A stretch of DNA of 64,000 nucleotides from Spirochaetota bacterium (GTDB lineage Bacteria > Spirochaetota > Brachyspiria > Brachyspirales > JACRPF01): the NCBI GenBank assembly GCA_016214035.1, contig JACRPF010000008.1:62001-126000 (forward strand). The letters run 5' to 3'. The first letter of the stretch is position 1; each line of letters begins with the position of its first letter. The notes under the pieces are model-generated. The model had not been told where the DNA came from and searched no databases. It saw nothing but the letters and a program-made list of their open reading frames with translations. Positions 1 through 64,000 of the stretch are shown here, in pieces. Made by a program: the position numbers and the translations under genes.

Positions 1-1
1 T

Positions 2-1513
2 GAGTGGAAAGGCATCACCGCGTTCGGAGCATTAGCGCTCGGCGAGGCGCTTCGCCATCATGGATCACTGCTCGACACATCGACCAAACAACGCTGGGAA
101 ACACGCCTCCGCAGCGCATTCGACTTCATCGAGCGCACGTTCGACGCACATTACGGCAACGTGAACTACCCTATCACCGGCGCCGCCGCTCTCGCACTCG
201 GATATGAAATTTTCGGTGATGAACGGTACGGCACAAAAGCGAAATCGCTCATGAAGGAATGTCTCGCGTATTTCACCCCGAACGACAGGCTGATATTCGG
301 CGAAGGGAAGCCGTTTGAAAAGCTGAGCCCGAACGGACATCTCCCCGTGGACATCGGCTACAACGTTGAAGAATCACTCGGCGCATTCGCACTGTATGGG
401 CTTATCATGAAGGACAAGAACATCCTTGACATCGCCGAAGCGTCGATGCGCTCACATCTGGAGTTCATGCTGCCCGACGGCGCCTGGGACAACAGTTTCG
501 GCACGCGCAACTATAAATGGAGCTATTGGGGCAGCCGAACTTCCGACGGCTGTCAGATCGCCTACGGTCTTCTCGCCGACCGCAACGATACGTTCGCAAA
601 AGCCGTAGAGATGAATACGCGTCTGCTAGCCGCATGCACGCATGAGGGACTTCTCCATGGCGGACCGCATTATCACCGTCACGGAACGCTTCCCTGTGTC
701 CATCATACGTTCTGTCATGCGAAAGCACTCGCCACGGTGCTCGATAATGGATTCGACAAACACCGTACAACGACTGTCGCAAAGCTTCCGCGCGATGAGC
801 GCTACGGCATCCGTTCGTTCAACGACCTGAACGTGCATCTCACCGCAGCCGGCCCCTGGCGCGCAACGGTCTCCGGCTACGACTGGATATATTTTCCCGA
901 GGCGAACGCAAGCGGCGGCAGCCTCACGCTGCTCTGGCATGAAACGTTCGGCCCGGTGATAACCGCAAGCCTCACGAAATACAATCCCAACGCCGAGCCG
1001 TCGAACATGCAGCCGCATACCGACGCGGTCGACATGGCGCTCACGCCGATGATAGAATGTGAAATAAACGACATGTGGTATCGCAGCGTCAATGATGTGA
1101 ACGCGAAGATATCCGTCACAAAGAGCGGCACTGACATCGCCATCACCGCCGAAGGAACGCTTGTCGACAGGAATCTGGCCGCCCCGAAAAACGCTGAGAT
1201 ACGATATGGATTCGTCTATCGCTTTTCCGAACAGGGCGTCAGCATCAGCGCACATGCAGCACCGGGAAAGAACATCCATTTCGTACTGCCGATAATATCT
1301 CCGGCGAACGAAAACATCGATGCCGGCGCAGATAGAATTGTCATTGAAAAACCGGCAGGAAGCCTGATAGTAACGGCAGCCGGCGCACCGTTCGCTCCCG
1401 TCACCGGTAAACGCATATTCAATCTCGTGCCGGGGTTTGAGGCGTTACCGCTCACCGTCGCACTGCCGGAAAATGGCTCAGCCGTTACCGTGACAATAAC
1501 TGATAAGAAATAA
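2..1513 (+). CDS. Partial toroid-type carbohydrate-active enzyme (lyase or glycosidase like)
   Basis: The reading frame is open from base 2, so the N-terminus lies outside the window; about 503 residues are visible. The first half is alpha-helical and rich in aromatics, with a WSYWGSRTSDGC stretch near residue 170 and a histidine cluster (HGGPHYHRHG, then HHTFCHAKALA) near residues 218-245. The second half looks like beta-sandwich sequence. Helical toroid followed by beta domain, with His/Tyr/Trp-rich patches, is the build of heparinase II/III-like and alginate-lyase-like polysaccharide lyases and of some glycoside hydrolases. The exact family and substrate are not identified. It converges on the SGNH hydrolase gene, and neighbouring genes are also carbohydrate related. 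Confidence 0.55.
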   Translation, partial: EWKGITAFGALALGEALRHHGSLLDTSTKQRWETRLRSAFDFIERTFDAHYGNVNYPITGAAALALGYEIFGDERYGTKAKSLMKECLAYFTPNDRLIFGEGKPFEKLSPNGHLPVDIGYNVEESLGAFALYGLIMKDKNILDIAEASMRSHLEFMLPDGAWDNSFGTRNYKWSYWGSRTSDGCQIAYGLLADRNDTFAKAVEMNTRLLAACTHEGLLHGGPHYHRHGTLPCVHHTFCHAKALATVLDNGFDKHRTTTVAKLPRDERYGIRSFNDLNVHLTAAGPWRATVSGYDWIYFPEANASGGSLTLLWHETFGPVITASLTKYNPNAEPSNMQPHTDAVDMALTPMIECEINDMWYRSVNDVNAKISVTKSGTDIAITAEGTLVDRNLAAPKNAEIRYGFVYRFSEQGVSISAHAAPGKNIHFVLPIISPANENIDAGADRIVIEKPAGSLIVTAAGAPFAPVTGKRIFNLVPGFEALPLTVALPENGSAVTVTITDKK

Positions 1514-1548
1514 GAACGCAGACTGAATGCGCCGCGTATTGTCTTGTG

Positions 1549-2736
1549 CTACTGCGCGGGACCGAACCGCAGCGATGTCACCGTGATGACCGCATCGGCC
1601 TTTGCGGGAAGCGTGAAGTAAACACGAAGTTCCCTGATAGTGTCTAAATCGCTCCACGTCTCCCTGTTCTTTGCCGAAGGATGCGGCATCGGTTTTTCGG
1701 GTATCTCGAAACGCCCTGCAGCGGACTTAGTTTTGCCGTAATTCTTCAGCGGCAGGGTACTCATCTTTCCATCCGCCGAACAAATCTGCACACTGAAACC
1801 GGACGGATCGACGTCGCATTCCAGTTCAGCTTTCACCTCGATGACAAGCCCCGGTTTGAAGGCGATAGCCTGCGGCATGATAATGGCGGCGGTGATGTAG
1901 GTCGCGTTCTTCACACTCACCTGTACCGGTTTTTCCAGCGTGTAGGACGAAGCGAGAACCGGCGCCGGCGGTGCGGAGGGAGCGGTCCAGGGCCGCTTGA
2001 GCGCCAGATTGATGCTTGCAGCCACCGATGCCGCCAATACTTTTGAACCTTCATCGGTAAAATGGACGTTATTGGGCTTCTGCAGTTCGCCGATACGGTC
2101 ACCGAGCGCCGCGAGAAGGTCGTCGATTATCACACCGTTCTCTTCCATCACTTTTTTCGCGATAGCGTTATAGACGAGTTCATCGCCCTTCACACGCCCC
2201 GGCGAATCATCAGGAACGGGCGTGGTGGAACCCCACACGAGTATCGCTCCGGTCTTTTGCAGCCGGACAACGAGATCGCGAAGATTCTTTTCGTATTTTT
2301 CGGGAGGCGCCACCTGCGTTCCCTTATCAGGCGGGACGTACTGCCCTTTCGCATCCAGATATTTCAGGTCATGCAGGCCGAAGTTAAAATGGATGACGCG
2401 GAATATGTTTGTCCCTATCCACGCATCAAGCTGTGAAAGTCCCCGGGCCGTATCGCCGCAGTTGAGCGGCTTGATGCCGTTCTTTTCCAGCGGGCGATAT
2501 ACGTTGGCAACGCCTTTCAGCTGCTCGCGAACCCACAGTGTATACCCGATGGAGATTGAATCCCCGATGATGAGCACATTGGGCAATGACGGATCGGGCG
2601 TGAACGACCAGGTCATACCAGCGGCCTTTTCTTCGGCAGAACCGCCCTCTACCGGCACCGGCGCCGCGCTCAGCATGACCGATGCCGCGGTTATTGAAAA
2701 CATAAGCGATACCGTACCCATGATAATTTTTTGCAT
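1549..2736 (-). CDS. Secreted SGNH/GDSL-type hydrolase
   Basis: The 395-residue protein has an N-terminal hydrophobic signal segment (residues 1-25). An SGNH hydrolase domain follows: block I is IIGDSISIGY near residue 56, block III is the NFGLHD stretch, and block V is NVHFTDEG with the catalytic Asp and His. This family removes acyl groups, often acetyl esters, from carbohydrates. The last ~150 residues look like a beta-sandwich carbohydrate-binding module. It lies downstream of, and in the same direction as, the DUF4832 gene. No good ribosome binding site precedes the ATG, and a 7-bp inverted repeat (2738-2759) sits directly upstream. Polysaccharide deacetylation is inferred from family and context. 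Confidence 0.8.
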   Translation of the reverse strand: MQKIIMGTVSLMFSITAASVMLSAAPVPVEGGSAEEKAAGMTWSFTPDPSLPNVLIIGDSISIGYTLWVREQLKGVANVYRPLEKNGIKPLNCGDTARGLSQLDAWIGTNIFRVIHFNFGLHDLKYLDAKGQYVPPDKGTQVAPPEKYEKNLRDLVVRLQKTGAILVWGSTTPVPDDSPGRVKGDELVYNAIAKKVMEENGVIIDDLLAALGDRIGELQKPNNVHFTDEGSKVLAASVAASINLALKRPWTAPSAPPAPVLASSYTLEKPVQVSVKNATYITAAIIMPQAIAFKPGLVIEVKAELECDVDPSGFSVQICSADGKMSTLPLKNYGKTKSAAGRFEIPEKPMPHPSAKNRETWSDLDTIRELRVYFTLPAKADAVITVTSLRFGPAQ

Positions 2737-2737
2737 G

Positions 2738-2759
2738 ATACAATATACTACGATTGTAT
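2738..2759. promoter_or_regulatory. Operator-like inverted repeat before the SGNH gene
   Basis: ATACAAT at 2738-2744 and ATTGTAT at 2753-2759 form a perfect 7-bp inverted repeat with an 8-bp spacer. It abuts the start codon of the SGNH gene (2736), so a bound protein or an mRNA hairpin here could block translation. Its function is inferred only from position. Confidence 0.3.
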
Positions 2760-2773
2760 TATCCTGTCATTGG

Positions 2774-2810
2774 ATAAAAACGACATCTGCTTTGAGAAAC
2801 AGGACGTCGA
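2774..2810 (-). terminator. Intrinsic terminator after the DUF4832 gene
   Basis: Read on the minus strand just past the stop at 2813, an imperfect GC-rich stem (CGACGTCCTG against CAGATGTCG, with one bulge and one G-T pair) is followed directly by TTTTTAT. It separates the DUF4832 transcript from the SGNH gene. Confidence 0.55.
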
Positions 2811-2812
2811 TA

Positions 2813-4261
2813 CTACTTTTCAATCCGTAGTGTTCCCATCGGATACCAGCCGTCATCGCGCCCTTTGATGGCGAGACGTATTACCGGAATGTTATTTGTT
2901 TCATCCACTACGCCGATTGCCAGCATACTGTCTCCGCCGGTTAACGACGCGGGTATCGTAACGGTATCGTTCACGGTTACACTGTCGCCGAAAGGCAGGT
3001 CGGGTGCGTTGGTCATGAACGACGGGCTGAACAGTTCAACCGAGCCGGGCATCAGGCGGTTCACCGTGTTCGTCCCGACGAATACCTTCGCCGTTTCCCC
3101 GCTGCCGAACCGGTAGGCGATACGATACGGACGATAGCAGGGTGCCGAACCGGTATTCCGCCAGCGCATCGAGACCGTGAATGGTGATCCCGGTTTTGCC
3201 GCAGCCGGATATGATATCGACTGCAGTTCCAGCCGGTAACCGAAACGTTTCAGAAACCGTTCCACCTCGGCACGGCACGCATCGTCGGGCGGAAGCGGTG
3301 CCGATTTATTATTGAGATAGCTTGCATGAAGCGCGAGCATGTAGTTGAAAATATGTCGGAGCGACCATTTTTCATCCACCCATTTGCGCATGTCCCAACA
3401 GCTCTCGAAAGCAACCGGAGCCGTCTTCCACGCGTCCATTATCTCCGCTTCACGCATCCAAACCGGATAGCCCTGACACATGTGACACCAGGTCTTGCCG
3501 AAACCGCCCATATCGCCGATGCAGTCCGCACGCCAGCCGGCACCGTTCTGAACGGCATAGCTCAACGTCTTTCCGCCGCCGATAAGCATGATAAGCGGCG
3601 TTTTTTTAAATGCAGTACGATATGCGTCGACGAGTCTTCGCTGATTTTCTAACGTCGGCATCGAAACCTTTTTTTGACCGGACAGATGCCACTCCCCCCA
3701 CCAGCCCAGCGAACCGATATCGATGTGATCGATATCCGGATTCCCGTCACAGATTGCGCCGAGGCGTTTGATGAAGTCGATGTGCTTGCCGAGCGTAGCC
3801 TCGTCGTCGAAATCGGGTATGGGCAGGTCTTTCGAAGAACCATAATCCGTGTAGAGTATCTTCCCGCCTTCATTCGAAAGCCACGGCGGCAGATACGGTT
3901 CCTTGAGCGATGACGAGTGACACATGACGCGGAATGCAAGTCGCTGACCGGACTCCCGTGTCTCGCGAAGCGTTTTTGCGATAAATTCCGCATCGATGAT
4001 ACCGGGCTTCGGCTCAAACGTTCCCCAGCCCCAGCGCGCATAGTGTACCGTCGACGGTATCCACGCGGGAAGGCTTTTGTCGTTCTTCGCTGTGCGGTGA
4101 AACGTCTGCCAGCCCATACCGGGATTGGCTAATATTGCGTCATCGGTATCGGGCACGACGGTGACGATTCCGTTTGAAACGGAGCGGTCTACGCCGAAAC
4201 AGTGGACCGCCATCATCACCAATACAGCACTCATGATGCAGAACGGCAATTGTATTCTCAT
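2813..4261 (-). CDS. Secreted DUF4832-type putative glycoside hydrolase
   Basis: The start is placed at 4261 because AAAGG lies about 8 nt upstream and a signal peptide follows (MRIQLPFCIMSAVLVMMAVHCFG). The mature protein resembles DUF4832/DUF4874 proteins, which have a TIM-barrel glycosidase-like domain (NPGMGWQTF near residue 50, HYARWGWGTFEPKPG near residue 75, IDIGSLGWWGEW near residue 180). A C-terminal beta domain (about residues 350-480) contains the VSMRWRNTGSAPCYRPYR stretch typical of the family. The acidic residue in GWWGEW may be catalytic. Substrate unknown. An upstream extension to 4363 is open but lacks a start signal. Confidence 0.75.
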   Translation of the reverse strand: MRIQLPFCIMSAVLVMMAVHCFGVDRSVSNGIVTVVPDTDDAILANPGMGWQTFHRTAKNDKSLPAWIPSTVHYARWGWGTFEPKPGIIDAEFIAKTLRETRESGQRLAFRVMCHSSSLKEPYLPPWLSNEGGKILYTDYGSSKDLPIPDFDDEATLGKHIDFIKRLGAICDGNPDIDHIDIGSLGWWGEWHLSGQKKVSMPTLENQRRLVDAYRTAFKKTPLIMLIGGGKTLSYAVQNGAGWRADCIGDMGGFGKTWCHMCQGYPVWMREAEIMDAWKTAPVAFESCWDMRKWVDEKWSLRHIFNYMLALHASYLNNKSAPLPPDDACRAEVERFLKRFGYRLELQSISYPAAAKPGSPFTVSMRWRNTGSAPCYRPYRIAYRFGSGETAKVFVGTNTVNRLMPGSVELFSPSFMTNAPDLPFGDSVTVNDTVTIPASLTGGDSMLAIGVVDETNNIPVIRLAIKGRDDGWYPMGTLRIEK

Positions 4262-4429
4262 GATAATACCTTTTTCAAAAGCAGATACTCCAGTATAGCG
4301 CACATCATGCCGTGCTGTCCATGGACTTGGATGCAAAATAGCTAGACTATTCTGCAATCGCATGAGCGACGCGTATCAGAATAGGCCCTCTATCTACCAT
4401 ATCTTTTACAACGCGCGACAGGCGAAGGA

Positions 4430-4568
4430 AAGGAATATATTTATAGAAGCCGGCAAAGCTGTGCGAGCCGAGTCAGCAATAACGGGAACGGGCAAACATC
4501 AGCGTGCCGTCAATACCGGAAAATAATCTTTTGCGAGTTCTTTGCCGGCTTCTAGAAATATATTCCTT
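4430..4568. repeat. MITE-like inverted-repeat element, copy 1
   Basis: The left arm 4430-4458 and right arm 4540-4568 are inverted copies of each other over 29 bp with one mismatch, around an 81-bp centre. A related element with the same arm pattern (GGAA..TATTT, then CGGCAAA) lies at 12259-12407. No transposase is nearby. It could be a non-autonomous mobile element or a structured transcript. Confidence 0.65.
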
Positions 4569-4609
4569 CCCGAGCCTACAGCGCGTGCCTCCAGCCCGGC
4601 CCATCCACC

Positions 4610-4637
4610 TTGACAATCCCCCCATTGCAATTATACT
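4610..4637 (+). promoter_or_regulatory. Sigma-70 type promoter of the ftsY operon
   Basis: TTGACA at 4610-4615 and TATACT at 4632-4637 are separated by 16 bp, 31 bp before the ftsY ATG. It is one of the best promoter matches in the window. Confidence 0.75.
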
Positions 4638-4668
4638 TTTTTCACATCACCTGCTCGGAGCATTGCAC

Positions 4669-5556
4669 ATGGGCCTTTTTTCAAATCTGTTCTCGCGTCC
4701 GTCGTCGAAAGGCGGTTCGGGATTCTCGCTGAAGGACATCTTCTTCAAAACCGATGAAACGCTGTACAAGACGCTGGAAGAGCGCCTCATCGCCGCCGAC
4801 ACAGGTCTCGATCTTACCCGCGAGATTGTCACGAAACTGCGCACCATCGTCACCGAACAGCATCTCCGCGAACCGGACGATATCAAAAAAGCGCTCCGTG
4901 CGGAACTCCGGTCGATACTCCGCGATGGAACACTTGCCCTGTCAGGACCAACGCTCCTTTTCATCGTAGGCGTCAACGGCGTGGGCAAGACTACAACGAT
5001 AGCGAAACTGGCGACACTCCTCAAGCAGGACCATTCCGTGCTTCTGGTAGGCGCCGACACATTCCGCGCAGCCGCCACCGAACAGCTCACCGTCTGGGCC
5101 GAGCGCGTGGGCGTTGATATCGTCAAAGGTCAGCCCGCATCCGACCCCGCGGCCGTTCTTTTCGACGGCATGACAAAAGCAAGCGCCCGGAGCATAGACC
5201 TCGTCATCGCCGACACGGCGGGGCGTTTTCACAACAAAGACAGTCTCATGCGTCAGCTTGAAAAGATGAAACGCATCGCCGTGGAGAAATTTCCGCCATA
5301 CCGCTTTGTGCCGCTTCTTGTGCTTGACGCCACCGTGGGACAGAACGGCTTTGAGCAGGCGAAAGTATTCACCGAGACCGTTTCGGTAAGCGGTGTGGTG
5401 CTCTCGAAATTCGACGCATCGGCGAAAGGCGGCGTCGTGTTCGCCGTGAACCGCTCGCTCAATCTTCCGGTGCTCTTTGCGGGGACCGGCGAGAAAGCAA
5501 CCGACATCATCACCTTCGATCCCGATGCGTTCGTCGCGGCCGTCGTGGGTGAGTAA
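4669..5556 (+). CDS. ftsY: Signal recognition particle receptor FtsY
   Basis: FtsY is the membrane-associated GTPase that receives SRP-ribosome complexes and hands them to the Sec translocon. The start at 4669 is chosen for GGAG 8 nt upstream and the MGLFSNLF amphipathic start; an open extension to 4504 is unsupported. The protein is about 295 residues, a short form without the long acidic A domain. The four-helix N domain covers roughly residues 20-90. The G domain has GVNGVGKTTT near 100 and DTAGR near 185, and LSKFDASAKGG sits where FtsY has its TKxD guanine-specificity motif. Its stop overlaps the next start (TAATG), so it is translationally coupled to the DUF58 gene. Confidence 0.95.
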   Translation: MGLFSNLFSRPSSKGGSGFSLKDIFFKTDETLYKTLEERLIAADTGLDLTREIVTKLRTIVTEQHLREPDDIKKALRAELRSILRDGTLALSGPTLLFIVGVNGVGKTTTIAKLATLLKQDHSVLLVGADTFRAAATEQLTVWAERVGVDIVKGQPASDPAAVLFDGMTKASARSIDLVIADTAGRFHNKDSLMRQLEKMKRIAVEKFPPYRFVPLLVLDATVGQNGFEQAKVFTETVSVSGVVLSKFDASAKGGVVFAVNRSLNLPVLFAGTGEKATDIITFDPDAFVAAVVGE

Positions 5557-6425
5557 TGCCGCTTGACGATTACCTCGACGCGGCAACCCTTGAACGGCTC
5601 GCGCGCTTCTCACTGAAAATGCGCCGGCGCTTCGCCGACCTCAAGGCGGGCGACTTCAAGGGTGTGCAGACCGGCGACGGCGTTGAGTTCTTCGAGCATA
5701 AACGCTACGCCCCCGGCATGGACATACGCGCCATCGACTGGCGGCGCTACGCAAAGACTGATACGCTTTATGTAAAACGCTTTGAACGCGAATCGAATCT
5801 CCGGGCACTCATCCTTCTTGATGTCAGCGCCTCATGCGGCAGGGACACCAGCGTCGGTGACGTGAAGTTTCCCGCCGCAGCGAAAGCCGCCTGCATACTC
5901 GCCTATGTGTATCTCGCCAACGGCATCCCGGTGACGTTCGCCACGTTCGACGCGTCGGTACGTGATGTCATCGGCGCGGCGCCGAACCTTTCGGTCATGA
6001 AACGCATCGCATCCGTCATCGACAAATCCGCATACGACGGCCGCTCCTCGTCGGCGGGACTGATAACCGCACGGCCGCTCCTCACCCCGCGTTCCGACGT
6101 CTTCATCATCTCCGATTTTTTCTATCACGACATCAGCAATCTTCCGCCGTTCCTGACGCTCATGCGCGGCATGCATATTCGCTGCCGCATCATGCAGATA
6201 CTCGCCCAAAGCGAGATTACGCTGTCGCAGGCCGACGCGCTGTACATAGACGCTGAAACGAACGCACAGCACTCCGTTGCGGCGGCCACCATACGCCATG
6301 AATACGCCGATGCGCTCGCGGAACATACGCGGACGCTTTCCGTGGCGGCAGCCGACAATGACCACATCTTCACACGCATACCCGCCGAAAGCAGTATCGT
6401 CGATGCGTGTCTGCGGGCGGTATAG
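5556..6425 (+). CDS. DUF58 domain protein (VWA-like)
   Basis: This 289-residue protein carries the DUF58 signature: a GDGVEFFEHKRYAPGMDIR stretch near residue 45, IDWRRYAKTDTLYVKRFE, then a VWA-like fold beginning LILLDVSASC near residue 90. DUF58 proteins normally sit beside MoxR ATPases and BatA/BatB membrane proteins and are thought to act in periplasmic protein assembly or stress tolerance; the biochemical role is not settled. Its ATG overlaps the ftsY stop, and the next gene starts 2 nt after its own stop. No MoxR ATPase is visible in the window, which is unusual for this gene pair. Confidence 0.85.
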   Translation: MPLDDYLDAATLERLARFSLKMRRRFADLKAGDFKGVQTGDGVEFFEHKRYAPGMDIRAIDWRRYAKTDTLYVKRFERESNLRALILLDVSASCGRDTSVGDVKFPAAAKAACILAYVYLANGIPVTFATFDASVRDVIGAAPNLSVMKRIASVIDKSAYDGRSSSAGLITARPLLTPRSDVFIISDFFYHDISNLPPFLTLMRGMHIRCRIMQILAQSEITLSQADALYIDAETNAQHSVAAATIRHEYADALAEHTRTLSVAAADNDHIFTRIPAESSIVDACLRAV

Positions 6426-6427
6426 TG

Positions 6428-8359
6428 ATGTTCAGCGCACCGCTGTATCTTCTGCTTATCGGTTTCGTCGCCGTTCCCGTCATCATCCACTTCATACTTA
6501 TCCGCACGAAAAAGCGCATCCGCTTTCCGTCAACGATGCTCTTTGAGATTATCGCCAAACGCCGCGGGGCGTTCAGCCGCTTCCGCGACATCATCCTTTT
6601 CATCACTCGCGTATCGATTATCATCATTGTTTCGCTCATCGCCGCACACCTTTTCATCGGCAGGAGCGGTCATTTCTCCGGCATAACGCACTGGTATTTT
6701 TTCATCGATAATTCCGCAAGTTCCGCGCGCGAGACGGAGAACGGCCGTATCATCACACGGCTCACCCGCGAGGCGGATATTCTTGCGAAACTGTTATATG
6801 ACAGAAACAGCGGCATCTCTGTCGCAGTTATCACCGCGGACGGGGCTGTAAAGTCATGTTCGTCATACCGCGCCTGCAGCGACACGCTTGCAGCGATAAA
6901 AGCGGGTGACGGAACGTTCACGCTCCGTGATGCGTTCGCCGCCGCTGAGCACGTACGTCAGCCGAACATCCGCTATGCCGCGGCGCTCTTCACCGACGGG
7001 CAGGCAAGCAACACGCTTCGCGCGGTAAAAGCTGATTATCCCGCGGTTCTCTTCACCGTTCCGTTTACACGACAGGCCAATGCCGGTATTCTTGACGTAC
7101 AGGCGCCGCATAAGATCGTTTTTCTCAACGAGGTGGTTCCCGTCACCGTGACGGTTAACCGTGAGCGTTTTGACCGGGCCGGAAGCATTAAACTCTTCAC
7201 CGGTGCGTCACTTGCCGCCACCGGCGAGGTGCCGCCGGGAGACGGTCCCGTGACAATCGCCCTTGCGCTCAATGTACGGAGCAAGGGGCTTCTTCCTATC
7301 ACCGTCACACTCGACACCGACGCATATACCGCGGACAACACCCGCTATCTCGCACTCCCCGTCATCGACCGGATCGTGAACGCGCTTATCGACGATGATC
7401 GGGAAACGCCGTCAGCCCGCGAATATTATCTGAACGCCTCTACCGCGGCGGCCAGAGCGGGCAGCATCGCCGTGAAAACATATCCGTCAGTCACCGCCGT
7501 CCGCGAACGGCCCGATGTAATCACCGTCGTATCACGGACACTCACCGATGCCGACATGCAGTCGCTCGCGTCCCGCGCCGCCGCGGGTGTGCACATCATG
7601 TTCTTTCCGCGGGAGACCACCGACCCTCGAACATTCGCGGCACAGCTGAACCGCTACCGCCTCATGCCGATGCGTTCATTATCGCTTGAAACCGCCGCAC
7701 GCACACTTCGCAGCAGTGACACATCGCTTGCAGCACTCGCCGACGGCATACGCACCGCACGGTACTTCTCGATAAGCGGCCTTGATGCCGACGCGTTCAA
7801 TGACATGCCGCTCGTGTTCGACAACGGGGCTCCTGCGTTCATACTTCGCCGGAACGCGAACGGACAGACCACGGGGCTGTGCGCCATAACACCGTCCGCC
7901 GACAATCAGTTCTTTTTCACGCCGCTCTTCGTCGTGCTCATGAACCGCACGCTCTATGCCATGGCCGGCGGAAGCGACAGCGTGAAAACCGCAGCGGCGG
8001 GAGAACCGGTGAGCGCCGTCTTTGCGGCGGAGGGATCGCTAACCCATTACACGAACGACCGTGCACGCGCATGGCTGTTTCCGATGATGTACGAACGGGG
8101 ATTTTACGATAACGGGAAGATACTGGCGGCGGTCAATACACCGGCGTACGAATACGGTATCACCACCGCCGACATGAAACGTTATTTCACCTACACGGCC
8201 GACATCAGCGATGTACCCGAAGACCGCATTGCGGCGCATATGTCGGAGCACGTTGACACGAGTCTGCCGCTCATCATACTTGCGGTGCTGCTCCTCGCAT
8301 TCGAGATAGCACTGAGCGCCGGCATGAGCGTCACACCGCTGCGGAAACCGGCAGCGTGA
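6428..8359 (+). CDS. BatA-like membrane protein
   Basis: The start at 6428 gives MFSAPLYLLLIGFVAVPVII, the usual opening of the BatA (aerotolerance regulator) N-terminal domain, followed by RTKKRIRFPSTMLFE. A second membrane segment lies near residues 55-80. A VWA-like region with a DNS-type motif (FFIDNSASSA) starts near residue 90, and a long extracytoplasmic region follows. A final membrane helix (PLIILAVLLLAFEIALSAGM) is near residue 620. At about 643 residues it resembles fused BatA/CtpA-type proteins. The last 29 bp overlap the convergent histidine kinase gene. Confidence 0.8.
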   Translation: MFSAPLYLLLIGFVAVPVIIHFILIRTKKRIRFPSTMLFEIIAKRRGAFSRFRDIILFITRVSIIIIVSLIAAHLFIGRSGHFSGITHWYFFIDNSASSARETENGRIITRLTREADILAKLLYDRNSGISVAVITADGAVKSCSSYRACSDTLAAIKAGDGTFTLRDAFAAAEHVRQPNIRYAAALFTDGQASNTLRAVKADYPAVLFTVPFTRQANAGILDVQAPHKIVFLNEVVPVTVTVNRERFDRAGSIKLFTGASLAATGEVPPGDGPVTIALALNVRSKGLLPITVTLDTDAYTADNTRYLALPVIDRIVNALIDDDRETPSAREYYLNASTAAARAGSIAVKTYPSVTAVRERPDVITVVSRTLTDADMQSLASRAAAGVHIMFFPRETTDPRTFAAQLNRYRLMPMRSLSLETAARTLRSSDTSLAALADGIRTARYFSISGLDADAFNDMPLVFDNGAPAFILRRNANGQTTGLCAITPSADNQFFFTPLFVVLMNRTLYAMAGGSDSVKTAAAGEPVSAVFAAEGSLTHYTNDRARAWLFPMMYERGFYDNGKILAAVNTPAYEYGITTADMKRYFTYTADISDVPEDRIAAHMSEHVDTSLPLIILAVLLLAFEIALSAGMSVTPLRKPAA

Positions 8360-9617
8360 TGCATATTTTCGTTCCGGCGCCGCATGCGCTCTCCGCATGA
8401 ATGGTCCCGCCGTGCGCGACAACAATCTTCTTTACCACCGCAAGCCCCAGCCCCAGACGTTTCCTGCCCGCGTTAAAAAACGGTTCAAATAGTTTTGCGC
8501 ATATATCGGGGGTAAATCCCGGTCCGTTATCGGAAAGTATTATCTCGCAGGACAATCCGGACACGCTGACTGCGGCGGTTATCGCAACGGGTTCATTCCG
8601 CTGCTGAAGCATGAATCCGATGATCATCGACAGCGCGCGTTCCATAAGAACGGGGTCGAGCATACACGTCACCTCTGTCCCGCCGGAAACACTGACGCCG
8701 TGGTCCTCTTTAACCGCACGGGCCGCGGTGCGTATGAGCAGCGCCACATTCGCGGAGAACCGCTGCACCAGAAGGTCCTGCGAGAACCAGCGCACATCGT
8801 TGGCAAGCCGGTTCATCACCTCAGTCTGATCAGCAAGCACCTTCGCTATTTCGCGGTATTTATCCTGAGGGAGCTGACCTTCTCTCACCGCAATGATATC
8901 GACATACCCTTTGATGATGGACAGCGGGGTCCTCAGATCGTGAAAAATGCGCGCGGCCATCTCCCCGGACGACTTGAGATCCGCCGGAGAATGCTGTACT
9001 GCGGGGGCGGCCGGCGCCGACGGCGTTTCCCGGACAAGCTGCCGCGCGCGGCCGTAATTCCATTTCACAAACCACAATGTCAGCGCCGCAATAACAACCG
9101 CTGTTCCAAGCAGATGCATCGGCATGAAACCGGTCCCGGCGGCGATGAACCCGGCGGCACAGACCGCCAGAACACCGGCGAGTGTTACCGCATACCATCC
9201 CGTTTCCAGAACTGGAAATGCAAACACGGCGGCGGTAAGCGCAATCATGCAGAGGAGAATGACTTTACTTTCCGGCAGGAGCAGCGAATACACCGCGGCG
9301 GCGGAAAGAACGACAGCGCTTGCGCATACAAAAAGGACGGCGCCGGCATTCCAGAAACTGCCTCGTATGACGAAAAAGAGCAGACAAACGACGCCGGCAA
9401 GCCAGAACGCGATGATGATGCGCAGCGCCAGATACATATTCGGTTCGAACAATGATGGCGGAACTATCATGAGCAGCATGCCTGCGGTACACAAAACCGC
9501 GAGCAGTACCGCGGCATAGATGCGCCGCATACCGAGCGAGGCGATGCGCATTCCCAACGCGATGACGCGTCCGCGTACTACGGCCAGAATGCCGTGAATA
9601 GTGCCGTCGTCGTTCAC
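8331..9617 (-). CDS. Membrane sensor histidine kinase
   Basis: The 428-residue protein begins at a GTG 19 nt after galT. Six or seven hydrophobic helices fill residues 28-195. The HisKA domain has RIFHDLRTPLSIIKGY near residue 230, and the ATPase domain has DNGPGF near 365, LFEPFF, and a GLGLAVVKKIVVAHGG stretch near 390. The N-box is degenerate: the expected NLLxNA is replaced by MIIGFML, so both usual asparagines are missing, which may weaken Mg-ATP binding. No response regulator is adjacent, so it is an orphan here. The signal is unknown; a membrane-embedded sensor is inferred from the lack of a large extracellular domain. Confidence 0.85.
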   Translation of the reverse strand: MNDDGTIHGILAVVRGRVIALGMRIASLGMRRIYAAVLLAVLCTAGMLLMIVPPSLFEPNMYLALRIIIAFWLAGVVCLLFFVIRGSFWNAGAVLFVCASAVVLSAAAVYSLLLPESKVILLCMIALTAAVFAFPVLETGWYAVTLAGVLAVCAAGFIAAGTGFMPMHLLGTAVVIAALTLWFVKWNYGRARQLVRETPSAPAAPAVQHSPADLKSSGEMAARIFHDLRTPLSIIKGYVDIIAVREGQLPQDKYREIAKVLADQTEVMNRLANDVRWFSQDLLVQRFSANVALLIRTAARAVKEDHGVSVSGGTEVTCMLDPVLMERALSMIIGFMLQQRNEPVAITAAVSVSGLSCEIILSDNGPGFTPDICAKLFEPFFNAGRKRLGLGLAVVKKIVVAHGGTIHAESACGAGTKICITLPVSAAV

Positions 9618-9636
9618 TGTATAACCGGTGCCGGTC

Positions 9637-10614
9637 TTATTTCGCGTTCTTCACAAAACGTGCGTACGCCTCGCGAAGTTCCGCAGCCTTCTCTTCGGGC
9701 GCGGTGGGATTGCATGCGGCCCACGCACCCGTCTCGGACGATGCGTTGAACTTCTGCTTTGTATCGCTCCGCATGGGCGGAAAGAACTCGATGTGAAAAT
9801 GCCAGTGCTTTCCATGATCGCCGCCGTCAACCGGCGCATTATAAAGGCACATCATGTACGGGAACGGTTTATTGTAAAGCGCATCGAGCGTCCCCGACGC
9901 GTATTTGAGCGCCTCGGCGAACGATTTTGTCTGATCTTCAGTGAAATCATTGATATTCGTTATGTGCTGTTTCGGCTGCAGCGATATGCCGTACGGATAA
10001 TCCGTCCAGAACGGGAGATATCCCACAAAGTGACTGTTCTCGAACACGATACGCCGGCCGTCCGCCATTTCCTCTTTGAGAATATCGCAGTAGATGCAGC
10101 GTCCGTTCTTCGTGAAATACGCCGCGCTGTTTTCGAGCTTGCGTTTCACACGGAGCGGCACCCATGAATAACCGTATATCTGTCCGTGCGGATGCGGCAT
10201 CGTTACGCCCACCACGTCGCCGCGGTTCTCGAACAGAAAGACATACTTGATCTTTTCTTCGCGCGAGAGTGCGGTGAAACGTTCCTGCCACAGCCGCACC
10301 AGTTTGGTTATATGTGTGAGCGGGAGTTCGGGAAGCGTTATGGTATGCTTCGGCGAATAAAGGATGACCTCGCATTTTCCGGCCGCGGGTGCTGTCTTGA
10401 ACAGTTCGCCGCGCGCCACGTCATCGGGCATGGGCGGCTCGAGCATGAGCGCGGGAAAGTCGTTGTCGTATTCAAGAACGTCGTAATCCTGTACATTCTT
10501 GCCCTCTCCTGGACAGAACGGGCACCAGTCCTTGGGCATCTGCGGCCTGTTCTGACGATGACTGGCTATCATCACCCAGTCGCCGATAAGCGGGTTATAA
10601 CGTAGTTCTGCCAT
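9637..10614 (-). CDS. galT: Galactose-1-phosphate uridylyltransferase
   Basis: GalT moves UMP from UDP-glucose to galactose-1-phosphate in the Leloir pathway. The 325-residue sequence has the metal-binding WCPFCPG near residue 31 and the nucleotidylated active site PHPHGQIYGY near residue 160. The C-terminal half includes a LYNAPVDGGDHGKHWHFHIEF region with further family histidines. AGGAG lies 7 nt before the ATG. It is preceded by repeat element A (ending 42 nt upstream) and followed closely by the histidine kinase gene. No other gal genes are present in the window. Confidence 0.93.
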   Translation of the reverse strand: MAELRYNPLIGDWVMIASHRQNRPQMPKDWCPFCPGEGKNVQDYDVLEYDNDFPALMLEPPMPDDVARGELFKTAPAAGKCEVILYSPKHTITLPELPLTHITKLVRLWQERFTALSREEKIKYVFLFENRGDVVGVTMPHPHGQIYGYSWVPLRVKRKLENSAAYFTKNGRCIYCDILKEEMADGRRIVFENSHFVGYLPFWTDYPYGISLQPKQHITNINDFTEDQTKSFAEALKYASGTLDALYNKPFPYMMCLYNAPVDGGDHGKHWHFHIEFFPPMRSDTKQKFNASSETGAWAACNPTAPEEKAAELREAYARFVKNAK

Positions 10615-10655
10615 GGGAAAGCTCCTGTTTTATATAGTAATACTTAAATTTCATT

Positions 10656-10794
10656 GTCGCTCTCGCGATGCATCGTGCATCGCTTGCGCTAGCAAAAGCG
10701 CGGGGGTTATTCCATAATTGGCACATCCATGTGCATGCTTTTCATTGAATAATCGTTTCATTTCGCTGCTTGTCTCCTGAGTAATCCCGCGCTA
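10656..10794 (-). repeat. Structured ~140-bp element, copy A
   Basis: Read on the minus strand the element starts with TAGCGCGGGATT, whose TAG is the uppS stop codon. Stem 1 is AGCGCGGG paired with CCCGCGCT. Inside it hairpin 1 (10719-10738) is GCACATGGATGTGC with GGA at the tip. Downstream hairpin 2 is GCGATGCA-CGA-TGCATCGC, followed by GCGAGAGCGAC. It lies between uppS and galT, so it is probably transcribed with them. In this copy the second loop reads CGA rather than GGA. Confidence 0.8.
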
Positions 10795-11520
10795 TATACC
10801 GCCGAACCGCCGTTCACGGCTCTGATAATCCGCGATGGCCTGAAAGAATTCCTTCGGCGAGAAATCGGGCCAGAGCGTCTGCGTCACCCAGAGTTCGGTA
10901 TAGGCTATCTGATAGAGCAGAAAATTACTTATCCGGTATTCACCCGAAGTGCGTATCAGCAAATCCGGGTCCGGGTCGTCCGCGGTATCAAGATGCGCCG
11001 CGATGACCGAATCATCTATTGCATCAGGCAGAAGCGTTCCCGCCTTCACGCTCTCGGCGATCCTGCGGACCGCGCGTACTATCTCATCGCGCGCGCCGTA
11101 GTTGAGCGCCACGTTCACCTTGAGCTTCGTGTTCGTCCGTGAGCTTGCTTCGGTGTCGCGTATGACGGCCTGCGTGCGCTCGGGGAGCCCGCTCATATCG
11201 CCTATCTGCGTGATGCGAACGCCTTTCTTTACCGCTTCGGAAAGCTTTTTCTTGAAAAAATCCTCAAGCAGTGTCATGAGAAAATCGACTTCCTGCTTCG
11301 GCCGTTTCCAGTTCTCCGTTGAGAACGCATATATCGTGAGTATATTCACACCGAGACGTCCCGCCGCGTCGACGATATCGAGCACGCGTTCGCTGCCCAC
11401 ACGGTGACCTTCATTGCGTGAACGCTGATGCTGCTTCGCCCACCGCCCGTTGCCGTCCATGATGATGGCAACGTGCGCCGGTATGCGCTTCTCATCAAGT
11501 TCTATCCCGTCAATGATCAT
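10792..11520 (-). CDS. uppS: Undecaprenyl diphosphate synthase (UppS)
   Basis: UppS is a cis-prenyltransferase that extends farnesyl diphosphate to the C55 carrier for peptidoglycan and surface glycans. The 242-residue protein shows HVAIIMDGNGRWAK near residue 17 (with the catalytic Asp), RVGSERV, YAFSTENWKRP near 70, and RTSGEYRISNFLLYQIAYTE near 195, all family hallmarks. It follows frr by 67 nt in the same direction, a common bacterial pairing. Its TAG stop is also the first triplet of repeat element A. Confidence 0.95.
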   Translation of the reverse strand: MIIDGIELDEKRIPAHVAIIMDGNGRWAKQHQRSRNEGHRVGSERVLDIVDAAGRLGVNILTIYAFSTENWKRPKQEVDFLMTLLEDFFKKKLSEAVKKGVRITQIGDMSGLPERTQAVIRDTEASSRTNTKLKVNVALNYGARDEIVRAVRRIAESVKAGTLLPDAIDDSVIAAHLDTADDPDPDLLIRTSGEYRISNFLLYQIAYTELWVTQTLWPDFSPKEFFQAIADYQSRERRFGGI

Positions 11521-11587
11521 GTATGCGTTCCACGTGTAACATTCCTCTGAAACTGGTGCTGCCCCGCCCGTGAATCTCTAGCCCGCG

Positions 11588-12130
11588 CTATATTTCTGAA
11601 AGCTCCTTTTCCTTGGCCAGTATCATCGTATCAACCTTCCGGATATAGTCATCAGTGAGCTTTTGAATTTTATCGAGTTCTTTCTTTGCCTCATCTTCCG
11701 AGAACGCCTTTTCCTTCTGCTTGTTCTTGATCACTTCGTTCTCGTCGCGCCGGACATTGCGCATGGCAACCTTCGACTCTTCACCGCGGTGACGGACGTT
11801 CTTCTTGAGTTCTTCGCGGCGTTCCTCGGTGAGCGCCGGAACGATGATGCGAAGCACATTGCCGTCGGATATGGGATTGAACCCGAGGTCGGACTTCACA
11901 ATAGCTTTTTCTATCGCCTGCGTGAGCCCCTTGTCCCACGGCTGGACCAGTATGGTCTTCGGGTCGGGTGTGGAGACGTTGGCCACCTGATTGATGGGCA
12001 TGAACTGGTCATATGCCTCGACCTTCACCCCGTCAAGCACGGAGGGATGCGCGCGGCCGGAACGGATGGTCTTCAGTTCGTTCTGAAAACTCACCAGCGC
12101 TTTTTCCATTCGGTCGATGATAACGCTCAT
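11588..12130 (-). CDS. frr: Ribosome recycling factor
   Basis: Frr splits post-termination ribosomes together with EF-G. The 180-residue length is within the usual range. The sequence has the family signatures LKTIRSGRAHPSVLDGVKVE near residue 18, GLTQAIEKAI, and a PALTEERREELKKNV stretch near 105, with a long charged three-helix body. GAGGAG precedes the ATG by about 6 nt. A promoter lies at 12184-12211. The frr-uppS order is widely conserved. Confidence 0.96.
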   Translation of the reverse strand: MSVIIDRMEKALVSFQNELKTIRSGRAHPSVLDGVKVEAYDQFMPINQVANVSTPDPKTILVQPWDKGLTQAIEKAIVKSDLGFNPISDGNVLRIIVPALTEERREELKKNVRHRGEESKVAMRNVRRDENEVIKNKQKEKAFSEDEAKKELDKIQKLTDDYIRKVDTMILAKEKELSEI

Positions 12131-12183
12131 GCTGCACTCCTCAAATTATCTTTCCGCCGATATTTTCCGGCGATTACGGAAGT

Positions 12184-12211
12184 AGTATATACGCGGTGGT
12201 CATAAATTCAA
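12184..12211 (-). promoter_or_regulatory. Promoter of frr-uppS
   Basis: On the minus strand TTGAAT (12211-12206) and TATACT (12189-12184) are spaced by 16 bp, about 54 bp upstream of the frr ATG. Confidence 0.55.
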
Positions 12212-12258
12212 GAGGCGTTTTTAATAATCGCGGTGGCGGAATGTTCGCGCTTATCGCT

Positions 12259-12407
12259 CGGGGGAAATGTATTTCGAAAAATCGGCAAAAAACTCGCATA
12301 GTGCGGATTTGCTATATAAAGCATCACGGCTAATAAACGCCTGCGCTCCGGATTGAGCCTATGCTGCTCAAACAGTTTTGCCGATTTTTCGAAACACATT
12401 TTCCCCT
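12259..12407. repeat. MITE-like inverted-repeat element, copy 2
   Basis: The left arm (about 12261-12290) and right arm (12376-12406) are inverted copies with a few mismatches and share the core TTTCGAAAAATCGGCAAAA. Flanks extend the symmetry weakly. The arm pattern and order resemble the element at 4430-4568, but the two are diverged. Confidence 0.6.
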
Positions 12408-12560
12408 CGCTGACCGCGCTGTATATATAGATGGTGGTATGGCTACTCTATGTGATCGATCTTTTATCGCTCGAACGCCGTTGTGTTTTCCGGTATACAT
12501 TTGCTTGAAAGTTTATGAAAAAAAAGAGTAACGATATTCAGAATGAACACGAGCAACAAA

Positions 12561-12598
12561 TAAAAAACGGGGCGTACGTTATTCACGCACGCCCCGTT
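12561..12598 (-). terminator. Intrinsic terminator after the Ig-like protein gene
   Basis: On the minus strand, 14 nt past the stop at 12612, AACGGGGCGTGCGT and ACGTACGCCCCGTT form a long stem with one mismatch and a short loop. TTTTTTATTTG follows. Confidence 0.85.
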
Positions 12599-12611
12599 AC
12601 AGTTACAATTC

Positions 12612-13877
12612 TTATTTCAGACGAATGGTGCCGTAGCCATGGCCCTGTCCGTGACTTGAGCCCTGCCCCTGTCCCTGACCGGGTTTTTCAATAATCTCCG
12701 GCTTTCCGCCGGCAGTTCCCGCCATTACGATCTGCAGCGATTTCACCAAAGTGATAGTACCCGCCGCGCTTTTCGTATAGACATCAACCTTGTTCGGCCC
12801 GTCGGACAACGGCACGGCAATGCTCCAGGAAGTAGTTCCCGTCGCCGTTATGAACTGTCCGCCGTTCACCGATGCGAACACCGATGAAGCCGTTCCTCCG
12901 GTTATCGTTCCGGAGATGATGAACGTCCTGCCGTCGATGTTGACCGCCGGTGCCGGAACATGTGTCACCACGATGTTCTGTTCGGCGGATTTCATACCGC
13001 CCGCAGTCACCGCAATCGCTCTCACAACGTTGTCCCCTGCGGCCAGTGCAACGGTGCCGCTCCAGCTTCCGTCGGCGGCCGGTTTCACTTCAATGGTAGC
13101 TCCGGTTCCGATTTTGAGCAGAACCTTCACCGCATTCTTCGATACGCCCTTGAGCGTATACAGCGGCGCTTCCACCGAACCGGTGACCGGTGCGAACGCG
13201 AATTCAACCGGAACCTGGCAGGTTACGGTAATCGCCTTCGCCGCGGACGCTTTTTTAGCCGCATCTTCGGCATATGCGCTGATGATGTTATCACCTTCCG
13301 CAAGCGCCATCGCCACGGACCATTTTCCGTCAGCTTCAACTTTTACCTTCTGAAAGGCGCCGTTCCCGGACTTCACATACACCGCCGCGGCATTGACCGC
13401 GGTGCCCGAGATCATGACCGCCGAAGATGTTACAACCGTCTTGTCCTCGGTTACAAACGAGACATCCGGCACGACGGCTGTGGGTGCGGGAGTAGCTGTA
13501 CCGCCATCAACCTGGATAAGTCCACCGTCTGTGGTAGCTGCAGCAGCTGTAGTGCCATATAGGATAGTGATACTTTGTTCCGGACCGCGCACTCCGGCAG
13601 CATTCTGCGCATAAACACTGACGACATTTCGCCCCTGCGTTAGTCCAACACTCGATTTCCAGACACCGCCAGTTAACCGGGCTTTTGCATACGCGCCAGT
13701 GCCCACTTTCAGATAAACTGCAGTCGTATCAGGAGATGCTGTACCCTGTACCATCCAGCTTGTGTATGTTGCGACCGTATTGTTTGGGGTGGTTATCACC
13801 GCAGACGGAGCCGCATACAATAGAAACGAAATTCCAAAAACTAGTAACGTAAATAGAATACGTGTAATACGGGTCAT
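12612..13877 (-). CDS. Secreted protein with four Ig-like repeats
   Basis: ATG at 13877 is chosen because GGAG lies 6 nt upstream; an upstream TTG would overlap that site. After a signal peptide (about residues 1-24, ending LLYAAPS) come four ~80-residue repeats. Each has a pattern of VxGTA or GVSKN, then VYLKVGTGAY, GxWxxxVxLxxGxNxVxVYA. This is the bacterial Ig-like pattern found in glucodextranase domain B and other secreted proteins. The C-terminal tail is low-complexity Gly/Gln/His (GQGQGQGSSHGQGHGYG). It is translated with the upstream lipoprotein gene, and a terminator follows. Function unknown; a surface or binding role is likely. Confidence 0.7.
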   Translation of the reverse strand: MTRITRILFTLLVFGISFLLYAAPSAVITTPNNTVATYTSWMVQGTASPDTTAVYLKVGTGAYAKARLTGGVWKSSVGLTQGRNVVSVYAQNAAGVRGPEQSITILYGTTAAAATTDGGLIQVDGGTATPAPTAVVPDVSFVTEDKTVVTSSAVMISGTAVNAAAVYVKSGNGAFQKVKVEADGKWSVAMALAEGDNIISAYAEDAAKKASAAKAITVTCQVPVEFAFAPVTGSVEAPLYTLKGVSKNAVKVLLKIGTGATIEVKPAADGSWSGTVALAAGDNVVRAIAVTAGGMKSAEQNIVVTHVPAPAVNIDGRTFIISGTITGGTASSVFASVNGGQFITATGTTSWSIAVPLSDGPNKVDVYTKSAAGTITLVKSLQIVMAGTAGGKPEIIEKPGQGQGQGSSHGQGHGYGTIRLK

Positions 13878-13895
13878 TGTTTTCTCCAAATAGAA

Positions 13896-14507
13896 TTATT
13901 GTACGAGATATGTTGCCTGCATATTAAGAAACACAGGGCTGCCGGCACCGTCAGCAGGATTTTCACCGACGATTATATTGGTCTTTGCCCCCACGGTGGT
14001 GGCGAATCCGCCGGTATTCAAGTCACCGTGATTGATATCCAATGTCCACGTTGACGCTGCAACAACAAAATCCACATAATTGCCGCGAGTAAGCGGCGTT
14101 GAAAAATTATATGTATTTGTAATTTGCAACAGTGTCGAATATACACTTACATTTGTAACATAATAGTTTGAAGTGCTACCGCCGCCATTAATAAGACGAA
14201 TCGCACCGCGGTTTGCTGTAACGGAGAGTGTATTCGTTTTATTATCATCTAAAACATAGTCATTTGTATATTTTGCACAAAAAAGGCCTTCCCATACGAA
14301 TACGCTTGGATCATTCTTGCCAAACACTTTTATCAGACTGTTGCCGTTTTCAATACGTACCGGGGATTCGCTGTTAACAGTAACAATCAGATACCCGCCT
14401 GTATTGTTCACTAAATTTACACCACCGTCGAGATTGTCAACCGTGACCGTTGCTGTGCAGCCCGCTAAAAGCAGGAGACACGCGGAAATCATGAGATACA
14501 GTTTCAT
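13896..14507 (-). CDS. Putative lipoprotein, unknown function
   Basis: The protein is about 203 residues with a clear lipoprotein signal (MKLYLMISACLLLLAGC, Cys at residue 17). The mature part is beta-rich, polar and full of Asn/Thr (NLVNNTGGYLIVTVN, SNYYVTNVSVYSTLL), with no recognised domain. AAGGA lies about 9 nt upstream of the ATG. It ends 18 nt before the Ig-like protein start, so the two form an operon. Its composition is more A/T-rich than most neighbours. Confidence 0.6.
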   Translation of the reverse strand: MKLYLMISACLLLLAGCTATVTVDNLDGGVNLVNNTGGYLIVTVNSESPVRIENGNSLIKVFGKNDPSVFVWEGLFCAKYTNDYVLDDNKTNTLSVTANRGAIRLINGGGSTSNYYVTNVSVYSTLLQITNTYNFSTPLTRGNYVDFVVAASTWTLDINHGDLNTGGFATTVGAKTNIIVGENPADGAGSPVFLNMQATYLVQ

Positions 14508-14621
14508 AGTGCACCGTCCTTATTGATATTTATCGCGCCTTCTAACTGACACGATGGTAATAGGTTACCACCGATTATGGGTATTGTCAAGATTTTTGTG
14601 GAACAATTGAATATACATACT

Positions 14622-15140
14622 TCACGATTTTTTTACACAGTTGTTGTTTTTTTCGCGCATACCCGCACATAATTTACTGTACAAGCGCAGCCACATCGAT
14701 TCGGCCTCGCTGAACCGATAACGTATATGCCGCATTGAATGAACGGAATTCCCTGCCGCATGACATCGATGCACTCCCGAACGAAGTACATTACCTATTG
14801 CACGGGCTATATTCCAGAGCGCATGTCCTCCGTTCCCTGCCGCACGGGCATTATGCTGCCGTGCACGGACTCCGTTCACCCGTACACGGCTTCCGTTCCA
14901 TAGCGCATGGGATATATGCTCTGCTGCACGGATGATATTCCCTGTCGCACGAACCCTATTCCCCATTGCCGCACAGCTATTCCCCGCGGTTCTGTAGGCA
15001 GTATGCTTAGCGCGAGTACGGCTTCGGTATACGATATCATTGCCGCCGCTCGCATGGGGGTATACATGCATTGCGGATCCCGCGATATGGGAATATAGGA
15101 TACGTATTGCAGATACTGAACGATGAATCACAACTGTCAT
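14622..15140 (-). CDS. Doubtful frame with heptad repeats over the 21-bp array
   Basis: This 172-codon frame starts 3 nt after the end of element B, whose GAGAG could act as a weak ribosome binding site. About 14 heptads of the type GNxxRAA fill residues 50-140 (for example GNRVRAT, GNIIRAA, GNGGHAL, GNVLRSG). The opposite strand also reads as a heptad series (LPHGLYS type), so the periodicity comes from the DNA and does not prove coding. No family is recognised. It may be a genuine low-complexity peptide or non-coding. Confidence 0.2.
   Translation of the reverse strand: MTVVIHRSVSAIRILYSHIAGSAMHVYPHASGGNDIVYRSRTRAKHTAYRTAGNSCAAMGNRVRATGNIIRAAEHISHALWNGSRVRVNGVRARQHNARAAGNGGHALWNIARAIGNVLRSGVHRCHAAGNSVHSMRHIRYRFSEAESMWLRLYSKLCAGMREKNNNCVKKS
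14711..14983. repeat. Degenerate 21-bp tandem array, about 13 units
   Basis: Starting at 14753, eleven units of exactly 21 bp run without a phase break to 14983, with a consensus close to CTGYCGCACGGGNTATRTTCC. Two weaker units extend it back to 14711, and decayed units may continue to about 15090. Unit-to-unit identity is low to moderate, so the array is old or held by selection on period rather than sequence. There are no spacers, so it is not a CRISPR. Confidence 0.8.
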
Positions 15141-15143
15141 ACC

Positions 15144-15281
15144 GTCGCTCTCGCGGTGCGTCCGGCACCGCTGGCGCTAGCGTAGCGCGGGAGCTTATTA
15201 TTGCTCCGCGCATCCGTGCGCGTGTTCAGTTATGGGATATCGTTATGTAAGGATATTGGGGTTGTGAAGGATCCCGCGCTA
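15144..15281 (-). repeat. Structured ~140-bp element, copy B
   Basis: Read on the minus strand it starts TAGCGCGGGAT, the TAG being the stop codon of the upstream membrane protein gene. Stem 1 is AGCGCGGG/CCCGCGCT. Hairpin 1 (15207-15222) is CGCGC-ACGGAT-GCGCG and hairpin 2 is GCGGTGC-CGGAC-GCACCGC, both with GGA in the loop. GCGAGAGCGAC closes the element. Relative to copies C and D, paired bases have changed together. Confidence 0.8.
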
Positions 15282-16040
15282 TCCCATAAACATAAACAAA
15301 CTCACCACCACCGAAAAGACCATACACAGACAAATGGGAACCATCCACTTCTCGAATGAATCTTCCTTCTCCTCTTTCTCGGGAGTTCGTTTCGCAAATA
15401 CCGATGCGCCGAGCAGCTGACGCCCCCAGGCCGCCACCTGTATCGCCAGTGCGGCGCATGCGGCGATTTTCATCACCGTCGAGTCAAGGCCGGTCACGTA
15501 TTTCACGAACGGTATCAGGAACTTCACCGTATACCACGCCGTGAAGCCGAAAAAAGCGACGTAGGCGATGCTTATGCCGATGATGAATTTCAATTCCTTC
15601 CGGCTCGATTCTTCCCGCAGGAACTGTATCGGCATCCATACCATCACCACGAGAAATATCACCGTCTGCGTTATCATCGATGATATGAATACGGTATACG
15701 CGGAGACAAGGATATTGCCCGTCGACGCAAAGGCCGAGAGCAGCACGCCGATGAGGGCGCCGCCGGTGGCCTCGAATGCGGCGAGAAGCCGGACGGGATA
15801 TCCAACCTGATCGATCGCCACTATCATGAGCGCCCAGAGACAGCCGGCGAAATAGAATATCATCGCATCCGTGCCGCTGAGATGCACGCCGGAGTTTCTG
15901 ATATACAGAATGGCAAGCGGCATCACGGAGGATATCCACAATATATGAAGCATGCGGAGTATCCCGTATACGATATCCCTGAAAGTCGGAGGGCGTTTCG
16001 GTTCTTTCACGTCAGCAGTATGCTGTTGCTCGTCAGCCAT
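15279..16040 (-). CDS. Polytopic membrane protein, unknown function
   Basis: The protein is 253 residues with a short charged N-terminus and about six or seven membrane helices (for example IFYFAGCLWALMIVAIDQVG near residue 82 and IIGISIAYVAFFGFTAWYTV near 152). A charged cytoplasmic loop (KRTPEKEEKEDSFEKW, about 212-227) precedes the last helix. No family is recognised. CGGAG lies 7 nt before the ATG. It starts 27 nt after addA, so it is probably the last gene of the addBA transcript. Its stop codon opens repeat element B. Confidence 0.6.
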   Translation of the reverse strand: MADEQQHTADVKEPKRPPTFRDIVYGILRMLHILWISSVMPLAILYIRNSGVHLSGTDAMIFYFAGCLWALMIVAIDQVGYPVRLLAAFEATGGALIGVLLSAFASTGNILVSAYTVFISSMITQTVIFLVVMVWMPIQFLREESSRKELKFIIGISIAYVAFFGFTAWYTVKFLIPFVKYVTGLDSTVMKIAACAALAIQVAAWGRQLLGASVFAKRTPEKEEKEDSFEKWMVPICLCMVFSVVVSLFMFMG

Positions 16041-16067
16041 TGTATACTCCGGTCCCGATGTATCCTG

Positions 16068-19000
16068 TCATTGCACTTCTGTCAGCGCATGAAACACCGC
16101 CGGCACATCGGCGTGCAGTTCCACCAGTTCTCCTTTAGCCGTAAACGCGATGAACATTCCGGCGCAGCGCGTTCCGGACATCACCGCATAGGCATACGCG
16201 TAACTCACGAGCTGCGGCGCATAGGAGACGGCTGATACTGCCGCATCCACGCCGGCTGAACCCGTTTTGTAGTCTACGATTACAAACGCATCGTCTCTGA
16301 CCAGAATAAGATCGATTATCCCTTTGACGCATCGCCCGCCGGATACTGCCGCACGCACCGGCACTTCTGTAGTACGCGCATATCCCGGAAACGTTTTGCC
16401 GATGCATGCCGATAATGCCTCCGCCGCGGTCAGGCAGTCTTCCGGCGAAAGCAATGGCGCAACATCATATGCCGCAATGATACGTGCCGCGGTCGCCAGT
16501 TTCACCGCACGGTCTGCCGATGCGGAAAATCCGACGGCGAGGAAATCATGGAGCGCACTCCCGACGGCATCCGCTTTTTCCGATGTAAGACGCAGCCCGT
16601 CACTGAACCTCACCGGAGCGCCGGCGGTAATCATGCCGCGTACCGGTTCGGCGTCAAGTTTCGACGGACGGATATAATACTCCGCCGCGTCCGCCGCGGG
16701 TGTCAGCGTCGGCGAGAACCACCGGTGCATCTGTTTCGTGTTCGGCAGTACCGCGGGCTCCGCATCGAAACACGCCACATCCCAGCGCTCGTCCGGTGCA
16801 TCGGGGAGTTTCACGAGTTCGATGTCCCCCGCGCGTATCACCCGTTCTTCTTTGCCCTTGCGCCCGGCAAACACGAGATAATCGCGCGCGCGCGTGAAGG
16901 CCACATACTGAAGCCGCGTCTCCTCGTCAACCGCCTGACGCGCCGCTTCTACCGCGGCACCGGTTGCATCCATCGCTTTTTGAAACGATGTGTTTTTCGA
17001 CCGCGCGGCATAGGGAAACGGCAGATACCGTATGCCCCTGCCGGCAAGCGGATTGTCCATGACAACACCGCCGTGAGAAAACGCCGACACATCATACAGC
17101 CGTGAGCGGATATCGTTGTCAAGATCGTAGAGTACCACCATCGGCCACTCGAGCCCCTTGCTCCCGTGATACGTGAGTATGCGCACCGCGTCGGTTCCCG
17201 CATCGGTAAGCGTGTCATTACCTTCGTCGGCCATATCGTCAAGATATGAAAGCAGCCCCGGCACCGTCACCGACCTGCCCTCCTGCACGGCATGGTCCTC
17301 GTATTCGCGGGCGAACTGCAGGAGGCGGTCGAGCGATGCGCGTTCTTTTTTCGGGTTCTCGCGATGCATCGCTGCGAGCGGGGCGCGTGTCAGCTCCACC
17401 GCGCGTATGAGCGCCGCGAACGGCGTTAAATGCGCTATATCGCCGTGAGCGGTTTTCAGCGATTCGATGATGACTCCCGCATCGCCGCTGACAGTATTCC
17501 CGGCCAGCGCCGCCAGCCACGCATCGCCGCTCCCCCCGCCGATAAGCACCGACATGATGTACGCGATAGTCGCTTCGGCGAAACCGTCATCGGGATTGAA
17601 CATGAGCGCAAGACCGGAAAGCGGCAGCTTTGATATCAGTTCATTCACCACACCGGCAATGCCGACCTCGACATCGACACCGCGTTCCTTGAAAATATCG
17701 GCGAGCATCATGGCGCGGTCGTTGGTGCGCACGAGCACGGCGATGTCGCTTTTCCGTATCGGCCGCATCGAACCTTTCTGCTTTTCCTCCACAGGATATG
17801 CGGACGGGTCGTTGAGCACCGTGATAATGTAATTGGCGATGGCGGAAAGATCGTCGGCAATATTTTTACCGCTGAAGGAAATATGCGTGAGCGACTTTCT
17901 GCCGGGGATACCCTTACGTTTAGCCGTGAGCCGTATCATATCCCCGGTCATCCCCTGACGCGTGAACACCGGAACGAAAATATCGTTGACCGCGTTTACC
18001 AGCGGTTCGCGTGAACGCCACGACGTGTCGAGCGACCTTGTTGATGAACCGCTGAGCGAGCGCACCGCCGCCGCCATGAGTTCGGGATCGGTGCCGCGGA
18101 AACCGTAGATCGCCTGTTTCGGATCGCCCACCCATATGGAATGCTTCGCGAGCGACGAGAGCTTCAGAAAAAGTGTAAGCTGGAGCGGGCTCGTATCCTG
18201 AAATTCATCGACGAGAACGAGATCGAGTCGTTCAGCTATGCGCGCCGAGATGTCCGGACGTTCCAGCAGTTTCAGACAGAGCGTTTCCTGATCGGTGAAG
18301 TCGAGAAGCCCATGCTTCGCCTTCATATCCGCATACCGTTCCATCACCTTCCCCGCCAGCGTAAAAACGCCCCGGATATACGCGCCGATGTCATCATGAA
18401 ATGACGGCCACGTATGATGCGTATCGGCTATCCTCCGCACGGCGGCAAGATCGTCATCGGCGCCGGACCGCTTTCCCGCCGCAATGCCGGCAAGCGACTT
18501 GATGTCATTCCATGAAACCCCGTGATGCGCACTGTGTATGAACCATTCCAGCGAGGAGAGCGCCTGCGCCGTAGTCTTGGTGGTGTCACCGGCCGCGATG
18601 CGCTGCGCGAGCGCCGTACGCGCTTCCGCGACCGCCGCAGTGAGCGCTTCATACTGATCGGCATCCGGATGCAGGGCGTGCATCATTACGATGATATTCT
18701 CTTCAGCCGCCGCCGGAAGATCGGCATGCCGTATGCCGTTGCTCCGCGCCGCGTTGACGATGGACAGTATCGCCGGACGCCACGCCTCATCCTCCATGGC
18801 GAAACGCCGTGACAGCCGGTTCAATAACGCGATCTCATCCGCCGTGATGACCTCGGCAAGCGCGCGGTTGAAATAGCGCACCTCATCGCCCTGCGGTATC
18901 ACCTGCTGACGCACCGGGAGATCGGCCTCGAACGCGAATTCGCCGAGGAGTGATCCGCAGACGCTGTTCACCGTACCGATGCGCGATTCGCGTATGAGAT

Positions 19001-19211
19001 ACGCCTCATCAATCTTTCCCGCGTTTATCAGATGCTGCGCCGCACGGTCGAGAAGTTCGGCCGCGGCCTTCCGCGTGAACGTGGTCATGATGAACGCCTG
19101 CGGCCGCGTTGTAATCTCTCCCCCGCCGCATATCGCGTCGCAGAGTATCGATGCGAGCGTGTGTGTCTTCCCGCTCCCCGCCCCCGCGTTGATGATCTGA
19201 ATGTTACCCAT
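16068..19211 (-). CDS. addA: AddA/RecB-type helicase-nuclease
   Basis: This is the large subunit of an AddAB-type enzyme that resects double-strand breaks for recombination. The 1047-residue protein has a UvrD-family helicase core: Walker A NAGAGSGKTHT at residues 7-17, the Q/Ia region, Walker B LVLVDEFQDTSPLQ near 330, and a motif VI-like LQYVAFTRARDYLVF near 765. A RecB-like nuclease domain is at the C-terminus (GIIDLILVRDD, then IVDYKTG near 1000). It overlaps the end of the addB gene by 8 bp, typical of the pair. Confidence 0.85.
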   Translation of the reverse strand: MGNIQIINAGAGSGKTHTLASILCDAICGGGEITTRPQAFIMTTFTRKAAAELLDRAAQHLINAGKIDEAYLIRESRIGTVNSVCGSLLGEFAFEADLPVRQQVIPQGDEVRYFNRALAEVITADEIALLNRLSRRFAMEDEAWRPAILSIVNAARSNGIRHADLPAAAEENIIVMMHALHPDADQYEALTAAVAEARTALAQRIAAGDTTKTTAQALSSLEWFIHSAHHGVSWNDIKSLAGIAAGKRSGADDDLAAVRRIADTHHTWPSFHDDIGAYIRGVFTLAGKVMERYADMKAKHGLLDFTDQETLCLKLLERPDISARIAERLDLVLVDEFQDTSPLQLTLFLKLSSLAKHSIWVGDPKQAIYGFRGTDPELMAAAVRSLSGSSTRSLDTSWRSREPLVNAVNDIFVPVFTRQGMTGDMIRLTAKRKGIPGRKSLTHISFSGKNIADDLSAIANYIITVLNDPSAYPVEEKQKGSMRPIRKSDIAVLVRTNDRAMMLADIFKERGVDVEVGIAGVVNELISKLPLSGLALMFNPDDGFAEATIAYIMSVLIGGGSGDAWLAALAGNTVSGDAGVIIESLKTAHGDIAHLTPFAALIRAVELTRAPLAAMHRENPKKERASLDRLLQFAREYEDHAVQEGRSVTVPGLLSYLDDMADEGNDTLTDAGTDAVRILTYHGSKGLEWPMVVLYDLDNDIRSRLYDVSAFSHGGVVMDNPLAGRGIRYLPFPYAARSKNTSFQKAMDATGAAVEAARQAVDEETRLQYVAFTRARDYLVFAGRKGKEERVIRAGDIELVKLPDAPDERWDVACFDAEPAVLPNTKQMHRWFSPTLTPAADAAEYYIRPSKLDAEPVRGMITAGAPVRFSDGLRLTSEKADAVGSALHDFLAVGFSASADRAVKLATAARIIAAYDVAPLLSPEDCLTAAEALSACIGKTFPGYARTTEVPVRAAVSGGRCVKGIIDLILVRDDAFVIVDYKTGSAGVDAAVSAVSYAPQLVSYAYAYAVMSGTRCAGMFIAFTAKGELVELHADVPAVFHALTEVQ

Positions 19212-21825
19212 GAAACACCTCGTCCACGCGGCAGAACAAACGGTAATCGCAGAAGCCGCACGGCGCGTTCAGGAACGGCGTTTCCGTCTTTACATGTTCC
19301 GGAACGCCGATGGCAGTCTGCATACGCTCAAACCCCTGTCTCACCCGTGTTATCTCGGCTGCCGCCTTTTTCCACACATCTTTTTCATACGATGCGGGCT
19401 CGGGATAGTCGACTGTCTGCGCCCCGGGAAATGCGTCCGCATGCACGGTGAGAAATGCCGCGTCACGGATGATGAAAAATGCCGTCGGCACGCGGGCGCC
19501 TTCAAGCATGGAGTATACCGCCGTCTGAAGCGCGCGTCCTTCGGCAAGCGTCTTCTCGCGGTAATTATAGCCGGACCACTTCATATCAACGATGGCGCGC
19601 TTCTGCTCCCGTTCGATGAGTATATCGCATGAACCGGTAAGCCTGATGCCGTCCTTCGTTTTTTCTTTATACCGGTGTTCAACACCCGCCACGCGGTACT
19701 TCCCTTCACGGAGCATACGCACGAACGACTTCGCCGCCGAGACGATGATGCGCCCCACGCGGTCGCGTTCCGCCGAACGTTCCCGCATCGCCAGCATGCA
19801 GACCTCGCGTTCAATAAAATCGCGATACCGTGACGCAATGACACCGTCGATGTCGCCGTCAGCGGCAAACGTGTTTTCCGCAAGATAACCGCCGATAACC
19901 GCATGGGCGATATTCCCGTACACCTGTTCATCGCTTTCGTCGATACGGTACGATTCCGGCGAAAGCGAGAGGCCGTACTTCAGCGTGTAGGCGAACGGAC
20001 AGCCGATGAGCTGTTCCAGCGACGAATACGATTCCGTTCTATCGGGGACTACGCCTCCGGGAAGACTCCATTCCCGCCGTGCCGGCTCGATATCCGGAAC
20101 ACCGGCCGGAACGATATGATCCGCCTGTTTCAGCGCGAGTGCCGCCGGGTCATAGACGATATCGTTGACATCGAATGTCCTGACGCCGTTGGTGAACGCA
20201 GCCGCAAGTTCATACTGTATCGGATGCGGTTTGTCCGCTTCGCCGCTGTGCTGTGACGAGTGTATCAGTACGAGCCGTTTACCCGCGCTCATCACCGCAC
20301 GCCGCCATGCCGAGGCGTATCGCGTGAGCCGTTCATGCGATGCAGGATAACGCGTGCCGAGTCCGGAGAGTATTGAACGCTCCCCGTCATTGAAAAAGCG
20401 GGACGCCTGCGCCGGCAATGTGCTTTCGGCTGCGTTAAACCAGATGACCGTTTCAATCGGCGTGATGATCGCACCCGGATGCGCCATCACCGTTGCCGCT
20501 TGCGCCTGACGGACACGCGGCAGCGGTGTCTTCATCGTCTGCGCGATATCGGCGAACAGCCGCTCGAGATCAAGCCGCGAGAACGAATCCTGCTTTTTCA
20601 GCTTCACCGCTGCACAGAGTTCTCCCGCCTGATCGATGGCGCGGTCCATGCCGTACAGATCTTCATCGGTACTCATTACCTTCGCGTTCGCCCAGCGAAT
20701 GAACCGTTCACCGGCATCGAGAATATACTGCCGGGGCATCGGTTGATCCGCCGGAATGTGTTCTATCTTCAGCCAGGCGGTAATTACCTCTTCCTCATGC
20801 GTCCGTTCGCCGGATGAAAGCCCCGACAGATAGTTATTGATGACACCGTGATAATGCGTCCCTCCGGCCCCGTAGGTACCGCTGATGACGGCGGACAGTT
20901 TTTGACAGAGCATGTTCGGCAGCGGAGAAACGGTTAACAGCAGATAGTCTTTCATGGCGCGCACGTCAACCGGTTCCCATGAGGTGAATAAAAAGAGCGG
21001 CAGTATGGCAAGTGCGTCATGTCCGTAGGCGTCGATGCTGCTGCCGCTTCTCGGCAATCCCGCGCGTGTGAGCGCATCGTCAAGCACATCCATGTCCGCT
21101 TCGGCGATAAGCGCCGTGGAGCCGATACCGTCGGCCGCAGCAATTGCCGCCGCCGCATCCGCCGCTTCGGCGATGTTGTTCGCCTCGATGAACAACAGCG
21201 TTCCGTCACCGCGCCATTGGGTGCGTTCACCGGTACGCATAAATGAACACGCGGCCTCAAGATCACCCGTGCGGCTGATTGCCATTGCGTGATATACGAC
21301 AATATCCGTGCCGCAATTTCCCAGTTCGTCGAACAGTTCGCGCCAGAGCGTTTCCCAAGTTTCGCGCGCGTCGACGAATGACAGCGCCGCAACGGGATTG
21401 ACGTAATTGCCGGACCTGAGCGCCTCGAGAACGGCGCGTATGCGGTCGGGAACTCCGTCATGCAGCCCGAGCACACGCGCGTTTTTTTCTATCGCCGCAA
21501 GCACCGGAAGACGCCCCCCGGCAAGTGCGGTGATATCAAGCGCGGACGGGCTTGCCGTCATGAGTTCATCGCGGGCGGAGAGCAGCGCTTTCGCCGCGCC
21601 GAAGCTGTCCCGTGCGAATGATGATGAAAAAAAATGACCCTCGCCGAGGTCGGCTATCGAGCGTTCATATTCGAACGTACGCCGTATCTCCGGTTTGTCC
21701 GGATGCCTGCATCCCAGATGCGTCTCGAGCATGCCGAGAAACGACAACGGCCCCAGCGCAACAGCGCCGGGCATATCCGCGCCGTGCACTTCACCGTCAA
21801 GCCAATGCCCGAGAATAACAGTCAT
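19204..21825 (-). CDS. addB: AddB-like nuclease subunit with iron-sulfur staple
   Basis: The partner of AddA, 873 residues. No Walker A motif is seen at the N-terminus, so it is probably a helicase-like scaffold without ATPase activity, as in many AddB proteins. The C-terminal nuclease has GSCDILIEREQKRAIVDMKW near residue 730. It is bracketed by cysteines, LIGCPFAYTLKYGL near 600 and APCGFCDYRLFC near 855, matching the Cx(n)CxxCx5C arrangement that binds a 4Fe-4S cluster in AddB. GGAG precedes the ATG by about 7 nt. Confidence 0.8.
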   Translation of the reverse strand: MTVILGHWLDGEVHGADMPGAVALGPLSFLGMLETHLGCRHPDKPEIRRTFEYERSIADLGEGHFFSSSFARDSFGAAKALLSARDELMTASPSALDITALAGGRLPVLAAIEKNARVLGLHDGVPDRIRAVLEALRSGNYVNPVAALSFVDARETWETLWRELFDELGNCGTDIVVYHAMAISRTGDLEAACSFMRTGERTQWRGDGTLLFIEANNIAEAADAAAAIAAADGIGSTALIAEADMDVLDDALTRAGLPRSGSSIDAYGHDALAILPLFLFTSWEPVDVRAMKDYLLLTVSPLPNMLCQKLSAVISGTYGAGGTHYHGVINNYLSGLSSGERTHEEEVITAWLKIEHIPADQPMPRQYILDAGERFIRWANAKVMSTDEDLYGMDRAIDQAGELCAAVKLKKQDSFSRLDLERLFADIAQTMKTPLPRVRQAQAATVMAHPGAIITPIETVIWFNAAESTLPAQASRFFNDGERSILSGLGTRYPASHERLTRYASAWRRAVMSAGKRLVLIHSSQHSGEADKPHPIQYELAAAFTNGVRTFDVNDIVYDPAALALKQADHIVPAGVPDIEPARREWSLPGGVVPDRTESYSSLEQLIGCPFAYTLKYGLSLSPESYRIDESDEQVYGNIAHAVIGGYLAENTFAADGDIDGVIASRYRDFIEREVCMLAMRERSAERDRVGRIIVSAAKSFVRMLREGKYRVAGVEHRYKEKTKDGIRLTGSCDILIEREQKRAIVDMKWSGYNYREKTLAEGRALQTAVYSMLEGARVPTAFFIIRDAAFLTVHADAFPGAQTVDYPEPASYEKDVWKKAAAEITRVRQGFERMQTAIGVPEHVKTETPFLNAPCGFCDYRLFCRVDEVFHG

Positions 21826-21906
21826 CGTATCGCTCCATTACGGCAGTATATCATGGCATAAAGTATATTCCGCCGGCGACAAATAGTGTCGCTGACGCAT
21901 CGCAAT

Positions 21907-23160
21907 TCAATAGAGCGCATTGCCGCCGGCGGAAGCGGCCCCGGTCATGGCCGCACTATTGATATTGGCGATACCGCCGGCATCAACGGTGAATGGAGTA
22001 TTGGTAAGTATCGTGTCGTAATACAGATAGTCCATCGTCCCGGTGATAAATCTATTATCATACAGCAGATGACCCGCCTGCGCACCGAGTTCCTGCAGAC
22101 CGTACAAGGTTCCCGCAACACCGCCGAAAATATTATTGGAGATGATGAGCGGCGATGCATTGAACAGCAGCACCGAACAGTGCGTCATATTATTGTTCGT
22201 CACGGCGCTGTTCACGAGCGAAAAAGCGGCGGGAATATTGAGATAGAATACCTGCGCACCCGAGTTGCTCAGCACACTCACCGATGAGAATACGGTGTTC
22301 GATCCGTAATCGATGAACGCGGCACTTCCTGCGCCGGCGTAATTCGTCAGGATAGCGCAATTCGTGACGAGCGCATTCGTACATCGGGACAGGGATATTC
22401 CTCCGGCATGCGTCACCGAATAATTGCGCGACAGATGCGTTTCAGCGATACGCACATCGCGCGCATATGACGCGTGAACCGCAGCGCCTTTGTTCCCGGC
22501 ACTGTTCGATATGAATCTGCTTGAGGCTATATGTACGTTCGAAGCATTCGAAATGAATATCCCGCCGCCGTTGCCCGCATGATTCGACACCACCGAACAG
22601 TTCGTCAGCATGAAATGCACGGTTGCGATGACGGCAATGCCGCCGCCGTCAGCATTGCTGCCGTTCTTAACCGTGAATCCGTTCAGTGCAACACCATGCG
22701 CGTTGGAAACCGTTACCACCCGATACCCCGCAAGGCCGCCGTCGAGTATGCTGTGATTCGACGCATACCGGAGGGAAAAATCGTTTTCCCATCCGCCGGT
22801 AAGCGTGATGCCCGCAGCAGTATTCGTCAGGTACAGTCCGTCCATACCGCTGTTCAATCCATTCCCCGGCGTGTACTGACCTTTGGCGCACCGTACGGCG
22901 ATTGACCCGTATATCCGTGCCGCCGTCACGGCGTTCTGCAATGTCTTCAGCGGCGCGGACGCGTTCGTACCGGTATTCGCGTCGCTGCCCGTCAGAGATG
23001 CATACACGACGACCGGGGGCGTATTCGTCATGTTGTCAGATGATTGCGCCGCCGTGATGCCCGCACGGTCGCGCAGCGTGTCGCGTCTGCCGCGGAACAG
23101 GTCGAAGGCATGCGCCGCCGTCATTCCGGCGATCATAAGCAGCAGTACTGGTATCCTCAT
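21907..23160 (-). CDS. Secreted right-handed beta-helix repeat protein
   Basis: The start at 23160 is favoured because GAGG lies 6 nt upstream; a GTG at 23172 is also in frame. A signal peptide (PVLLLMIAGMTAAHAF) precedes a short linker. Then VYASLTGSDANTGTNASAPL near residue 50 opens the helix, as in many polysaccharide-associated or adhesin-like beta-helix proteins. Repeats of the form NGGGI, NKGAAVH and NAGGISLS rich in Asn follow. The C-terminal block RFITGTMDYLYYD closely matches those of the beta-helix proteins at 52389-56916, so these are paralogues. It is the last gene of the cyclase/FecR operon. Confidence 0.75.
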   Translation of the reverse strand: MRIPVLLLMIAGMTAAHAFDLFRGRRDTLRDRAGITAAQSSDNMTNTPPVVVYASLTGSDANTGTNASAPLKTLQNAVTAARIYGSIAVRCAKGQYTPGNGLNSGMDGLYLTNTAAGITLTGGWENDFSLRYASNHSILDGGLAGYRVVTVSNAHGVALNGFTVKNGSNADGGGIAVIATVHFMLTNCSVVSNHAGNGGGIFISNASNVHIASSRFISNSAGNKGAAVHASYARDVRIAETHLSRNYSVTHAGGISLSRCTNALVTNCAILTNYAGAGSAAFIDYGSNTVFSSVSVLSNSGAQVFYLNIPAAFSLVNSAVTNNNMTHCSVLLFNASPLIISNNIFGGVAGTLYGLQELGAQAGHLLYDNRFITGTMDYLYYDTILTNTPFTVDAGGIANINSAAMTGAASAGGNALY

Positions 23161-23172
23161 CCGTATCCTCAC

Positions 23173-24399
23173 TTAAAAATCGAACCGGTATCCGATGCCG
23201 AGCTGCGGCAGCAATGCCGGGCCGCCGCTGACAGGAAAAAATACAAGGCATGACACAACCGCATAAACGTTGTACACGCCCGCCACTGCCGACGGCGTCA
23301 GTTCAAGCGCGTGGCTCAGGGTATCGAACGGCGGGGCAAGATACAGAAAACTGTATCCCGCATGCAGCCGCACATCGATGGAATACATCTCATGCGGAGA
23401 ACCGATGACCCGGTATGCGGCGAAGACCGAACAGTTCATCAGCGTCTGCCGCACCGTCACATTGCTGATATTCTCCTGCCAATGATCGAATCCGGCGCTC
23501 ATGCCGACGCTGAACGGACCGGAAAAATTCCAATCGAGCAGCACGGTCACAAGATTGCCGCCGCCCGCTTCCAGCGACACACCGAAACGCCGCTGATGCT
23601 CCCGCTCATCGAGCGCGATACGCTGTGCTATTTCCGCGGCATCGGCGCCTGCGGGCAGAATATACCGGTAGAGTTCATTCGTCGCCGCCGGCAGGCCTTT
23701 CTTCCGCGCCTCATCCAGCGCCGTCAATGCCCGGACAAATGACCCGATCGGCTGATCGTACGCAAGCTCCCGGAATGATCGTCCCGCCTCCGTTTTTTTG
23801 TCGCCCAATCTGTCGAGCGCAGCCCTGGCGCCTGAAAAATCACCGGTAAGCGCGAGCGCGAGGGACATGCCCACCGCGCGGTCTATAACCTGCCGCTCAT
23901 CGAGCCTCCGCTCATCGGCTTCCGAAAGATCCCTGAGCGCTGTACGGGGCCGCCCGGCCCTTACGGCAGCGATGCCGCGTTCGACCGAATACAGATCCCC
24001 GCGTCTGCCTTTGATCAGCGCGTCCGCTTGTACCGTTTCATTCCGCAGCAGATACAGCCGCGCCAGCATCGCACGGCTCCGTTCTGAATCCGGAAACTGT
24101 TCGATCGAGCGCAGCAGATACATTATCTTTTTATCAGCGCTGCTTTCATCGACCGCAGCCAGATAATATTTATCGACCTCGACATCAAGTTCGAGTTTCT
24201 TTATCCTGGCCTTTTCAACGACCGCCGTCGTCCCGTCCTTTTGATAGGTGACCGATTCCTTCGTCTGTGATATGACTTTTCCGACGATGACAGTACCGTC
24301 ATCTAAAATGATCCGGTCAGCCGCATCAACGAAGCATGCCGCGCATATGATAAGGGCTAAGATCGCACGTACGATCTTCAGTCTGGAGTACATGTTCAT
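23173..24399 (-). CDS. Outer-membrane barrel protein with TPR-like region
   Basis: The 408-residue protein has a signal peptide (about 1-26), then a small beta domain (IILDDGTVIVGKVISQTKES, residues 29-48). A helical region with TPR-like features follows (about 75-280). The C-terminal ~120 residues alternate hydrophobic and polar positions and end in LGIGYRFDF, the terminal Phe signature of outer-membrane beta-barrels. ATGA overlap (24396-24399) couples it to the FecR gene. The small beta domain resembles the C-terminus of that FecR protein, which supports a shared role. Confidence 0.6.
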   Translation of the reverse strand: MNMYSRLKIVRAILALIICAACFVDAADRIILDDGTVIVGKVISQTKESVTYQKDGTTAVVEKARIKKLELDVEVDKYYLAAVDESSADKKIMYLLRSIEQFPDSERSRAMLARLYLLRNETVQADALIKGRRGDLYSVERGIAAVRAGRPRTALRDLSEADERRLDERQVIDRAVGMSLALALTGDFSGARAALDRLGDKKTEAGRSFRELAYDQPIGSFVRALTALDEARKKGLPAATNELYRYILPAGADAAEIAQRIALDEREHQRRFGVSLEAGGGNLVTVLLDWNFSGPFSVGMSAGFDHWQENISNVTVRQTLMNCSVFAAYRVIGSPHEMYSIDVRLHAGYSFLYLAPPFDTLSHALELTPSAVAGVYNVYAVVSCLVFFPVSGGPALLPQLGIGYRFDF

Positions 24400-26291
24400 T
24401 TTGCATCTTTCTTAAGATAATCGATCGATTGAATCCGCACGCGTTGTATCACTTTAACACCGTCATCGGTATCGATATATATTTCATCTTCGGTCTGCCG
24501 GATGATCCTTCCCTGTATAACGGCATCATCGATCTGAACGATGCGCTCGGTGACCGCCACTTTCCGTTTCGGTAGTAGTGCATTGGTACCCGGTGTATCG
24601 CTGCCCGACCCCGGGACAGTGCCTGCAGCGGCCGTCCTGACCGCCGTTTTTTCCGGATCCGGCATCACCACCGGCTTCACCGCAACTTTTTCCGGCTCGG
24701 GTTTCACGACCGGCTTCACAGCAACTTTTTCCGGCTCGGGTTTTACCGCCGGTTTGACGGCAGTTTTTACCGGAACGGCTGTTTCATTCGTACGTGGCGT
24801 AGCATTGCTTACCGCATCGTTTGTCGCCATAGTGGTAACGCCCGCCTGGGTCGCCGCATTCGGCACAACGGCGGCTTTCACCGGCGGCACTTCCACATGG
24901 AACGACCGTGCTTCGCTTGAAAGTCCATCGGCATCAGTAACGCGCCAGAAGTAATCGCCGGATGGAACTTCCCGTTTCATCGAAACAAAATTATTACGTG
25001 TCTGCTCACGGTACACAATGTCATTCATATCCTTATCGCGCGCCACCGTCACCGTCGATACGCCTCCCTCCCCGTCCCAGCTCATCACCACCCCGTTCGA
25101 TGACGCTTTGACGACGGATGCCGGTGCCGGAAACAGCGCCTTCGGCGGTTCATTTTTCTTCTCTTCGGCGACCGTGAAGGGCACTATGCCGCTGACCGTC
25201 TCGTGCACCAGATCGCCGCGCTCTATTTTCGAACGCACACGCCAGAAATACATCCCCGCGGTCATCATATCTGCCGCGAGCGTCTGCATCGCCGTGTTTT
25301 TCTGATAGATGATATCCGTGAACAACCGGTCACGCGCGACTTCGAGCGTATGCTGCATATCGCTCCGTCCCGCCTCCCAGCGGAATGAAACCACCGAATT
25401 CTCACGATATGGTATGATGGTATTGCTTGCCGGATACACCGCCGCCGCGGGCATACCGCGCAGCACCACGAGCCTGCCGCTCACCTCATTACCGCCGGCG
25501 GTGACATGCCAGATATAATTGCCCGGCGCAAGTTCCACCGTATTGGGCGATGCCGGCGCCTTCTTTTTTATAACACTTTCGCCGCGCTCGGCGCGTACTA
25601 TCTCGATATCCGCCGCCTTGGCGTTCATCCAGGCAAACAGCACCGGTACGCGCTCATTCGTGGCTATCTGATACGTCCGCCGCGCCGGTGTGAGCACATC
25701 GAAGGCATTGCGTTTCTCGGTCACATTGCTCCCGGTTACATCGGCGCGTTCATTGCGCGCAAGCGTGCGTTCCTCGCCGCCCCGTCCCCGGACAACGGCG
25801 CTGCCGTTCGCCACCGCGACCTCGACACTGTTCGAATTCCCTTTCAGTGAAATATCCCCTGTCGCATGAACCGCCGCCCCGGCGAGTGTGCGTACCTGCA
25901 CCGGACGCGACCCCTCCTCGCGACGCGTCGCTATTTCACCGCTGTAGAAATTGATGTTCACCGAGTTCTCGCCGCGCGACAGGCGTATCATGCTCTCGCC
26001 GCCGAGTTCCACCGCGGTGCCGTCGAACAGTTTGATGGAAGCCTCACCGCCGCGCTCGGTCATCACCGTATCCGATTCATACACCGGCTGAGAACGGTCG
26101 ACGGCGCGCCAGACCACCTCGCCCGCGTATTTACGCTGTACCACGCGTTCCTTGTAGGTTATCGTGCCTATCTCGCTGCGCACGCCCTTGCGTGAGACCG
26201 CATTGATATCGAAATAAAGACCGGCGGAACTCGCCGCAATAGCCGCCGTACAGACGGCGTAGAAGATGACATCACTGACTGATGATCTCAT
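24396..26291 (-). CDS. FecR-domain protein with FN3-like and Pro/Lys repeat regions
   Basis: A single N-terminal membrane anchor (about residues 8-25) precedes a FecR domain (about 60-190: ASIKLFDGTAVELGGESMIR, EIATRREEGSRPVQVRTLAG). Two or three FN3-like beta modules follow (FAWMNAKAADIEI, SFRWEAGRSDMQ, MSWDGEGGVS). A three-fold 13-residue repeat (KPVVKPEPEKVAV) then spans about residues 505-550, encoded by a 39-bp DNA repeat. The end (VQIDDAVIQGRIIRQTEDEI) matches the beta domain of the next protein. Its start overlaps the cyclase gene by 20 bp. Such FecR proteins are usually periplasmic sensors or scaffolds; its role here is inferred. Confidence 0.7.
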   Translation of the reverse strand: MRSSVSDVIFYAVCTAAIAASSAGLYFDINAVSRKGVRSEIGTITYKERVVQRKYAGEVVWRAVDRSQPVYESDTVMTERGGEASIKLFDGTAVELGGESMIRLSRGENSVNINFYSGEIATRREEGSRPVQVRTLAGAAVHATGDISLKGNSNSVEVAVANGSAVVRGRGGEERTLARNERADVTGSNVTEKRNAFDVLTPARRTYQIATNERVPVLFAWMNAKAADIEIVRAERGESVIKKKAPASPNTVELAPGNYIWHVTAGGNEVSGRLVVLRGMPAAAVYPASNTIIPYRENSVVSFRWEAGRSDMQHTLEVARDRLFTDIIYQKNTAMQTLAADMMTAGMYFWRVRSKIERGDLVHETVSGIVPFTVAEEKKNEPPKALFPAPASVVKASSNGVVMSWDGEGGVSTVTVARDKDMNDIVYREQTRNNFVSMKREVPSGDYFWRVTDADGLSSEARSFHVEVPPVKAAVVPNAATQAGVTTMATNDAVSNATPRTNETAVPVKTAVKPAVKPEPEKVAVKPVVKPEPEKVAVKPVVMPDPEKTAVRTAAAGTVPGSGSDTPGTNALLPKRKVAVTERIVQIDDAVIQGRIIRQTEDEIYIDTDDGVKVIQRVRIQSIDYLKKDAK

Positions 26292-28146
26292 ACTTCTTTT
26301 CGCCGTCCTCTTCGTTCATCGTCACCTTCGCCGGATCGATGCCGAGGATGGACCGTAATTCATCGATAGTTTTCGGGCAGTTCGCGTCACCCGCGCGGCC
26401 CAGCACCGCATAGACCTGCTGCGCCTCGTCCTTGCCTTTCACCTTTATCTTCTGCATCGGTGTCGTCACGAAAATATCCTTCACCAATGCATAGGCGTCG
26501 GACGAGATGAGTATATCGGTGCCGAAGGGCTTGGTGAGCGTCTCCACGCGCGACGCGAGATTCACCGTATCGCCGATGACCGTGTATTCCAGTTTCTGTT
26601 CGGAGCCTATCTGTCCCGCGAGCACTGGACCGCTGTTGATGCCGATGCCGATGCGTATCACCGGTTTTTTCACCGTACCGCGCGTCTTGTTATAGACGAT
26701 GAGATGTTCACGCATCGCCAGCGCCGCACCCACGGCATTGGCCGTATCGTTGCCGCGCGATTCGGGAGCACCCCACACCGCCATGATGGCGTCGCCGATG
26801 AACTTATCGACGACACCGGACGAACCGGTGATGAGGTTGACCATGGCCGTCATGTATTCATTTAGAAACTCGACTACCTCTTCCGGTTCAAGCTTCTCCG
26901 AGATCGACGTGAACGAACGTATATCAGAAAAGAACACCGCGACGTTCTTCCGCTCGCCGCCGAGTTTAATCTCGCCGCGCATCGCTTTCTCGGCGATGTC
27001 CTTATTTACGAATTTACCGAACGCGGCCTTCACGCGCTCTCGTTCCTCAAGACCCAATCCCATCTCAACGAACGACGACGTAAGCGCCCCGATCTCGTCG
27101 CCGGATGCGGGCGTTATCGCAACACGGAAATTGCCCGACTTAATCTCTTTGGTGGCATCAGCAAGGCGTATGATGGGCGCCGTGAGCCGCTTGCCGAAGA
27201 TATACAGCACGAGTATTGCCGCGCAGAGTACTATCATCATTATCAGAAAGTTGCGCCGCTGCAGGATATAGACCGCTTCGAACGCCGTGTTTTCCGTCAC
27301 CGACGCGATGATACCAAGTCCGCCGAATTCAATTTTCTTGAACGCGCCGAAACGCGACACGCCGTTCTCTTCATAGCGCAGCTGCCCGTTGTCCATGACG
27401 CTCGTGAGCATCGAACGCACGATGGGCGACGTGGTGAGTTTCCCGCGCGCCGTCACCACCGACGCGTCCGCATGCGCGATGACATCGCCGTTGCCGTTCA
27501 CCATGAACAATTCCGTGATGCCCGCGTTCTTGAACGCCTCGGTAAACCGGTCTATCGTCACATACACCACCGCAATGGATTCATATCCGTTCGTGCCTGC
27601 CTTCAGCGGCACCGCAAGCGCCACGAGCGGCGCCGGCAGAACGCCCGACATATTCTCGATGACGCCCACCCCGCCGAACACCTGACTGCACCGTTCGCGA
27701 AATACCGACGGTATCGTCTGAAATGAATCCGCCTTCAGTCCCTGCGATGTAATGAAGGATTCCTGCTGCGATGATGCCGCGTATTCCATGTTTGCGAACG
27801 ACTTCCGGGTGATAACACCGGCGAATACGATGTTCGGATCGTTCTTGAAAAACAGGTTAAGGAGTTCCGCTTTCTGGTTCTTGACCTTGAACTCCTGCGT
27901 GAGAATGGCGGCGATGAAGTGCGCTTTTTCAACGAGCACCGAGACATCGGAACGCACTTTCAGCGCAACCACTTCCGCGAGCGCGTGATTATTCTCTTTG
28001 ATGCGCTTTTCATTATCGTCCCGGAAGAACACCGTGGCAAGCACGATCATTCCGGAAACACTGACGACAATGATAGCCGATACGGCAAGTATTATCTTGG
28101 TCCGTATCTTCATGCGGTACAGGAAGGAATGATGCTTCACCGCCAT
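26272..28146 (-). CDS. Membrane adenylate/guanylate cyclase with HAMP domain
   Basis: The 624-residue protein has a membrane helix (about 17-37), an extracytoplasmic sensor region (about 40-295), a second helix (NFLIMMIVLCAAILVLYIF, about 300-320) and a HAMP segment. A class III cyclase domain covers about 395-575. Metal-binding aspartates are in VAVFFSDIRSF and GDAIMAVWGAP. The stretch from KLEYTVIGD to NLASRVE carries the Lys/Asp and Asn/Arg pattern of adenylate cyclases, so cAMP is the likely product. It is 6 nt downstream of the TrpB2 gene and overlaps the FecR gene. Confidence 0.88.
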   Translation of the reverse strand: MAVKHHSFLYRMKIRTKIILAVSAIIVVSVSGMIVLATVFFRDDNEKRIKENNHALAEVVALKVRSDVSVLVEKAHFIAAILTQEFKVKNQKAELLNLFFKNDPNIVFAGVITRKSFANMEYAASSQQESFITSQGLKADSFQTIPSVFRERCSQVFGGVGVIENMSGVLPAPLVALAVPLKAGTNGYESIAVVYVTIDRFTEAFKNAGITELFMVNGNGDVIAHADASVVTARGKLTTSPIVRSMLTSVMDNGQLRYEENGVSRFGAFKKIEFGGLGIIASVTENTAFEAVYILQRRNFLIMMIVLCAAILVLYIFGKRLTAPIIRLADATKEIKSGNFRVAITPASGDEIGALTSSFVEMGLGLEERERVKAAFGKFVNKDIAEKAMRGEIKLGGERKNVAVFFSDIRSFTSISEKLEPEEVVEFLNEYMTAMVNLITGSSGVVDKFIGDAIMAVWGAPESRGNDTANAVGAALAMREHLIVYNKTRGTVKKPVIRIGIGINSGPVLAGQIGSEQKLEYTVIGDTVNLASRVETLTKPFGTDILISSDAYALVKDIFVTTPMQKIKVKGKDEAQQVYAVLGRAGDANCPKTIDELRSILGIDPAKVTMNEEDGEKKYEIISQ

Positions 28147-28152
28147 ACTGTT

Positions 28153-29505
28153 CTACTTGATGTGCGGACGGTCTTTCATCGCGGCATCGATATCCTTCTG
28201 CGGGAGTTCAATATCCTTGAGCTTGCCCTCGAAGTACATCTCATATGACGCCATATCGAAATTGCCGTGGCCGCTCAGATTGAAGAGCACGGTGGCGGGC
28301 TTGCCGTCCGCGTCGGCCTTCTTCGCCTCGTTGATAGCCTGGGCGATGGCATGCGCGCTTTCCGGCGCGGGAACGATGCCTTCCGTCTGCGCGAAGGTTA
28401 TCGCAGCCTGGAACGTTTCAAGCTGTTTGAGCGCGACAGCTTCCACAAGACCTTCTTTTACAAGCTGGCTCACGAGCGCCGACGCGCCGTGATATCTGAG
28501 ACCGCCCGCGTGTATGCCGTCCGGCATGAACGTGTGGCCGAGCGTATACATGAGCGCGATGGGCGCCATCTTCGCGGTGTCGCCGTAATCGAAGTCATAG
28601 ATGCCTTTAGTGAGCGTGGGACATGCCGCGGGCTCAACCGCCACGAAACGAATCTTCTTCCCGTCCATTTTTTCCTTGATGAACGGGAAGGTGATGCCGG
28701 CGAAATTGCTGCCGCCGCCCACGCAGCCCACGATGACGTCCGGATAATCGCCGGTCTGCGCGAACTGTTTCTTCGCCTCAAGCCCGATCACCGTCTGATG
28801 CATGCAGACGTGATTGAGCACGGAGCCGAGCGAATAGTGCGTATCCGCATGTGTTGCCGCATCCTCAACCGCTTCGCTGATGGCGATGCCGAGACTTCCG
28901 GGTGAATTCGGATTATCTTTCAGTATCGATCTGCCCGAGTTCGTGCGGTTCGTCGGCGACGGGAACACTTCCGCGTTGAACACATGCATGAGGTGCTTGC
29001 GATACGGTTTCTGCTCATAGCTCACCCGCACCATGTATACCGTGCATTTAAGCCCGAAATAATTACAGGCGATGGACATTGCGCTGCCCCATTGGCCGGC
29101 ACCGGTCTCCGTGGCGATGCGCGCGATGCCTTCTTTTTTATTGTAATATGCCTGCGCGATAGCGGTATTGAGCTTATGGCTTCCCGCGGGCGATGCGCCT
29201 TCATATTTGTAATATATCTTCGACTTAAGTCCGAGCTTCTGCTCCAGATTAAGCGCCCGGATCAGCGGCGTGGGTCTCCACAGCCGGTAAATGGCAAGCA
29301 CTTCCTCCGGTATCGGTATCTCACGCTCGGCTGACACTTCCTGTTTGATGAGTTCCATCGGGAAGAGCGGCGCGAGATCTTCCGGACCGATTATCTTCAT
29401 CGTCTGCGGATTGTAATACGGTGCGGGCGGATTTTTCAGATCGGGAATGATATTATACCACGACGTCGGTATCTCGCTGTCGGGCAGTACGATTTTTCTG
29501 TTCAT
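28153..29505 (-). CDS. Tryptophan synthase beta chain-like protein (TrpB2 type)
   Basis: This PLP enzyme, 450 residues, belongs to the longer TrpB2 subfamily, which makes tryptophan from indole and serine (or salvages indole) without needing an obvious TrpA partner. Features include WRPTPLIRA near residue 76, the PLP lysine in SPAGSHKLNTA (Lys about 111), TETGAGQWGSA near 133, and the phosphate-binding GCVGGGSN. AGGAG precedes the ATG and a promoter lies at 29534-29562. No other trp gene is nearby. It leads an operon of cyclase, FecR and surface proteins, an unexpected combination. Confidence 0.9.
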   Translation of the reverse strand: MNRKIVLPDSEIPTSWYNIIPDLKNPPAPYYNPQTMKIIGPEDLAPLFPMELIKQEVSAEREIPIPEEVLAIYRLWRPTPLIRALNLEQKLGLKSKIYYKYEGASPAGSHKLNTAIAQAYYNKKEGIARIATETGAGQWGSAMSIACNYFGLKCTVYMVRVSYEQKPYRKHLMHVFNAEVFPSPTNRTNSGRSILKDNPNSPGSLGIAISEAVEDAATHADTHYSLGSVLNHVCMHQTVIGLEAKKQFAQTGDYPDVIVGCVGGGSNFAGITFPFIKEKMDGKKIRFVAVEPAACPTLTKGIYDFDYGDTAKMAPIALMYTLGHTFMPDGIHAGGLRYHGASALVSQLVKEGLVEAVALKQLETFQAAITFAQTEGIVPAPESAHAIAQAINEAKKADADGKPATVLFNLSGHGNFDMASYEMYFEGKLKDIELPQKDIDAAMKDRPHIK

Positions 29506-29533
29506 GGGATACTCCTAAATGAAATGTGCATGA

Positions 29534-29562
29534 AGTATATCACGATTTACGGGGCAATACAA
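29534..29562 (-). promoter_or_regulatory. Promoter of the TrpB2-cyclase operon
   Basis: On the minus strand TTGTAT (29562-29557) and TATACT (29539-29534) are spaced by 17 bp, about 28 bp upstream of the ATG. Confidence 0.6.
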
Positions 29563-29572
29563 TATGCTTTGC

Positions 29573-29604
29573 CCGAAGGCGCGGATATATATCCGCGCCT
29601 TCGG
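29573..29604. promoter_or_regulatory. Perfect 32-bp palindrome between divergent promoters
   Basis: Half-site CCGAAGGCGCGGATAT is followed without a spacer by its exact reverse complement. It sits between the minus-strand TrpB2 promoter and the plus-strand diguanylate cyclase promoter and has no T-run on either side. It may be an operator or form a hairpin or cruciform. Confidence 0.55.
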
Positions 29605-29629
29605 ATTTACGGAATCCGGTGCATCAACC

Positions 29630-29658
29630 TTGTTTTTTCCTTATCAATGTCGTATACT
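29630..29658 (+). promoter_or_regulatory. Promoter of the diguanylate cyclase gene
   Basis: TTGTTT at 29630-29635 and TATACT at 29653-29658 are spaced by 17 bp, 36 bp before the proposed start at 29695. Confidence 0.55.
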
Positions 29659-29694
29659 GATAATGCAAGATATTATGTTATCCTGCGAGGCCCT

Positions 29695-30453
29695 ATGCGT
29701 GAACTGTCGAACTTCAACATCAACGTCATAAAAGTGATGACGCATCTTCTGGCGAACGATGTCGTATCCGACGACGTCATGGAGCATCTTCGCCTGCTCG
29801 AACTCGAATATTATTCCATCGTCGACAAGAACAGTCTGCTTGAAGAAAAGGTCAACATCGACAATAAGACGAATCTGCTCAAGTACAAGGACGACTATCT
29901 CACCATCATCCTGAAGACGGCGTCGCGCATACTCGACCGTCCGGTGCTCAACGACTGCTACCGCGTTGCCTATATACGTTTCGATATCGACGATTTCTCA
30001 AAGCTCAACAATAAATTCGGTCACGACAAGGGAGACATGGTGCTCCTTGACCTGGCCACACTGATAAAGACAAACTCCCGCCCCACCGATTACACCATAC
30101 GTTTCGGCGGCGAGGAATTCGACGTGATGCTCCCGGCAACGGGCATGCAGGGCGCCATCGTCTATCTCGACAAGATTTATAATGAGATGCACAAGCTTTC
30201 ATACAATTTTGACGGCACGCCGTTCCGGGTTGGCGTCAGCGCGGGCGTGAGCTGCCTCGGCGTGACCTACAGCCGCCTGAAAAAAATAAACACCACCGAG
30301 ATTGCCGCGGAATATAAAAAGCTTCAGAAAGAGGCCGATGACGCACTCTATGAGGCAAAAAATACCGGCAAGAACTGCTATAAAATATACGATGCGGCAA
30401 TCGATTACAAATCGATTCGCGAACAGTACGCCGCGCTTCCAGGCACCCGTTAA
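29695..30453 (+). CDS. GGDEF-domain diguanylate cyclase
   Basis: The ATG at 29695 is chosen for GAGG just upstream and the promoter at 29630-29658; an in-frame extension to 29524 would begin upstream of that promoter. The protein is about 252 residues: an N-terminal helical segment (1-80, with charged heptads that suggest a coiled coil) and a GGDEF domain. The active site is FGGEEF near residue 138. The RPTD sequence five residues upstream matches the inhibitory I-site (RxxD), so product inhibition by c-di-GMP is expected. The input signal is not evident and no membrane segment is present. Confidence 0.88.
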   Translation: MRELSNFNINVIKVMTHLLANDVVSDDVMEHLRLLELEYYSIVDKNSLLEEKVNIDNKTNLLKYKDDYLTIILKTASRILDRPVLNDCYRVAYIRFDIDDFSKLNNKFGHDKGDMVLLDLATLIKTNSRPTDYTIRFGGEEFDVMLPATGMQGAIVYLDKIYNEMHKLSYNFDGTPFRVGVSAGVSCLGVTYSRLKKINTTEIAAEYKKLQKEADDALYEAKNTGKNCYKIYDAAIDYKSIREQYAALPGTR

Positions 30454-30482
30454 CCGAGCACCCGTTAACCGACGGACGAACG

Positions 30483-31745
30483 TCAGATCAGCGTCGCAAG
30501 TTTCGCGCGATACGCATCCTCTTCAACCGTGATACGCGCAACACCGCTTGCCATAGCCGCCTTTGCAACAGCGGGCGCAACCGACAGCAGCACACGGCGG
30601 TCGAACGGTTTCGGGATGATGTAATCGATACCGAACGACAATGATGACAGTCCGTATGCCGCGAGCACATCGGCGGGGACCGGTTCTTTCGCAAGACGGG
30701 CCAGTTCATGCACCGCGGCGAGTTTCATCGCGGTGTTTATCTTCCGCGCGCGCACATCAAGCGCCCCGCGGAATATCGCCGGGAATCCGAGCACGTTGTT
30801 CACCTGATTGGGAAAATCGCTTCTGCCGGTGGCGGCAATCGCGTCGGGCCGTATGCGTTTGATATCGCTATACGGCATTTCGGGATCCGGATTGGCGAGC
30901 GCGAACACCACCGGAGTCTTCGCCATAGACTTGAGCATGTCCTCTTTCAGCGCGCCGGCAACCGAAAGCCCCACGAACACATCCGCGCCGTTGATGGCAT
31001 CGGCAAGCGTACGCAGCTTCGTATCAACCGCGAACACATCCTTATATTTGTTCATATTCTTTTCCCGGCCTTTATAGATAACGCCGGTGGAATCGCAGAT
31101 GATGATATTCTCTTTCTTTATGCCCACCTCAAGATACAGTTTCGCCGACGCGAGCGCCGATGCGCCTGCACCGTTGATTACCACGCGCATGGAACCGATA
31201 TCTTTCTTCGCAATGACCGACGCGTTCACGATGGCGGCCGATGAAATGATCGCCGTACCGTGCTGGTCGTCATGAAACACGGGTATGTCCATCATCTCGA
31301 TGAGCCGTTCTTCTATCTCGAAACAGCGCGGAGCCGATATGTCCTCAAGATTGATGCCGCCGAACGTGGGCTCGAGATTCTTCACCGTGGCGATGATTGC
31401 CTCGGTATCCTTCGTCGCAAGTTCTATGTCGAACACATCGATGCCCGCGAACTTCTTAAAGAGCACACCCTTCCCTTCCATCACCGGCTTTCCGGCGAGC
31501 GGGCCGATGTCGCCGAGCCCCAGCACCGCGGTGCCGTCGCTGATGACGCCTACCAGATTGCCTCGGTTCGTATAGAGAAACGCATCATCCGGATTTTTCT
31601 CAATGTCAAGACAGGGATACGCCACGCCGGGCGAATACGCCATGGAAAGATCTTTCTGCGTGGCGCAGGGTTTCGTGACGAGCGATGCGAGTTTTCCGGG
31701 TACCGGTTCACGGTGGTATTTGAGCGTCTCTTCTTTGGTGATCAT
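30483..31745 (-). CDS. NAD(P)-dependent malic enzyme
   Basis: The enzyme converts malate to pyruvate and CO2. The start at 31745 has AAGGA about 9 nt upstream; the frame stays open further upstream but crosses into the divergent transporter gene. At about 420 residues it is the short bacterial type without the phosphotransacetylase domain. Seen are the Tyr-containing [12 protein letters not shown] near residue 36, the Lys in [13 protein letters not shown] near 75, acidic metal ligands in [16 protein letters not shown] near 115, and the dinucleotide fold [16 protein letters not shown] near 175. It is transcribed divergently from the MFS gene, with a promoter at 31777-31805. Confidence 0.92.
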
Positions 31746-31776
31746 GGGCCTATTCCTTATGATGAACGATTGCTGC

Positions 31777-31805
31777 ACTATATCGCCGCGATAAATAAAA
31801 TGCAA
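31777..31805 (-). promoter_or_regulatory. Promoter of the malic enzyme gene
   Basis: On the minus strand TTGCAT (31805-31800) and TATAGT (31782-31777) are spaced by 17 bp, 32 bp upstream of the ATG. Confidence 0.6.
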
Positions 31806-31823
31806 GCTCATAGGAAAATATTC

Positions 31824-31851
31824 TTGTTTTTTTGTCTTTGTAGAATATGAT
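31824..31851 (+). promoter_or_regulatory. Possible promoter of the MFS gene
   Basis: TTGTTT at 31824-31829 and TATGAT at 31846-31851 are spaced by 16 bp, 30 bp before the ATG and back to back with the malic enzyme promoter. Confidence 0.4.
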
Positions 31852-31880
31852 GCCTTTATGTATCCGATAAAGCGCCGCAC

Positions 31881-33107
31881 ATGATCAGTTTCATCCAGAC
31901 AAAAATCGACACGCACTTTCACGCGCTCAAACACGTCAACTTCCGTATCTTCTGGTTCGGACAGCTCATATCGCTCATCGGAAACTGGATGCAGACCATA
32001 GCCATGCCGTGGCTCGCATATTCCATCACCAAGTCTCCGCTCCTGCTCGGCGTCGTCGGCGCGCTGCAGTTCACGCCGGTGCTTTTTCTGTCGCTCTTCG
32101 TCGGAGTGTTCATCGACCGGCATGAAAAGAAAAAGATAATCATGATTGCGCAGACGGTGATGATGGTGCTCTCACTTGCGCTTGCGCTCCTCGTCTTCAC
32201 CGGCACGGTAGCGTACTGGCATCTGCTCGTCATCGCGTTCCTGCAGGGATGCGCGAACGCCTTCGAGATGCCCACACGTCAGTCGTTCATCATCGAGATG
32301 GTGGGTCGCGACGACCTTATGAACGCCATCGGACTCAACTCGGCAATATTCAATCTCGCCCGCATACTCGGCCCGGCGGTTGCCGGCGTGCTCATGACCA
32401 CCATCGGCACCGGCTACTGCTTTCTGTTCAACGCGTTCAGTTTCATCCCGCTCATCACGGGACTCTATTTCATCAAGCCTTTGTTCTGTTCAATAAAAGA
32501 GTCGCAGAAAAATGTTTTCAGGGAAATCGTCGACGGGTTCAGATATATCGCTTCACAGAAAACACTCGCGCGGACGATGGTGATCGTCCTCATCGTGGGC
32601 ACATTCATCATGAACTTCAATGTCATGGTGCCGGTGCTCGCGAAAACGGCGCTCCATCAGGGCGAAGCGGGATTCGGATTTCTCATGTCATGCATGGGTA
32701 TAGGCTCCCTCTGCGGCGCGCTCATTGTAGCGGCGCGGAGCAAGCGCGGACCGGACACCGGACTTCTCTTCGGTGCCGGGGCGATAACGGCGGTACTCTT
32801 CATCGCGATTGGTCTCAGCAGATGGTATGCGCTCACTGCGGTGCTGCTCGCCTGTGCCGGATTTCTCACGGTGATGTTCATGACAACGGCGAACTCAACC
32901 ATTCAGCTCAGCGCAACGGATGACTTCAGAAGCCGGGCGGTGAGTGTTTATTTTTTCATCAATGTGGGGAGCACGCCGGTGGGGAATGTGCTTACCGGAG
33001 CCGTGAGCAATTCATTCGGCATCAACGTCTGTTACATCGCCGTCGGGGCCGTCGTGCTTGTCTGCCTCGCGTGTTTCTCTGCCGCGTCCGGCCTGTTCAA
33101 GAAATAA
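31881..33107 (+). CDS. MFS transporter (EntS/MFS_3 type exporter)
   Basis: The 408-residue protein has about 12 membrane helices. Its opening ([20 protein letters not shown], then [20 protein letters not shown] and the loop [11 protein letters not shown]) is typical of MFS_3 exporters related to Ent[21 protein letters not shown] near residue 135 is also a family feature. The substrate cannot be read from the sequence; siderophores, drugs or metabolites are all possible. The final 96 bp overlap the convergent tRNA nucleotidyltransferase gene, a long overlap. Confidence 0.85.
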
Positions 33108-34484
33108 CCTCGCTTTTTCCAGCAGTATCTCTTTCGTATTGAGCGACGGCTCTTCCAATATCAAGTCGAGACAATGCGTGAGCACCATGCCGATGATCGG
33201 CCCGGGATGCAGTTTGAACGCAACCATGATATCATTGCCGTTGACAGCAAGGTCCTTCACCGTTATCGCGTTCTCATCCTCTATAATCTTGTCGATGCGC
33301 CGGAGGAGCTTCGGTATCGCCTCGCTCTCGCCGCGTTTCTTCTTGCCGTTGCCGATGCGGTCCGCCTCACGGAGCGTAAGGAGTGAACGGATATTGTCCA
33401 TGCCCACGGTATTCATGAAACGCCGCACCGCCGCGTCCGTCCATTCGTCCTGATAATAGAACATATGATGGCGGATGAGATGCTCAACGAACTCGGTCTC
33501 CGCGCGGGAATATTTGAGACGCTTCATCACACGCCGCGCCATCGACGAACCCACAACTTCGTGATTATAGTAGACAAGGTCCTTCTGCTTTTCGACCTTC
33601 CGCTGTGTGCGCGGTTTTGCGACGTCGTGGAGCAGCGCCGCAAGCCGGATAAGTCTCGTGGCGCGCTCGTCCTCCTGCTGCGGGACCGCCGCCGCCGAAT
33701 GCAGATTGTGATAATACACATCGTACGCGTGAAACCGGTTCTGCTTTACCCCGAAACCCTCGACAAGTTCGGGAAGGACTATTGAAAGCATGCCGCTCGT
33801 GCGCATGAGTTCAATGCCGATAAAAAGATTGCCGCTCAGAAGAATGCCGTCAAGTTCATCGCGCATACGTTCCGCAGCCACCTTCGAGAATGTCGTGAGC
33901 GACGCGCCGATGGCCTTGAATGTCTCTTCCTCGATGGTAAAACCGAGCTTGGCTGCGAAGCGGCACGCGCGCATCACGCGAAGCCCGTCCTCCGAAAAAC
34001 GTTCGTACGGATCGCCCACCGTGCGGATTATCTTCTTATGCATATCCTGAATGCCGCCGAAGAGGTCGATGAAGTCCCTGGTGGCGAGATTATACGCAAG
34101 CGCGTTGATCGTAAAATCACGGCGGGATACGTCTTCTTCTATGGTATCAGCATACTGCACCGTATCCGGACGCCGGCCGTCGGTGTATGCGCCATCGCTT
34201 CGAAACGTGGTCACTTCCACTTCCATCCCGCCGTCGATGACAAGAACCGTACCGTGCTCGATGCCGGTGGGAACGGTGTGCCTGAAAAACGACATCACTT
34301 CCTTCGGATGCGCATTCGACGCAAGATCGTATTCATGAACCGGTATTCCGAGCATGGTATCGCGTAGCGCACCGCCCACAAGAAAGCACTGCTTTCCCCG
34401 CTTGGCGAATGTTTCAGCTATGCCGGTCAGCGCCGGCGGTATCGGAATATCTATTTTTTCATAGGATGACATGTGTGGGGGCAT
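33012..34484 (-). CDS. CCA tRNA nucleotidyltransferase/poly(A) polymerase family, with HD domain
   Basis: The enzyme adds CCA to tRNA 3' ends, or adds poly(A). Neither candidate ATG (34484 or 34472) has a good ribosome binding site. The head domain shows FLVGGALRDTMLG, then HEYDLASNA, where the first metal-binding Asp of the usual DxD is Glu, and RRDFTINALAYN. The RNA-binding body follows, and an HD domain has LAALLHDVAKPRT near residue 265. The last ~30 residues ([20 protein letters not shown]) are acidic and low-complexity and lie entirely within the overlap with the MFS gene, suggesting a read-through extension. Confidence 0.85.
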   Translation of the reverse strand: MPPHMSSYEKIDIPIPPALTGIAETFAKRGKQCFLVGGALRDTMLGIPVHEYDLASNAHPKEVMSFFRHTVPTGIEHGTVLVIDGGMEVEVTTFRSDGAYTDGRRPDTVQYADTIEEDVSRRDFTINALAYNLATRDFIDLFGGIQDMHKKIIRTVGDPYERFSEDGLRVMRACRFAAKLGFTIEEETFKAIGASLTTFSKVAAERMRDELDGILLSGNLFIGIELMRTSGMLSIVLPELVEGFGVKQNRFHAYDVYYHNLHSAAAVPQQEDERATRLIRLAALLHDVAKPRTQRKVEKQKDLVYYNHEVVGSSMARRVMKRLKYSRAETEFVEHLIRHHMFYYQDEWTDAAVRRFMNTVGMDNIRSLLTLREADRIGNGKKKRGESEAIPKLLRRIDKIIEDENAITVKDLAVNGNDIMVAFKLHPGPIIGMVLTHCLDLILEEPSLNTKEILLEKARLFLEQAGRGRETREADKHDGPDGDVTDVDAE

Positions 34485-34517
34485 GTTATAGTAGAAAACG
34501 CGTATTTGCAATCAATT

Positions 34518-35126
34518 TTAGAAAAATATCGCTTTTACTATCGCAGCCGATAATTCCTCAACCGGAGTTTCGCCGTGGAATATATGCAGATAATCCCGTT
34601 GAAATGAGAGGAACAGCTCGCGTACGCGCGTGAGATACGCTTCCTGTTCAAAGCTGTTCGCGCCTTCACTGCGGTTCCTGCGTATGCGCTCAAGCGCCGT
34701 GCCCACCGGAATATCGATGAGGAACACGAGATCGGGAATATACGCGAAACGCTCCTGCTCCCGGAGAATGTTCTCCGCATCGAGTCCGCGCGCGCCCTGA
34801 TATGCCGCCGTCGAGAAATAGTAGCGATCGAGTATAACCGTCTCGCCCCGTTCAAGCGCCGGAATGATATTCCTCGCCAGATCGTCCTTTCTATCGAGTG
34901 TAAAAAGGGATAATTCATCTTCAGGCGACAGGCGCGGCCCGAAAAATGATGCCCTGAGTTGTGCGCCGTATTCACCGCGGGTAGGCTCAAACAGCAATAT
35001 GCTTTTTGTTCCGCGTTCGATAAGACGTTTGTGCGCGAGCGCGGCCTGTGTAGACTTGCCCGAACCGTCGATGCCTTCAAAGACGATGAGCCTGCCGGGA
35101 AGCCTTACCACAGTTTCCATCCCCAT
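34518..35126 (-). CDS. tmk: Thymidylate kinase
   Basis: The enzyme phosphorylates dTMP to dTDP for DNA synthesis. The 202-residue protein has the P-loop FEGIDGSGKSTQ near residue 16, the substrate site DRYYFSTAAYQGARG near 98, and LIDIPVGTALERIRRNR near 135 before the lid region. Two ATG codons (35126 and 35120) are possible starts; neither has a strong site. Its start overlaps the glycosyltransferase gene by about 20 bp, so it is probably translated as part of that operon. Confidence 0.92.
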   Translation of the reverse strand: MGMETVVRLPGRLIVFEGIDGSGKSTQAALAHKRLIERGTKSILLFEPTRGEYGAQLRASFFGPRLSPEDELSLFTLDRKDDLARNIIPALERGETVILDRYYFSTAAYQGARGLDAENILREQERFAYIPDLVFLIDIPVGTALERIRRNRSEGANSFEQEAYLTRVRELFLSFQRDYLHIFHGETPVEELSAAIVKAIFF

Positions 35127-35878
35127 TTATTGAAATAGTGTATCATCGAGACGACATGCGCTTTGAAAAGGCCGGCATTGCCGTGCGACCCCTTACCCCA
35201 GGCGTGGACTACACTGGTTTCCGGAACATATACAATGCGTCCCTGCGTATGCAGCTGACGACAGAGATCGGTATCCTCAAAATACATGAAATATCGTTCA
35301 TCGAAGGGATTCGCACGGAACGCATCCTGACGCATGAACAGAAACGCACCCGATGCCCAGTCGATATCCATTGATTTATCATACGGCATATCGCGCATTT
35401 CGTAACGGCCGAGTCTTGCCGCAAAGCGCGCCCGTATCACACTGGGCATACGACGGAGTATGAGATCAAATAATGACGGAAAGCGACGGCAGAGGTATTG
35501 CGTCACTCCCCGTTCATCGGTGATGCGCGGTGTCGCCAGAACAACATCGGCGTGTTTATCCATATATACTATACAACTGCGTATCGTATCTTTACCGACG
35601 ATGACGTCGGGATTCATCACCAGATGATACTTCGCCTTATGTTCAAGTGCGAGATTATTGCCGGCACCGTACCCGCCGTTCCGCGGACTTTTTATAACCG
35701 AAACGGACTTATCCTTGGCGAAATGTGCAGTAAACCGTCGATAATACTCATCACCGTCACTATTATCTATAATGACGATACGACCCGATATTCCGCGCAT
35801 CGACCGCTTGAGACTTTCGATGGCGGGCAATACTTCAGAAAATGAACGATAAACGACAATGGAGGCAATAAGCTCCAT
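35105..35878 (-). CDS. Family 2 glycosyltransferase
   Basis: The 257-residue protein begins with a GT-A fold (SIVVYRSFSEVLPAIESL), followed by IVIIDNSDGD, NGGYGAGNNLALEH near residue 72 and the metal-site NPDV near 93. DIDWASGAFLFMRQDAF near 170 and FMYFEDTDLCRQL near 195 match rhamnosyltransferase-like GT2 enzymes that build cell-surface polysaccharides. The sugar and acceptor are not known. It lies between the small basic protein gene (7 nt upstream) and tmk. Confidence 0.85.
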   Translation of the reverse strand: MELIASIVVYRSFSEVLPAIESLKRSMRGISGRIVIIDNSDGDEYYRRFTAHFAKDKSVSVIKSPRNGGYGAGNNLALEHKAKYHLVMNPDVIVGKDTIRSCIVYMDKHADVVLATPRITDERGVTQYLCRRFPSLFDLILRRMPSVIRARFAARLGRYEMRDMPYDKSMDIDWASGAFLFMRQDAFRANPFDERYFMYFEDTDLCRQLHTQGRIVYVPETSVVHAWGKGSHGNAGLFKAHVVSMIHYFNKWGWKLW

Positions 35879-35885
35879 GTATCGC

Positions 35886-36092
35886 TTACTGCGCTTGTTT
35901 CTGCGCTTTTTCCGCGGTGATCTGTTCTTTTATGGTATTGGCTTCAAGGCGGCCTTCTTTGCAGGCCTTGATTATTTCCTGAAACGCCTTGCGCACTTTC
36001 GTTGCGGCGGCTTTCACGCGTTTTACTTCAAGCTTCTGAACGTCTTCGTCCATCGCTGCGAGTGCTGCTTTGATCTTTTCAATGCTTTGCAT
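35886..36092 (-). CDS. Small helical basic protein, histone Hc1-like
   Basis: This 68-residue protein is rich in Lys, Ala and Glu and wholly helical by composition. The central VKAAATKVRKAFQEIIKACK resembles the histone H1-like Hc1 proteins of Chlamydiae and Bacteroidetes, which bind DNA. A plain coiled-coil protein is the alternative. AGAGGG lies about 8 nt before the ATG and a consensus promoter lies at 36127-36155. It heads the operon with the glycosyltransferase and tmk genes. Confidence 0.6.
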   Translation of the reverse strand: MQSIEKIKAALAAMDEDVQKLEVKRVKAAATKVRKAFQEIIKACKEGRLEANTIKEQITAEKAQKQAQ

Positions 36093-36126
36093 AGGTAAAC
36101 CCTCTTAATTTATTCGAACGCGGGAT

Positions 36127-36155
36127 ATTTTATATAGTATGAATAATTATGTCAA
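36127..36155 (-). promoter_or_regulatory. Promoter of the small basic protein operon
   Basis: On the minus strand TTGACA (36155-36150) and TAAAAT (36132-36127) are spaced by 17 bp, 35 bp upstream of the ATG. The -35 box lies directly beside the start of repeat element C, which reads the other way. Confidence 0.7.
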
Positions 36156-36156
36156 C

Positions 36157-36298
36157 TAGAGCACGGGACCTCATAACCTGCCAAATAGCAATAAAAAAAC
36201 AAATACCGCAACATAAACACGCACATGGATGTGCGAAATAAGGACATACTCCCGTGCTCCGCTAGCGCCAGCCGAACTGGATGTTCGGCGAGAGCGAC
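36157..36298 (+). repeat. Structured ~140-bp element, copy C
   Basis: Starts TAGAGCACGGG. Stem 1 is AGCACGGG/CCCGTGCT, in which the G-C pair of copies A and B is replaced by A-T. Hairpin 1 (36220-36235) is CGCAC-ATGGAT-GTGCG. Hairpin 2 (36271-36289) is GCCGAAC-TGGAT-GTTCGGC, a different stem sequence that is still fully paired. The element ends GCGAGAGCGAC. Both loops contain GGAT. Confidence 0.85.
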
Positions 36299-36354
36299 AA
36301 TAAATCAGAGCAAACAGCATTATCCAATCAACCAAATCTAATTCTTTCACTAAG

Positions 36355-36493
36355 AGCACGGGGCTTTTTTACCTACCCAATGGCATAAACCAACCAATAT
36401 CCAATGCATAACACGCACACGGATGTGCGAAATAATAGTCTACCCCCGTGCTCCGCCGAGCGCAAGCGGTGCCGGATGCACCGCGAGAGCGAC
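36355..36493 (+). repeat. Structured ~140-bp element, copy D
   Basis: Begins AGCACGGGG 195 bp after the matching point in copy C. Hairpin 1 (36414-36429) is CGCAC-ACGGAT-GTGCG and hairpin 2 (36466-36484) is GCGGTGC-CGGAT-GCACCGC. The ~55 bases after C and after D also align (shared core AAACAGCAT), so C and D are a tandem duplication of a ~195-bp unit. Confidence 0.85.
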
Positions 36494-36545
36494 AGAAAAG
36501 CAGGGTAAACAGCATCCTTCATTCAGCCTAATATAATCCATTCAC

Positions 36546-36566
36546 TGACAGGGGATACCCCTGTCA
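36546..36566. promoter_or_regulatory. 9-bp stem palindrome
   Basis: TGACAGGGG, ATA, CCCCTGTCA is a perfect inverted repeat with a 3-nt loop, about 50 bp past the stop of the GH130 gene. Neither strand has a T-run after it, so it is not a standard intrinsic terminator; it may block 3' degradation or be an operator. Confidence 0.45.
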
Positions 36567-36613
36567 AAATACTGCAATTTCCGTAACGTGATGCCCTTAA
36601 CGTGTACCTGCCT

Positions 36614-37564
36614 TCATTTCGTTTTCTCATTCAGACATTCATCGATTATCTCATCGAGATCGCCTTCCGCGAGGCAAAGGCATGTATCCGCTCCGCCATA
36701 ATAGACACGGAGCTTTCTGGCTTTAAGATCGGCGATGGCGCCCGTGGCGAAAACGACATCGGGGATGACACCCAAGTGTTCATATTCCGTCTCGGGGGTG
36801 AGTATATATCGCTTTATCATGCCGGTTATCTTTTCCGGCTCGTTAAGATCGAGCATGATTGCGCCGAGGCTGTAGCGGAATCCCATAAAGGTATTCTGGA
36901 CGCCGTGAATTATTTCAAGCCAGCCGCGTTCGGTTTTTATGGGAACCGTAGGGCCTACTTTCAATCCCGCCCACGGGAAGGCGTTTCGAGAAAGGAGCGG
37001 ACGGTGCCTTCCCCAGTGGATAAGATCTGGTGAGCGTGAAATCCACATATTCGCGTAGGATTTTTCATACGGTGCGCCGACACTGTACGGGCGATCGAGC
37101 CGCACATACTCGCCGTTAATTTTTTCCGGAAAGAGACACGGCACGCGGTTGTGCGGCAATGCGATGATTTCCACCGGTTCAACCGTCTTGAAATCGGTGG
37201 TTTTGTACAGAAAAGCGACGCATCCCCATTCCGAATTCCCGGGCCGCATGATGTAATACGTATCGCCCATCTGCGTAATACGGAAGTCGATGGGGTGCAT
37301 GTCCAATTCGCCGAATTTTTTATTTTTATCGACGAAGAAAAGAGGATCCTTTTCAATCTCAAAGTTGATGCCGTCATCGCTTGTCGCGACATGCGCCTGT
37401 GTATACGGGGCGTCGGCGAGTTTCACCGATATGAGGAGAAGAACCTTTCCGCGGAACATACATTGTCCGGGATTGAATATCTGATCCGCATACCCATAGG
37501 GGAAATCCTTCGGCCCGATGATGGGATTCTTCGGATGCCGTTTCAGTAATGTGTCGTAGCGCAT
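36614..37564 (-). CDS. GH130-type glycoside phosphorylase/hydrolase
   Basis: The 316-residue protein has the five-bladed propeller pattern of GH130: NPIIGPKDFPYGYADQIFNPG near residue 13, VATSDDGINFE near 58, HPIDFRITQMGDTYYIM near 90, RPYSVGAPYEKSYANMWIS and the C-terminal VYYGGADTCLCLAEG. GH130 enzymes act on beta-mannosides or related bonds, often by phosphorolysis. No signal peptide is visible, so it is cytoplasmic. GAGGAG lies 6 nt before the ATG and the gene starts 17 nt after the broken sulfatase, as the last member of the IclR operon. Confidence 0.85.
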   Translation of the reverse strand: MRYDTLLKRHPKNPIIGPKDFPYGYADQIFNPGQCMFRGKVLLLISVKLADAPYTQAHVATSDDGINFEIEKDPLFFVDKNKKFGELDMHPIDFRITQMGDTYYIMRPGNSEWGCVAFLYKTTDFKTVEPVEIIALPHNRVPCLFPEKINGEYVRLDRPYSVGAPYEKSYANMWISRSPDLIHWGRHRPLLSRNAFPWAGLKVGPTVPIKTERGWLEIIHGVQNTFMGFRYSLGAIMLDLNEPEKITGMIKRYILTPETEYEHLGVIPDVVFATGAIADLKARKLRVYYGGADTCLCLAEGDLDEIIDECLNEKTK

Positions 37565-37580
37565 ATATGCTCCTCAATCT

Positions 37581-38811
37581 TTAGTCAGTAACCGGAACCA
37601 ACGATGTGATTTTTGTATCCGCATGACGAATTGTTTCATTGCGCTTGTTCATGGAAAACATCCCTTTTCCATGATGCGCCATGAGCGCACTGAGCGGAGT
37701 ACCATCACGCCCGGCGGGCAGCGGGATGCCGGCGAGTTCGCAGAGCGTGGGGTACAGATCCACTGATTCCACGAGACCGTCGAAGCGTCCGCCGCGGGGA
37801 CCACCCGGCCGTGACAGCAGGAACGGTATGCGATGGATTGACTCATATATGCCGAAATTCTTGTGGAACAGACCGTGCTCACCTGCAAAATCACCATGGT
37901 CCGCAGTATAGAAGATAATGGTATTCTCAATATCGCCGCTCTCCGTGAGATGGTCGAGTACACGGCCGATCTCCCCGTCGATGGCAGTGATGAGGGCGTA
38001 ATAACTGGCAAGGCACCGCCTGAGCGCCGTCTCGTCCTTCGCAAGCGGATAGGTGCCGTGCCGTTCAATGTGCTCTATCATGAACCTAGGTTTTCCCGCA
38101 AAGCCGTTCCTGAAAAGGTCAGACGAGCCTTCGGGAAGCGTAAGACGCTTCGGGTCATAGAGACCGAAATGTGCCTTCGACGGGGCGATGGGCGCATGCG
38201 GACGCTGGAAGCTCATGTGGATGAAGAACGGACGTTCTGTATCGCGTTCATCAAGAAAGCGGAGCGTTTCGTTTCCGGTATACCGTTCTATCGAGTGTTC
38301 ATACGGATGCTTAGTCGGACCACTCCCGTCAAGTGTATATTCCATGCCTTTCCTGGGGGAGCTTCCTCGTACAGGTCCGCAAACCCGTGGTCGGCAAGAT
38401 ATTTGAAATAGTGCGTGGTCTCCGGGTCGCCATGCAGCGCGTCGCAGAAGTCGGTGTAGCGTATGCGTTCAAAACCGTCCTCGTCCCAGCGGCGGACCAT
38501 ATGTGACTTACCGAAAAGACCGGTCTGGTATCCGTAGCGGCGGAAGAGGTATGCAAGCGTATCCGGCTCGTGCACCGGATATTCGGCGGTATCGTTGCCG
38601 AACATGCGGTGTGTGTGCATGTACTGACCGGTCATGAAGGTTATCCGCGACGGCGCCAGATGGGGTTGTTCGCAAATGCCGACGAAAAGTTCATCCCGCG
38701 GGCGGCAATGCGGTCGAGGTTCGGCGTCTTCAAGTCGGGATGCCCTGCGCAACTCATGCAGTTCGCATTATGCTGATCGCTCATGAGCCAGAGTATGTTC
38801 GGACGCTTCAT
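37581..38811 (-). pseudogene. Sulfatase gene interrupted by two single-base frameshifts
   Basis: The start at 38811 has AGAGGA upstream and encodes MKRPNILWLMSDQHNANC, the opening of a family S1 sulfatase. At about 38665 the frame breaks inside the active-site CxPSR: the sequence reads NPI, then TG without its third base, then APSRITFMTGQY in the next frame. A second shift occurs at a run of five C near 38355, after which the frame continues from MEYTLDGSG to the end. Restoring one base at each point would give an ~410-residue sulfatase similar to the intact one at 41696-43234, which has NPICTPSR. Either a recent pseudogene or sequencing errors. Confidence 0.8.
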
Positions 38812-38876
38812 CGTATATCCTCTTTGCTTTTTAATGATATGGCGGTGCAGATTTGAGACATGGTACAGTACAGGCA

Positions 38877-41699
38877 TTATTCCTTCAATGAAAGATCATC
38901 AATATAGAAAACCCCGTCGATCTTCTCGGTATTATAGATCAGTATCCGCTCAAGCGAGGTAAAACGTGCATCGCGTTTTTTCAACGATCCGCGGTACGAT
39001 GCCCCGGCACCGGAGACGGCAAGGTCGTACATCGGAACATCGCTCCCGAGCACGAACGTGATGCTGAACGACGCCCATGCGCCCGGAGCGATGGCCGCAA
39101 CGGTACTGCCATCGATATCGATGTTGCCGTTCTTCCTTACGTCGATGAATGCGCCGACAATGTAATCCGGTTTCGCCCCATTGGGGATATCCGAATACTG
39201 ACGGGCTTCGAAGATCACCGGTGCGGGTTTTTTCTCATCAAGTTTGACCATGAATGACAATCGTGCTGTGCCCCGGCCTGCGCGCAGATTGATCATGAGC
39301 CGCGGGTCGTATGCCGGGCCGGGTTTGTCAATGAACGCCAGTACCGGCGGTTTCCCGGTCATCGTTTCGTCATAGGGTTTTATCGACGTGCCGCCTTCGG
39401 AGAATATCTTTATGTTCCCCAGCTCATAAAGTTCGGCCAGTTTTCCGGTAAAACATGCGGCAAGCTCGCGTTTTGATCTCATGATGGTCTCGACCGGAAT
39501 GGGAAAGAACGGCGTTTCCCGCGGGGCCATCGTCTTTTCCAACGGCCAGCGTGCGCGTTCTTCGCTTTTATAGCAGCCGATCTCATCGTACGGGAGTTCG
39601 GAAAATCCCTTTGCGTACGCTGGAGAGCGTTTCTCAAGCCGGTATTCATCATTGCGGCTGTTGACGAAAAGCGGGTCCGCGGTCACTGAATCCCGGTCGC
39701 AGCCCTGTTCCCGCCAGATGTCGAATTCCATGGGTGCTGTTCCGGGCTTCATGCGAATCGCCGCCCCGTTCATCCAATAGATGTTCCCGTAACATGCCGA
39801 TATAAGACCGTCATACCACGTGCCGGCTGAAATACCGAACGGTATCCCTTCGTATACGAGCCTGGCATATGCAGGGTCTCCCGTGTACGCGATGATATTG
39901 TTGACGATAACGGTATTCTGCTGACGTGCTGCGCCGAAATTCTGATTTTCGCCCATGCTGTTCGCCTCCACGCCGTACGGGCAGTCGACGATGATGTTGT
40001 TCGAGACGATATTATCGCTCCCGCCGTGCACATGGACGCCGCCGCGGCTTGCCCGTGCTATGATATTGCCGTATACCGAGGTGCCTGCGGTGAAATCGTC
40101 GAGATAGACACCCCACTGGTAGTAGGGTGAGTAGTAGAACGGATTGCTGTTCTCATGTCCGTAGCCTATCGTATCGACGATGCGGTTATAGCGGATAACG
40201 TTCCCGCCGATACGTACGTTGCGCTGGCACATCCGTATGCCGCCGCCGTCACGCGCCTCGCGCTGCGTCTGGCGGATATCGTTCAGCTCGATGATATTGC
40301 TCACGCCCTTCTGAAACGCCCCGGAACGCGGGCTGTCGTGCATCGTATTACGGCGTATCACATTCCGCTCGCCGAATTGATTGATGTTCGCCATATCCTT
40401 GTCGAATATCCCGCACTCGTACACGTGATTGTTCTCGGCAACATTATCCGCGCCATGGAGCATGATGCCCTCGGCTCCGGTGGAGAATATATCGTTACCT
40501 GCGATGCGGCAGTCACGGCAGCCGTCATTGAACAGAAGGTCCTGTCCCGCTCCGGAGACACCCATTTTTACGCCCGTAAGCGGTGTACGACGAGGATTAC
40601 CCACATCATCGTACGGTTGAGCAACACCGCCAAGGTTGATGCCGTAATTTCCGATATGCGATACCTCACAGCTGATGACATTGACATGACGTGCCCCGAC
40701 CATGCGTATGCCGCTTTGTTCTGCACACATCAGCGAAATATCCATGAACGTGATATAAGAAACGGGGTTATCGGTTTTCGGAGTACGGCGTGCGCGATTT
40801 TCTTCATATGAAACCTGATTCTTTATATCGAGATATTCATACGGGGAATCGAGCGTACCGTTCACTTCGATGATGTTGTCCGACAGCGGAACAATGACGC
40901 TGTCATCAGACGGCTTTTTCCCGTCGGGCGGATAGAAATAGAGCGTATCGCTCACGCGGTCGTGATACCATTCATTCGGGGCATCGAGCAGCGCGAAAAT
41001 GTTCTGCACATAAAAACGGTCATGCTGCGAGAATCCATTGCGGACCTTTCGCACTTTGATGATGCTTTTTGCATCATCTACTTCCAGTATCGGAGTGATT
41101 GAGAATGTCCAGCCGCCCTTGGTATACGCTACTACTTCTGCCTGGCTGCGGTCGCCCATGGAAGCGAAAGACAGATCAGCTGCCTTGAACGGCAGTTCAT
41201 CATTGGGCTTGGCCGATGCCAGAGGCATGTATAAGAATCCGCCGGTAATGGGATGTTTCGGATCTACATTCGGATATCGTGCAATAACCATGCGTCTGTT
41301 ATTGTAAAAGAGCTGATGGAATACCTGGCCCGAAATGCCACTGACCTTCAGGTCGGCTTTATAGATCCCGCCCTTTCCGATCGACCATCCGCGCACCGGT
41401 CTCCCGCCGATGAGCACGGCCGTTTCACCCAGGGCGCTCCGGTATATGCGCGGTGCCGTTCTCGTGCCGCTGTCATCCGGGGAGAACGATATCGCCTTCT
41501 CGAGAAAATAGTTCCCGCCGCGGATGTTCACCGTTACGGGTTCGCTCTTTTTCGTACGCGCGATATCACGTGCACGTTCGATCGTCTGAAGCGGTTTGTC
41601 CTTCGTGCCGGGATCCGCATCATTGCCGTTCACGGCGACAAAGAGTTCAGCGCTTGACAGTATTCCCGCAGCGAGCAGACATGCGATAACTTTTCTCAT
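38877..41699 (-). CDS. Secreted right-handed beta-helix carbohydrate enzyme (GH141-like)
   Basis: The 940-residue protein has a signal peptide (about 1-18), then the opening FVAVNGNDADPGTKDKPLQT and IERARDIAR, common to beta-helix glycosidases and lyases. Long Asn-rich coils follow (SGIRMVGARHVNVISCEVSH near residue 330 and many NIIxxNxI turns). A C-terminal beta domain covers about 770-940. The length and order suggest GH141 or a similar beta-helix family; fucosidase or xylanase activity is known in GH141, but the substrate here is a guess. Its ATG overlaps the stop of the upstream sulfatase (ATGA). Confidence 0.6.
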   Translation of the reverse strand: MRKVIACLLAAGILSSAELFVAVNGNDADPGTKDKPLQTIERARDIARTKKSEPVTVNIRGGNYFLEKAISFSPDDSGTRTAPRIYRSALGETAVLIGGRPVRGWSIGKGGIYKADLKVSGISGQVFHQLFYNNRRMVIARYPNVDPKHPITGGFLYMPLASAKPNDELPFKAADLSFASMGDRSQAEVVAYTKGGWTFSITPILEVDDAKSIIKVRKVRNGFSQHDRFYVQNIFALLDAPNEWYHDRVSDTLYFYPPDGKKPSDDSVIVPLSDNIIEVNGTLDSPYEYLDIKNQVSYEENRARRTPKTDNPVSYITFMDISLMCAEQSGIRMVGARHVNVISCEVSHIGNYGINLGGVAQPYDDVGNPRRTPLTGVKMGVSGAGQDLLFNDGCRDCRIAGNDIFSTGAEGIMLHGADNVAENNHVYECGIFDKDMANINQFGERNVIRRNTMHDSPRSGAFQKGVSNIIELNDIRQTQREARDGGGIRMCQRNVRIGGNVIRYNRIVDTIGYGHENSNPFYYSPYYQWGVYLDDFTAGTSVYGNIIARASRGGVHVHGGSDNIVSNNIIVDCPYGVEANSMGENQNFGAARQQNTVIVNNIIAYTGDPAYARLVYEGIPFGISAGTWYDGLISACYGNIYWMNGAAIRMKPGTAPMEFDIWREQGCDRDSVTADPLFVNSRNDEYRLEKRSPAYAKGFSELPYDEIGCYKSEERARWPLEKTMAPRETPFFPIPVETIMRSKRELAACFTGKLAELYELGNIKIFSEGGTSIKPYDETMTGKPPVLAFIDKPGPAYDPRLMINLRAGRGTARLSFMVKLDEKKPAPVIFEARQYSDIPNGAKPDYIVGAFIDVRKNGNIDIDGSTVAAIAPGAWASFSITFVLGSDVPMYDLAVSGAGASYRGSLKKRDARFTSLERILIYNTEKIDGVFYIDDLSLKE

Positions 41700-43234
41700 G
41701 TGTAATTCCCTCCCGCGATGCTATTGATGTGTTTCCACGGCATTTTGCCGTCCGCGTTCACGTTGATCTTGTAGCGCTCATGCGCCTGTGACGGATGCCG
41801 GTAGGACGGCGGCCAGACGCTCTTGGGACGCGCGGTGGTGACGAGCCAATCGGTGAGATTACGTTCCATCTCCGAGACAACGGCGCGATATGCGCCGTCA
41901 AACCAGAGATTTTTCATCTCCCAGGGGTCGCTCTCGATGTCATACAGCTCGCCGAAACCGTCCGGGTATTCCTTCGCGAACATCGCTTTCGGGTACCACA
42001 CGAGGCGGTATTTCTCCTTGCGCACGCTTTTGCTCCACGCAAATTCGGTGACGGCGATATCGTGCACGATCTCATGACCGCCGGCGAGCAGCGCCGCAAG
42101 CGAACCGCCGTCGGATGTCTCCATGCGCGGAAGACCGGCGAGGTCGCAGAGCGTGTTCGCCGCATCAACGCTTTCGGCAAGCTCATCGGCGCGATGACCT
42201 TTTTTGAAATGACCGTTCCAGCGCCAGATGAACGGGATGCGGGTGATGGCGTCGGCGCAGATGCCGGGCGCCTTTTCCATGATGCCGTGTTCGCACGCAT
42301 AGTCGCCGTGGTCCGTGGAATAGATGACGATGGTGTCATCAGCAATGCCCGCGCGGTCAAGATAATCGAGCGTTTTGCCCACGGCGTGATCGGTCTGGCT
42401 TATCGCCGCAAGGTAGCCGCGGAGTTTCCTGAGGCGCGCCGCCTCGAATGTCTTCGGCTCGATGAGCGCCCACTCGCCCTTCCGCCACTGTGCGGCACTG
42501 CGTATCGCATGGGGCGCCTTGCCCGCAGCCGCCATGTCGTAGTCCGCATTCGGCGGCAGCGTGAGATCGACACCTTCATAGAGCGACCAGAACTCCTCAC
42601 TCGGCGCCGTGCACTGATGCGGCCGCGGAAAGCTGGCGAACGCGAAGAACGGTTTACCTTCGGCCCGTGAGCGCTCCATGAAATCGATGGTCTCCGCTGC
42701 TATCCATCCCTCCTGTGATTCTTCGAAGCTGAGCGGCGATGGACGGCCCTCCATGCTCTGCGTACCGCGCTTGCCGAATTCGGTGAGCGATCCGTGGTCT
42801 TCAAGCTGGAGCTTTCCCCGCGCCTCGAGGAATTCCATATATTTTTTCGACATCCCGACGATGCTGCATCCGCCGCAGGTCTCATGGAAATTATCGGCGT
42901 CATCCTCCACCCAGTATTCGGGGCAGTGTATCTTCCCCACAGCACTGGTACGGTACCCCGCGCGGCGGAAATGTCCGAGTACGGAGGGAAGTCCGCCGGG
43001 ATTGGGCCCGGAAAGGCCGTAATAGCCGTGGTTGTGGCAGTACTGCCCCGAGAGAAAACTCACGCGGCTCGGCGTACAGATGGGGTTCTGCGTGACGGCA
43101 TTCGTGAAGCGCACACCGTCCGCAGTGAGCGCATCGAGGTTCGGCGTGCGGACATCCGGATGACCCGCATGTCCGAGCACCTTTGCGTTATGCTGATCGC
43201 TGAAAAGAAAAAGTACGTTCGGCTGCCTGTTCAT
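41696..43234 (-). CDS. Family S1 sulfatase
   Basis: The start at 43234 has GGAGGA 6 nt upstream and overlaps the iclR stop (ATGA). The 512-residue protein begins NVLFLFSDQHNAKVLGHAGH with the calcium-binding Asp. The NPICTPSR motif at residues 50-57 contains the cysteine (Cys53) that becomes formylglycine. YSTDHGDYACEHGI near residue 310 carries the other metal ligands. No signal peptide is seen, so cytoplasmic or non-classical location is possible. It removes sulfate from sulfated sugars; the maturation enzyme is not in the window. Confidence 0.93.
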   Translation of the reverse strand: MNRQPNVLFLFSDQHNAKVLGHAGHPDVRTPNLDALTADGVRFTNAVTQNPICTPSRVSFLSGQYCHNHGYYGLSGPNPGGLPSVLGHFRRAGYRTSAVGKIHCPEYWVEDDADNFHETCGGCSIVGMSKKYMEFLEARGKLQLEDHGSLTEFGKRGTQSMEGRPSPLSFEESQEGWIAAETIDFMERSRAEGKPFFAFASFPRPHQCTAPSEEFWSLYEGVDLTLPPNADYDMAAAGKAPHAIRSAAQWRKGEWALIEPKTFEAARLRKLRGYLAAISQTDHAVGKTLDYLDRAGIADDTIVIYSTDHGDYACEHGIMEKAPGICADAITRIPFIWRWNGHFKKGHRADELAESVDAANTLCDLAGLPRMETSDGGSLAALLAGGHEIVHDIAVTEFAWSKSVRKEKYRLVWYPKAMFAKEYPDGFGELYDIESDPWEMKNLWFDGAYRAVVSEMERNLTDWLVTTARPKSVWPPSYRHPSQAHERYKINVNADGKMPWKHINSIAGGNYT

Positions 43235-43971
43235 TGCCGTCCTCCGCTCGATGATGTTCCGTCCAGTGACAGATCGCGTGCGGCTTCGATGACCGCTTTT
43301 CCGCATGGTTCCACACTGCCGTCGGGGATGGTGAGCGTATTGCCGCCGAGTCCGACGGCGCCCACGATGCGCCCGTACTCGGTAACCGGTGCCGCAATTC
43401 GCCGTATATGCGGATAGACTACGGCATCCTCGTATGCATACCCGTTCACCGCAATTCCGCTGCGATAGTGCTCCTGAAGACGATCGAACCCGGCTCCGCT
43501 GAACATACGGCGCGGAGCGCCGGTGCGGCTCCCGGCATCAAGCGCGCTGAAAAAGATGTGCCCCCAGGGGGTTGATGAATAATCGTCCGTGGTGTTCCCG
43601 AGCTCCTGCATTGAAATGGAGAACGGATGTATGACCTTGGCGATACACTGCATTACATTCCCGTTCCAATAGATGAGTATGGCGGTGTTGCCCGTAGCGT
43701 CAGATAGCGCCTTGAGCACCGCCGAAGAACGCTCGAGCAGGCGGGCGAATGTAGGCACGGTACGTCCGAGTACGGCAAGCTCATTCCCCGCGCAATACTT
43801 GCCGCGTGCATCCTTCATTATGTAACGCCCCTCTACAAGGCTTTTCAGGAGCCGCATGACCGTTGAGGGCGGCAATTGTGTTTGTGCTAGTATCTCGTTG
43901 AAACCGAGGGGTTCATCACTCCCCATAACAAGTTTCAGAATGATAAGACCGCGTTTCAGAGCCGGTATCAC
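43231..43971 (-). CDS. IclR-family transcriptional regulator
   Basis: The 246-residue protein has an N-terminal winged helix-turn-helix (ALKRGLIILKLVMGSDEPLG and PPSTVMRLLKSLVEGRYI) and a C-terminal effector domain (about 75-240: GYAYEDAVVYPHIRRIAAPV and VGLGGNTLTIPDGS). It starts with GTG. It is the first gene of the sulfatase operon, so it most likely senses a breakdown product and controls the operon. Its promoter and a pair of direct repeats lie just upstream. Confidence 0.9.
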   Translation of the reverse strand: MIPALKRGLIILKLVMGSDEPLGFNEILAQTQLPPSTVMRLLKSLVEGRYIMKDARGKYCAGNELAVLGRTVPTFARLLERSSAVLKALSDATGNTAILIYWNGNVMQCIAKVIHPFSISMQELGNTTDDYSSTPWGHIFFSALDAGSRTGAPRRMFSGAGFDRLQEHYRSGIAVNGYAYEDAVVYPHIRRIAAPVTEYGRIVGAVGLGGNTLTIPDGSVEPCGKAVIEAARDLSLDGTSSSGGRQ

Positions 43972-43984
43972 TTAAAAACACCAT

Positions 43985-44020
43985 ATATGAATATTAATAA
44001 TCACATATGAATATTAATAA
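43985..44020. promoter_or_regulatory. Direct-repeat operator upstream of iclR
   Basis: ATATGAATATTAATAA occurs at 43985-44000 and again at 44005-44020, exactly 20 bp apart (about two helical turns). The upstream copy overlaps the -10 box of the iclR promoter. Each copy contains the palindrome TATTAATA. Autoregulation by IclR is inferred. Confidence 0.6.
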
Positions 44021-44039
44021 AGATTTGATGCTTTGTCAA
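44011..44039 (-). promoter_or_regulatory. Promoter of the iclR-sulfatase operon
   Basis: On the minus strand TTGACA (44039-44034) and TAATAT (44016-44011) are spaced by 17 bp, about 40 bp before the GTG start. The -10 lies in the upstream direct repeat. Confidence 0.55.
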
Positions 44040-44162
44040 GTAATTATAGACAATAACTTGATTTTTTTGAAGAAATGCAGCTTCATCGGACATATTGAGA
44101 CATATAAACTGACGGCGTCAAGCGATAGGCATTTAACCGAATGCATAGAAGTAGTTTCATTA

Positions 44163-46844
44163 TTACCGCGCGAGATCAATATTCACCGAACTCCCGGCGA
44201 GGTCGCCCGAGGGCAGCGGCACCTGAATACGTGAGATGTCGCGCGCCGGATCGTATGAAGCGCCTTTGCCCGTGAATTTACCGGACAGGGTTATGTTCAT
44301 AACACCGTCCTTACTTGACGGGTGGGCAACGGACAATTGTATCCGGGTTTCCGACTGGCGGATGATCACCGCCGCGGGACCTTCGACGGACAGTGAGAGA
44401 CCGCGTCGTGACCGGACGGTCCCCGCCTCGTAGAACGCGGCCATCAGTATGCCGTCGGCCTCCCGTTCCACCGCCGCAACCGCCGCTGTATGTGCGAGTA
44501 CCGTAACCGGTTTTTTTTCGGACCAGGAACGGGCTGCGGCAGCATCGCCCGGGACCAGTGCGTAACCGTAGCGTCCATCCTTCACGTTGGCGCCGTGATC
44601 GATCCATATGGTCACAACGCGCTCGGAGACCGTGTTCGCCGAACTCGAGCTGCTGATATCCTTCCAGCGGCCTTTCCTCTCCTGGGCCTCCACCCCCATC
44701 CGACCATCCGTCAGGGGTACGAAGCCGAATCCGCGGTGATGTATCCAGCGCGGGGCATTGTCCAGATCAACATGACCTTCGATCACCCGTTCATCATCTC
44801 CTATGCCGATGCGAAGCGCCCCGGTCCACAGGCTCTGGTCCAGCGTGGTTTGCATAGGGTCCTCACCGCCCGTAATGCCGGCCCCCAATGCTATCGCCTC
44901 ACCGTCGAAAAAAAACCATGACTTACGCGCTTCCGCGCCTTCCCGGCGGAAATGGTATGCGGTGGCGCCGATGTTCCCGTCGCTGACACCGCCCGCCAGA
45001 TCGCTCTCACCGCGGGCGAAGATGTTGCCGGTGGGCGGCTCCGGCGACCAGGGCACCGTTATACCGGGCAGGCGTTTCCAGTCCCAGACGGGAAAGATAT
45101 TCTCGTACCCCAGACTTTCCCCCTGATAGAGGTAGGTGAGGCCGACGGAAAGGTTGTGCGCGCGCTGCCCTTCGCCGTTGACGAGCTCGGCACCCGTCAT
45201 GCGCGTCGACAGCATCTTTTCGCTCACCATCCAGTTCGTCCTGCGGTGGACCATGTAATCGCTTTTCCAGAAATGGCGGTTCCCCGCGATGCTGTTCTGT
45301 ATGTTCGTGAGTTCGGCGTGCAGGGCCAGCAACTCCTTCTGACGCGGACCCGGTGATTCGGTGAGGCGCTGAGCGGTTGCGGCCAATTTATTCACCGTGC
45401 GGGTGATGCGCCAGCCACCGCGGTTCACCTCGCGGCCGCGGACGGAGTAATCGAACAGGCCCTTCCAGAGCATCCACCGGTAGCCGTCCAGCACGGCGTC
45501 TACGAGGATCGCCTGCCGTTCGGCGGATATCTGGAACGCGGTGCCCGCGGCGTAGTAGTAAAGTTTGCTTCCGTCGTCCACCCAACCGGCACCGTAGCCG
45601 CCGCTGTAAAGCTGCTGCCCGTGCTGGTGAAAGCTGCAGTCGATCTTGAGCCCCTCCTCGTTCGCCGGGGCTATCCGGATATCCTCAACCATCAGGCTGT
45701 AGGCGCGTGCCGCGAGGTCTGCATCGTGGCTCAGGAGAGCCCGCACCAATTGAAGTGTCGCAGTCCAGGTGAGATTCCCTCCGGTCATACCGCCGGGCTC
45801 GGAACGGATGAGCATGCGATCGCAGATACCCCGCTCTTCGGGACTGAGCGTCGGCTCGAGCGAGAGGGCGATGCGCGAGATGGCAAGCTGATTCCCGATC
45901 ATGTTCTGCCACCAGTGGCCCTCGCACTGGGGATCCTTCTCGGCCCAGAGGCGCAGCCCCCGTTCAACACCGCCGCGCAGCACCGCAAGCTTATCCGCGT
46001 CGAATCCATACGTCTTGAGCCGCGCCCACGCGATGGCCATCGATTCCAGACGCTGGAGGTGGCGCACGGGAACCCAGTTGAGGCGGGTTCTATCGGCGTA
46101 AGGGATGTCGGACCATGAACCGTCCGCGGCCATGGCATTCAGGTGGGCGAAGGCCTGCGGTGCCTCGTTGGTGGGTATGGCCAGTTCCGGAATCGTCAAC
46201 TCGATGAAACGTTTTTTGATCGTCGGCAGATCGCGGCGGTGTTCTTCACCGACCGGCACGCGTGCGGGGAAGATGTCGTTGGCGGCGGGCCCGCGGTCAA
46301 GCGCCATCGAGGCGATATACAGGCTGGGCGTCCCCGGCTCCAGAGCGGCGTCAACTCCCATGAAAAGCGTATCGACCTTCCCCAGATCATCGGGGCTCAG
46401 GGGACAGAGCGCGCGTTCGAAGGCGGTGAAGGGGATAAACAGCTCTTTCCATTCGGGGCCGACGGGCGCGGCAACGGCAACCCGCACCTGGATGCCGTTT
46501 TCCATCCATTGCAGCGTGAGATTCTGTTTCCTATCGCGAAAGCTCTTCCACACCAGGCGTATCCCGTTGGCATCCTCGCGGGCGAGGGAACCCATCGGCA
46601 GTTTGCACTGCATCCATGCGTAGGTGATCTTGGAAAAATCGGCGGTGACAGCCATCACCCTGCCCTTCGCCGGGTCGTCAACCCAATCGCGGCGGACATT
46701 GTCCTTGCTGGACCAGGCAGAACCGTCCAGCGGGATCAATGTGTACGCCGATAGAAGACCGGTGTATATCCATAGGAAAAAACCAAGAGCCGGAATGCGC
46801 CATGAGGCAGAAACCCGAAGAAGGATATTCATAATTTTTTTCAT
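44163..46844 (-). CDS. PL8-family polysaccharide lyase
   Basis: The start at 46844 has AAGGAG about 8 nt upstream. The 893-residue protein has an N-terminal membrane/signal segment (about 15-35), then the alpha/alpha toroid with the GHWWQNMIGNQL aromatic patch near 310. The catalytic residues match the PL8 layout: Asn in TGGN near 355, His and Tyr in FHQHGQQLYSGGYG near 400, and Arg in RGREVNRGGW near 468. C-terminal beta-sandwich domains follow (HNLSVGLTYLYQGESLGYEN, DHGANVKDGRYGYALVPG). PL8 enzymes cleave hyaluronan, chondroitin or xanthan; the substrate cannot be chosen. An upstream extension to 46994 lacks a start signal. Confidence 0.88.
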   Translation of the reverse strand: MKKIMNILLRVSASWRIPALGFFLWIYTGLLSAYTLIPLDGSAWSSKDNVRRDWVDDPAKGRVMAVTADFSKITYAWMQCKLPMGSLAREDANGIRLVWKSFRDRKQNLTLQWMENGIQVRVAVAAPVGPEWKELFIPFTAFERALCPLSPDDLGKVDTLFMGVDAALEPGTPSLYIASMALDRGPAANDIFPARVPVGEEHRRDLPTIKKRFIELTIPELAIPTNEAPQAFAHLNAMAADGSWSDIPYADRTRLNWVPVRHLQRLESMAIAWARLKTYGFDADKLAVLRGGVERGLRLWAEKDPQCEGHWWQNMIGNQLAISRIALSLEPTLSPEERGICDRMLIRSEPGGMTGGNLTWTATLQLVRALLSHDADLAARAYSLMVEDIRIAPANEEGLKIDCSFHQHGQQLYSGGYGAGWVDDGSKLYYYAAGTAFQISAERQAILVDAVLDGYRWMLWKGLFDYSVRGREVNRGGWRITRTVNKLAATAQRLTESPGPRQKELLALHAELTNIQNSIAGNRHFWKSDYMVHRRTNWMVSEKMLSTRMTGAELVNGEGQRAHNLSVGLTYLYQGESLGYENIFPVWDWKRLPGITVPWSPEPPTGNIFARGESDLAGGVSDGNIGATAYHFRREGAEARKSWFFFDGEAIALGAGITGGEDPMQTTLDQSLWTGALRIGIGDDERVIEGHVDLDNAPRWIHHRGFGFVPLTDGRMGVEAQERKGRWKDISSSSSANTVSERVVTIWIDHGANVKDGRYGYALVPGDAAAARSWSEKKPVTVLAHTAAVAAVEREADGILMAAFYEAGTVRSRRGLSLSVEGPAAVIIRQSETRIQLSVAHPSSKDGVMNITLSGKFTGKGASYDPARDISRIQVPLPSGDLAGSSVNIDLAR

Positions 46845-47089
46845 CGTGCAGCTCCTTCGATCATTGCATACGGTCAATAGACCCGGCGGAGTATCTTTTT
46901 CACAGATTAACCGGCATGATCGTACACCGTGATTGCAAAAACCATACGTACAGTATAGCACAAAGGGGCGATGGTGTCTTTGCGGAATTTGCACGCAGCT
47001 TTGCGTTTCTTACGCCCCGAGTGGAAGTTTTTCTCTATCGTGAAGGCGGTCATTTACGACTATCGTCCAGACACTGAAAAGAAAATCGC

Positions 47090-47117
47090 TTGACAATGTC
47101 GCCCCTGCATCTATAAT
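47090..47117 (+). promoter_or_regulatory. Full-consensus promoter of the surface module
   Basis: TTGACA at 47090-47095 and TATAAT at 47112-47117 are spaced by 16 bp. The likely transcription start (about 47124) is only about 3 nt before the GTG at 47127. Confidence 0.8.
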
Positions 47118-47126
47118 ATCCGCGTT

Positions 47127-47660
47127 GTGATAAGGACCTTGTTCAACCTGCTGCATCCGCTGTGCCTGCTCTTCTGCCTGAGCTGTGCAACAGATCTCCG
47201 GATAGCATCTATCGATCCGTTCAATACCTATACCCTTGATGAAGGAATACAGCGGACATCTGCCGTTTTATGGTCACATTATCGCGACTTTGCTGCGGCC
47301 AACAGCGTCACCGGACGGAAAACAATTTTTATATTCGATGCACATCGGCACGACAAAGCGCTTGGTCCGATATCCCTGAAAATAAGCGATATACTCACCG
47401 CCAATGCAGCGTCGATTCAGCTGTTCCGTATCATCGACCGCACCGCGGCTGCATCATTCTTCTACGATAAACCGGGACGTGCCGCAGATACAACACCGTC
47501 ACAGCTTCTGAGCGCCGGCAAAATGCTCAATGCGGAGCTCATGCTCATCACACGCATTGATACAAATGGAAATGAATATTATACCGTACGTGCAAGCATC
47601 GTGTCGGTGGAAAGCGGCGCAGTGTGCGCCAACACCGCGGTACGGATAGAACGGAGATAA
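47127..47660 (+). CDS. Putative lipoprotein at the head of the surface module
   Basis: The 177-residue protein starts at GTG and has a short hydrophobic signal ending LLFCLSCA, a relaxed lipobox with Cys near residue 20. The rest (KTIFIFDAHRHDKALGPISL and MLNAELMLITRIDTNGNEYY) resembles the fold of FlgO/LpoB/CsgG-type proteins: an ABC-like pocket with a late GAELMLITRI strand. No specific family is certain. The start lies about 10 nt after the -10 box, so the message may be leaderless; a TTG at 47139 is the alternative. The CsgG-like gene follows 12 nt after its stop. Confidence 0.55.
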   Translation: MIRTLFNLLHPLCLLFCLSCATDLRIASIDPFNTYTLDEGIQRTSAVLWSHYRDFAAANSVTGRKTIFIFDAHRHDKALGPISLKISDILTANAASIQLFRIIDRTAAASFFYDKPGRAADTTPSQLLSAGKMLNAELMLITRIDTNGNEYYTVRASIVSVESGAVCANTAVRIERR

Positions 47661-47672
47661 CATAAATACAAT

Positions 47673-49280
47673 ATGGCTAAAAGCATCCTGATTTTTATAC
47701 TTATTTTCTCAATTTCAATTTTTGCCACAACAAATAAAATACGCACCGGCATAATCGATTTTGTTCCGAAAGGCGCATCACAATCGGAAGCACAAGTCGC
47801 TGAAGAAATGTTCCGCAATATTCTTGTTGAGTCAGGACGATTTGATGTACTTGACAGAAATAATATGGGAAAAATTCTACAAGAACAGAGTTTCCAAAAG
47901 ACAGGCTGTACCGAAACCGCTTGTGCTGTTGAGATAGGTAAAATACTAAATATGCAGTATATGTTTTACGGATCGCTGATGAGAATAGGAACCGTCTATG
48001 TAGTGTCTATCGGAATGGTAAACGTCGAAACAAGCCAAATAGTCACCAGTGTACAGGAAAAATATAAGGAAATCGAAACAACTGACGAGGTTATAAAGCG
48101 TATCGTTGATGTATTGATATCAAAATTATATTTTCAGGCAACCGCCATTGAGCAAGACCGTGAGCAATCTCTAAAAGAAAAAAAAGCACAAGAAGAGCAG
48201 AAGCGCCTCACCTTAAAGCAGAAGGAAGATGAGCGTATTCGACAAGAAGAAATCCGACGGCAGCAAGAGATAAAAGTACAGGAAGAGCAGAAGCGCCTCG
48301 CCTTAAAGCAGAAGGATCGACAAGAAGAAATCCGACGGCAGCAAGAGATAAAAGTACAGGAAGAGCAGAAGCGCCTCGCCTTAAAGCAGAAGGAGGATGA
48401 ACTTATTCGTCAAAAGGAAAACCTTCGCTCAGAAGAGAACCGAAGAAAAGCAGAAACAAATATTGTAACTATGCGAGATACCGTACGCGTTGGCGTCATC
48501 GATTTCACCGGAAAGAACGGCATATCGGCAAGCGAGGCGTCGACGACCTCGGATATTTTCCGGAGCATGCTGGTAAAATCCACGCGGTTCACGCTGCTTG
48601 AACGAAGCCAGATGGATACCATCCTGAAAGAAGTGGCTTTTCAGCAGACCGGCTGTACCGAAGCGGGATGCGCCGTGCAGATAGGCCGGATGCTCAATAT
48701 GGAACGCATCATCTACGGCACGGTGAGCCGGGTTGAGAAAAAAATATACGTAAATATCAGCATGATTGATATCGAGACATCGAAAGTGCTTCTGGTAGCG
48801 AGCCGCACGGTGGACGCTTTCGGCCAGATGGAACAGGCGATGATGTCGGTGGTTCAGGAATTCCAGGAAAAGAATCTGTCGGTGACGATGACCATAGCGC
48901 GCCGCGACGAATATCTCGGCGGCGTGGTAAGAAGCGGCATAATCGCCGGAAGCTGTCTCGCGGCGGGTATCACGACATGGATAATCGGCGACGTCATGTA
49001 CAACGACGGCCTGAACACCTATAACACCCAGTATGTCGGCAATCCCAACTCGTCGGTCACAACCGACCTTCACGACAAGCTTATCGGCATCGGGGATGCG
49101 GCAGATACGCTTTACCTCATTTCGGAAAGCACGCTCGTGCTCTCGGCGGCGTTCATCGCGTGGGGAATATTCGACTTCATCCAGTATCAGAACTACGACG
49201 CGGCGTATAAGAAAATGATAAAGCTCAGCATGCAGGTAAGCCCCGCCGCTGTCGGCTGCACATTCAGCTACCGGTTTTAG
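47673..49280 (+). CDS. Double CsgG-like protein with central coiled coil
   Basis: The 535-residue protein has a signal peptide (about 1-19) and a first CsgG/LpoB-like domain (about 22-150) with LDRNNMGKILQEQSFQ, the motif GCTETACAVEIG (Cys79 and Cys84) and the YGSLMRIGTVYVVS strand. A charged coiled coil (about 165-265) contains a 26-residue tandem repeat. A second CsgG-like domain (about 270-405) has GCTEAGCAVQIG near residue 326. Two hydrophobic segments and an ending TFSYRF follow. CsgG-type proteins work in envelope assembly or secretion. Codon composition shifts sharply between the two halves (see findings). Confidence 0.7.
   Translation: MAKSILIFILIFSISIFATTNKIRTGIIDFVPKGASQSEAQVAEEMFRNILVESGRFDVLDRNNMGKILQEQSFQKTGCTETACAVEIGKILNMQYMFYGSLMRIGTVYVVSIGMVNVETSQIVTSVQEKYKEIETTDEVIKRIVDVLISKLYFQATAIEQDREQSLKEKKAQEEQKRLTLKQKEDERIRQEEIRRQQEIKVQEEQKRLALKQKDRQEEIRRQQEIKVQEEQKRLALKQKEDELIRQKENLRSEENRRKAETNIVTMRDTVRVGVIDFTGKNGISASEASTTSDIFRSMLVKSTRFTLLERSQMDTILKEVAFQQTGCTEAGCAVQIGRMLNMERIIYGTVSRVEKKIYVNISMIDIETSKVLLVASRTVDAFGQMEQAMMSVVQEFQEKNLSVTMTIARRDEYLGGVVRSGIIAGSCLAAGITTWIIGDVMYNDGLNTYNTQYVGNPNSSVTTDLHDKLIGIGDAADTLYLISESTLVLSAAFIAWGIFDFIQYQNYDAAYKKMIKLSMQVSPAAVGCTFSYRF
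48240..48395 (+). repeat. 78-bp tandem duplication inside the CsgG-like gene
   Basis: Copies at 48240-48317 and 48318-48395 are nearly identical and encode RQEEIRRQQEIKVQEEQ twice within the coiled coil. The high identity implies recent slippage or recombination. A shorter partial copy lies just upstream. Confidence 0.85.
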
Positions 49281-49300
49281 AGCACATCACGGAGAAAACG

Positions 49301-50989
49301 ATGAATAAATTACTTTCCATTTTTATATTGGCATGCGTGACACTGTCATTGGCCGACGCGTCGTTTCTGCGGAAAAAGTTTCAGGAAGCGAACCCGCTCA
49401 ACAATCCGTCGGATAAAAAGTCGACGCAGTATCAGGGTTTCGAGACGACAAACAATGTGCAGTCGGTGATCGTGCTTAACGAAAGCGAACTGCAGGCCGG
49501 CACCACCTCCACGGTGAGACTGCGCACGGTCGGATGGAAACCGAAGCAGTACATGGTGAGTCAAAGTGCGGCGTTCACCGGCGTAACGTGGAAGGACATG
49601 CCCGCGTCACGGGAATTCGATCTCACGCTCACCGGCGCGGCCGGTCTTGTTCCGGTATACTCCAAACTTTCACTCTACGACAATACAACAGTACTTTTCA
49701 CCAATACGGTCATGTATAATGAACTATCCCTGTCGAATGTGGCCCCCGGCGGCTCCGGATACACCAGCAACTTCGCATATCCGGCGATATACAGTTCGAA
49801 ACTGTATTTTCAGGGGCATGACGGCACATACCGTCGGTTATACTCACTCGATACCAGCGAAGCATTGTCATCAATCGCTCCGGAGACTATCTTCGGCGCA
49901 GAAAATATGTTTATCCACAGCGGGATAATGTATTTCCATCGTTTTGACAGCGGAGGAAACGGCAATGCATTTTATTATAACGGCGGTACAACGGCGCAGA
50001 TACCGAGAGTCGGCGGCGTGTATCACGACTACAGCTCCGGATTCACGAACGCGCTGAGCCTGGGCAGCACGCTCATCTTCAAAGGAAAAACCGGCAGCAG
50101 CGTTGACGCGCTGTTATCATACGCGTCGGGCGGCAATCTGTACGGTCCGCCGACCGCGGGCGGTTCCGATTACGATCACGGCTGCGACCAGCCTATCGCC
50201 GCCGCGGACGGCACGAATGTCTACTACCGGGGATACACATCCGGCGCTGTGCCGAAAATATACTATGCGTATGAATTCGGATACGGCGGTACATTGCAAA
50301 TGACTTCTGACGGCGCATCGCACCCGTACGTTACCGGTTACGATGCACCGATCCGTCTCAACAACCTTGTCTTATTCAAAGGCAAAGGGTCGGACAACAT
50401 TGAACGGATATACGGGGCATCCAATAATGTAGTATATGAACCGCAAGAAGCGACCGGCGGTGCTCCTACGTATGAAAGTAATTTCGCAAACCCGATAGCA
50501 TTCAATGGTATGATCTATTTTCAGGGATACAGCGGAGCGACCAGATATATCTATGCCGCATCGATACAATCAGGACTCCCGGGCATTTCCTGCGCCGTCG
50601 GCAGCGGCAGCGATTACAGCTCGGGGTTCACCTGCCCCATCGTCTCGGGAAGTTATCTCTACTTCGAGGCGACAAGTTTAATGGCGGGAGCGAAGATTTA
50701 TCGAATATCAACAGCCGACGCAATCACTTCCATATCGAAAGGCACATCTGATTTCAGCAATGGATTCAGCAATCAGATCGTCTACAACAGCCGAATCTAT
50801 TTCAGCGGATTGAGCACGAACAGCGTACGGAAGATATACGTACTCGACAACAGCACCGTTGCCAACGTTATCGCCGCCGCATCCGATTATTCCAACAGTT
50901 TCAACAATCCCGCGGTGTATAACGGCAGATTATATTTTCAGGGCGTAAGCACGAATAACATTCAGAAGATATATTCGTTTATCCGGTAA
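49301..50989 (+). CDS. Secreted propeller-like repeat protein
   Basis: The 562-residue protein has a signal peptide, then the segment SFLRKKFQEANPLNNPSDKK, related to the N-termini of the two beta-helix proteins downstream. A small Ig-like part follows (about 60-150). About eight repeats of ~48 residues have the pattern GSDYSxGFxxPI..SxLYFxGxS...KIYxxS. Such repeats suggest a beta-propeller. No enzyme motif is seen; a surface adhesin or scaffold role is plausible. GGAG precedes the ATG. The gene follows the CsgG-like gene by 20 nt. Confidence 0.65.
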   Translation: MNKLLSIFILACVTLSLADASFLRKKFQEANPLNNPSDKKSTQYQGFETTNNVQSVIVLNESELQAGTTSTVRLRTVGWKPKQYMVSQSAAFTGVTWKDMPASREFDLTLTGAAGLVPVYSKLSLYDNTTVLFTNTVMYNELSLSNVAPGGSGYTSNFAYPAIYSSKLYFQGHDGTYRRLYSLDTSEALSSIAPETIFGAENMFIHSGIMYFHRFDSGGNGNAFYYNGGTTAQIPRVGGVYHDYSSGFTNALSLGSTLIFKGKTGSSVDALLSYASGGNLYGPPTAGGSDYDHGCDQPIAAADGTNVYYRGYTSGAVPKIYYAYEFGYGGTLQMTSDGASHPYVTGYDAPIRLNNLVLFKGKGSDNIERIYGASNNVVYEPQEATGGAPTYESNFANPIAFNGMIYFQGYSGATRYIYAASIQSGLPGISCAVGSGSDYSSGFTCPIVSGSYLYFEATSLMAGAKIYRISTADAITSISKGTSDFSNGFSNQIVYNSRIYFSGLSTNSVRKIYVLDNSTVANVIAAASDYSNSFNNPAVYNGRLYFQGVSTNNIQKIYSFIR

Positions 50990-51053
50990 CCGCATCATCG
51001 TCTTCCCGGCCGCAGAAACCGTCCATACCCTCGAAAAAAACGGCAATTTACCC

Positions 51054-51081
51054 TTGACAACCGCGCTGATGGTTATAAAAT
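51054..51081 (+). promoter_or_regulatory. Promoter of the CsgG-PEGA gene
   Basis: TTGACA at 51054-51059 and TAAAAT at 51076-51081 are spaced by 16 bp, 33 bp before the ATG. Confidence 0.6.
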
Positions 51082-51114
51082 ATCTGCATCAAGGCATATC
51101 AAGGGAGACAGTAC

Positions 51115-52254
51115 ATGAAATTCAAACACAGTCTCATACTCGTTCTGGCATGCACCGCACTTGCGCTTGTCGCGCAGGAAAAGAAAATGCGCGTGGGTGT
51201 CATCGAGTTCACGGCAAAAGGCGGCATAGCGGCTTCGGACGCCGCGGCAATCACGGAACTGTTCCGCGGGGAACTGGTCAACACTGAAAAATACGAGGTG
51301 CTTGACCGCAACAATATGGAAACCGTGCTCAAGGAACAGGCGTTCCAGCAGACGGGCTGTACGGAAAGCGCCTGCGCCGTGCAGATAGGTAAACTGCTCA
51401 ACATGGAATACATGATTTACGGTTCGGTGTTCAAGCTCAGCGGCGAGACATACGTATCATGCGAGGTCATCAAGGTAGAGACCGGCCAGATACGCAAGCA
51501 GGCGAAACGGAAGATCGATGATCCGAAAAAAATGGATGTGTCGGTTACCGCAATTGTTGAAGAGATCAGCGGCGTGAAACCGAAGAAGCAGACCGCGTCG
51601 TATGTGAAGACCGGGTTCGGCATTATCGCCATCAACTCAATGCCGACGGAAGCCGACGTCTACATCGACGGACAGGCCGTGGGCAAGACGAAGTTTTTCC
51701 AGGATGTAAAGATAGGACGTCATAAAATAAAAGTACTGAAAGAAGGCTTCATATCGAAAGAAATTGATGAGGACGTCGAGGAAGGACAGACGCGCGAGAT
51801 AAACATCTTCCTTGAAAAAGGCATCGGCATTGAAGAGGCATATCAGAAACGCAATGACGCGTTCACCAGCATGTGGTGGAAAGCGGGCTTCGCCGGCGTA
51901 TCGGCGGGACTCGTTGCGACGGGTTTCATCCTCGGCAGCATGTATGATGCGCAGGGCATGGACAAGCGCACGGAATACGCCAACACGTTCGGCACGGTGG
52001 CCGCAACGCAGCTCGGTGACGATTATGAGACGCTGTTCAACGCGGCCGACGGATGGTACTGGGTTGCCGAGGGCGGCATGGTTATGGCGGCGGCATTCCT
52101 CGTCTGGGGCGTCTTCGAATATATCAATTACTCCGCGTATGACACCATGTATAACCGCATGATGCGCGAGGCACAGAAGAAAGCGTTCAATATCGCGCCG
52201 ACGATCAGATACAGTGCGAATGAGCTCGGGCTTGGAGTACGGCTGACATTCTGA
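51115..52254 (+). CDS. CsgG-like protein with PEGA domain
   Basis: The 379-residue protein has a signal peptide (about 1-21) and a CsgG/LpoB-like domain (about 25-150) with LDRNNMETVLKEQAFQQ and GCTESACAVQIG (Cys82 and Cys87), close to the domains of the double CsgG-like protein. A PEGA domain follows (about 165-235: GIIAINSMPTEADVYIDGQA and a DVKIGRHKIKVLKEGF stretch). Two hydrophobic helices are near 265-320, and it ends in a GLGVRLTF tail like an outer-membrane protein. GGGAG lies about 8 nt before the ATG. A link with the propeller and helix proteins is inferred from position. Confidence 0.75.
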   Translation: MKFKHSLILVLACTALALVAQEKKMRVGVIEFTAKGGIAASDAAAITELFRGELVNTEKYEVLDRNNMETVLKEQAFQQTGCTESACAVQIGKLLNMEYMIYGSVFKLSGETYVSCEVIKVETGQIRKQAKRKIDDPKKMDVSVTAIVEEISGVKPKKQTASYVKTGFGIIAINSMPTEADVYIDGQAVGKTKFFQDVKIGRHKIKVLKEGFISKEIDEDVEEGQTREINIFLEKGIGIEEAYQKRNDAFTSMWWKAGFAGVSAGLVATGFILGSMYDAQGMDKRTEYANTFGTVAATQLGDDYETLFNAADGWYWVAEGGMVMAAAFLVWGVFEYINYSAYDTMYNRMMREAQKKAFNIAPTIRYSANELGLGVRLTF

Positions 52255-52388
52255 CCGTTACAATGTATCGCCCGTATACTAACACTTGTTCCCTGCACTC
52301 ACCCGAAGATCGATTGCTGCATTCCGTTTCACGCAGTTACGGTACACCGGGACGAGCATGACCGACCATTCTTACTGGAGTAATCATT

Positions 52389-54824
52389 ATGAAAAAAACA
52401 ATCATCACTATCAGCCTTATCGCGTGTATTGTTCCGCTGACGTTTGCATCACTGTTGCTGCACAAGAACAAGAACGAGACGTACAAGCGCGACAATCCAA
52501 CTGATAGAAAAGCAGTGAACTGGAACAGTAAGATCACCGAGACAAATGCGGGCGGTATGCCGGCATTCACTTGGTCGTATGAGATCGTCTCCGCAGCGGG
52601 TCTCAGGATAACCGTAGCCGGCATCGATGCCGGAATTGCACCGAACATCGCATGCACGGTTAACCGCGAAGCGTCGGCAGTGGATTATGTTCCGTTCACC
52701 TCTCCCCTCACGGTGACGGAATCAATACCCGCCGGCACGAATACGCTGCGGCTGTATGTGAAATTCAAGAACGGCTTTGTGCAGACGAACAGCACGAATT
52801 TCGCCATCAGTTTCATTTATCTTTCCGTCGCCGGCGATGACGGGAACAGCGGGCTTCTGCCTGACGCTCCGGTACGTACGTTCGTCCGTGCCCTTGACAA
52901 AGCAAAAACATACGGACTCGCGAAAATATGCGTTGCAAAAGGAACGTACCAGAAAGGCAACGAGATTATCGGACATCCGAAGGGCATATTCATCACCAAC
53001 AGCGGCATTGACTTATCCGGCGGCTGGGAGAATGATTTCAGCGCCCGCAATACCGGCACATACAGCACACTTGACGGATATGAGTGGGACCGCGTGATGA
53101 CGGTGCAGAACGCATCGAATGTAACCATCGACGGGTTTGAAATTATAAACGGTTTTTTCAGTGCATCAGGGAAAGGCGGCGGGCTGTATATGGAAAACGT
53201 GACGCACAGCCGCATCACCAACTGTATATTCAGAAATAACCGCTGTGAAGGCGGTTCCGGTTACGGCGGAGCTCTGTATGCCACGAATCTGCGCAACTCA
53301 TCGCTCACCGGAATTTTCTATAAGAATCAGGGCGCGTACGGAGGTGCCGTATATATCCGTGCGCTTTCCAACAGCATAATTTCCGGCAGTTATTACAGCA
53401 ATTCCGCCATGAACTGGGGGGGCGCAATCTGTGTGGAAAACTGCAATGATGCGGCCATGTCGGTCACATGCTATGACAATACCAGCAGCGGTAGCGGCGG
53501 CGGCATCCTTGTTTACGGCATCACGAACAGCACCATCACCGGCACATTTCTGCGCAATGTGACCGGTGGCTTTTCGGGCGGCGGGCTTGATCTTCTCAAC
53601 GGTTACAGCAATGCTATAAGCGGATACTACGCACATAACAAGGCCGGATTCGGCGGCGGTATATCGATTCAGGGACACCGGAATACGGTGAACGCAACCG
53701 CCTGCAGCAACAGTGCCGAGATACAGACGATGTACCGCATGGGCGGAGGCTTCTATGTCGCAGGAAATTCCAACGCGATATCGGGAACGATGTTCAGCAA
53801 TTGGGCGGCGAATGGCGGCGGGTGTTATATCTCAGGAATCTGCAACACACTCAACGTCTCTCTGTATAACAATAGCTCACTGTCGAACGGCGGCGGCATC
53901 GCTGCGCACGGTCTGACTAACGGCATGCTCGCACTGAACGTATTCGGCAACACCGCACGGCTCGGCGGGGGGGTGTTCCTATCAAATTGCGCCAGCAATA
54001 CGGCATCCGGCACGAATCGCAACAACACAGCATCGTTCAGCGGCGGCGGAATATACGGATCCCAGATCCTGAGCAATGCGTTTTCCGGCTCACTATACAG
54101 CAACACTTCGATCGAACAGGGCGGCGGGATATGCGTGGTGCATTGGAACTGTTCAGACAATCTGATCAGCGCCGATATATTTCACAATTCCGTTCGTAAT
54201 TACGGCGGCGGCATATATGCCGAAGGGTCATCGCTGGAGGTTACGGGACAGGTGTTCAGCAACAGCGCATCCAACGGATATGGATACGGCGGCGGTTTCG
54301 CGTTATCCAGCGCCGGAGGCCCTCCGGGAAGCGCAACAATATCCGGCGCCGTCTTTGGCAACTTCGCAAGCAATGGCGGCGGTGTATATTCAGACATCAA
54401 TGAGAAAATCACGTGCAGCCTTTACGGCAATACGGCCTCAAACGGCGCCGCAGTGTTGCTGATAGAAAACGGCATGAGCGGCACATCGCATACCATCCTC
54501 AGCTCCTTCGCAACGAATAACACCGGTATGAGCATCATACATCTGACACGGTATGCCGGCATGGGGTCCTTAATGAATATCCATATTTCAAATTGCACTA
54601 TCGGTGGGACGAATGGATCGTCTTCATATGCGATATATGAAAACACATCACAGCTCGATATATCGAATCAGATATACCTTACCAATCGTTTCATCACCGG
54701 TTCGCTCGGCTTCCTGTACCATGACGCGGATGGGGACATCGGTACTGGATCAATCGGCACCATGAACGCTGTAAGCATCCTTCATGATGCAACCAATAGA
54801 AACGGCAATTACACAAACTGGTAA
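52389..54824 (+). CDS. Large secreted beta-helix repeat protein, paralogue 1
   Basis: The 811-residue protein has a signal peptide, then LLLHKNKNETYKRDNPTDRK (about 19-38) and an Ig-like part (GGMPAFTWSYEI). An opening block YLSVAGDDGNSGLLPDAPV near residue 140 starts a long right-handed beta-helix made of ~25-residue coils with GGG and GGI turns (for example NWGGAICVE, GSGGGILVYG, FGGGISIQ) and Asn/Ser rungs. It ends RNGNYTNW. This is the style of polymorphic outer-membrane and adhesin beta-helix proteins. GGAG precedes the ATG. It is followed 22 nt later by its paralogue. Confidence 0.75.
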   Translation: MKKTIITISLIACIVPLTFASLLLHKNKNETYKRDNPTDRKAVNWNSKITETNAGGMPAFTWSYEIVSAAGLRITVAGIDAGIAPNIACTVNREASAVDYVPFTSPLTVTESIPAGTNTLRLYVKFKNGFVQTNSTNFAISFIYLSVAGDDGNSGLLPDAPVRTFVRALDKAKTYGLAKICVAKGTYQKGNEIIGHPKGIFITNSGIDLSGGWENDFSARNTGTYSTLDGYEWDRVMTVQNASNVTIDGFEIINGFFSASGKGGGLYMENVTHSRITNCIFRNNRCEGGSGYGGALYATNLRNSSLTGIFYKNQGAYGGAVYIRALSNSIISGSYYSNSAMNWGGAICVENCNDAAMSVTCYDNTSSGSGGGILVYGITNSTITGTFLRNVTGGFSGGGLDLLNGYSNAISGYYAHNKAGFGGGISIQGHRNTVNATACSNSAEIQTMYRMGGGFYVAGNSNAISGTMFSNWAANGGGCYISGICNTLNVSLYNNSSLSNGGGIAAHGLTNGMLALNVFGNTARLGGGVFLSNCASNTASGTNRNNTASFSGGGIYGSQILSNAFSGSLYSNTSIEQGGGICVVHWNCSDNLISADIFHNSVRNYGGGIYAEGSSLEVTGQVFSNSASNGYGYGGGFALSSAGGPPGSATISGAVFGNFASNGGGVYSDINEKITCSLYGNTASNGAAVLLIENGMSGTSHTILSSFATNNTGMSIIHLTRYAGMGSLMNIHISNCTIGGTNGSSSYAIYENTSQLDISNQIYLTNRFITGSLGFLYHDADGDIGTGSIGTMNAVSILHDATNRNGNYTNW

Positions 54825-54846
54825 TCAATAGCATGAGGATCATACA

Positions 54847-56916
54847 ATGAAAAAATCGCTTTTTTTAATCGCCTCCTTTCTGACAGCATCAGGTATTGTC
54901 TCAGCATCGCTTCTGTTCCATAAGAACAAAAACGAGACCTACAAACGCGACAATCCGAGCGACCGGAAGGCCGTAAATTGGAATAATAAGAACACCGCAA
55001 CGAATGCCGATGGAATGCCGTCATTCACCTGGACGTATGATATCTCCGGACCTGCGGCTGTCCGCGTTGTGTTCACCGGTCTGGATACATCATTGGCATC
55101 AAACGCCGGCTGTGCCGCCAATCGCGCAGTCATCGACGGGGATTTCGCATCATTTACAGAAACGATGACATTCCCCGTGAATCTGCAGCCGGGGACGAAC
55201 ACAATCGAACTGCAGATCCGTTTCGCCAACAAGCGCATCAAATCGAACACGGTGTTGTTCGTGTATCAGGCGATATACGTCTCGTCCTCCGGCAGTGATG
55301 CGAACAGCGGGCTCTTGCCGTCGGCACCGAAACGCACTATCGATGCGGCGCTTGAGAAATGTCCCGAGCTCGGTGTCACGAAAATATACACCACGGCGGA
55401 GATATATTCCCGCGGCAGCGGTGTGCTCGTGGGGTATGACGGGCTGCTCATCACGAACCATAACACGCATCTTTCCGGCGGATGGAATTCCAATTTCACC
55501 CTGCAGAACGGCATCACCACGGTGGATATCAAAAAGCAGCTCGGCCGCGGCATTACCGTGCTGAACGTGAGCAATATACGTATCGAAAACATCGCAATCA
55601 GACAGGGTCTTCTGGTGACCGATTACGGCGCGGGTGTGCTGATGGAAAATGTATCGAACAGCGTATTTACAAATCTGTCGGTATCCGACTGTCTGCTCTC
55701 CTCGGGAAGAGGCGCCGGATTCTATATGAGCAACAATATACAGAACCGCCTGCATGTGAATGTGTACAATAATAAAAATTCATGCGCAACACTCAATGAC
55801 TCCGGCGGCGGAATATATATGACCGATTCCTACGGGGTCATCATCAGCGGGGCGGTGTTCAGCAACACCGCCCTGAATTACGGCGGCGGCGGCGGCATGT
55901 GCTTCAAACGATGCTCCAACAGCACCACATCCGCAGCAATATACGGCAATATGACGCCGAATGTCGGCGGCGGCATACTGCTGGTCAACTGTTATAGCAA
56001 CCACATCGGCGGACAGATATTCGCGAATGACGCGAACACGGGTGCCGTCAACGGCATGGGCGGCGGCGTGGGACTGCAGAGCAGCGCGAGCAACCTGATC
56101 ACCGCGGATGTATTCGCAAACATTACACGGAATTCGGGCGGCGGCATCTACTGCGACAATAACGCGCTTTCGAACACCATCAGCGCCGCCGTCTACTGCA
56201 ACTCCAACTCGAACGGCAACGGCGGCGGCATTTACATCTATGACGGCGGCGGATGCGTGGTGACCGGTTCTATCTACAGCAATAGAACCGCAATGGACGG
56301 CGGCGGACTGTGTATACAGCAGGGAAATATTCATGCGGTTAATGCCGACATCTACGGCAACCGTGCGCAGAACGGCGGCGGTATGCGCCTGAGCGGAAGC
56401 AGCATCCGGGAGATCTCCGGCTCCGTTCACGGAAATACGGCGTTATTCAGCGGCGCAGCGGTATACTCCGTTGCGGGGATGCACGTATACAGCAACATCA
56501 TCATATCGAACAACACGTGTACGAACGGCGCCATGTTCTGGCATTTTGATGCCGAGCAGCTGACGTTCAAGCACTCGTCCATCGTGGACAACACCGCCAC
56601 GAACATATTCCTCATCGACGTAAACCGTTCCGGCGGAAGCACCGCATACCTGTCGCTCGGGATTTCCAATTCACGGATATCCTCGTCGTTCGCCGGAGCA
56701 ACGGTGTTCTCGCTCACCAACCGGGCGTCGATGACGCCTGATACCCTGACCGGATTGATGCTGGTGAACAACGGCATCCGCACCAACTCTGTTGCAAATC
56801 TTTATTATCGTTTTGAGAGCGGGGCGCTGCAGACCGTTATCCCGAAAACGGTTCTCTCAAGTCTGAATGTGAACTTTGACTCCATCACCAATTCATCGGG
56901 AAACACCAACTGGTGA
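54847..56916 (+). CDS. Large secreted beta-helix repeat protein, paralogue 2
   Basis: The 689-residue protein is a close relative of the upstream gene: the same signal-proximal segment SLLFHKNKNETYKRDNPSDR, the same GMPSFTWTYDI Ig-like part and the opening YVSSSGSDANSGLLPSAPK near residue 145. Then comes a long beta-helix with GGGI and GGGM turns. It ends SSGNTNW, as its paralogue ends NYTNW. The shared ends with a differing middle point to duplication and divergence. It is probably in one operon with paralogue 1. Confidence 0.75.
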   Translation: MKKSLFLIASFLTASGIVSASLLFHKNKNETYKRDNPSDRKAVNWNNKNTATNADGMPSFTWTYDISGPAAVRVVFTGLDTSLASNAGCAANRAVIDGDFASFTETMTFPVNLQPGTNTIELQIRFANKRIKSNTVLFVYQAIYVSSSGSDANSGLLPSAPKRTIDAALEKCPELGVTKIYTTAEIYSRGSGVLVGYDGLLITNHNTHLSGGWNSNFTLQNGITTVDIKKQLGRGITVLNVSNIRIENIAIRQGLLVTDYGAGVLMENVSNSVFTNLSVSDCLLSSGRGAGFYMSNNIQNRLHVNVYNNKNSCATLNDSGGGIYMTDSYGVIISGAVFSNTALNYGGGGGMCFKRCSNSTTSAAIYGNMTPNVGGGILLVNCYSNHIGGQIFANDANTGAVNGMGGGVGLQSSASNLITADVFANITRNSGGGIYCDNNALSNTISAAVYCNSNSNGNGGGIYIYDGGGCVVTGSIYSNRTAMDGGGLCIQQGNIHAVNADIYGNRAQNGGGMRLSGSSIREISGSVHGNTALFSGAAVYSVAGMHVYSNIIISNNTCTNGAMFWHFDAEQLTFKHSSIVDNTATNIFLIDVNRSGGSTAYLSLGISNSRISSSFAGATVFSLTNRASMTPDTLTGLMLVNNGIRTNSVANLYYRFESGALQTVIPKTVLSSLNVNFDSITNSSGNTNW

Positions 56917-56975
56917 GCAGTACATGTACAAATGCCATCACAAATAAACATACATTGACAGCAAAGGGAAAAGCA

Positions 56976-57098
56976 ATGAGATCCGCATTACTGATTGCCT
57001 CATCATATATCACCATTGGCGCGGATAGGACGAATATAAACATCCCTTCATTCATGGATACTGCCGTAGCCACGAACAACACGGTCACCAACTGGTAA
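56976..57098 (+). pseudogene. Remnant of a third beta-helix paralogue
   Basis: A short frame preceded by AAAGGGA starts MRSALLIASSYITIGA, which looks like a damaged signal peptide. It ends TAVATNNTVTNW, the same TNW ending as both upstream paralogues. Only about 40 codons remain, so the whole helix has probably been deleted. A tiny genuine peptide is less likely. Confidence 0.5.
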
Positions 57099-57111
57099 TT
57101 CCCGCGAAAAG

Positions 57112-57242
57112 GTGTACTTTATTGACTTCCGCCCGTAAAAATGTCTCCAGGAAAGGTTCGCTTTGCGTTCGTCTTCTCTTCGCTTCGGCTTCGCTTTCTC
57201 TTTTAGGTCCGCCGGTACGGCTGAAACGTGTACTTTATTGAC
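57112..57242. repeat. Pair of 15-bp direct repeats flanking a simple-sequence stretch
   Basis: GTGTACTTTATTGAC occurs at 57112-57126 and 57228-57242. Between them lies pyrimidine-rich CTTCGCTT-type sequence. The arrangement could be the remains of an insertion sequence end or a deletion scar next to the truncated paralogue. No transposase is present. Confidence 0.45.
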
Positions 57243-57254
57243 ACGCCGTGCTGT

Positions 57255-58172
57255 TTATTGATAGATAATGAGCATCGGCTGCGGCGTAAGCGAGAGCACA
57301 TCGCAGGGCGACATGATAGGTTTATCGCATTTTTGATCCGTGGTCGATGAAGGGAACCAGAGCTTAAAGGCCTTGAACGGCATGTTCGTCGCATATGCGT
57401 TGTAGGTGTGTGTCATTTTTTTCGCCGCCGGGGGGCCTATGCCCGATGTCGCATGCACCAGCATCACCTGTTCATTGTCCGAACGGACCATATACCGCGC
57501 CGTGATCATCTTTTTATGGAACTGGTGGACGACAAGCTGGCGCTTCCCGGAAATATTATTGCTGATCATATACCCCTGCATCATCGTCTGGGCGATATTG
57601 AGTTCCTCGGAACTCACGCTTCCGATTTCCTCGAGCGGACGGGAGGTACGCCATTCGGGATCGAGCGCCAGGTGGACATTGTCATACTGCAGAAACGGCA
57701 TTATCGAGCGCATGGCATACCCGATGGAAAAACGTCCTATCTGATGATCGACATATACCAGAAGCCCGTTGGACTGCGCATACTCGATATACGAACGCAT
57801 CGTATGCTGCGGCAGCGTGGTGATATTTCCTCCCGCGGTACAGACCCCGTAGATGATATAGAATGCCCCTCGCACAGAATTTGAGATGATATTGCTTTCA
57901 TACATCGCCGTCTGCGCACGTATCACGGGCAGGAGGTCTTCTTTCGTATATCTGCCGAGAATACCCATTCTCTTTGAATTCGGACTGCCGTAATATGCTA
58001 TGATGATGCCGTTCGACTGCATCATCGGTGACGGCGGCGGCAGTACCTGCGGCATATTGGATGACGGCTGATCGGTTATCGAAAGCATATCGTCCGGGGG
58101 CGCATCCGTGGCAAATGACGCGGCACCGGATATACACATGACCACATATATCAGCAGTGAACGATATCCCAT
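57255..58172 (-). CDS. Secreted protein of unknown function (barrel-like)
   Basis: The start at 58172 (third codon of a longer frame) has AGGA 7 nt upstream. A signal peptide (about 1-20) and a proline-rich linker precede the domain. The motifs AYYGSPNSKRMGILGRY, GLLVYVDHQIGRFS, HLALDPEWRT and QLVVHQFHKKMI match a family of uncharacterised secreted proteins, known to me mostly from actinobacteria, with a probable TIM-barrel-like layout. The conserved DPEW and HQF residues could form an active site, but no reaction is known. It starts 9 nt after the carbonic anhydrase gene and shares its transcript. Confidence 0.6.
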   Translation of the reverse strand: MGYRSLLIYVVMCISGAASFATDAPPDDMLSITDQPSSNMPQVLPPPSPMMQSNGIIIAYYGSPNSKRMGILGRYTKEDLLPVIRAQTAMYESNIISNSVRGAFYIIYGVCTAGGNITTLPQHTMRSYIEYAQSNGLLVYVDHQIGRFSIGYAMRSIMPFLQYDNVHLALDPEWRTSRPLEEIGSVSSEELNIAQTMMQGYMISNNISGKRQLVVHQFHKKMITARYMVRSDNEQVMLVHATSGIGPPAAKKMTHTYNAYATNMPFKAFKLWFPSSTTDQKCDKPIMSPCDVLSLTPQPMLIIYQ

Positions 58173-58181
58173 ATTCATATC

Positions 58182-58808
58182 CTAACGCCGCAGCAGCATC
58201 TGCAGGTCGGCATCGGATGCCGCGTGCACATGCATATCACGCAGGAGTCCGTCCTCGACGGCATAGATCATACCGTGTACGGACACATCCTGCCCGCGAA
58301 GCCATGTGTCGCGGACGATAGTGGTGTTGCATACGTTGATTACCTGTTCGATAACATTCATCTCGCAGAGAAAATCGCTGCGCTCCTTTTCGGACGTCAT
58401 TGCAGAGAGTTCCCGTGTGTATTTATTTACGATATCACCCACATGCCGGAGCCAGTTGTCCACAAGGCCGTACGACTGTTGCTTGAGCGTAGCCGCGATA
58501 CCGCCGCAGCCGTAATGACCGCACACGATGATATGTTCGACATGGAGTACATCAACGGCATATTCAAGCACCGAGAGACAATTCATATCGGTATGGATTA
58601 CCAGATTGGCGACATTGCGATGGACAAAAAGCTCGCCCGGCTCAAGCCCCACTATTTCGTTCGCGGGGACCCGGCTGTCGGCGCAGCCTATCCATAGATA
58701 CTTCGGCGTCTGCTGATGCGACAGGCGTGAAAAAAACTCCGGATCCTCAGCCGAGATACGCTCGGCCCAGATGCGGTTATTCTCAAGAAGATCGGTGATG
58801 CTTTTCAT
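58182..58808 (-). CDS. Beta-class carbonic anhydrase
   Basis: The enzyme interconverts CO2 and bicarbonate. The 208-residue sequence has the zinc ligands in CADSRVPANEIVG near residue 42 (Cys, with Asp-Arg dyad) and HYGCGG near 98 (His and Cys). FVHRNVANLVIHTDMNCLSV and SVLEYAVDVL are also family hallmarks. It acts in the cytoplasm. The secreted protein gene follows immediately. Confidence 0.95.
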   Translation of the reverse strand: MKSITDLLENNRIWAERISAEDPEFFSRLSHQQTPKYLWIGCADSRVPANEIVGLEPGELFVHRNVANLVIHTDMNCLSVLEYAVDVLHVEHIIVCGHYGCGGIAATLKQQSYGLVDNWLRHVGDIVNKYTRELSAMTSEKERSDFLCEMNVIEQVINVCNTTIVRDTWLRGQDVSVHGMIYAVEDGLLRDMHVHAASDADLQMLLRR

Positions 58809-59005
58809 CTAAGGCTGCACTCCGGCTGCTCACTTCGGTCGATGGGATTATACATCATTCCGTCATCCATTGCCAGCGGCAAGCCGCATGACGCCGGTGA
58901 AACGCACAGAAATCATTGCGTATTACTCCATGTTTTTTGCGTTTTTTTCTATATGCGATAAACGCTCCGGACGATATATTACAGCAAAGTCAATGAGGAG
59001 CAGTT

Positions 59006-59812
59006 ATGAACGTCATCATCAGAAAAACCGAAAAGGACATGGGAAAAGCGGCGGCAAACGATGCAGCCGAACTCCTGCGCTATTACACATCCGTTAAAAA
59101 GAAGAACATCGTCATAACGTTCGCTGCGGCGCCGTCTCAGTCGGCATTCCTCGCGGCGCTCACCCGTGAAAAGGGCATTGACTGGAGCAAAGTCATCGCC
59201 TTTCACATGGATGAATACCTCGACCTTCCCGACGGACACCCGAACACATTCAAGGACTTCCTCAACAAACAGGTTGTCAGCCGTGTTCCGCTTCATCGCA
59301 AGAACGTCACGTTCATCAAGGACATGCAGGCCAGTTCAAAAAATCTCTGCAGGGAATACGGCGCCCTGTTCACCAAGGCCGTGAAAAGCGTGCGTGCGAA
59401 GGGCGGCGTCTATATCGTATTCATGGGCATCGGCGTCAACGGACACATCGCCTTCAACGAGCCCGGCACAAATCTCTGGACGAAAAAGCCCATCGTACCG
59501 GTGACGATCGACGCCACGTCGGTGCGCCAGCAGTACAACGATTACAAGAACGATCCGAATCCCAAGGCACGCTACGCGTCGCTTGCCGATGTGCCCCGCA
59601 AAGCCGTGACGATGTCGCCGGCGGGACTCCTCGATGCCGACCGCATATTCTGTATCGTCCCGGGTCCGCAGAAAGCCGACGCGGTCAAGAAAACGGTGGA
59701 ATCCGCGATATCCGATAAAGTACCGGCCACGCTGCTCCGTCTTCATGAAAACGTGAGGCTCTATATCGACGGGGCATCCGCGGGAAAACTTCTGAAAAAG
59801 CCATCGCTCTAA
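59006..59812 (+). CDS. Glucosamine-6-phosphate deaminase-like protein (NagB family)
   Basis: The 268-residue protein has the NagB/6-phosphogluconolactonase fold: the FHMDEYLDLPDGHPNTF loop near residue 70, then MGIGVNGHIAFNEPG near 140 with the catalytic His and surrounding residues, and the late VTMSPAGLLDADRIFC. NagB converts glucosamine-6-phosphate to fructose-6-phosphate and ammonia, which would fit breakdown of amino-sugar glycans released by PL8 and sulfatases. AGGAG lies about 5 nt before the ATG. It may be a NagB-like isomerase of different substrate, since the family is broad. Confidence 0.85.
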   Translation: MNVIIRKTEKDMGKAAANDAAELLRYYTSVKKKNIVITFAAAPSQSAFLAALTREKGIDWSKVIAFHMDEYLDLPDGHPNTFKDFLNKQVVSRVPLHRKNVTFIKDMQASSKNLCREYGALFTKAVKSVRAKGGVYIVFMGIGVNGHIAFNEPGTNLWTKKPIVPVTIDATSVRQQYNDYKNDPNPKARYASLADVPRKAVTMSPAGLLDADRIFCIVPGPQKADAVKKTVESAISDKVPATLLRLHENVRLYIDGASAGKLLKKPSL

Positions 59813-59914
59813 ACGGCCCGCTTCCCGTCCGTACAACATTGTTCCGGAAATTCCATTGCCTTTCCCCGGTTCAGGTGATACATTATCCGCATCCTGCATC
59901 TTTGTGGAGCGTGT

Positions 59915-61684
59915 ATGACTGACAAAGTAACTGACCCGCGCAACATCACCGCCGGCTGTGAGATACCGAGCGAAGGTTATTGCGACCAGCCGTATCTCGT
60001 GAAAACGGACGACGGTCACTGGCTCGTAACCATGACCACCGGCACCGGCGAGGAAGGCGATCCGGGTCAGCATATCATCACCGCGCGCAGCAGCGACAAA
60101 GGAAAAACGTGGATAGACCGGGCCGATGTTGAACCGGCGAAAGGGCCGGAGGCATCGTACTCAGTGGTATTCAAAACACCGTACGGCCGCATCTACTGCC
60201 TCTACAATTATAACGGCGACCGTGTAAGCGAAGTGAAACGCGAGGACAGCGGCGTCTTCAAACGCGTTGATTCACTCGGCTCGTATGTGTTCAAATACAG
60301 CGACGACAACGGAAAAACATGGTCGGCAAAGCGATATGAGATACCGGTACGCGAATTCGAGTGCGACCGGAACAACGTCTACGGCGGCAAGCTCCGTTTC
60401 TTCTGGAATGTGGGGCGCCCCATCACCACCAAAGACGGACAGGCGTTATTCGTGCTGCACAAAGTGGGCGCCATGGGGAAAGGATTCTTCGCACAATCAG
60501 AAGGCGCTTTCCTCAAAAGCGATAACATACTCACCGAGCGCAATCCTGAGAAAATACATTTCATCACACTCCCCGATGGAGATATCGGTCTCCGTGCGCC
60601 GGAAGGCGGAAGCCGTGTTGCAGAAGAACAGACCGTCGTTGAACTGTCCGACGGCTCACTCTACTGCGTCTACCGCACCATCGACGGATATCCGGCGTGC
60701 GCCTACAGCCGTGACGGCGGACACACGTGGACGAAACCGGATTTCGCGCGGTACACCCCCGACGGCAGAAAGATGAAACATCCGCGTGCGGCGAACTTCG
60801 TGTGGAAATGCGCGAACGGCAAATACCTGTACTGGTATCACAATCACGGCGGTGAACGTTTTATCAAGAATCAGCCGGAGTGGAAACCGTATGCGGACCG
60901 CAATCCCGCGTGGATATCAGGCGGCGTGGAGAAAGACGGACACATCATCTGGTCGCAGCCGGAAATACTTCTCTATGACGCCGCGGACCAGTTCACCCGC
61001 ATGAGCTATCCCGACCTCATCGAGGACGATGGATATTTCGTTACTGAAACACAGAAAACCATTGCGCGCGTGCATGCGGTCGATGCGTCACTCATCGAAG
61101 GGCTCTGGGCGCAGTTCGAAGCGCCGAAACAGACTCGCAGCGGCATGATACTTGAACTCATCAAACCGGAACACGGCACGGCGTATGATATTCCCGCGCT
61201 GCCGGCACTTACCGCAAACCCGCATTTATGGGGAGCCAGGGGAACACCCGCGGGTTTCAGCATTGAGATAAGCTTCACCGCATCACGCATCGCCGGCGGA
61301 ACGATACTGGACAACCGCGGCGACAACGGAAAAGGATTCGCGCTGACCTTGAACAAGAACGGCACCGTGAAGATAATACTCAACGACGGACGCACCGAGA
61401 CGTCATGGGAATGCGACACGGGCCTTATCACACCGGGAGTTGAACATCATGTCACCGTTGTTGTCGATGGAAGCGCAAAGATAATACTCTTCGTGGTGAA
61501 CGGTGTACTCTGCGACGGCGGCGAGAACAGACAGTTCGGCTGGGGCCGGATGTACGGAGGGCTTCTCGACGTGAACGCCGGGCAGCTGCGCACACCGTCA
61601 TTCAACGGAAAAGTATCAGTTGTCCGTTTCTACGACCGGGCGCTTCGCGTTTCGGAAGCAATCGGCAACTACCGCTCGGAATAG
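59915..61684 (+). CDS. Sialidase-like (BNR/Asp-box) protein with LamG-type domain
   Basis: The 589-residue protein contains a six-bladed propeller-like region with Asp-box motifs SSDKGKTW near residue 58, SDDNGKTW near 128 and SRDGGHTW near 264. The C-terminal ~170 residues (about 415-589) form a LamG/concanavalin-like domain (ISFTASRIAGGTILDNRGDN and KVSVVRFYDRAL). Asp-box proteins include sialidases and other glycosidases, but the usual sialidase arginine triad is not evident, so activity is not assigned. No signal peptide is seen. GGAG lies about 6 nt upstream of the ATG. Confidence 0.75.
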   Translation: MTDKVTDPRNITAGCEIPSEGYCDQPYLVKTDDGHWLVTMTTGTGEEGDPGQHIITARSSDKGKTWIDRADVEPAKGPEASYSVVFKTPYGRIYCLYNYNGDRVSEVKREDSGVFKRVDSLGSYVFKYSDDNGKTWSAKRYEIPVREFECDRNNVYGGKLRFFWNVGRPITTKDGQALFVLHKVGAMGKGFFAQSEGAFLKSDNILTERNPEKIHFITLPDGDIGLRAPEGGSRVAEEQTVVELSDGSLYCVYRTIDGYPACAYSRDGGHTWTKPDFARYTPDGRKMKHPRAANFVWKCANGKYLYWYHNHGGERFIKNQPEWKPYADRNPAWISGGVEKDGHIIWSQPEILLYDAADQFTRMSYPDLIEDDGYFVTETQKTIARVHAVDASLIEGLWAQFEAPKQTRSGMILELIKPEHGTAYDIPALPALTANPHLWGARGTPAGFSIEISFTASRIAGGTILDNRGDNGKGFALTLNKNGTVKIILNDGRTETSWECDTGLITPGVEHHVTVVVDGSAKIILFVVNGVLCDGGENRQFGWGRMYGGLLDVNAGQLRTPSFNGKVSVVRFYDRALRVSEAIGNYRSE

Positions 61685-61691
61685 CACGGCT

Positions 61692-62777
61692 ATGAACAGA
61701 TATCCTGCGGTCATCGAACGCGTAGATAATTTCAAACAATGCTATGCCCGGAAAAATAAACGCCCGTTATTCGGATTTGTTATCGGCAGTGAATATCCGC
61801 TCTATCGCTATCGCGCATCGCAGACGCTTCCCGATGGAAAACCGCTGACGCCATCAGATTTTCAACCGGCGGAATATATCGCCGATTACAACCGCATGAC
61901 CGATGAACAGAATGCATACGGCGGCGACCTCATCTACAGCGCAAGCGCGTTCTGGGGTATACCGTGGCTCGAAGCCGCGCTCGGCTGCCCGATTGTCGCC
62001 GAACAGTCAACCGGCTCGATATACAGCAAATCTCCCGCCGGCTTTTCACCCGCGGCTATTCCGTCATTCAATCCGTCATCGCCGTGGAACGACCTCATGT
62101 GCAGATTCCTTGATGCGGCAGCCCGCGCATCGGACGGCCGATACCCGCTCGCAACCACGCGCATGCGCGGCATCAGCGATTTGTTATCGGCGCTCTACGG
62201 CGGCGAGCAATTTCTCTTTGCAATGATGGAAAAACCCGATGAGGTCATGGCTGTCTGTGAACGCCTCACCGATTTCTGGATAGCTCACGCAAAACTCCAG
62301 CTCGCACATATACCGCTCTTTCACGGCGGCGTGGGCTCGTATCTCTACAACGTATGGGCGCCCGCAAATACCGTTTGGATGCAGGAGGACTCGGCGGCGC
62401 TCCTCTCTCCCGACTTGTACCGCACGTTCATCGAACCGTGCAACCGGCGTATCGCGCGGGAACTGAACATCATCGTCCATATGCATCCCACGGGGTATTA
62501 TCCGTTCCGTGAATACGCTGCAATGGAACCGCGCGCACTTGAGCTTCATCTTGACCATGGCGGCCCATCGGCATCGCAGCTTACCCCCGTTCATCGTGAA
62601 ATACTCTCGAAAACACCGCTCATCATCTGGGGCGATATCTCAGATGATGACCTGTCACATATGCTGACGAATCTCCCGCCGGAAGGGCTGATAATAACCG
62701 CTCTCGTCGCCGATAAAGCTCATGCCGACCGGATCTGGCGGCTCTATGAAATCTGCATGGATACCCATAGGAACTGA
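61692..62777 (+). CDS. URO-D superfamily protein
   Basis: The 361-residue protein resembles uroporphyrinogen decarboxylase-like proteins that occur beside glycan genes in Planctomycetes, Lentisphaerae and relatives. These are not haem enzymes and some may act as methyltransferases. Supporting features are KNKRPLFGFVIGSEYPLYRY near residue 20, YGGDLIYSASAFWGIPWLEA near 75, HGGVGSYLYNVWAPANTVW near 215, and LHLDHGGPSASQLTPVH near 285. It starts 8 nt after the sialidase-like gene and is probably co-transcribed. The true reaction is unknown. Confidence 0.65.
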   Translation: MNRYPAVIERVDNFKQCYARKNKRPLFGFVIGSEYPLYRYRASQTLPDGKPLTPSDFQPAEYIADYNRMTDEQNAYGGDLIYSASAFWGIPWLEAALGCPIVAEQSTGSIYSKSPAGFSPAAIPSFNPSSPWNDLMCRFLDAAARASDGRYPLATTRMRGISDLLSALYGGEQFLFAMMEKPDEVMAVCERLTDFWIAHAKLQLAHIPLFHGGVGSYLYNVWAPANTVWMQEDSAALLSPDLYRTFIEPCNRRIARELNIIVHMHPTGYYPFREYAAMEPRALELHLDHGGPSASQLTPVHREILSKTPLIIWGDISDDDLSHMLTNLPPEGLIITALVADKAHADRIWRLYEICMDTHRN

Positions 62778-62817
62778 ACCCCGGCAGTTGGAATACCCCC
62801 ATTTCACCGCGATTTGT

Positions 62818-62845
62818 TTGACTTTACCCCGATACAGCGTATAAT
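62818..62845 (+). promoter_or_regulatory. Promoter of the LolC/E-type gene
   Basis: TTGACT at 62818-62823 and TATAAT at 62840-62845 are spaced by 16 bp, 49 bp before the ATG. Confidence 0.7.
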
Positions 62846-62894
62846 GATTTCGCATCGAATATGCGGTACTTCGGTACGCCACACAGGAAAGACA

Positions 62895-64000
62895 ATGCGG
62901 CTTGAATTCATGCTCGGCAGACGTTATTTGATGGCAAAACGCAGGCTGTCTTTCGTTTCCATTATTACTGCGCTCTGCATCATCGGCATAACCGCAGGCA
63001 TCAGTCTCCTTATTATGGTAATCTCGGTCATGAACGGATTTGAGGCCGAGGTCCGCGAAAAAATACTCGGCACGCGGGCGCATATCAACATCAGCGGACA
63101 CGACGCAAACGGCATCAGAAACCATAAAATGATCATCGATGAGGCGAAAAAGAACAAGGATGTCGTTCTTGCATCGTCGTACGTCACCTCGCCGGCGATA
63201 CTTCGCACCGCATTCATCGATTCACTCATCAATGTTCGCGCGTTCGATGAGGAAACGTTCCGCAACGACACCAACATGAACCGTTATTTTGTCTTCAAAC
63301 ACGGCAGCGCCGATCTTGCAACGCCCAACGCGGCGCTCATCGGCACCGAGATGGCGGTCAATTATGCGCTCGACATGAACGACTACATCGACGTCATCAC
63401 CGTCGCGGGCGACCGCGCACTCGGATACCGTCCGACCATGCAGCGGCTGCAGGTGAAGGGGATATACAAAACCGGTTATTATGAATATGATTCAAAACTC
63501 GTCATCGTGCCGCTCAAAACGGCGCAGGCAATGGCGGGCATCCCCGACAAGGTGAGCGGTGTTGCAGTCAAGGTGAAGGATTATCTTTCCGCGGATCGCG
63601 TTGCACGCGAGATCGACGCTGCGCTCAAAGGATTATACTTCGTCACACCGTGGATGTACTTTGAACGGAATTTCTTCGAGGCCTTGAAGAACGAAAAGCT
63701 CCTGATGGGTCTTGCGCTCTCAGTCATCATCCTCATCGCTTCGTTCAACATCGCCACCAGTCAGATACTGTTCGTCAAGGACAAACGCCGCGAGATCGCG
63801 ATATTGAAAACGCTCGGGCTGAAGCCATTCAATGTCGCTCAGGTCTTTTTTCTGGAAGGCACCATCATCGGATTCGTCGGCGTCGTCATCGGCGTAACAC
63901 TCGGACTATTCCTTGCCACACATGTAAAGGAAACGCTCGTGGGCATTCAGCGTTTCATGCAGTTCTTCCTTGACATCTATTACTTCTTCGCGCACATCAT
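62895..64000 (+). CDS. LolC/LolE-family lipoprotein-releasing permease, partial
   Basis: The frame is open from the ATG at 62895 (AGGAA 5 nt upstream) to the window end, so the C-terminus is missing; 368 codons are visible. The opening MRLEFMLGRRYLMAKRRLSF and a first membrane helix (about 20-45, IITALCIIGITAGISLLIMV) are typical of LolC/E. A periplasmic domain (about 46-265) and two further helices (LSVIILIASFNIATSQILFV near 275 and IIGFVGVVIGVTLGLFLATH near 320) follow. KDKRREIAILKTLGLK is the cytoplasmic coupling loop. The protein would extract lipoproteins from the inner membrane with LolD; neither partner is in the window. Confidence 0.88.
   Translation, partial: MRLEFMLGRRYLMAKRRLSFVSIITALCIIGITAGISLLIMVISVMNGFEAEVREKILGTRAHINISGHDANGIRNHKMIIDEAKKNKDVVLASSYVTSPAILRTAFIDSLINVRAFDEETFRNDTNMNRYFVFKHGSADLATPNAALIGTEMAVNYALDMNDYIDVITVAGDRALGYRPTMQRLQVKGIYKTGYYEYDSKLVIVPLKTAQAMAGIPDKVSGVAVKVKDYLSADRVAREIDAALKGLYFVTPWMYFERNFFEALKNEKLLMGLALSVIILIASFNIATSQILFVKDKRREIAILKTLGLKPFNVAQVFFLEGTIIGFVGVVIGVTLGLFLATHVKETLVGIQRFMQFFLDIYYFFAHI

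Follow-up and report, generated by a model that had tools for sequence, protein, structure and literature searches.

Candidate CsrA sites in a dispersed family of GGA-loop hairpin repeats of a Spirochaetota genome

The genome of a Spirochaetota bacterium carries a family of structured, dispersed repeats whose hairpin loops keep the triplet GGA. Judging from the sequence, we think it rather probable that these elements are CsrA sites in 3' UTRs, borne on REP/MITE-like repeats that act at the RNA level. Four copies (A to D) lie inside the window, which is the whole 64-kb stretch of DNA that was analysed (Table 1). GGA occupies seven of the eight loops of their two hairpins, HP1 and HP2, and the exception is a CGA in HP2 of copy A; an earlier note on this DNA had reported both, and the sequence confirms them. 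The repeat family is larger than the earlier note had it. A covariance model was built on 26 sequences, 25 of them copies from the window's genome and one from a genome of another genus in the same taxonomic family (G001). Over the whole 5.2 Mb assembly of 22 contigs, it recovered at least 92 copies with E below 0.001, as compared with the four in the window. Since the best 150 candidates were scored, 92 is a lower bound. The tail of the element has 39 exact matches genome-wide, and all those whose sequence was read sit in an element or an element-like module.

Table 1. Position of the element copies and their parts in the window, and of a transposase gene elsewhere in the same genome.
Feature	Coordinates	Strand	Remark
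Copy A, element	10655-10794	-	Undecaprenyl diphosphate synthase gene upstream; element begins at its stop codon
Copy A HP1	10721-10734	-	GCAC-AUGGAU-GUGC
Copy A HP2	10665-10683	-	GCGAUGC-ACGAU-GCAUCGC; sole window loop of eight without GGA
Copy B, element	15143-15281	-	Upstream minus-strand gene ends in TAG, where the element starts; gap -3 to the stop codon
Copy B HP1	15207-15222	-	CGCGC-ACGGAU-GCGCG
Copy B HP2	15153-15171	-	GCGGUGC-CGGAC-GCACCGC
Copy C core (P1, HP1, HP2, tail)	36159-36299	+	Covariance-model match G000:C22:98159-98299, 120.8 bits
Copy C P1 5' arm GAGCACGGGA	36159-36168	+	Partner is 36250-36259; P1 covaries among copies
Copy C HP1	36220-36235	+	CGCAC-AUGGAU-GUGCG; fits ACANGGAUGU
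Copy C P1 3' arm TCCCGTGCTC	36250-36259	+	From sequence, fold and covariation
Copy C HP2	36271-36289	+	GCCGAAC-UGGAU-GUUCGGC
Copy C near-invariant tail GAGAGCGACA	36290-36299	+	Tail pairwise identity 97%
Copy C A+T-rich 3' extension	36300-36353	+	Resembles the stretch past copy D; repeat family D1
Copy D core	36354-36494	+	Covariance-model match G000:C22:98354-98494, 124 bits
Copy D HP1	36414-36429	+	CGCAC-ACGGAU-GUGCG
Copy D HP2	36466-36484	+	GCGGUGC-CGGAU-GCACCGC
Y1_Tnp gene (IS200/RAYT-like)	L147 1290-1869 (G000:C12)		Start apparently cut by an antisense element copy

Structure of the element and conservation of its loops

The core of the element has a fixed order. An outer stem, P1 (e.g. 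GAGCACGGG...CCCGTGCTC), encloses a variable linker and HP1, and is followed by a junction (AGCGCxAGC), HP2 and the tail. The element measures about 140 nt, or about 195 nt in the many copies that have an A+T-rich 3' extension. The two small hairpins per element of the earlier description are indeed present, but P1 and the tail (GCGAGAGCGACA) had been left out of it. The span given at that time, 36220-36484, is likewise real, but it runs from HP1 of copy C to HP2 of copy D and so cuts both copies, whose complete cores occupy 36159-36494.

The fold is supported by covariation. In the alignment of the 26 sequences, 97.2% of the pair cells of P1, HP1 and HP2 hold standard pairs, and both sides have changed in 12 of the 21 pairs (56 cells). 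None of 500 shuffles was as high as the observed alignment on the pairing, double-change or covariation score, and the signal was lost when the pairing partners were slid. The isolated folds of copy C (z -4.6) and copy D (z -3.1) are stronger than those of dinucleotide shuffles, and the HP1 motif, with three mismatches or fewer, recovers three window copies against 0.00 in shuffled sequence. A further helix, CGCU/AGCG, joining the junction to the tail, was dropped as it lacked covariation. No conserved helix was found in the 3' extension, though many copies have similar A+T-rich sequence there. Pairwise identity is only 38-39% in the linkers and 97% in the tail, which suggests that the copies are old or that the linkers evolve fast, while the structure and the loops look maintained.

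Two variations on this plan were observed. A hairpin module like GTTGCGGAGCCGTACTCGGCGAC, with a non-GGA loop (such as UACU or UACC), is inserted near HP2 in L189, L198, L204, L217, L222, L234 and other loci. About ten copies (L153, L166, L198, L200 and L209 among them) have their own 5' end (CATAGCGCGGG or a variant) directly repeated 51-55 nt past the tail, as if by tandem joining or by insertion beside a partial copy.

HP2 has a five-base loop in 64 copies, with 18 variants of the stem, and GGA fills the middle three positions in 63 of them. The first loop position is C in 31, T in 24, A in 7 and G in 2, and the last is T in 48, C in 12, A in 3 and G in 1; none of the 64 reads ANGGA, and GGANG is found in 63. 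For HP1, 70 of 89 loops have GGA, AUGGAU being the commonest, and 54 of the 89 match CANGGANG. The conservation of GGA in further copies, on which the earlier note had staked its reading, therefore holds despite the diverged linkers. Altogether the 92 copies contain 178 phased-GGA hairpins. GGA is the commonest of the 64 triplets at the phased loop position, with 178 occurrences versus 79 for the next, GAU, which overlaps GGA; comparable hairpins in the rest of the window have a phased GGA in 1.2% of cases. Ten copies have three to four GGA hairpins by way of extra hairpin modules. The median gap between neighbouring GGAs is 50 nt, and 87 of the 89 gaps fall between 10 and 63 nt, the range over which a CsrA dimer bridges two sites (PMC7652899).

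The loops without GGA follow a pattern of their own. About 16 HP1 loops carry CGA, mostly as ACGAU, that is, ACGGAU minus one G (e.g. L188, L193, L194, L199-L201), and the copies concerned resemble a sub-lineage that has lost this G. The drift by which the earlier note had accounted for the CGA of copy A is too simple an explanation, given that so many copies share CGA in HP1 and mostly in a single loop form. Because ACGAU replaces ANGGAU in this apparent sub-lineage, the predicted binding of CsrA by HP1 may be lost there.

Distribution and position relative to genes

The family is nearly confined to the window's genome. G001 has a single clear copy (73.9 bits) with GGA in both loops, and also encodes csrA. 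No other credible match was found with the covariance model among the best 11 candidates per genome in 296 genomes of the phylum. A match in G152 (33.5 bits, E 2e-4 over the 296 genomes) is probably due to chance, having no proper HP2 or tail, and matches to GCGAGAGCGACA in G001 outside contig C112 are not elements. A core-plus-tail pattern returned 91 genomic and 2 viral stretches from wider contig sets, in which the window's own genome may be absent; with one match each and many phyla represented, they were taken as a group to be chance matches.

Genes were called with our own codon-usage scorer in about 1.5 kb on each side of the copies, and the placement counts are approximate owing to this crude calling. 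The nearest upstream gene shares the element's strand in 60 cases and lies on the other strand in 30 (p 0.002); for the downstream gene the split is 55 to 29 (p 0.006). P1 opens with the stop codon of the upstream gene as its first three bases in 31 copies, and several more copies start within 5 nt of it. No copy was seen in the inverse arrangement, with its tail meeting a stop codon; the shortest distance from tail to gene among the minus-strand downstream genes listed is 15 nt. Several of the upstream proteins look complete by Pfam (GMP synthase, SAM synthetase, fructose-bisphosphate aldolase and DnaN), and the protein upstream of copy A matches PF01255 with E 4e-85. The 30 upstream proteins that were scanned have mixed functions and reveal no theme of a regulon.

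Both neighbour genes of copies C and D lie on the minus strand. A promoter and terminator scan found no convincing sense-strand promoter or terminator at these two copies, and the minus-strand gene has a good sigma-70-like promoter directly adjoining copy C. Some copies elsewhere sit after apparent terminators of the upstream gene. Where the upstream gene is on the opposite strand, GGA is kept in HP1 of 20 and in HP2 of 21 of the 30 copies, as compared with 48 of 60 for each hairpin where it is on the same strand. GGA is thus retained in opposite-strand copies too, and orientation is no clear predictor of it.

csrA, fliW and the flagellin leaders

A csrA gene, absent from the window according to the earlier note, is present in the complete genome as a single gene (PF02599, E 3e-23), adjoining a gene read as fliW (L031). 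The closest solved relatives of its product are CsrA proteins, including RsmE 2jpp (54.7 bits), and it retains L4 and R44, which we take to be RNA-contacting residues. The genome also encodes FlaA, a flagellar sheath protein taken to be specific to spirochaetes, and on this ground is read as that of a spirochaete. The flagellin leader is a classic target of CsrA. Each of the three flagellin genes with canonical N-termini (L242, L243 and L244) is preceded by a phased-GGA hairpin, which lies 38-39 nt from the start codon and 5' of the Shine-Dalgarno sequence; the expected number of such hairpins in a 140-nt leader is about 0.012. This layout resembles that of flagellin mRNAs repressed by CsrA. 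The loops are AUGGAU, AAGGAA and GGGAU; the first is the commonest HP1 loop and the last fits the NGGAN form of HP2. In Leptospira, in which the adjacency of csrA and fliW is known, CsrA binds a GGA hexaloop in the flaB leaders in a GGA-dependent manner (PMC8668096).

The consensus of CsrA sites obtained by SELEX is RUACARGGAUGU (PMC7652899). HP1 with a CGCAC stem (ACANGGAUGU) comes near to it and shares its hexaloop and its AC/GU closing pairs. The likeness to the consensus that the earlier note saw applies to most HP1 loops but not to HP2. Its CsrA reading as a whole gains from the presence of csrA, the retention of GGA and the similar flagellin leaders, and loses the drift explanation of CGA. 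Several observations argue against the CsrA reading. The HP2 pentaloop is without the A of ANGGA, and about 16 HP1 loops have CGA. The 7-bp stem of HP2 is more stable than most SELEX winners, which had stems of four pairs at most (PMC7652899), although one of the flagellin-leader hairpins here has a stem of 8 bp. Counting against it too are the thirty copies, C and D among them, whose upstream gene runs on the other strand, the lack of a convincing sense promoter before C or D, the copies placed after apparent terminators, and the absence of a clear link between orientation and GGA.

If the elements are CsrA sites as we propose, the element, which most often starts at or beside a stop codon, would be transcribed as the head of the 3' UTR of that gene, and one CsrA dimer could bridge both loops, as on other CsrA targets. 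With about 90 copies, roughly 180 predicted CsrA sites would be spread over the transcriptome. The consequence could be a titration of CsrA alongside FliW, an altered stability of the carrier mRNAs, or both; action in trans as a sponge and action in cis on the carriers cannot be told apart from the sequence. These steps, from transcription to titration, and the past mobility of the repeat are what we infer.

Comparison with known systems and other explanations

The sRNAs CsrB, CsrC, RsmX, RsmY and RsmZ share with the element several GGA-loop hairpins per RNA, the CsrA-site consensus (in the element, in most HP1 loops and not in HP2) and a csrA gene in the genome. They are a few dedicated sRNA genes of Gammaproteobacteria, whereas the element offers two to four predicted sites in each of about 92 copies, most often at gene 3' ends, in a spirochaete with FliW. 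A sponge of the CsrB type is an independent sRNA with its own promoter, terminator and BarA/UvrY-type control. Most copies of the element adjoin an upstream sense gene. For one RNA outside the Gammaproteobacteria, TwoAYGGAY of Clostridia (RF01731), binding by CsrA has been suggested (PMC4333381). It resembles the element in having two hairpins with (A)YGGAY-type loops, but the junction, tail and taxa differ, and searches of Rfam with gathering and with permissive thresholds (the window and six other copy loci, E up to 5) gave no relevant match, RF01731 included. Flagellin leaders such as B. subtilis hag and Leptospira flaB have CsrA sites that form a hairpin with an ANGGAN or NGGAN loop, as the element does; these sites lie beside the Shine-Dalgarno sequence and repress one gene, whereas the copies of the element are mostly on the 3' side of genes.

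The CGTC-tagged REP superfamily has been reported in Spirochaetes (PMC3733652). CGTC and GTAG REPs and the element are alike in being high-copy, extragenic, hairpin-forming and mostly downstream of genes, and Y1_Tnp genes occur in the element's genome. The complement of the element starts with TGTC in 61 copies and with CGTC, the tag of CGTC-type REPs, in 18. REPs, however, are single hairpins of 20-40 nt, whereas the element spans about 140 nt, has several hairpins and P1, and conserves GGA in its loops. A CGTC REP is reported to have a stem of 8-9 bp, A/T pairs after the tag and a CCA tail; the element has three helices and GCTCTC after the tag, and shows neither the A/T pairs nor the CCA tail. 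The GTAG tag was not seen in the element, and two of the three Y1_Tnp loci are without the tail or junction motif. The element differs from CsrB-type RNAs, which have sRNA genes of their own, and from the short single hairpins of CGTC REPs, and RF01731 gave no match; we therefore class the family as dispersed, REP-like and bearing the hallmarks of CsrA sites. The window holds two other elements of about 145 nt (4427-4571 and 12260-12406), with inverted-repeat arms of 31-32 nt and 94% complementarity, which are possibly a second MITE-like family; the one at 12260-12406 resembles 50 nt of L232 (88% match).

The main rival to the CsrA reading is that the family consists of selfish REP/MITE-like palindromic repeats whose loops are conserved for another cause. 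A transposase of the Y1/HUH type would spread them and recognise the single-stranded DNA hairpin, GGA would be kept for that reason, and CsrA would be irrelevant. We regard this as unlikely. The high copy number and the near-confinement to one genome are as expected of a selfish repeat, whereas the maintenance of structure and GGA in copies whose linkers differ by about 60% is not. The genome has three Y1_Tnp genes, one of them with an element at its apparently truncated start, and the reverse complement begins with TGTC or CGTC; yet the GTAG tag was not seen, and CGTC REPs have been reported without a dedicated transposase (PMC3733652). Some ten copies in which the 5' end recurs as a direct repeat, about 52 nt beyond the tail, also fit a selfish repeat. 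Against it, dozens of copies abut a stop codon with their 5' end in the sense orientation, while no listed minus-strand downstream gene ends 14 nt or less from the tail, and the loops match the flagellin-leader hairpins of the same genome. The spread of a repeat and its use as CsrA sites are compatible, and both can hold.

It is improbable, in our judgment, that the elements are 3'-UTR structures which shield the ends of mRNAs or delay ribosomes at stop codons, with a loop reader, if any, other than CsrA. Such a role agrees with the exact position at stop codons described above, with the covariation of P1, and with the housekeeping nature of upstream genes such as MetK, GuaA, fructose-bisphosphate aldolase, DnaN and TopA. 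Similar roles have been proposed for REPs, most of which reportedly lie downstream of genes' coding parts (PMC3733652). A purely mechanical structure, however, needs no GGA in nearly all of its loops, the added hairpins included. Chance, with GGA simply common in loops and the four copies a small local duplication, finds some comfort in copies C and D, which are adjacent and 74-75% alike, but is already refuted by the genome-wide family, with its 92 or more copies scattered over many contigs, the 1.2% background and GGA in 63 of 64 HP2 loops.

RNAs that sequester CsrA are established in Gammaproteobacteria, and spirochaetes are believed to depend on FliW (PMC8668096, PMC7652899). A search by title and abstract, with most subscription journals outside its range, found no published account of such a family. 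Going beyond the reading of the elements as CsrA sites, we offer as a tentative and rather doubtful proposal that a mobile repeat has seeded some 90 putative CsrA docking modules in 3' UTRs, so that the bulk of the mRNA pool would buffer CsrA as a distributed sponge besides FliW, in place of dedicated CsrB-like sRNAs. If true, paired CsrA sites at about 90 loci would be a different route to an RNA antagonist, and a repeat would have rewired a global post-transcriptional regulator. REP-like families elsewhere would then be worth reading for protein-binding loops.
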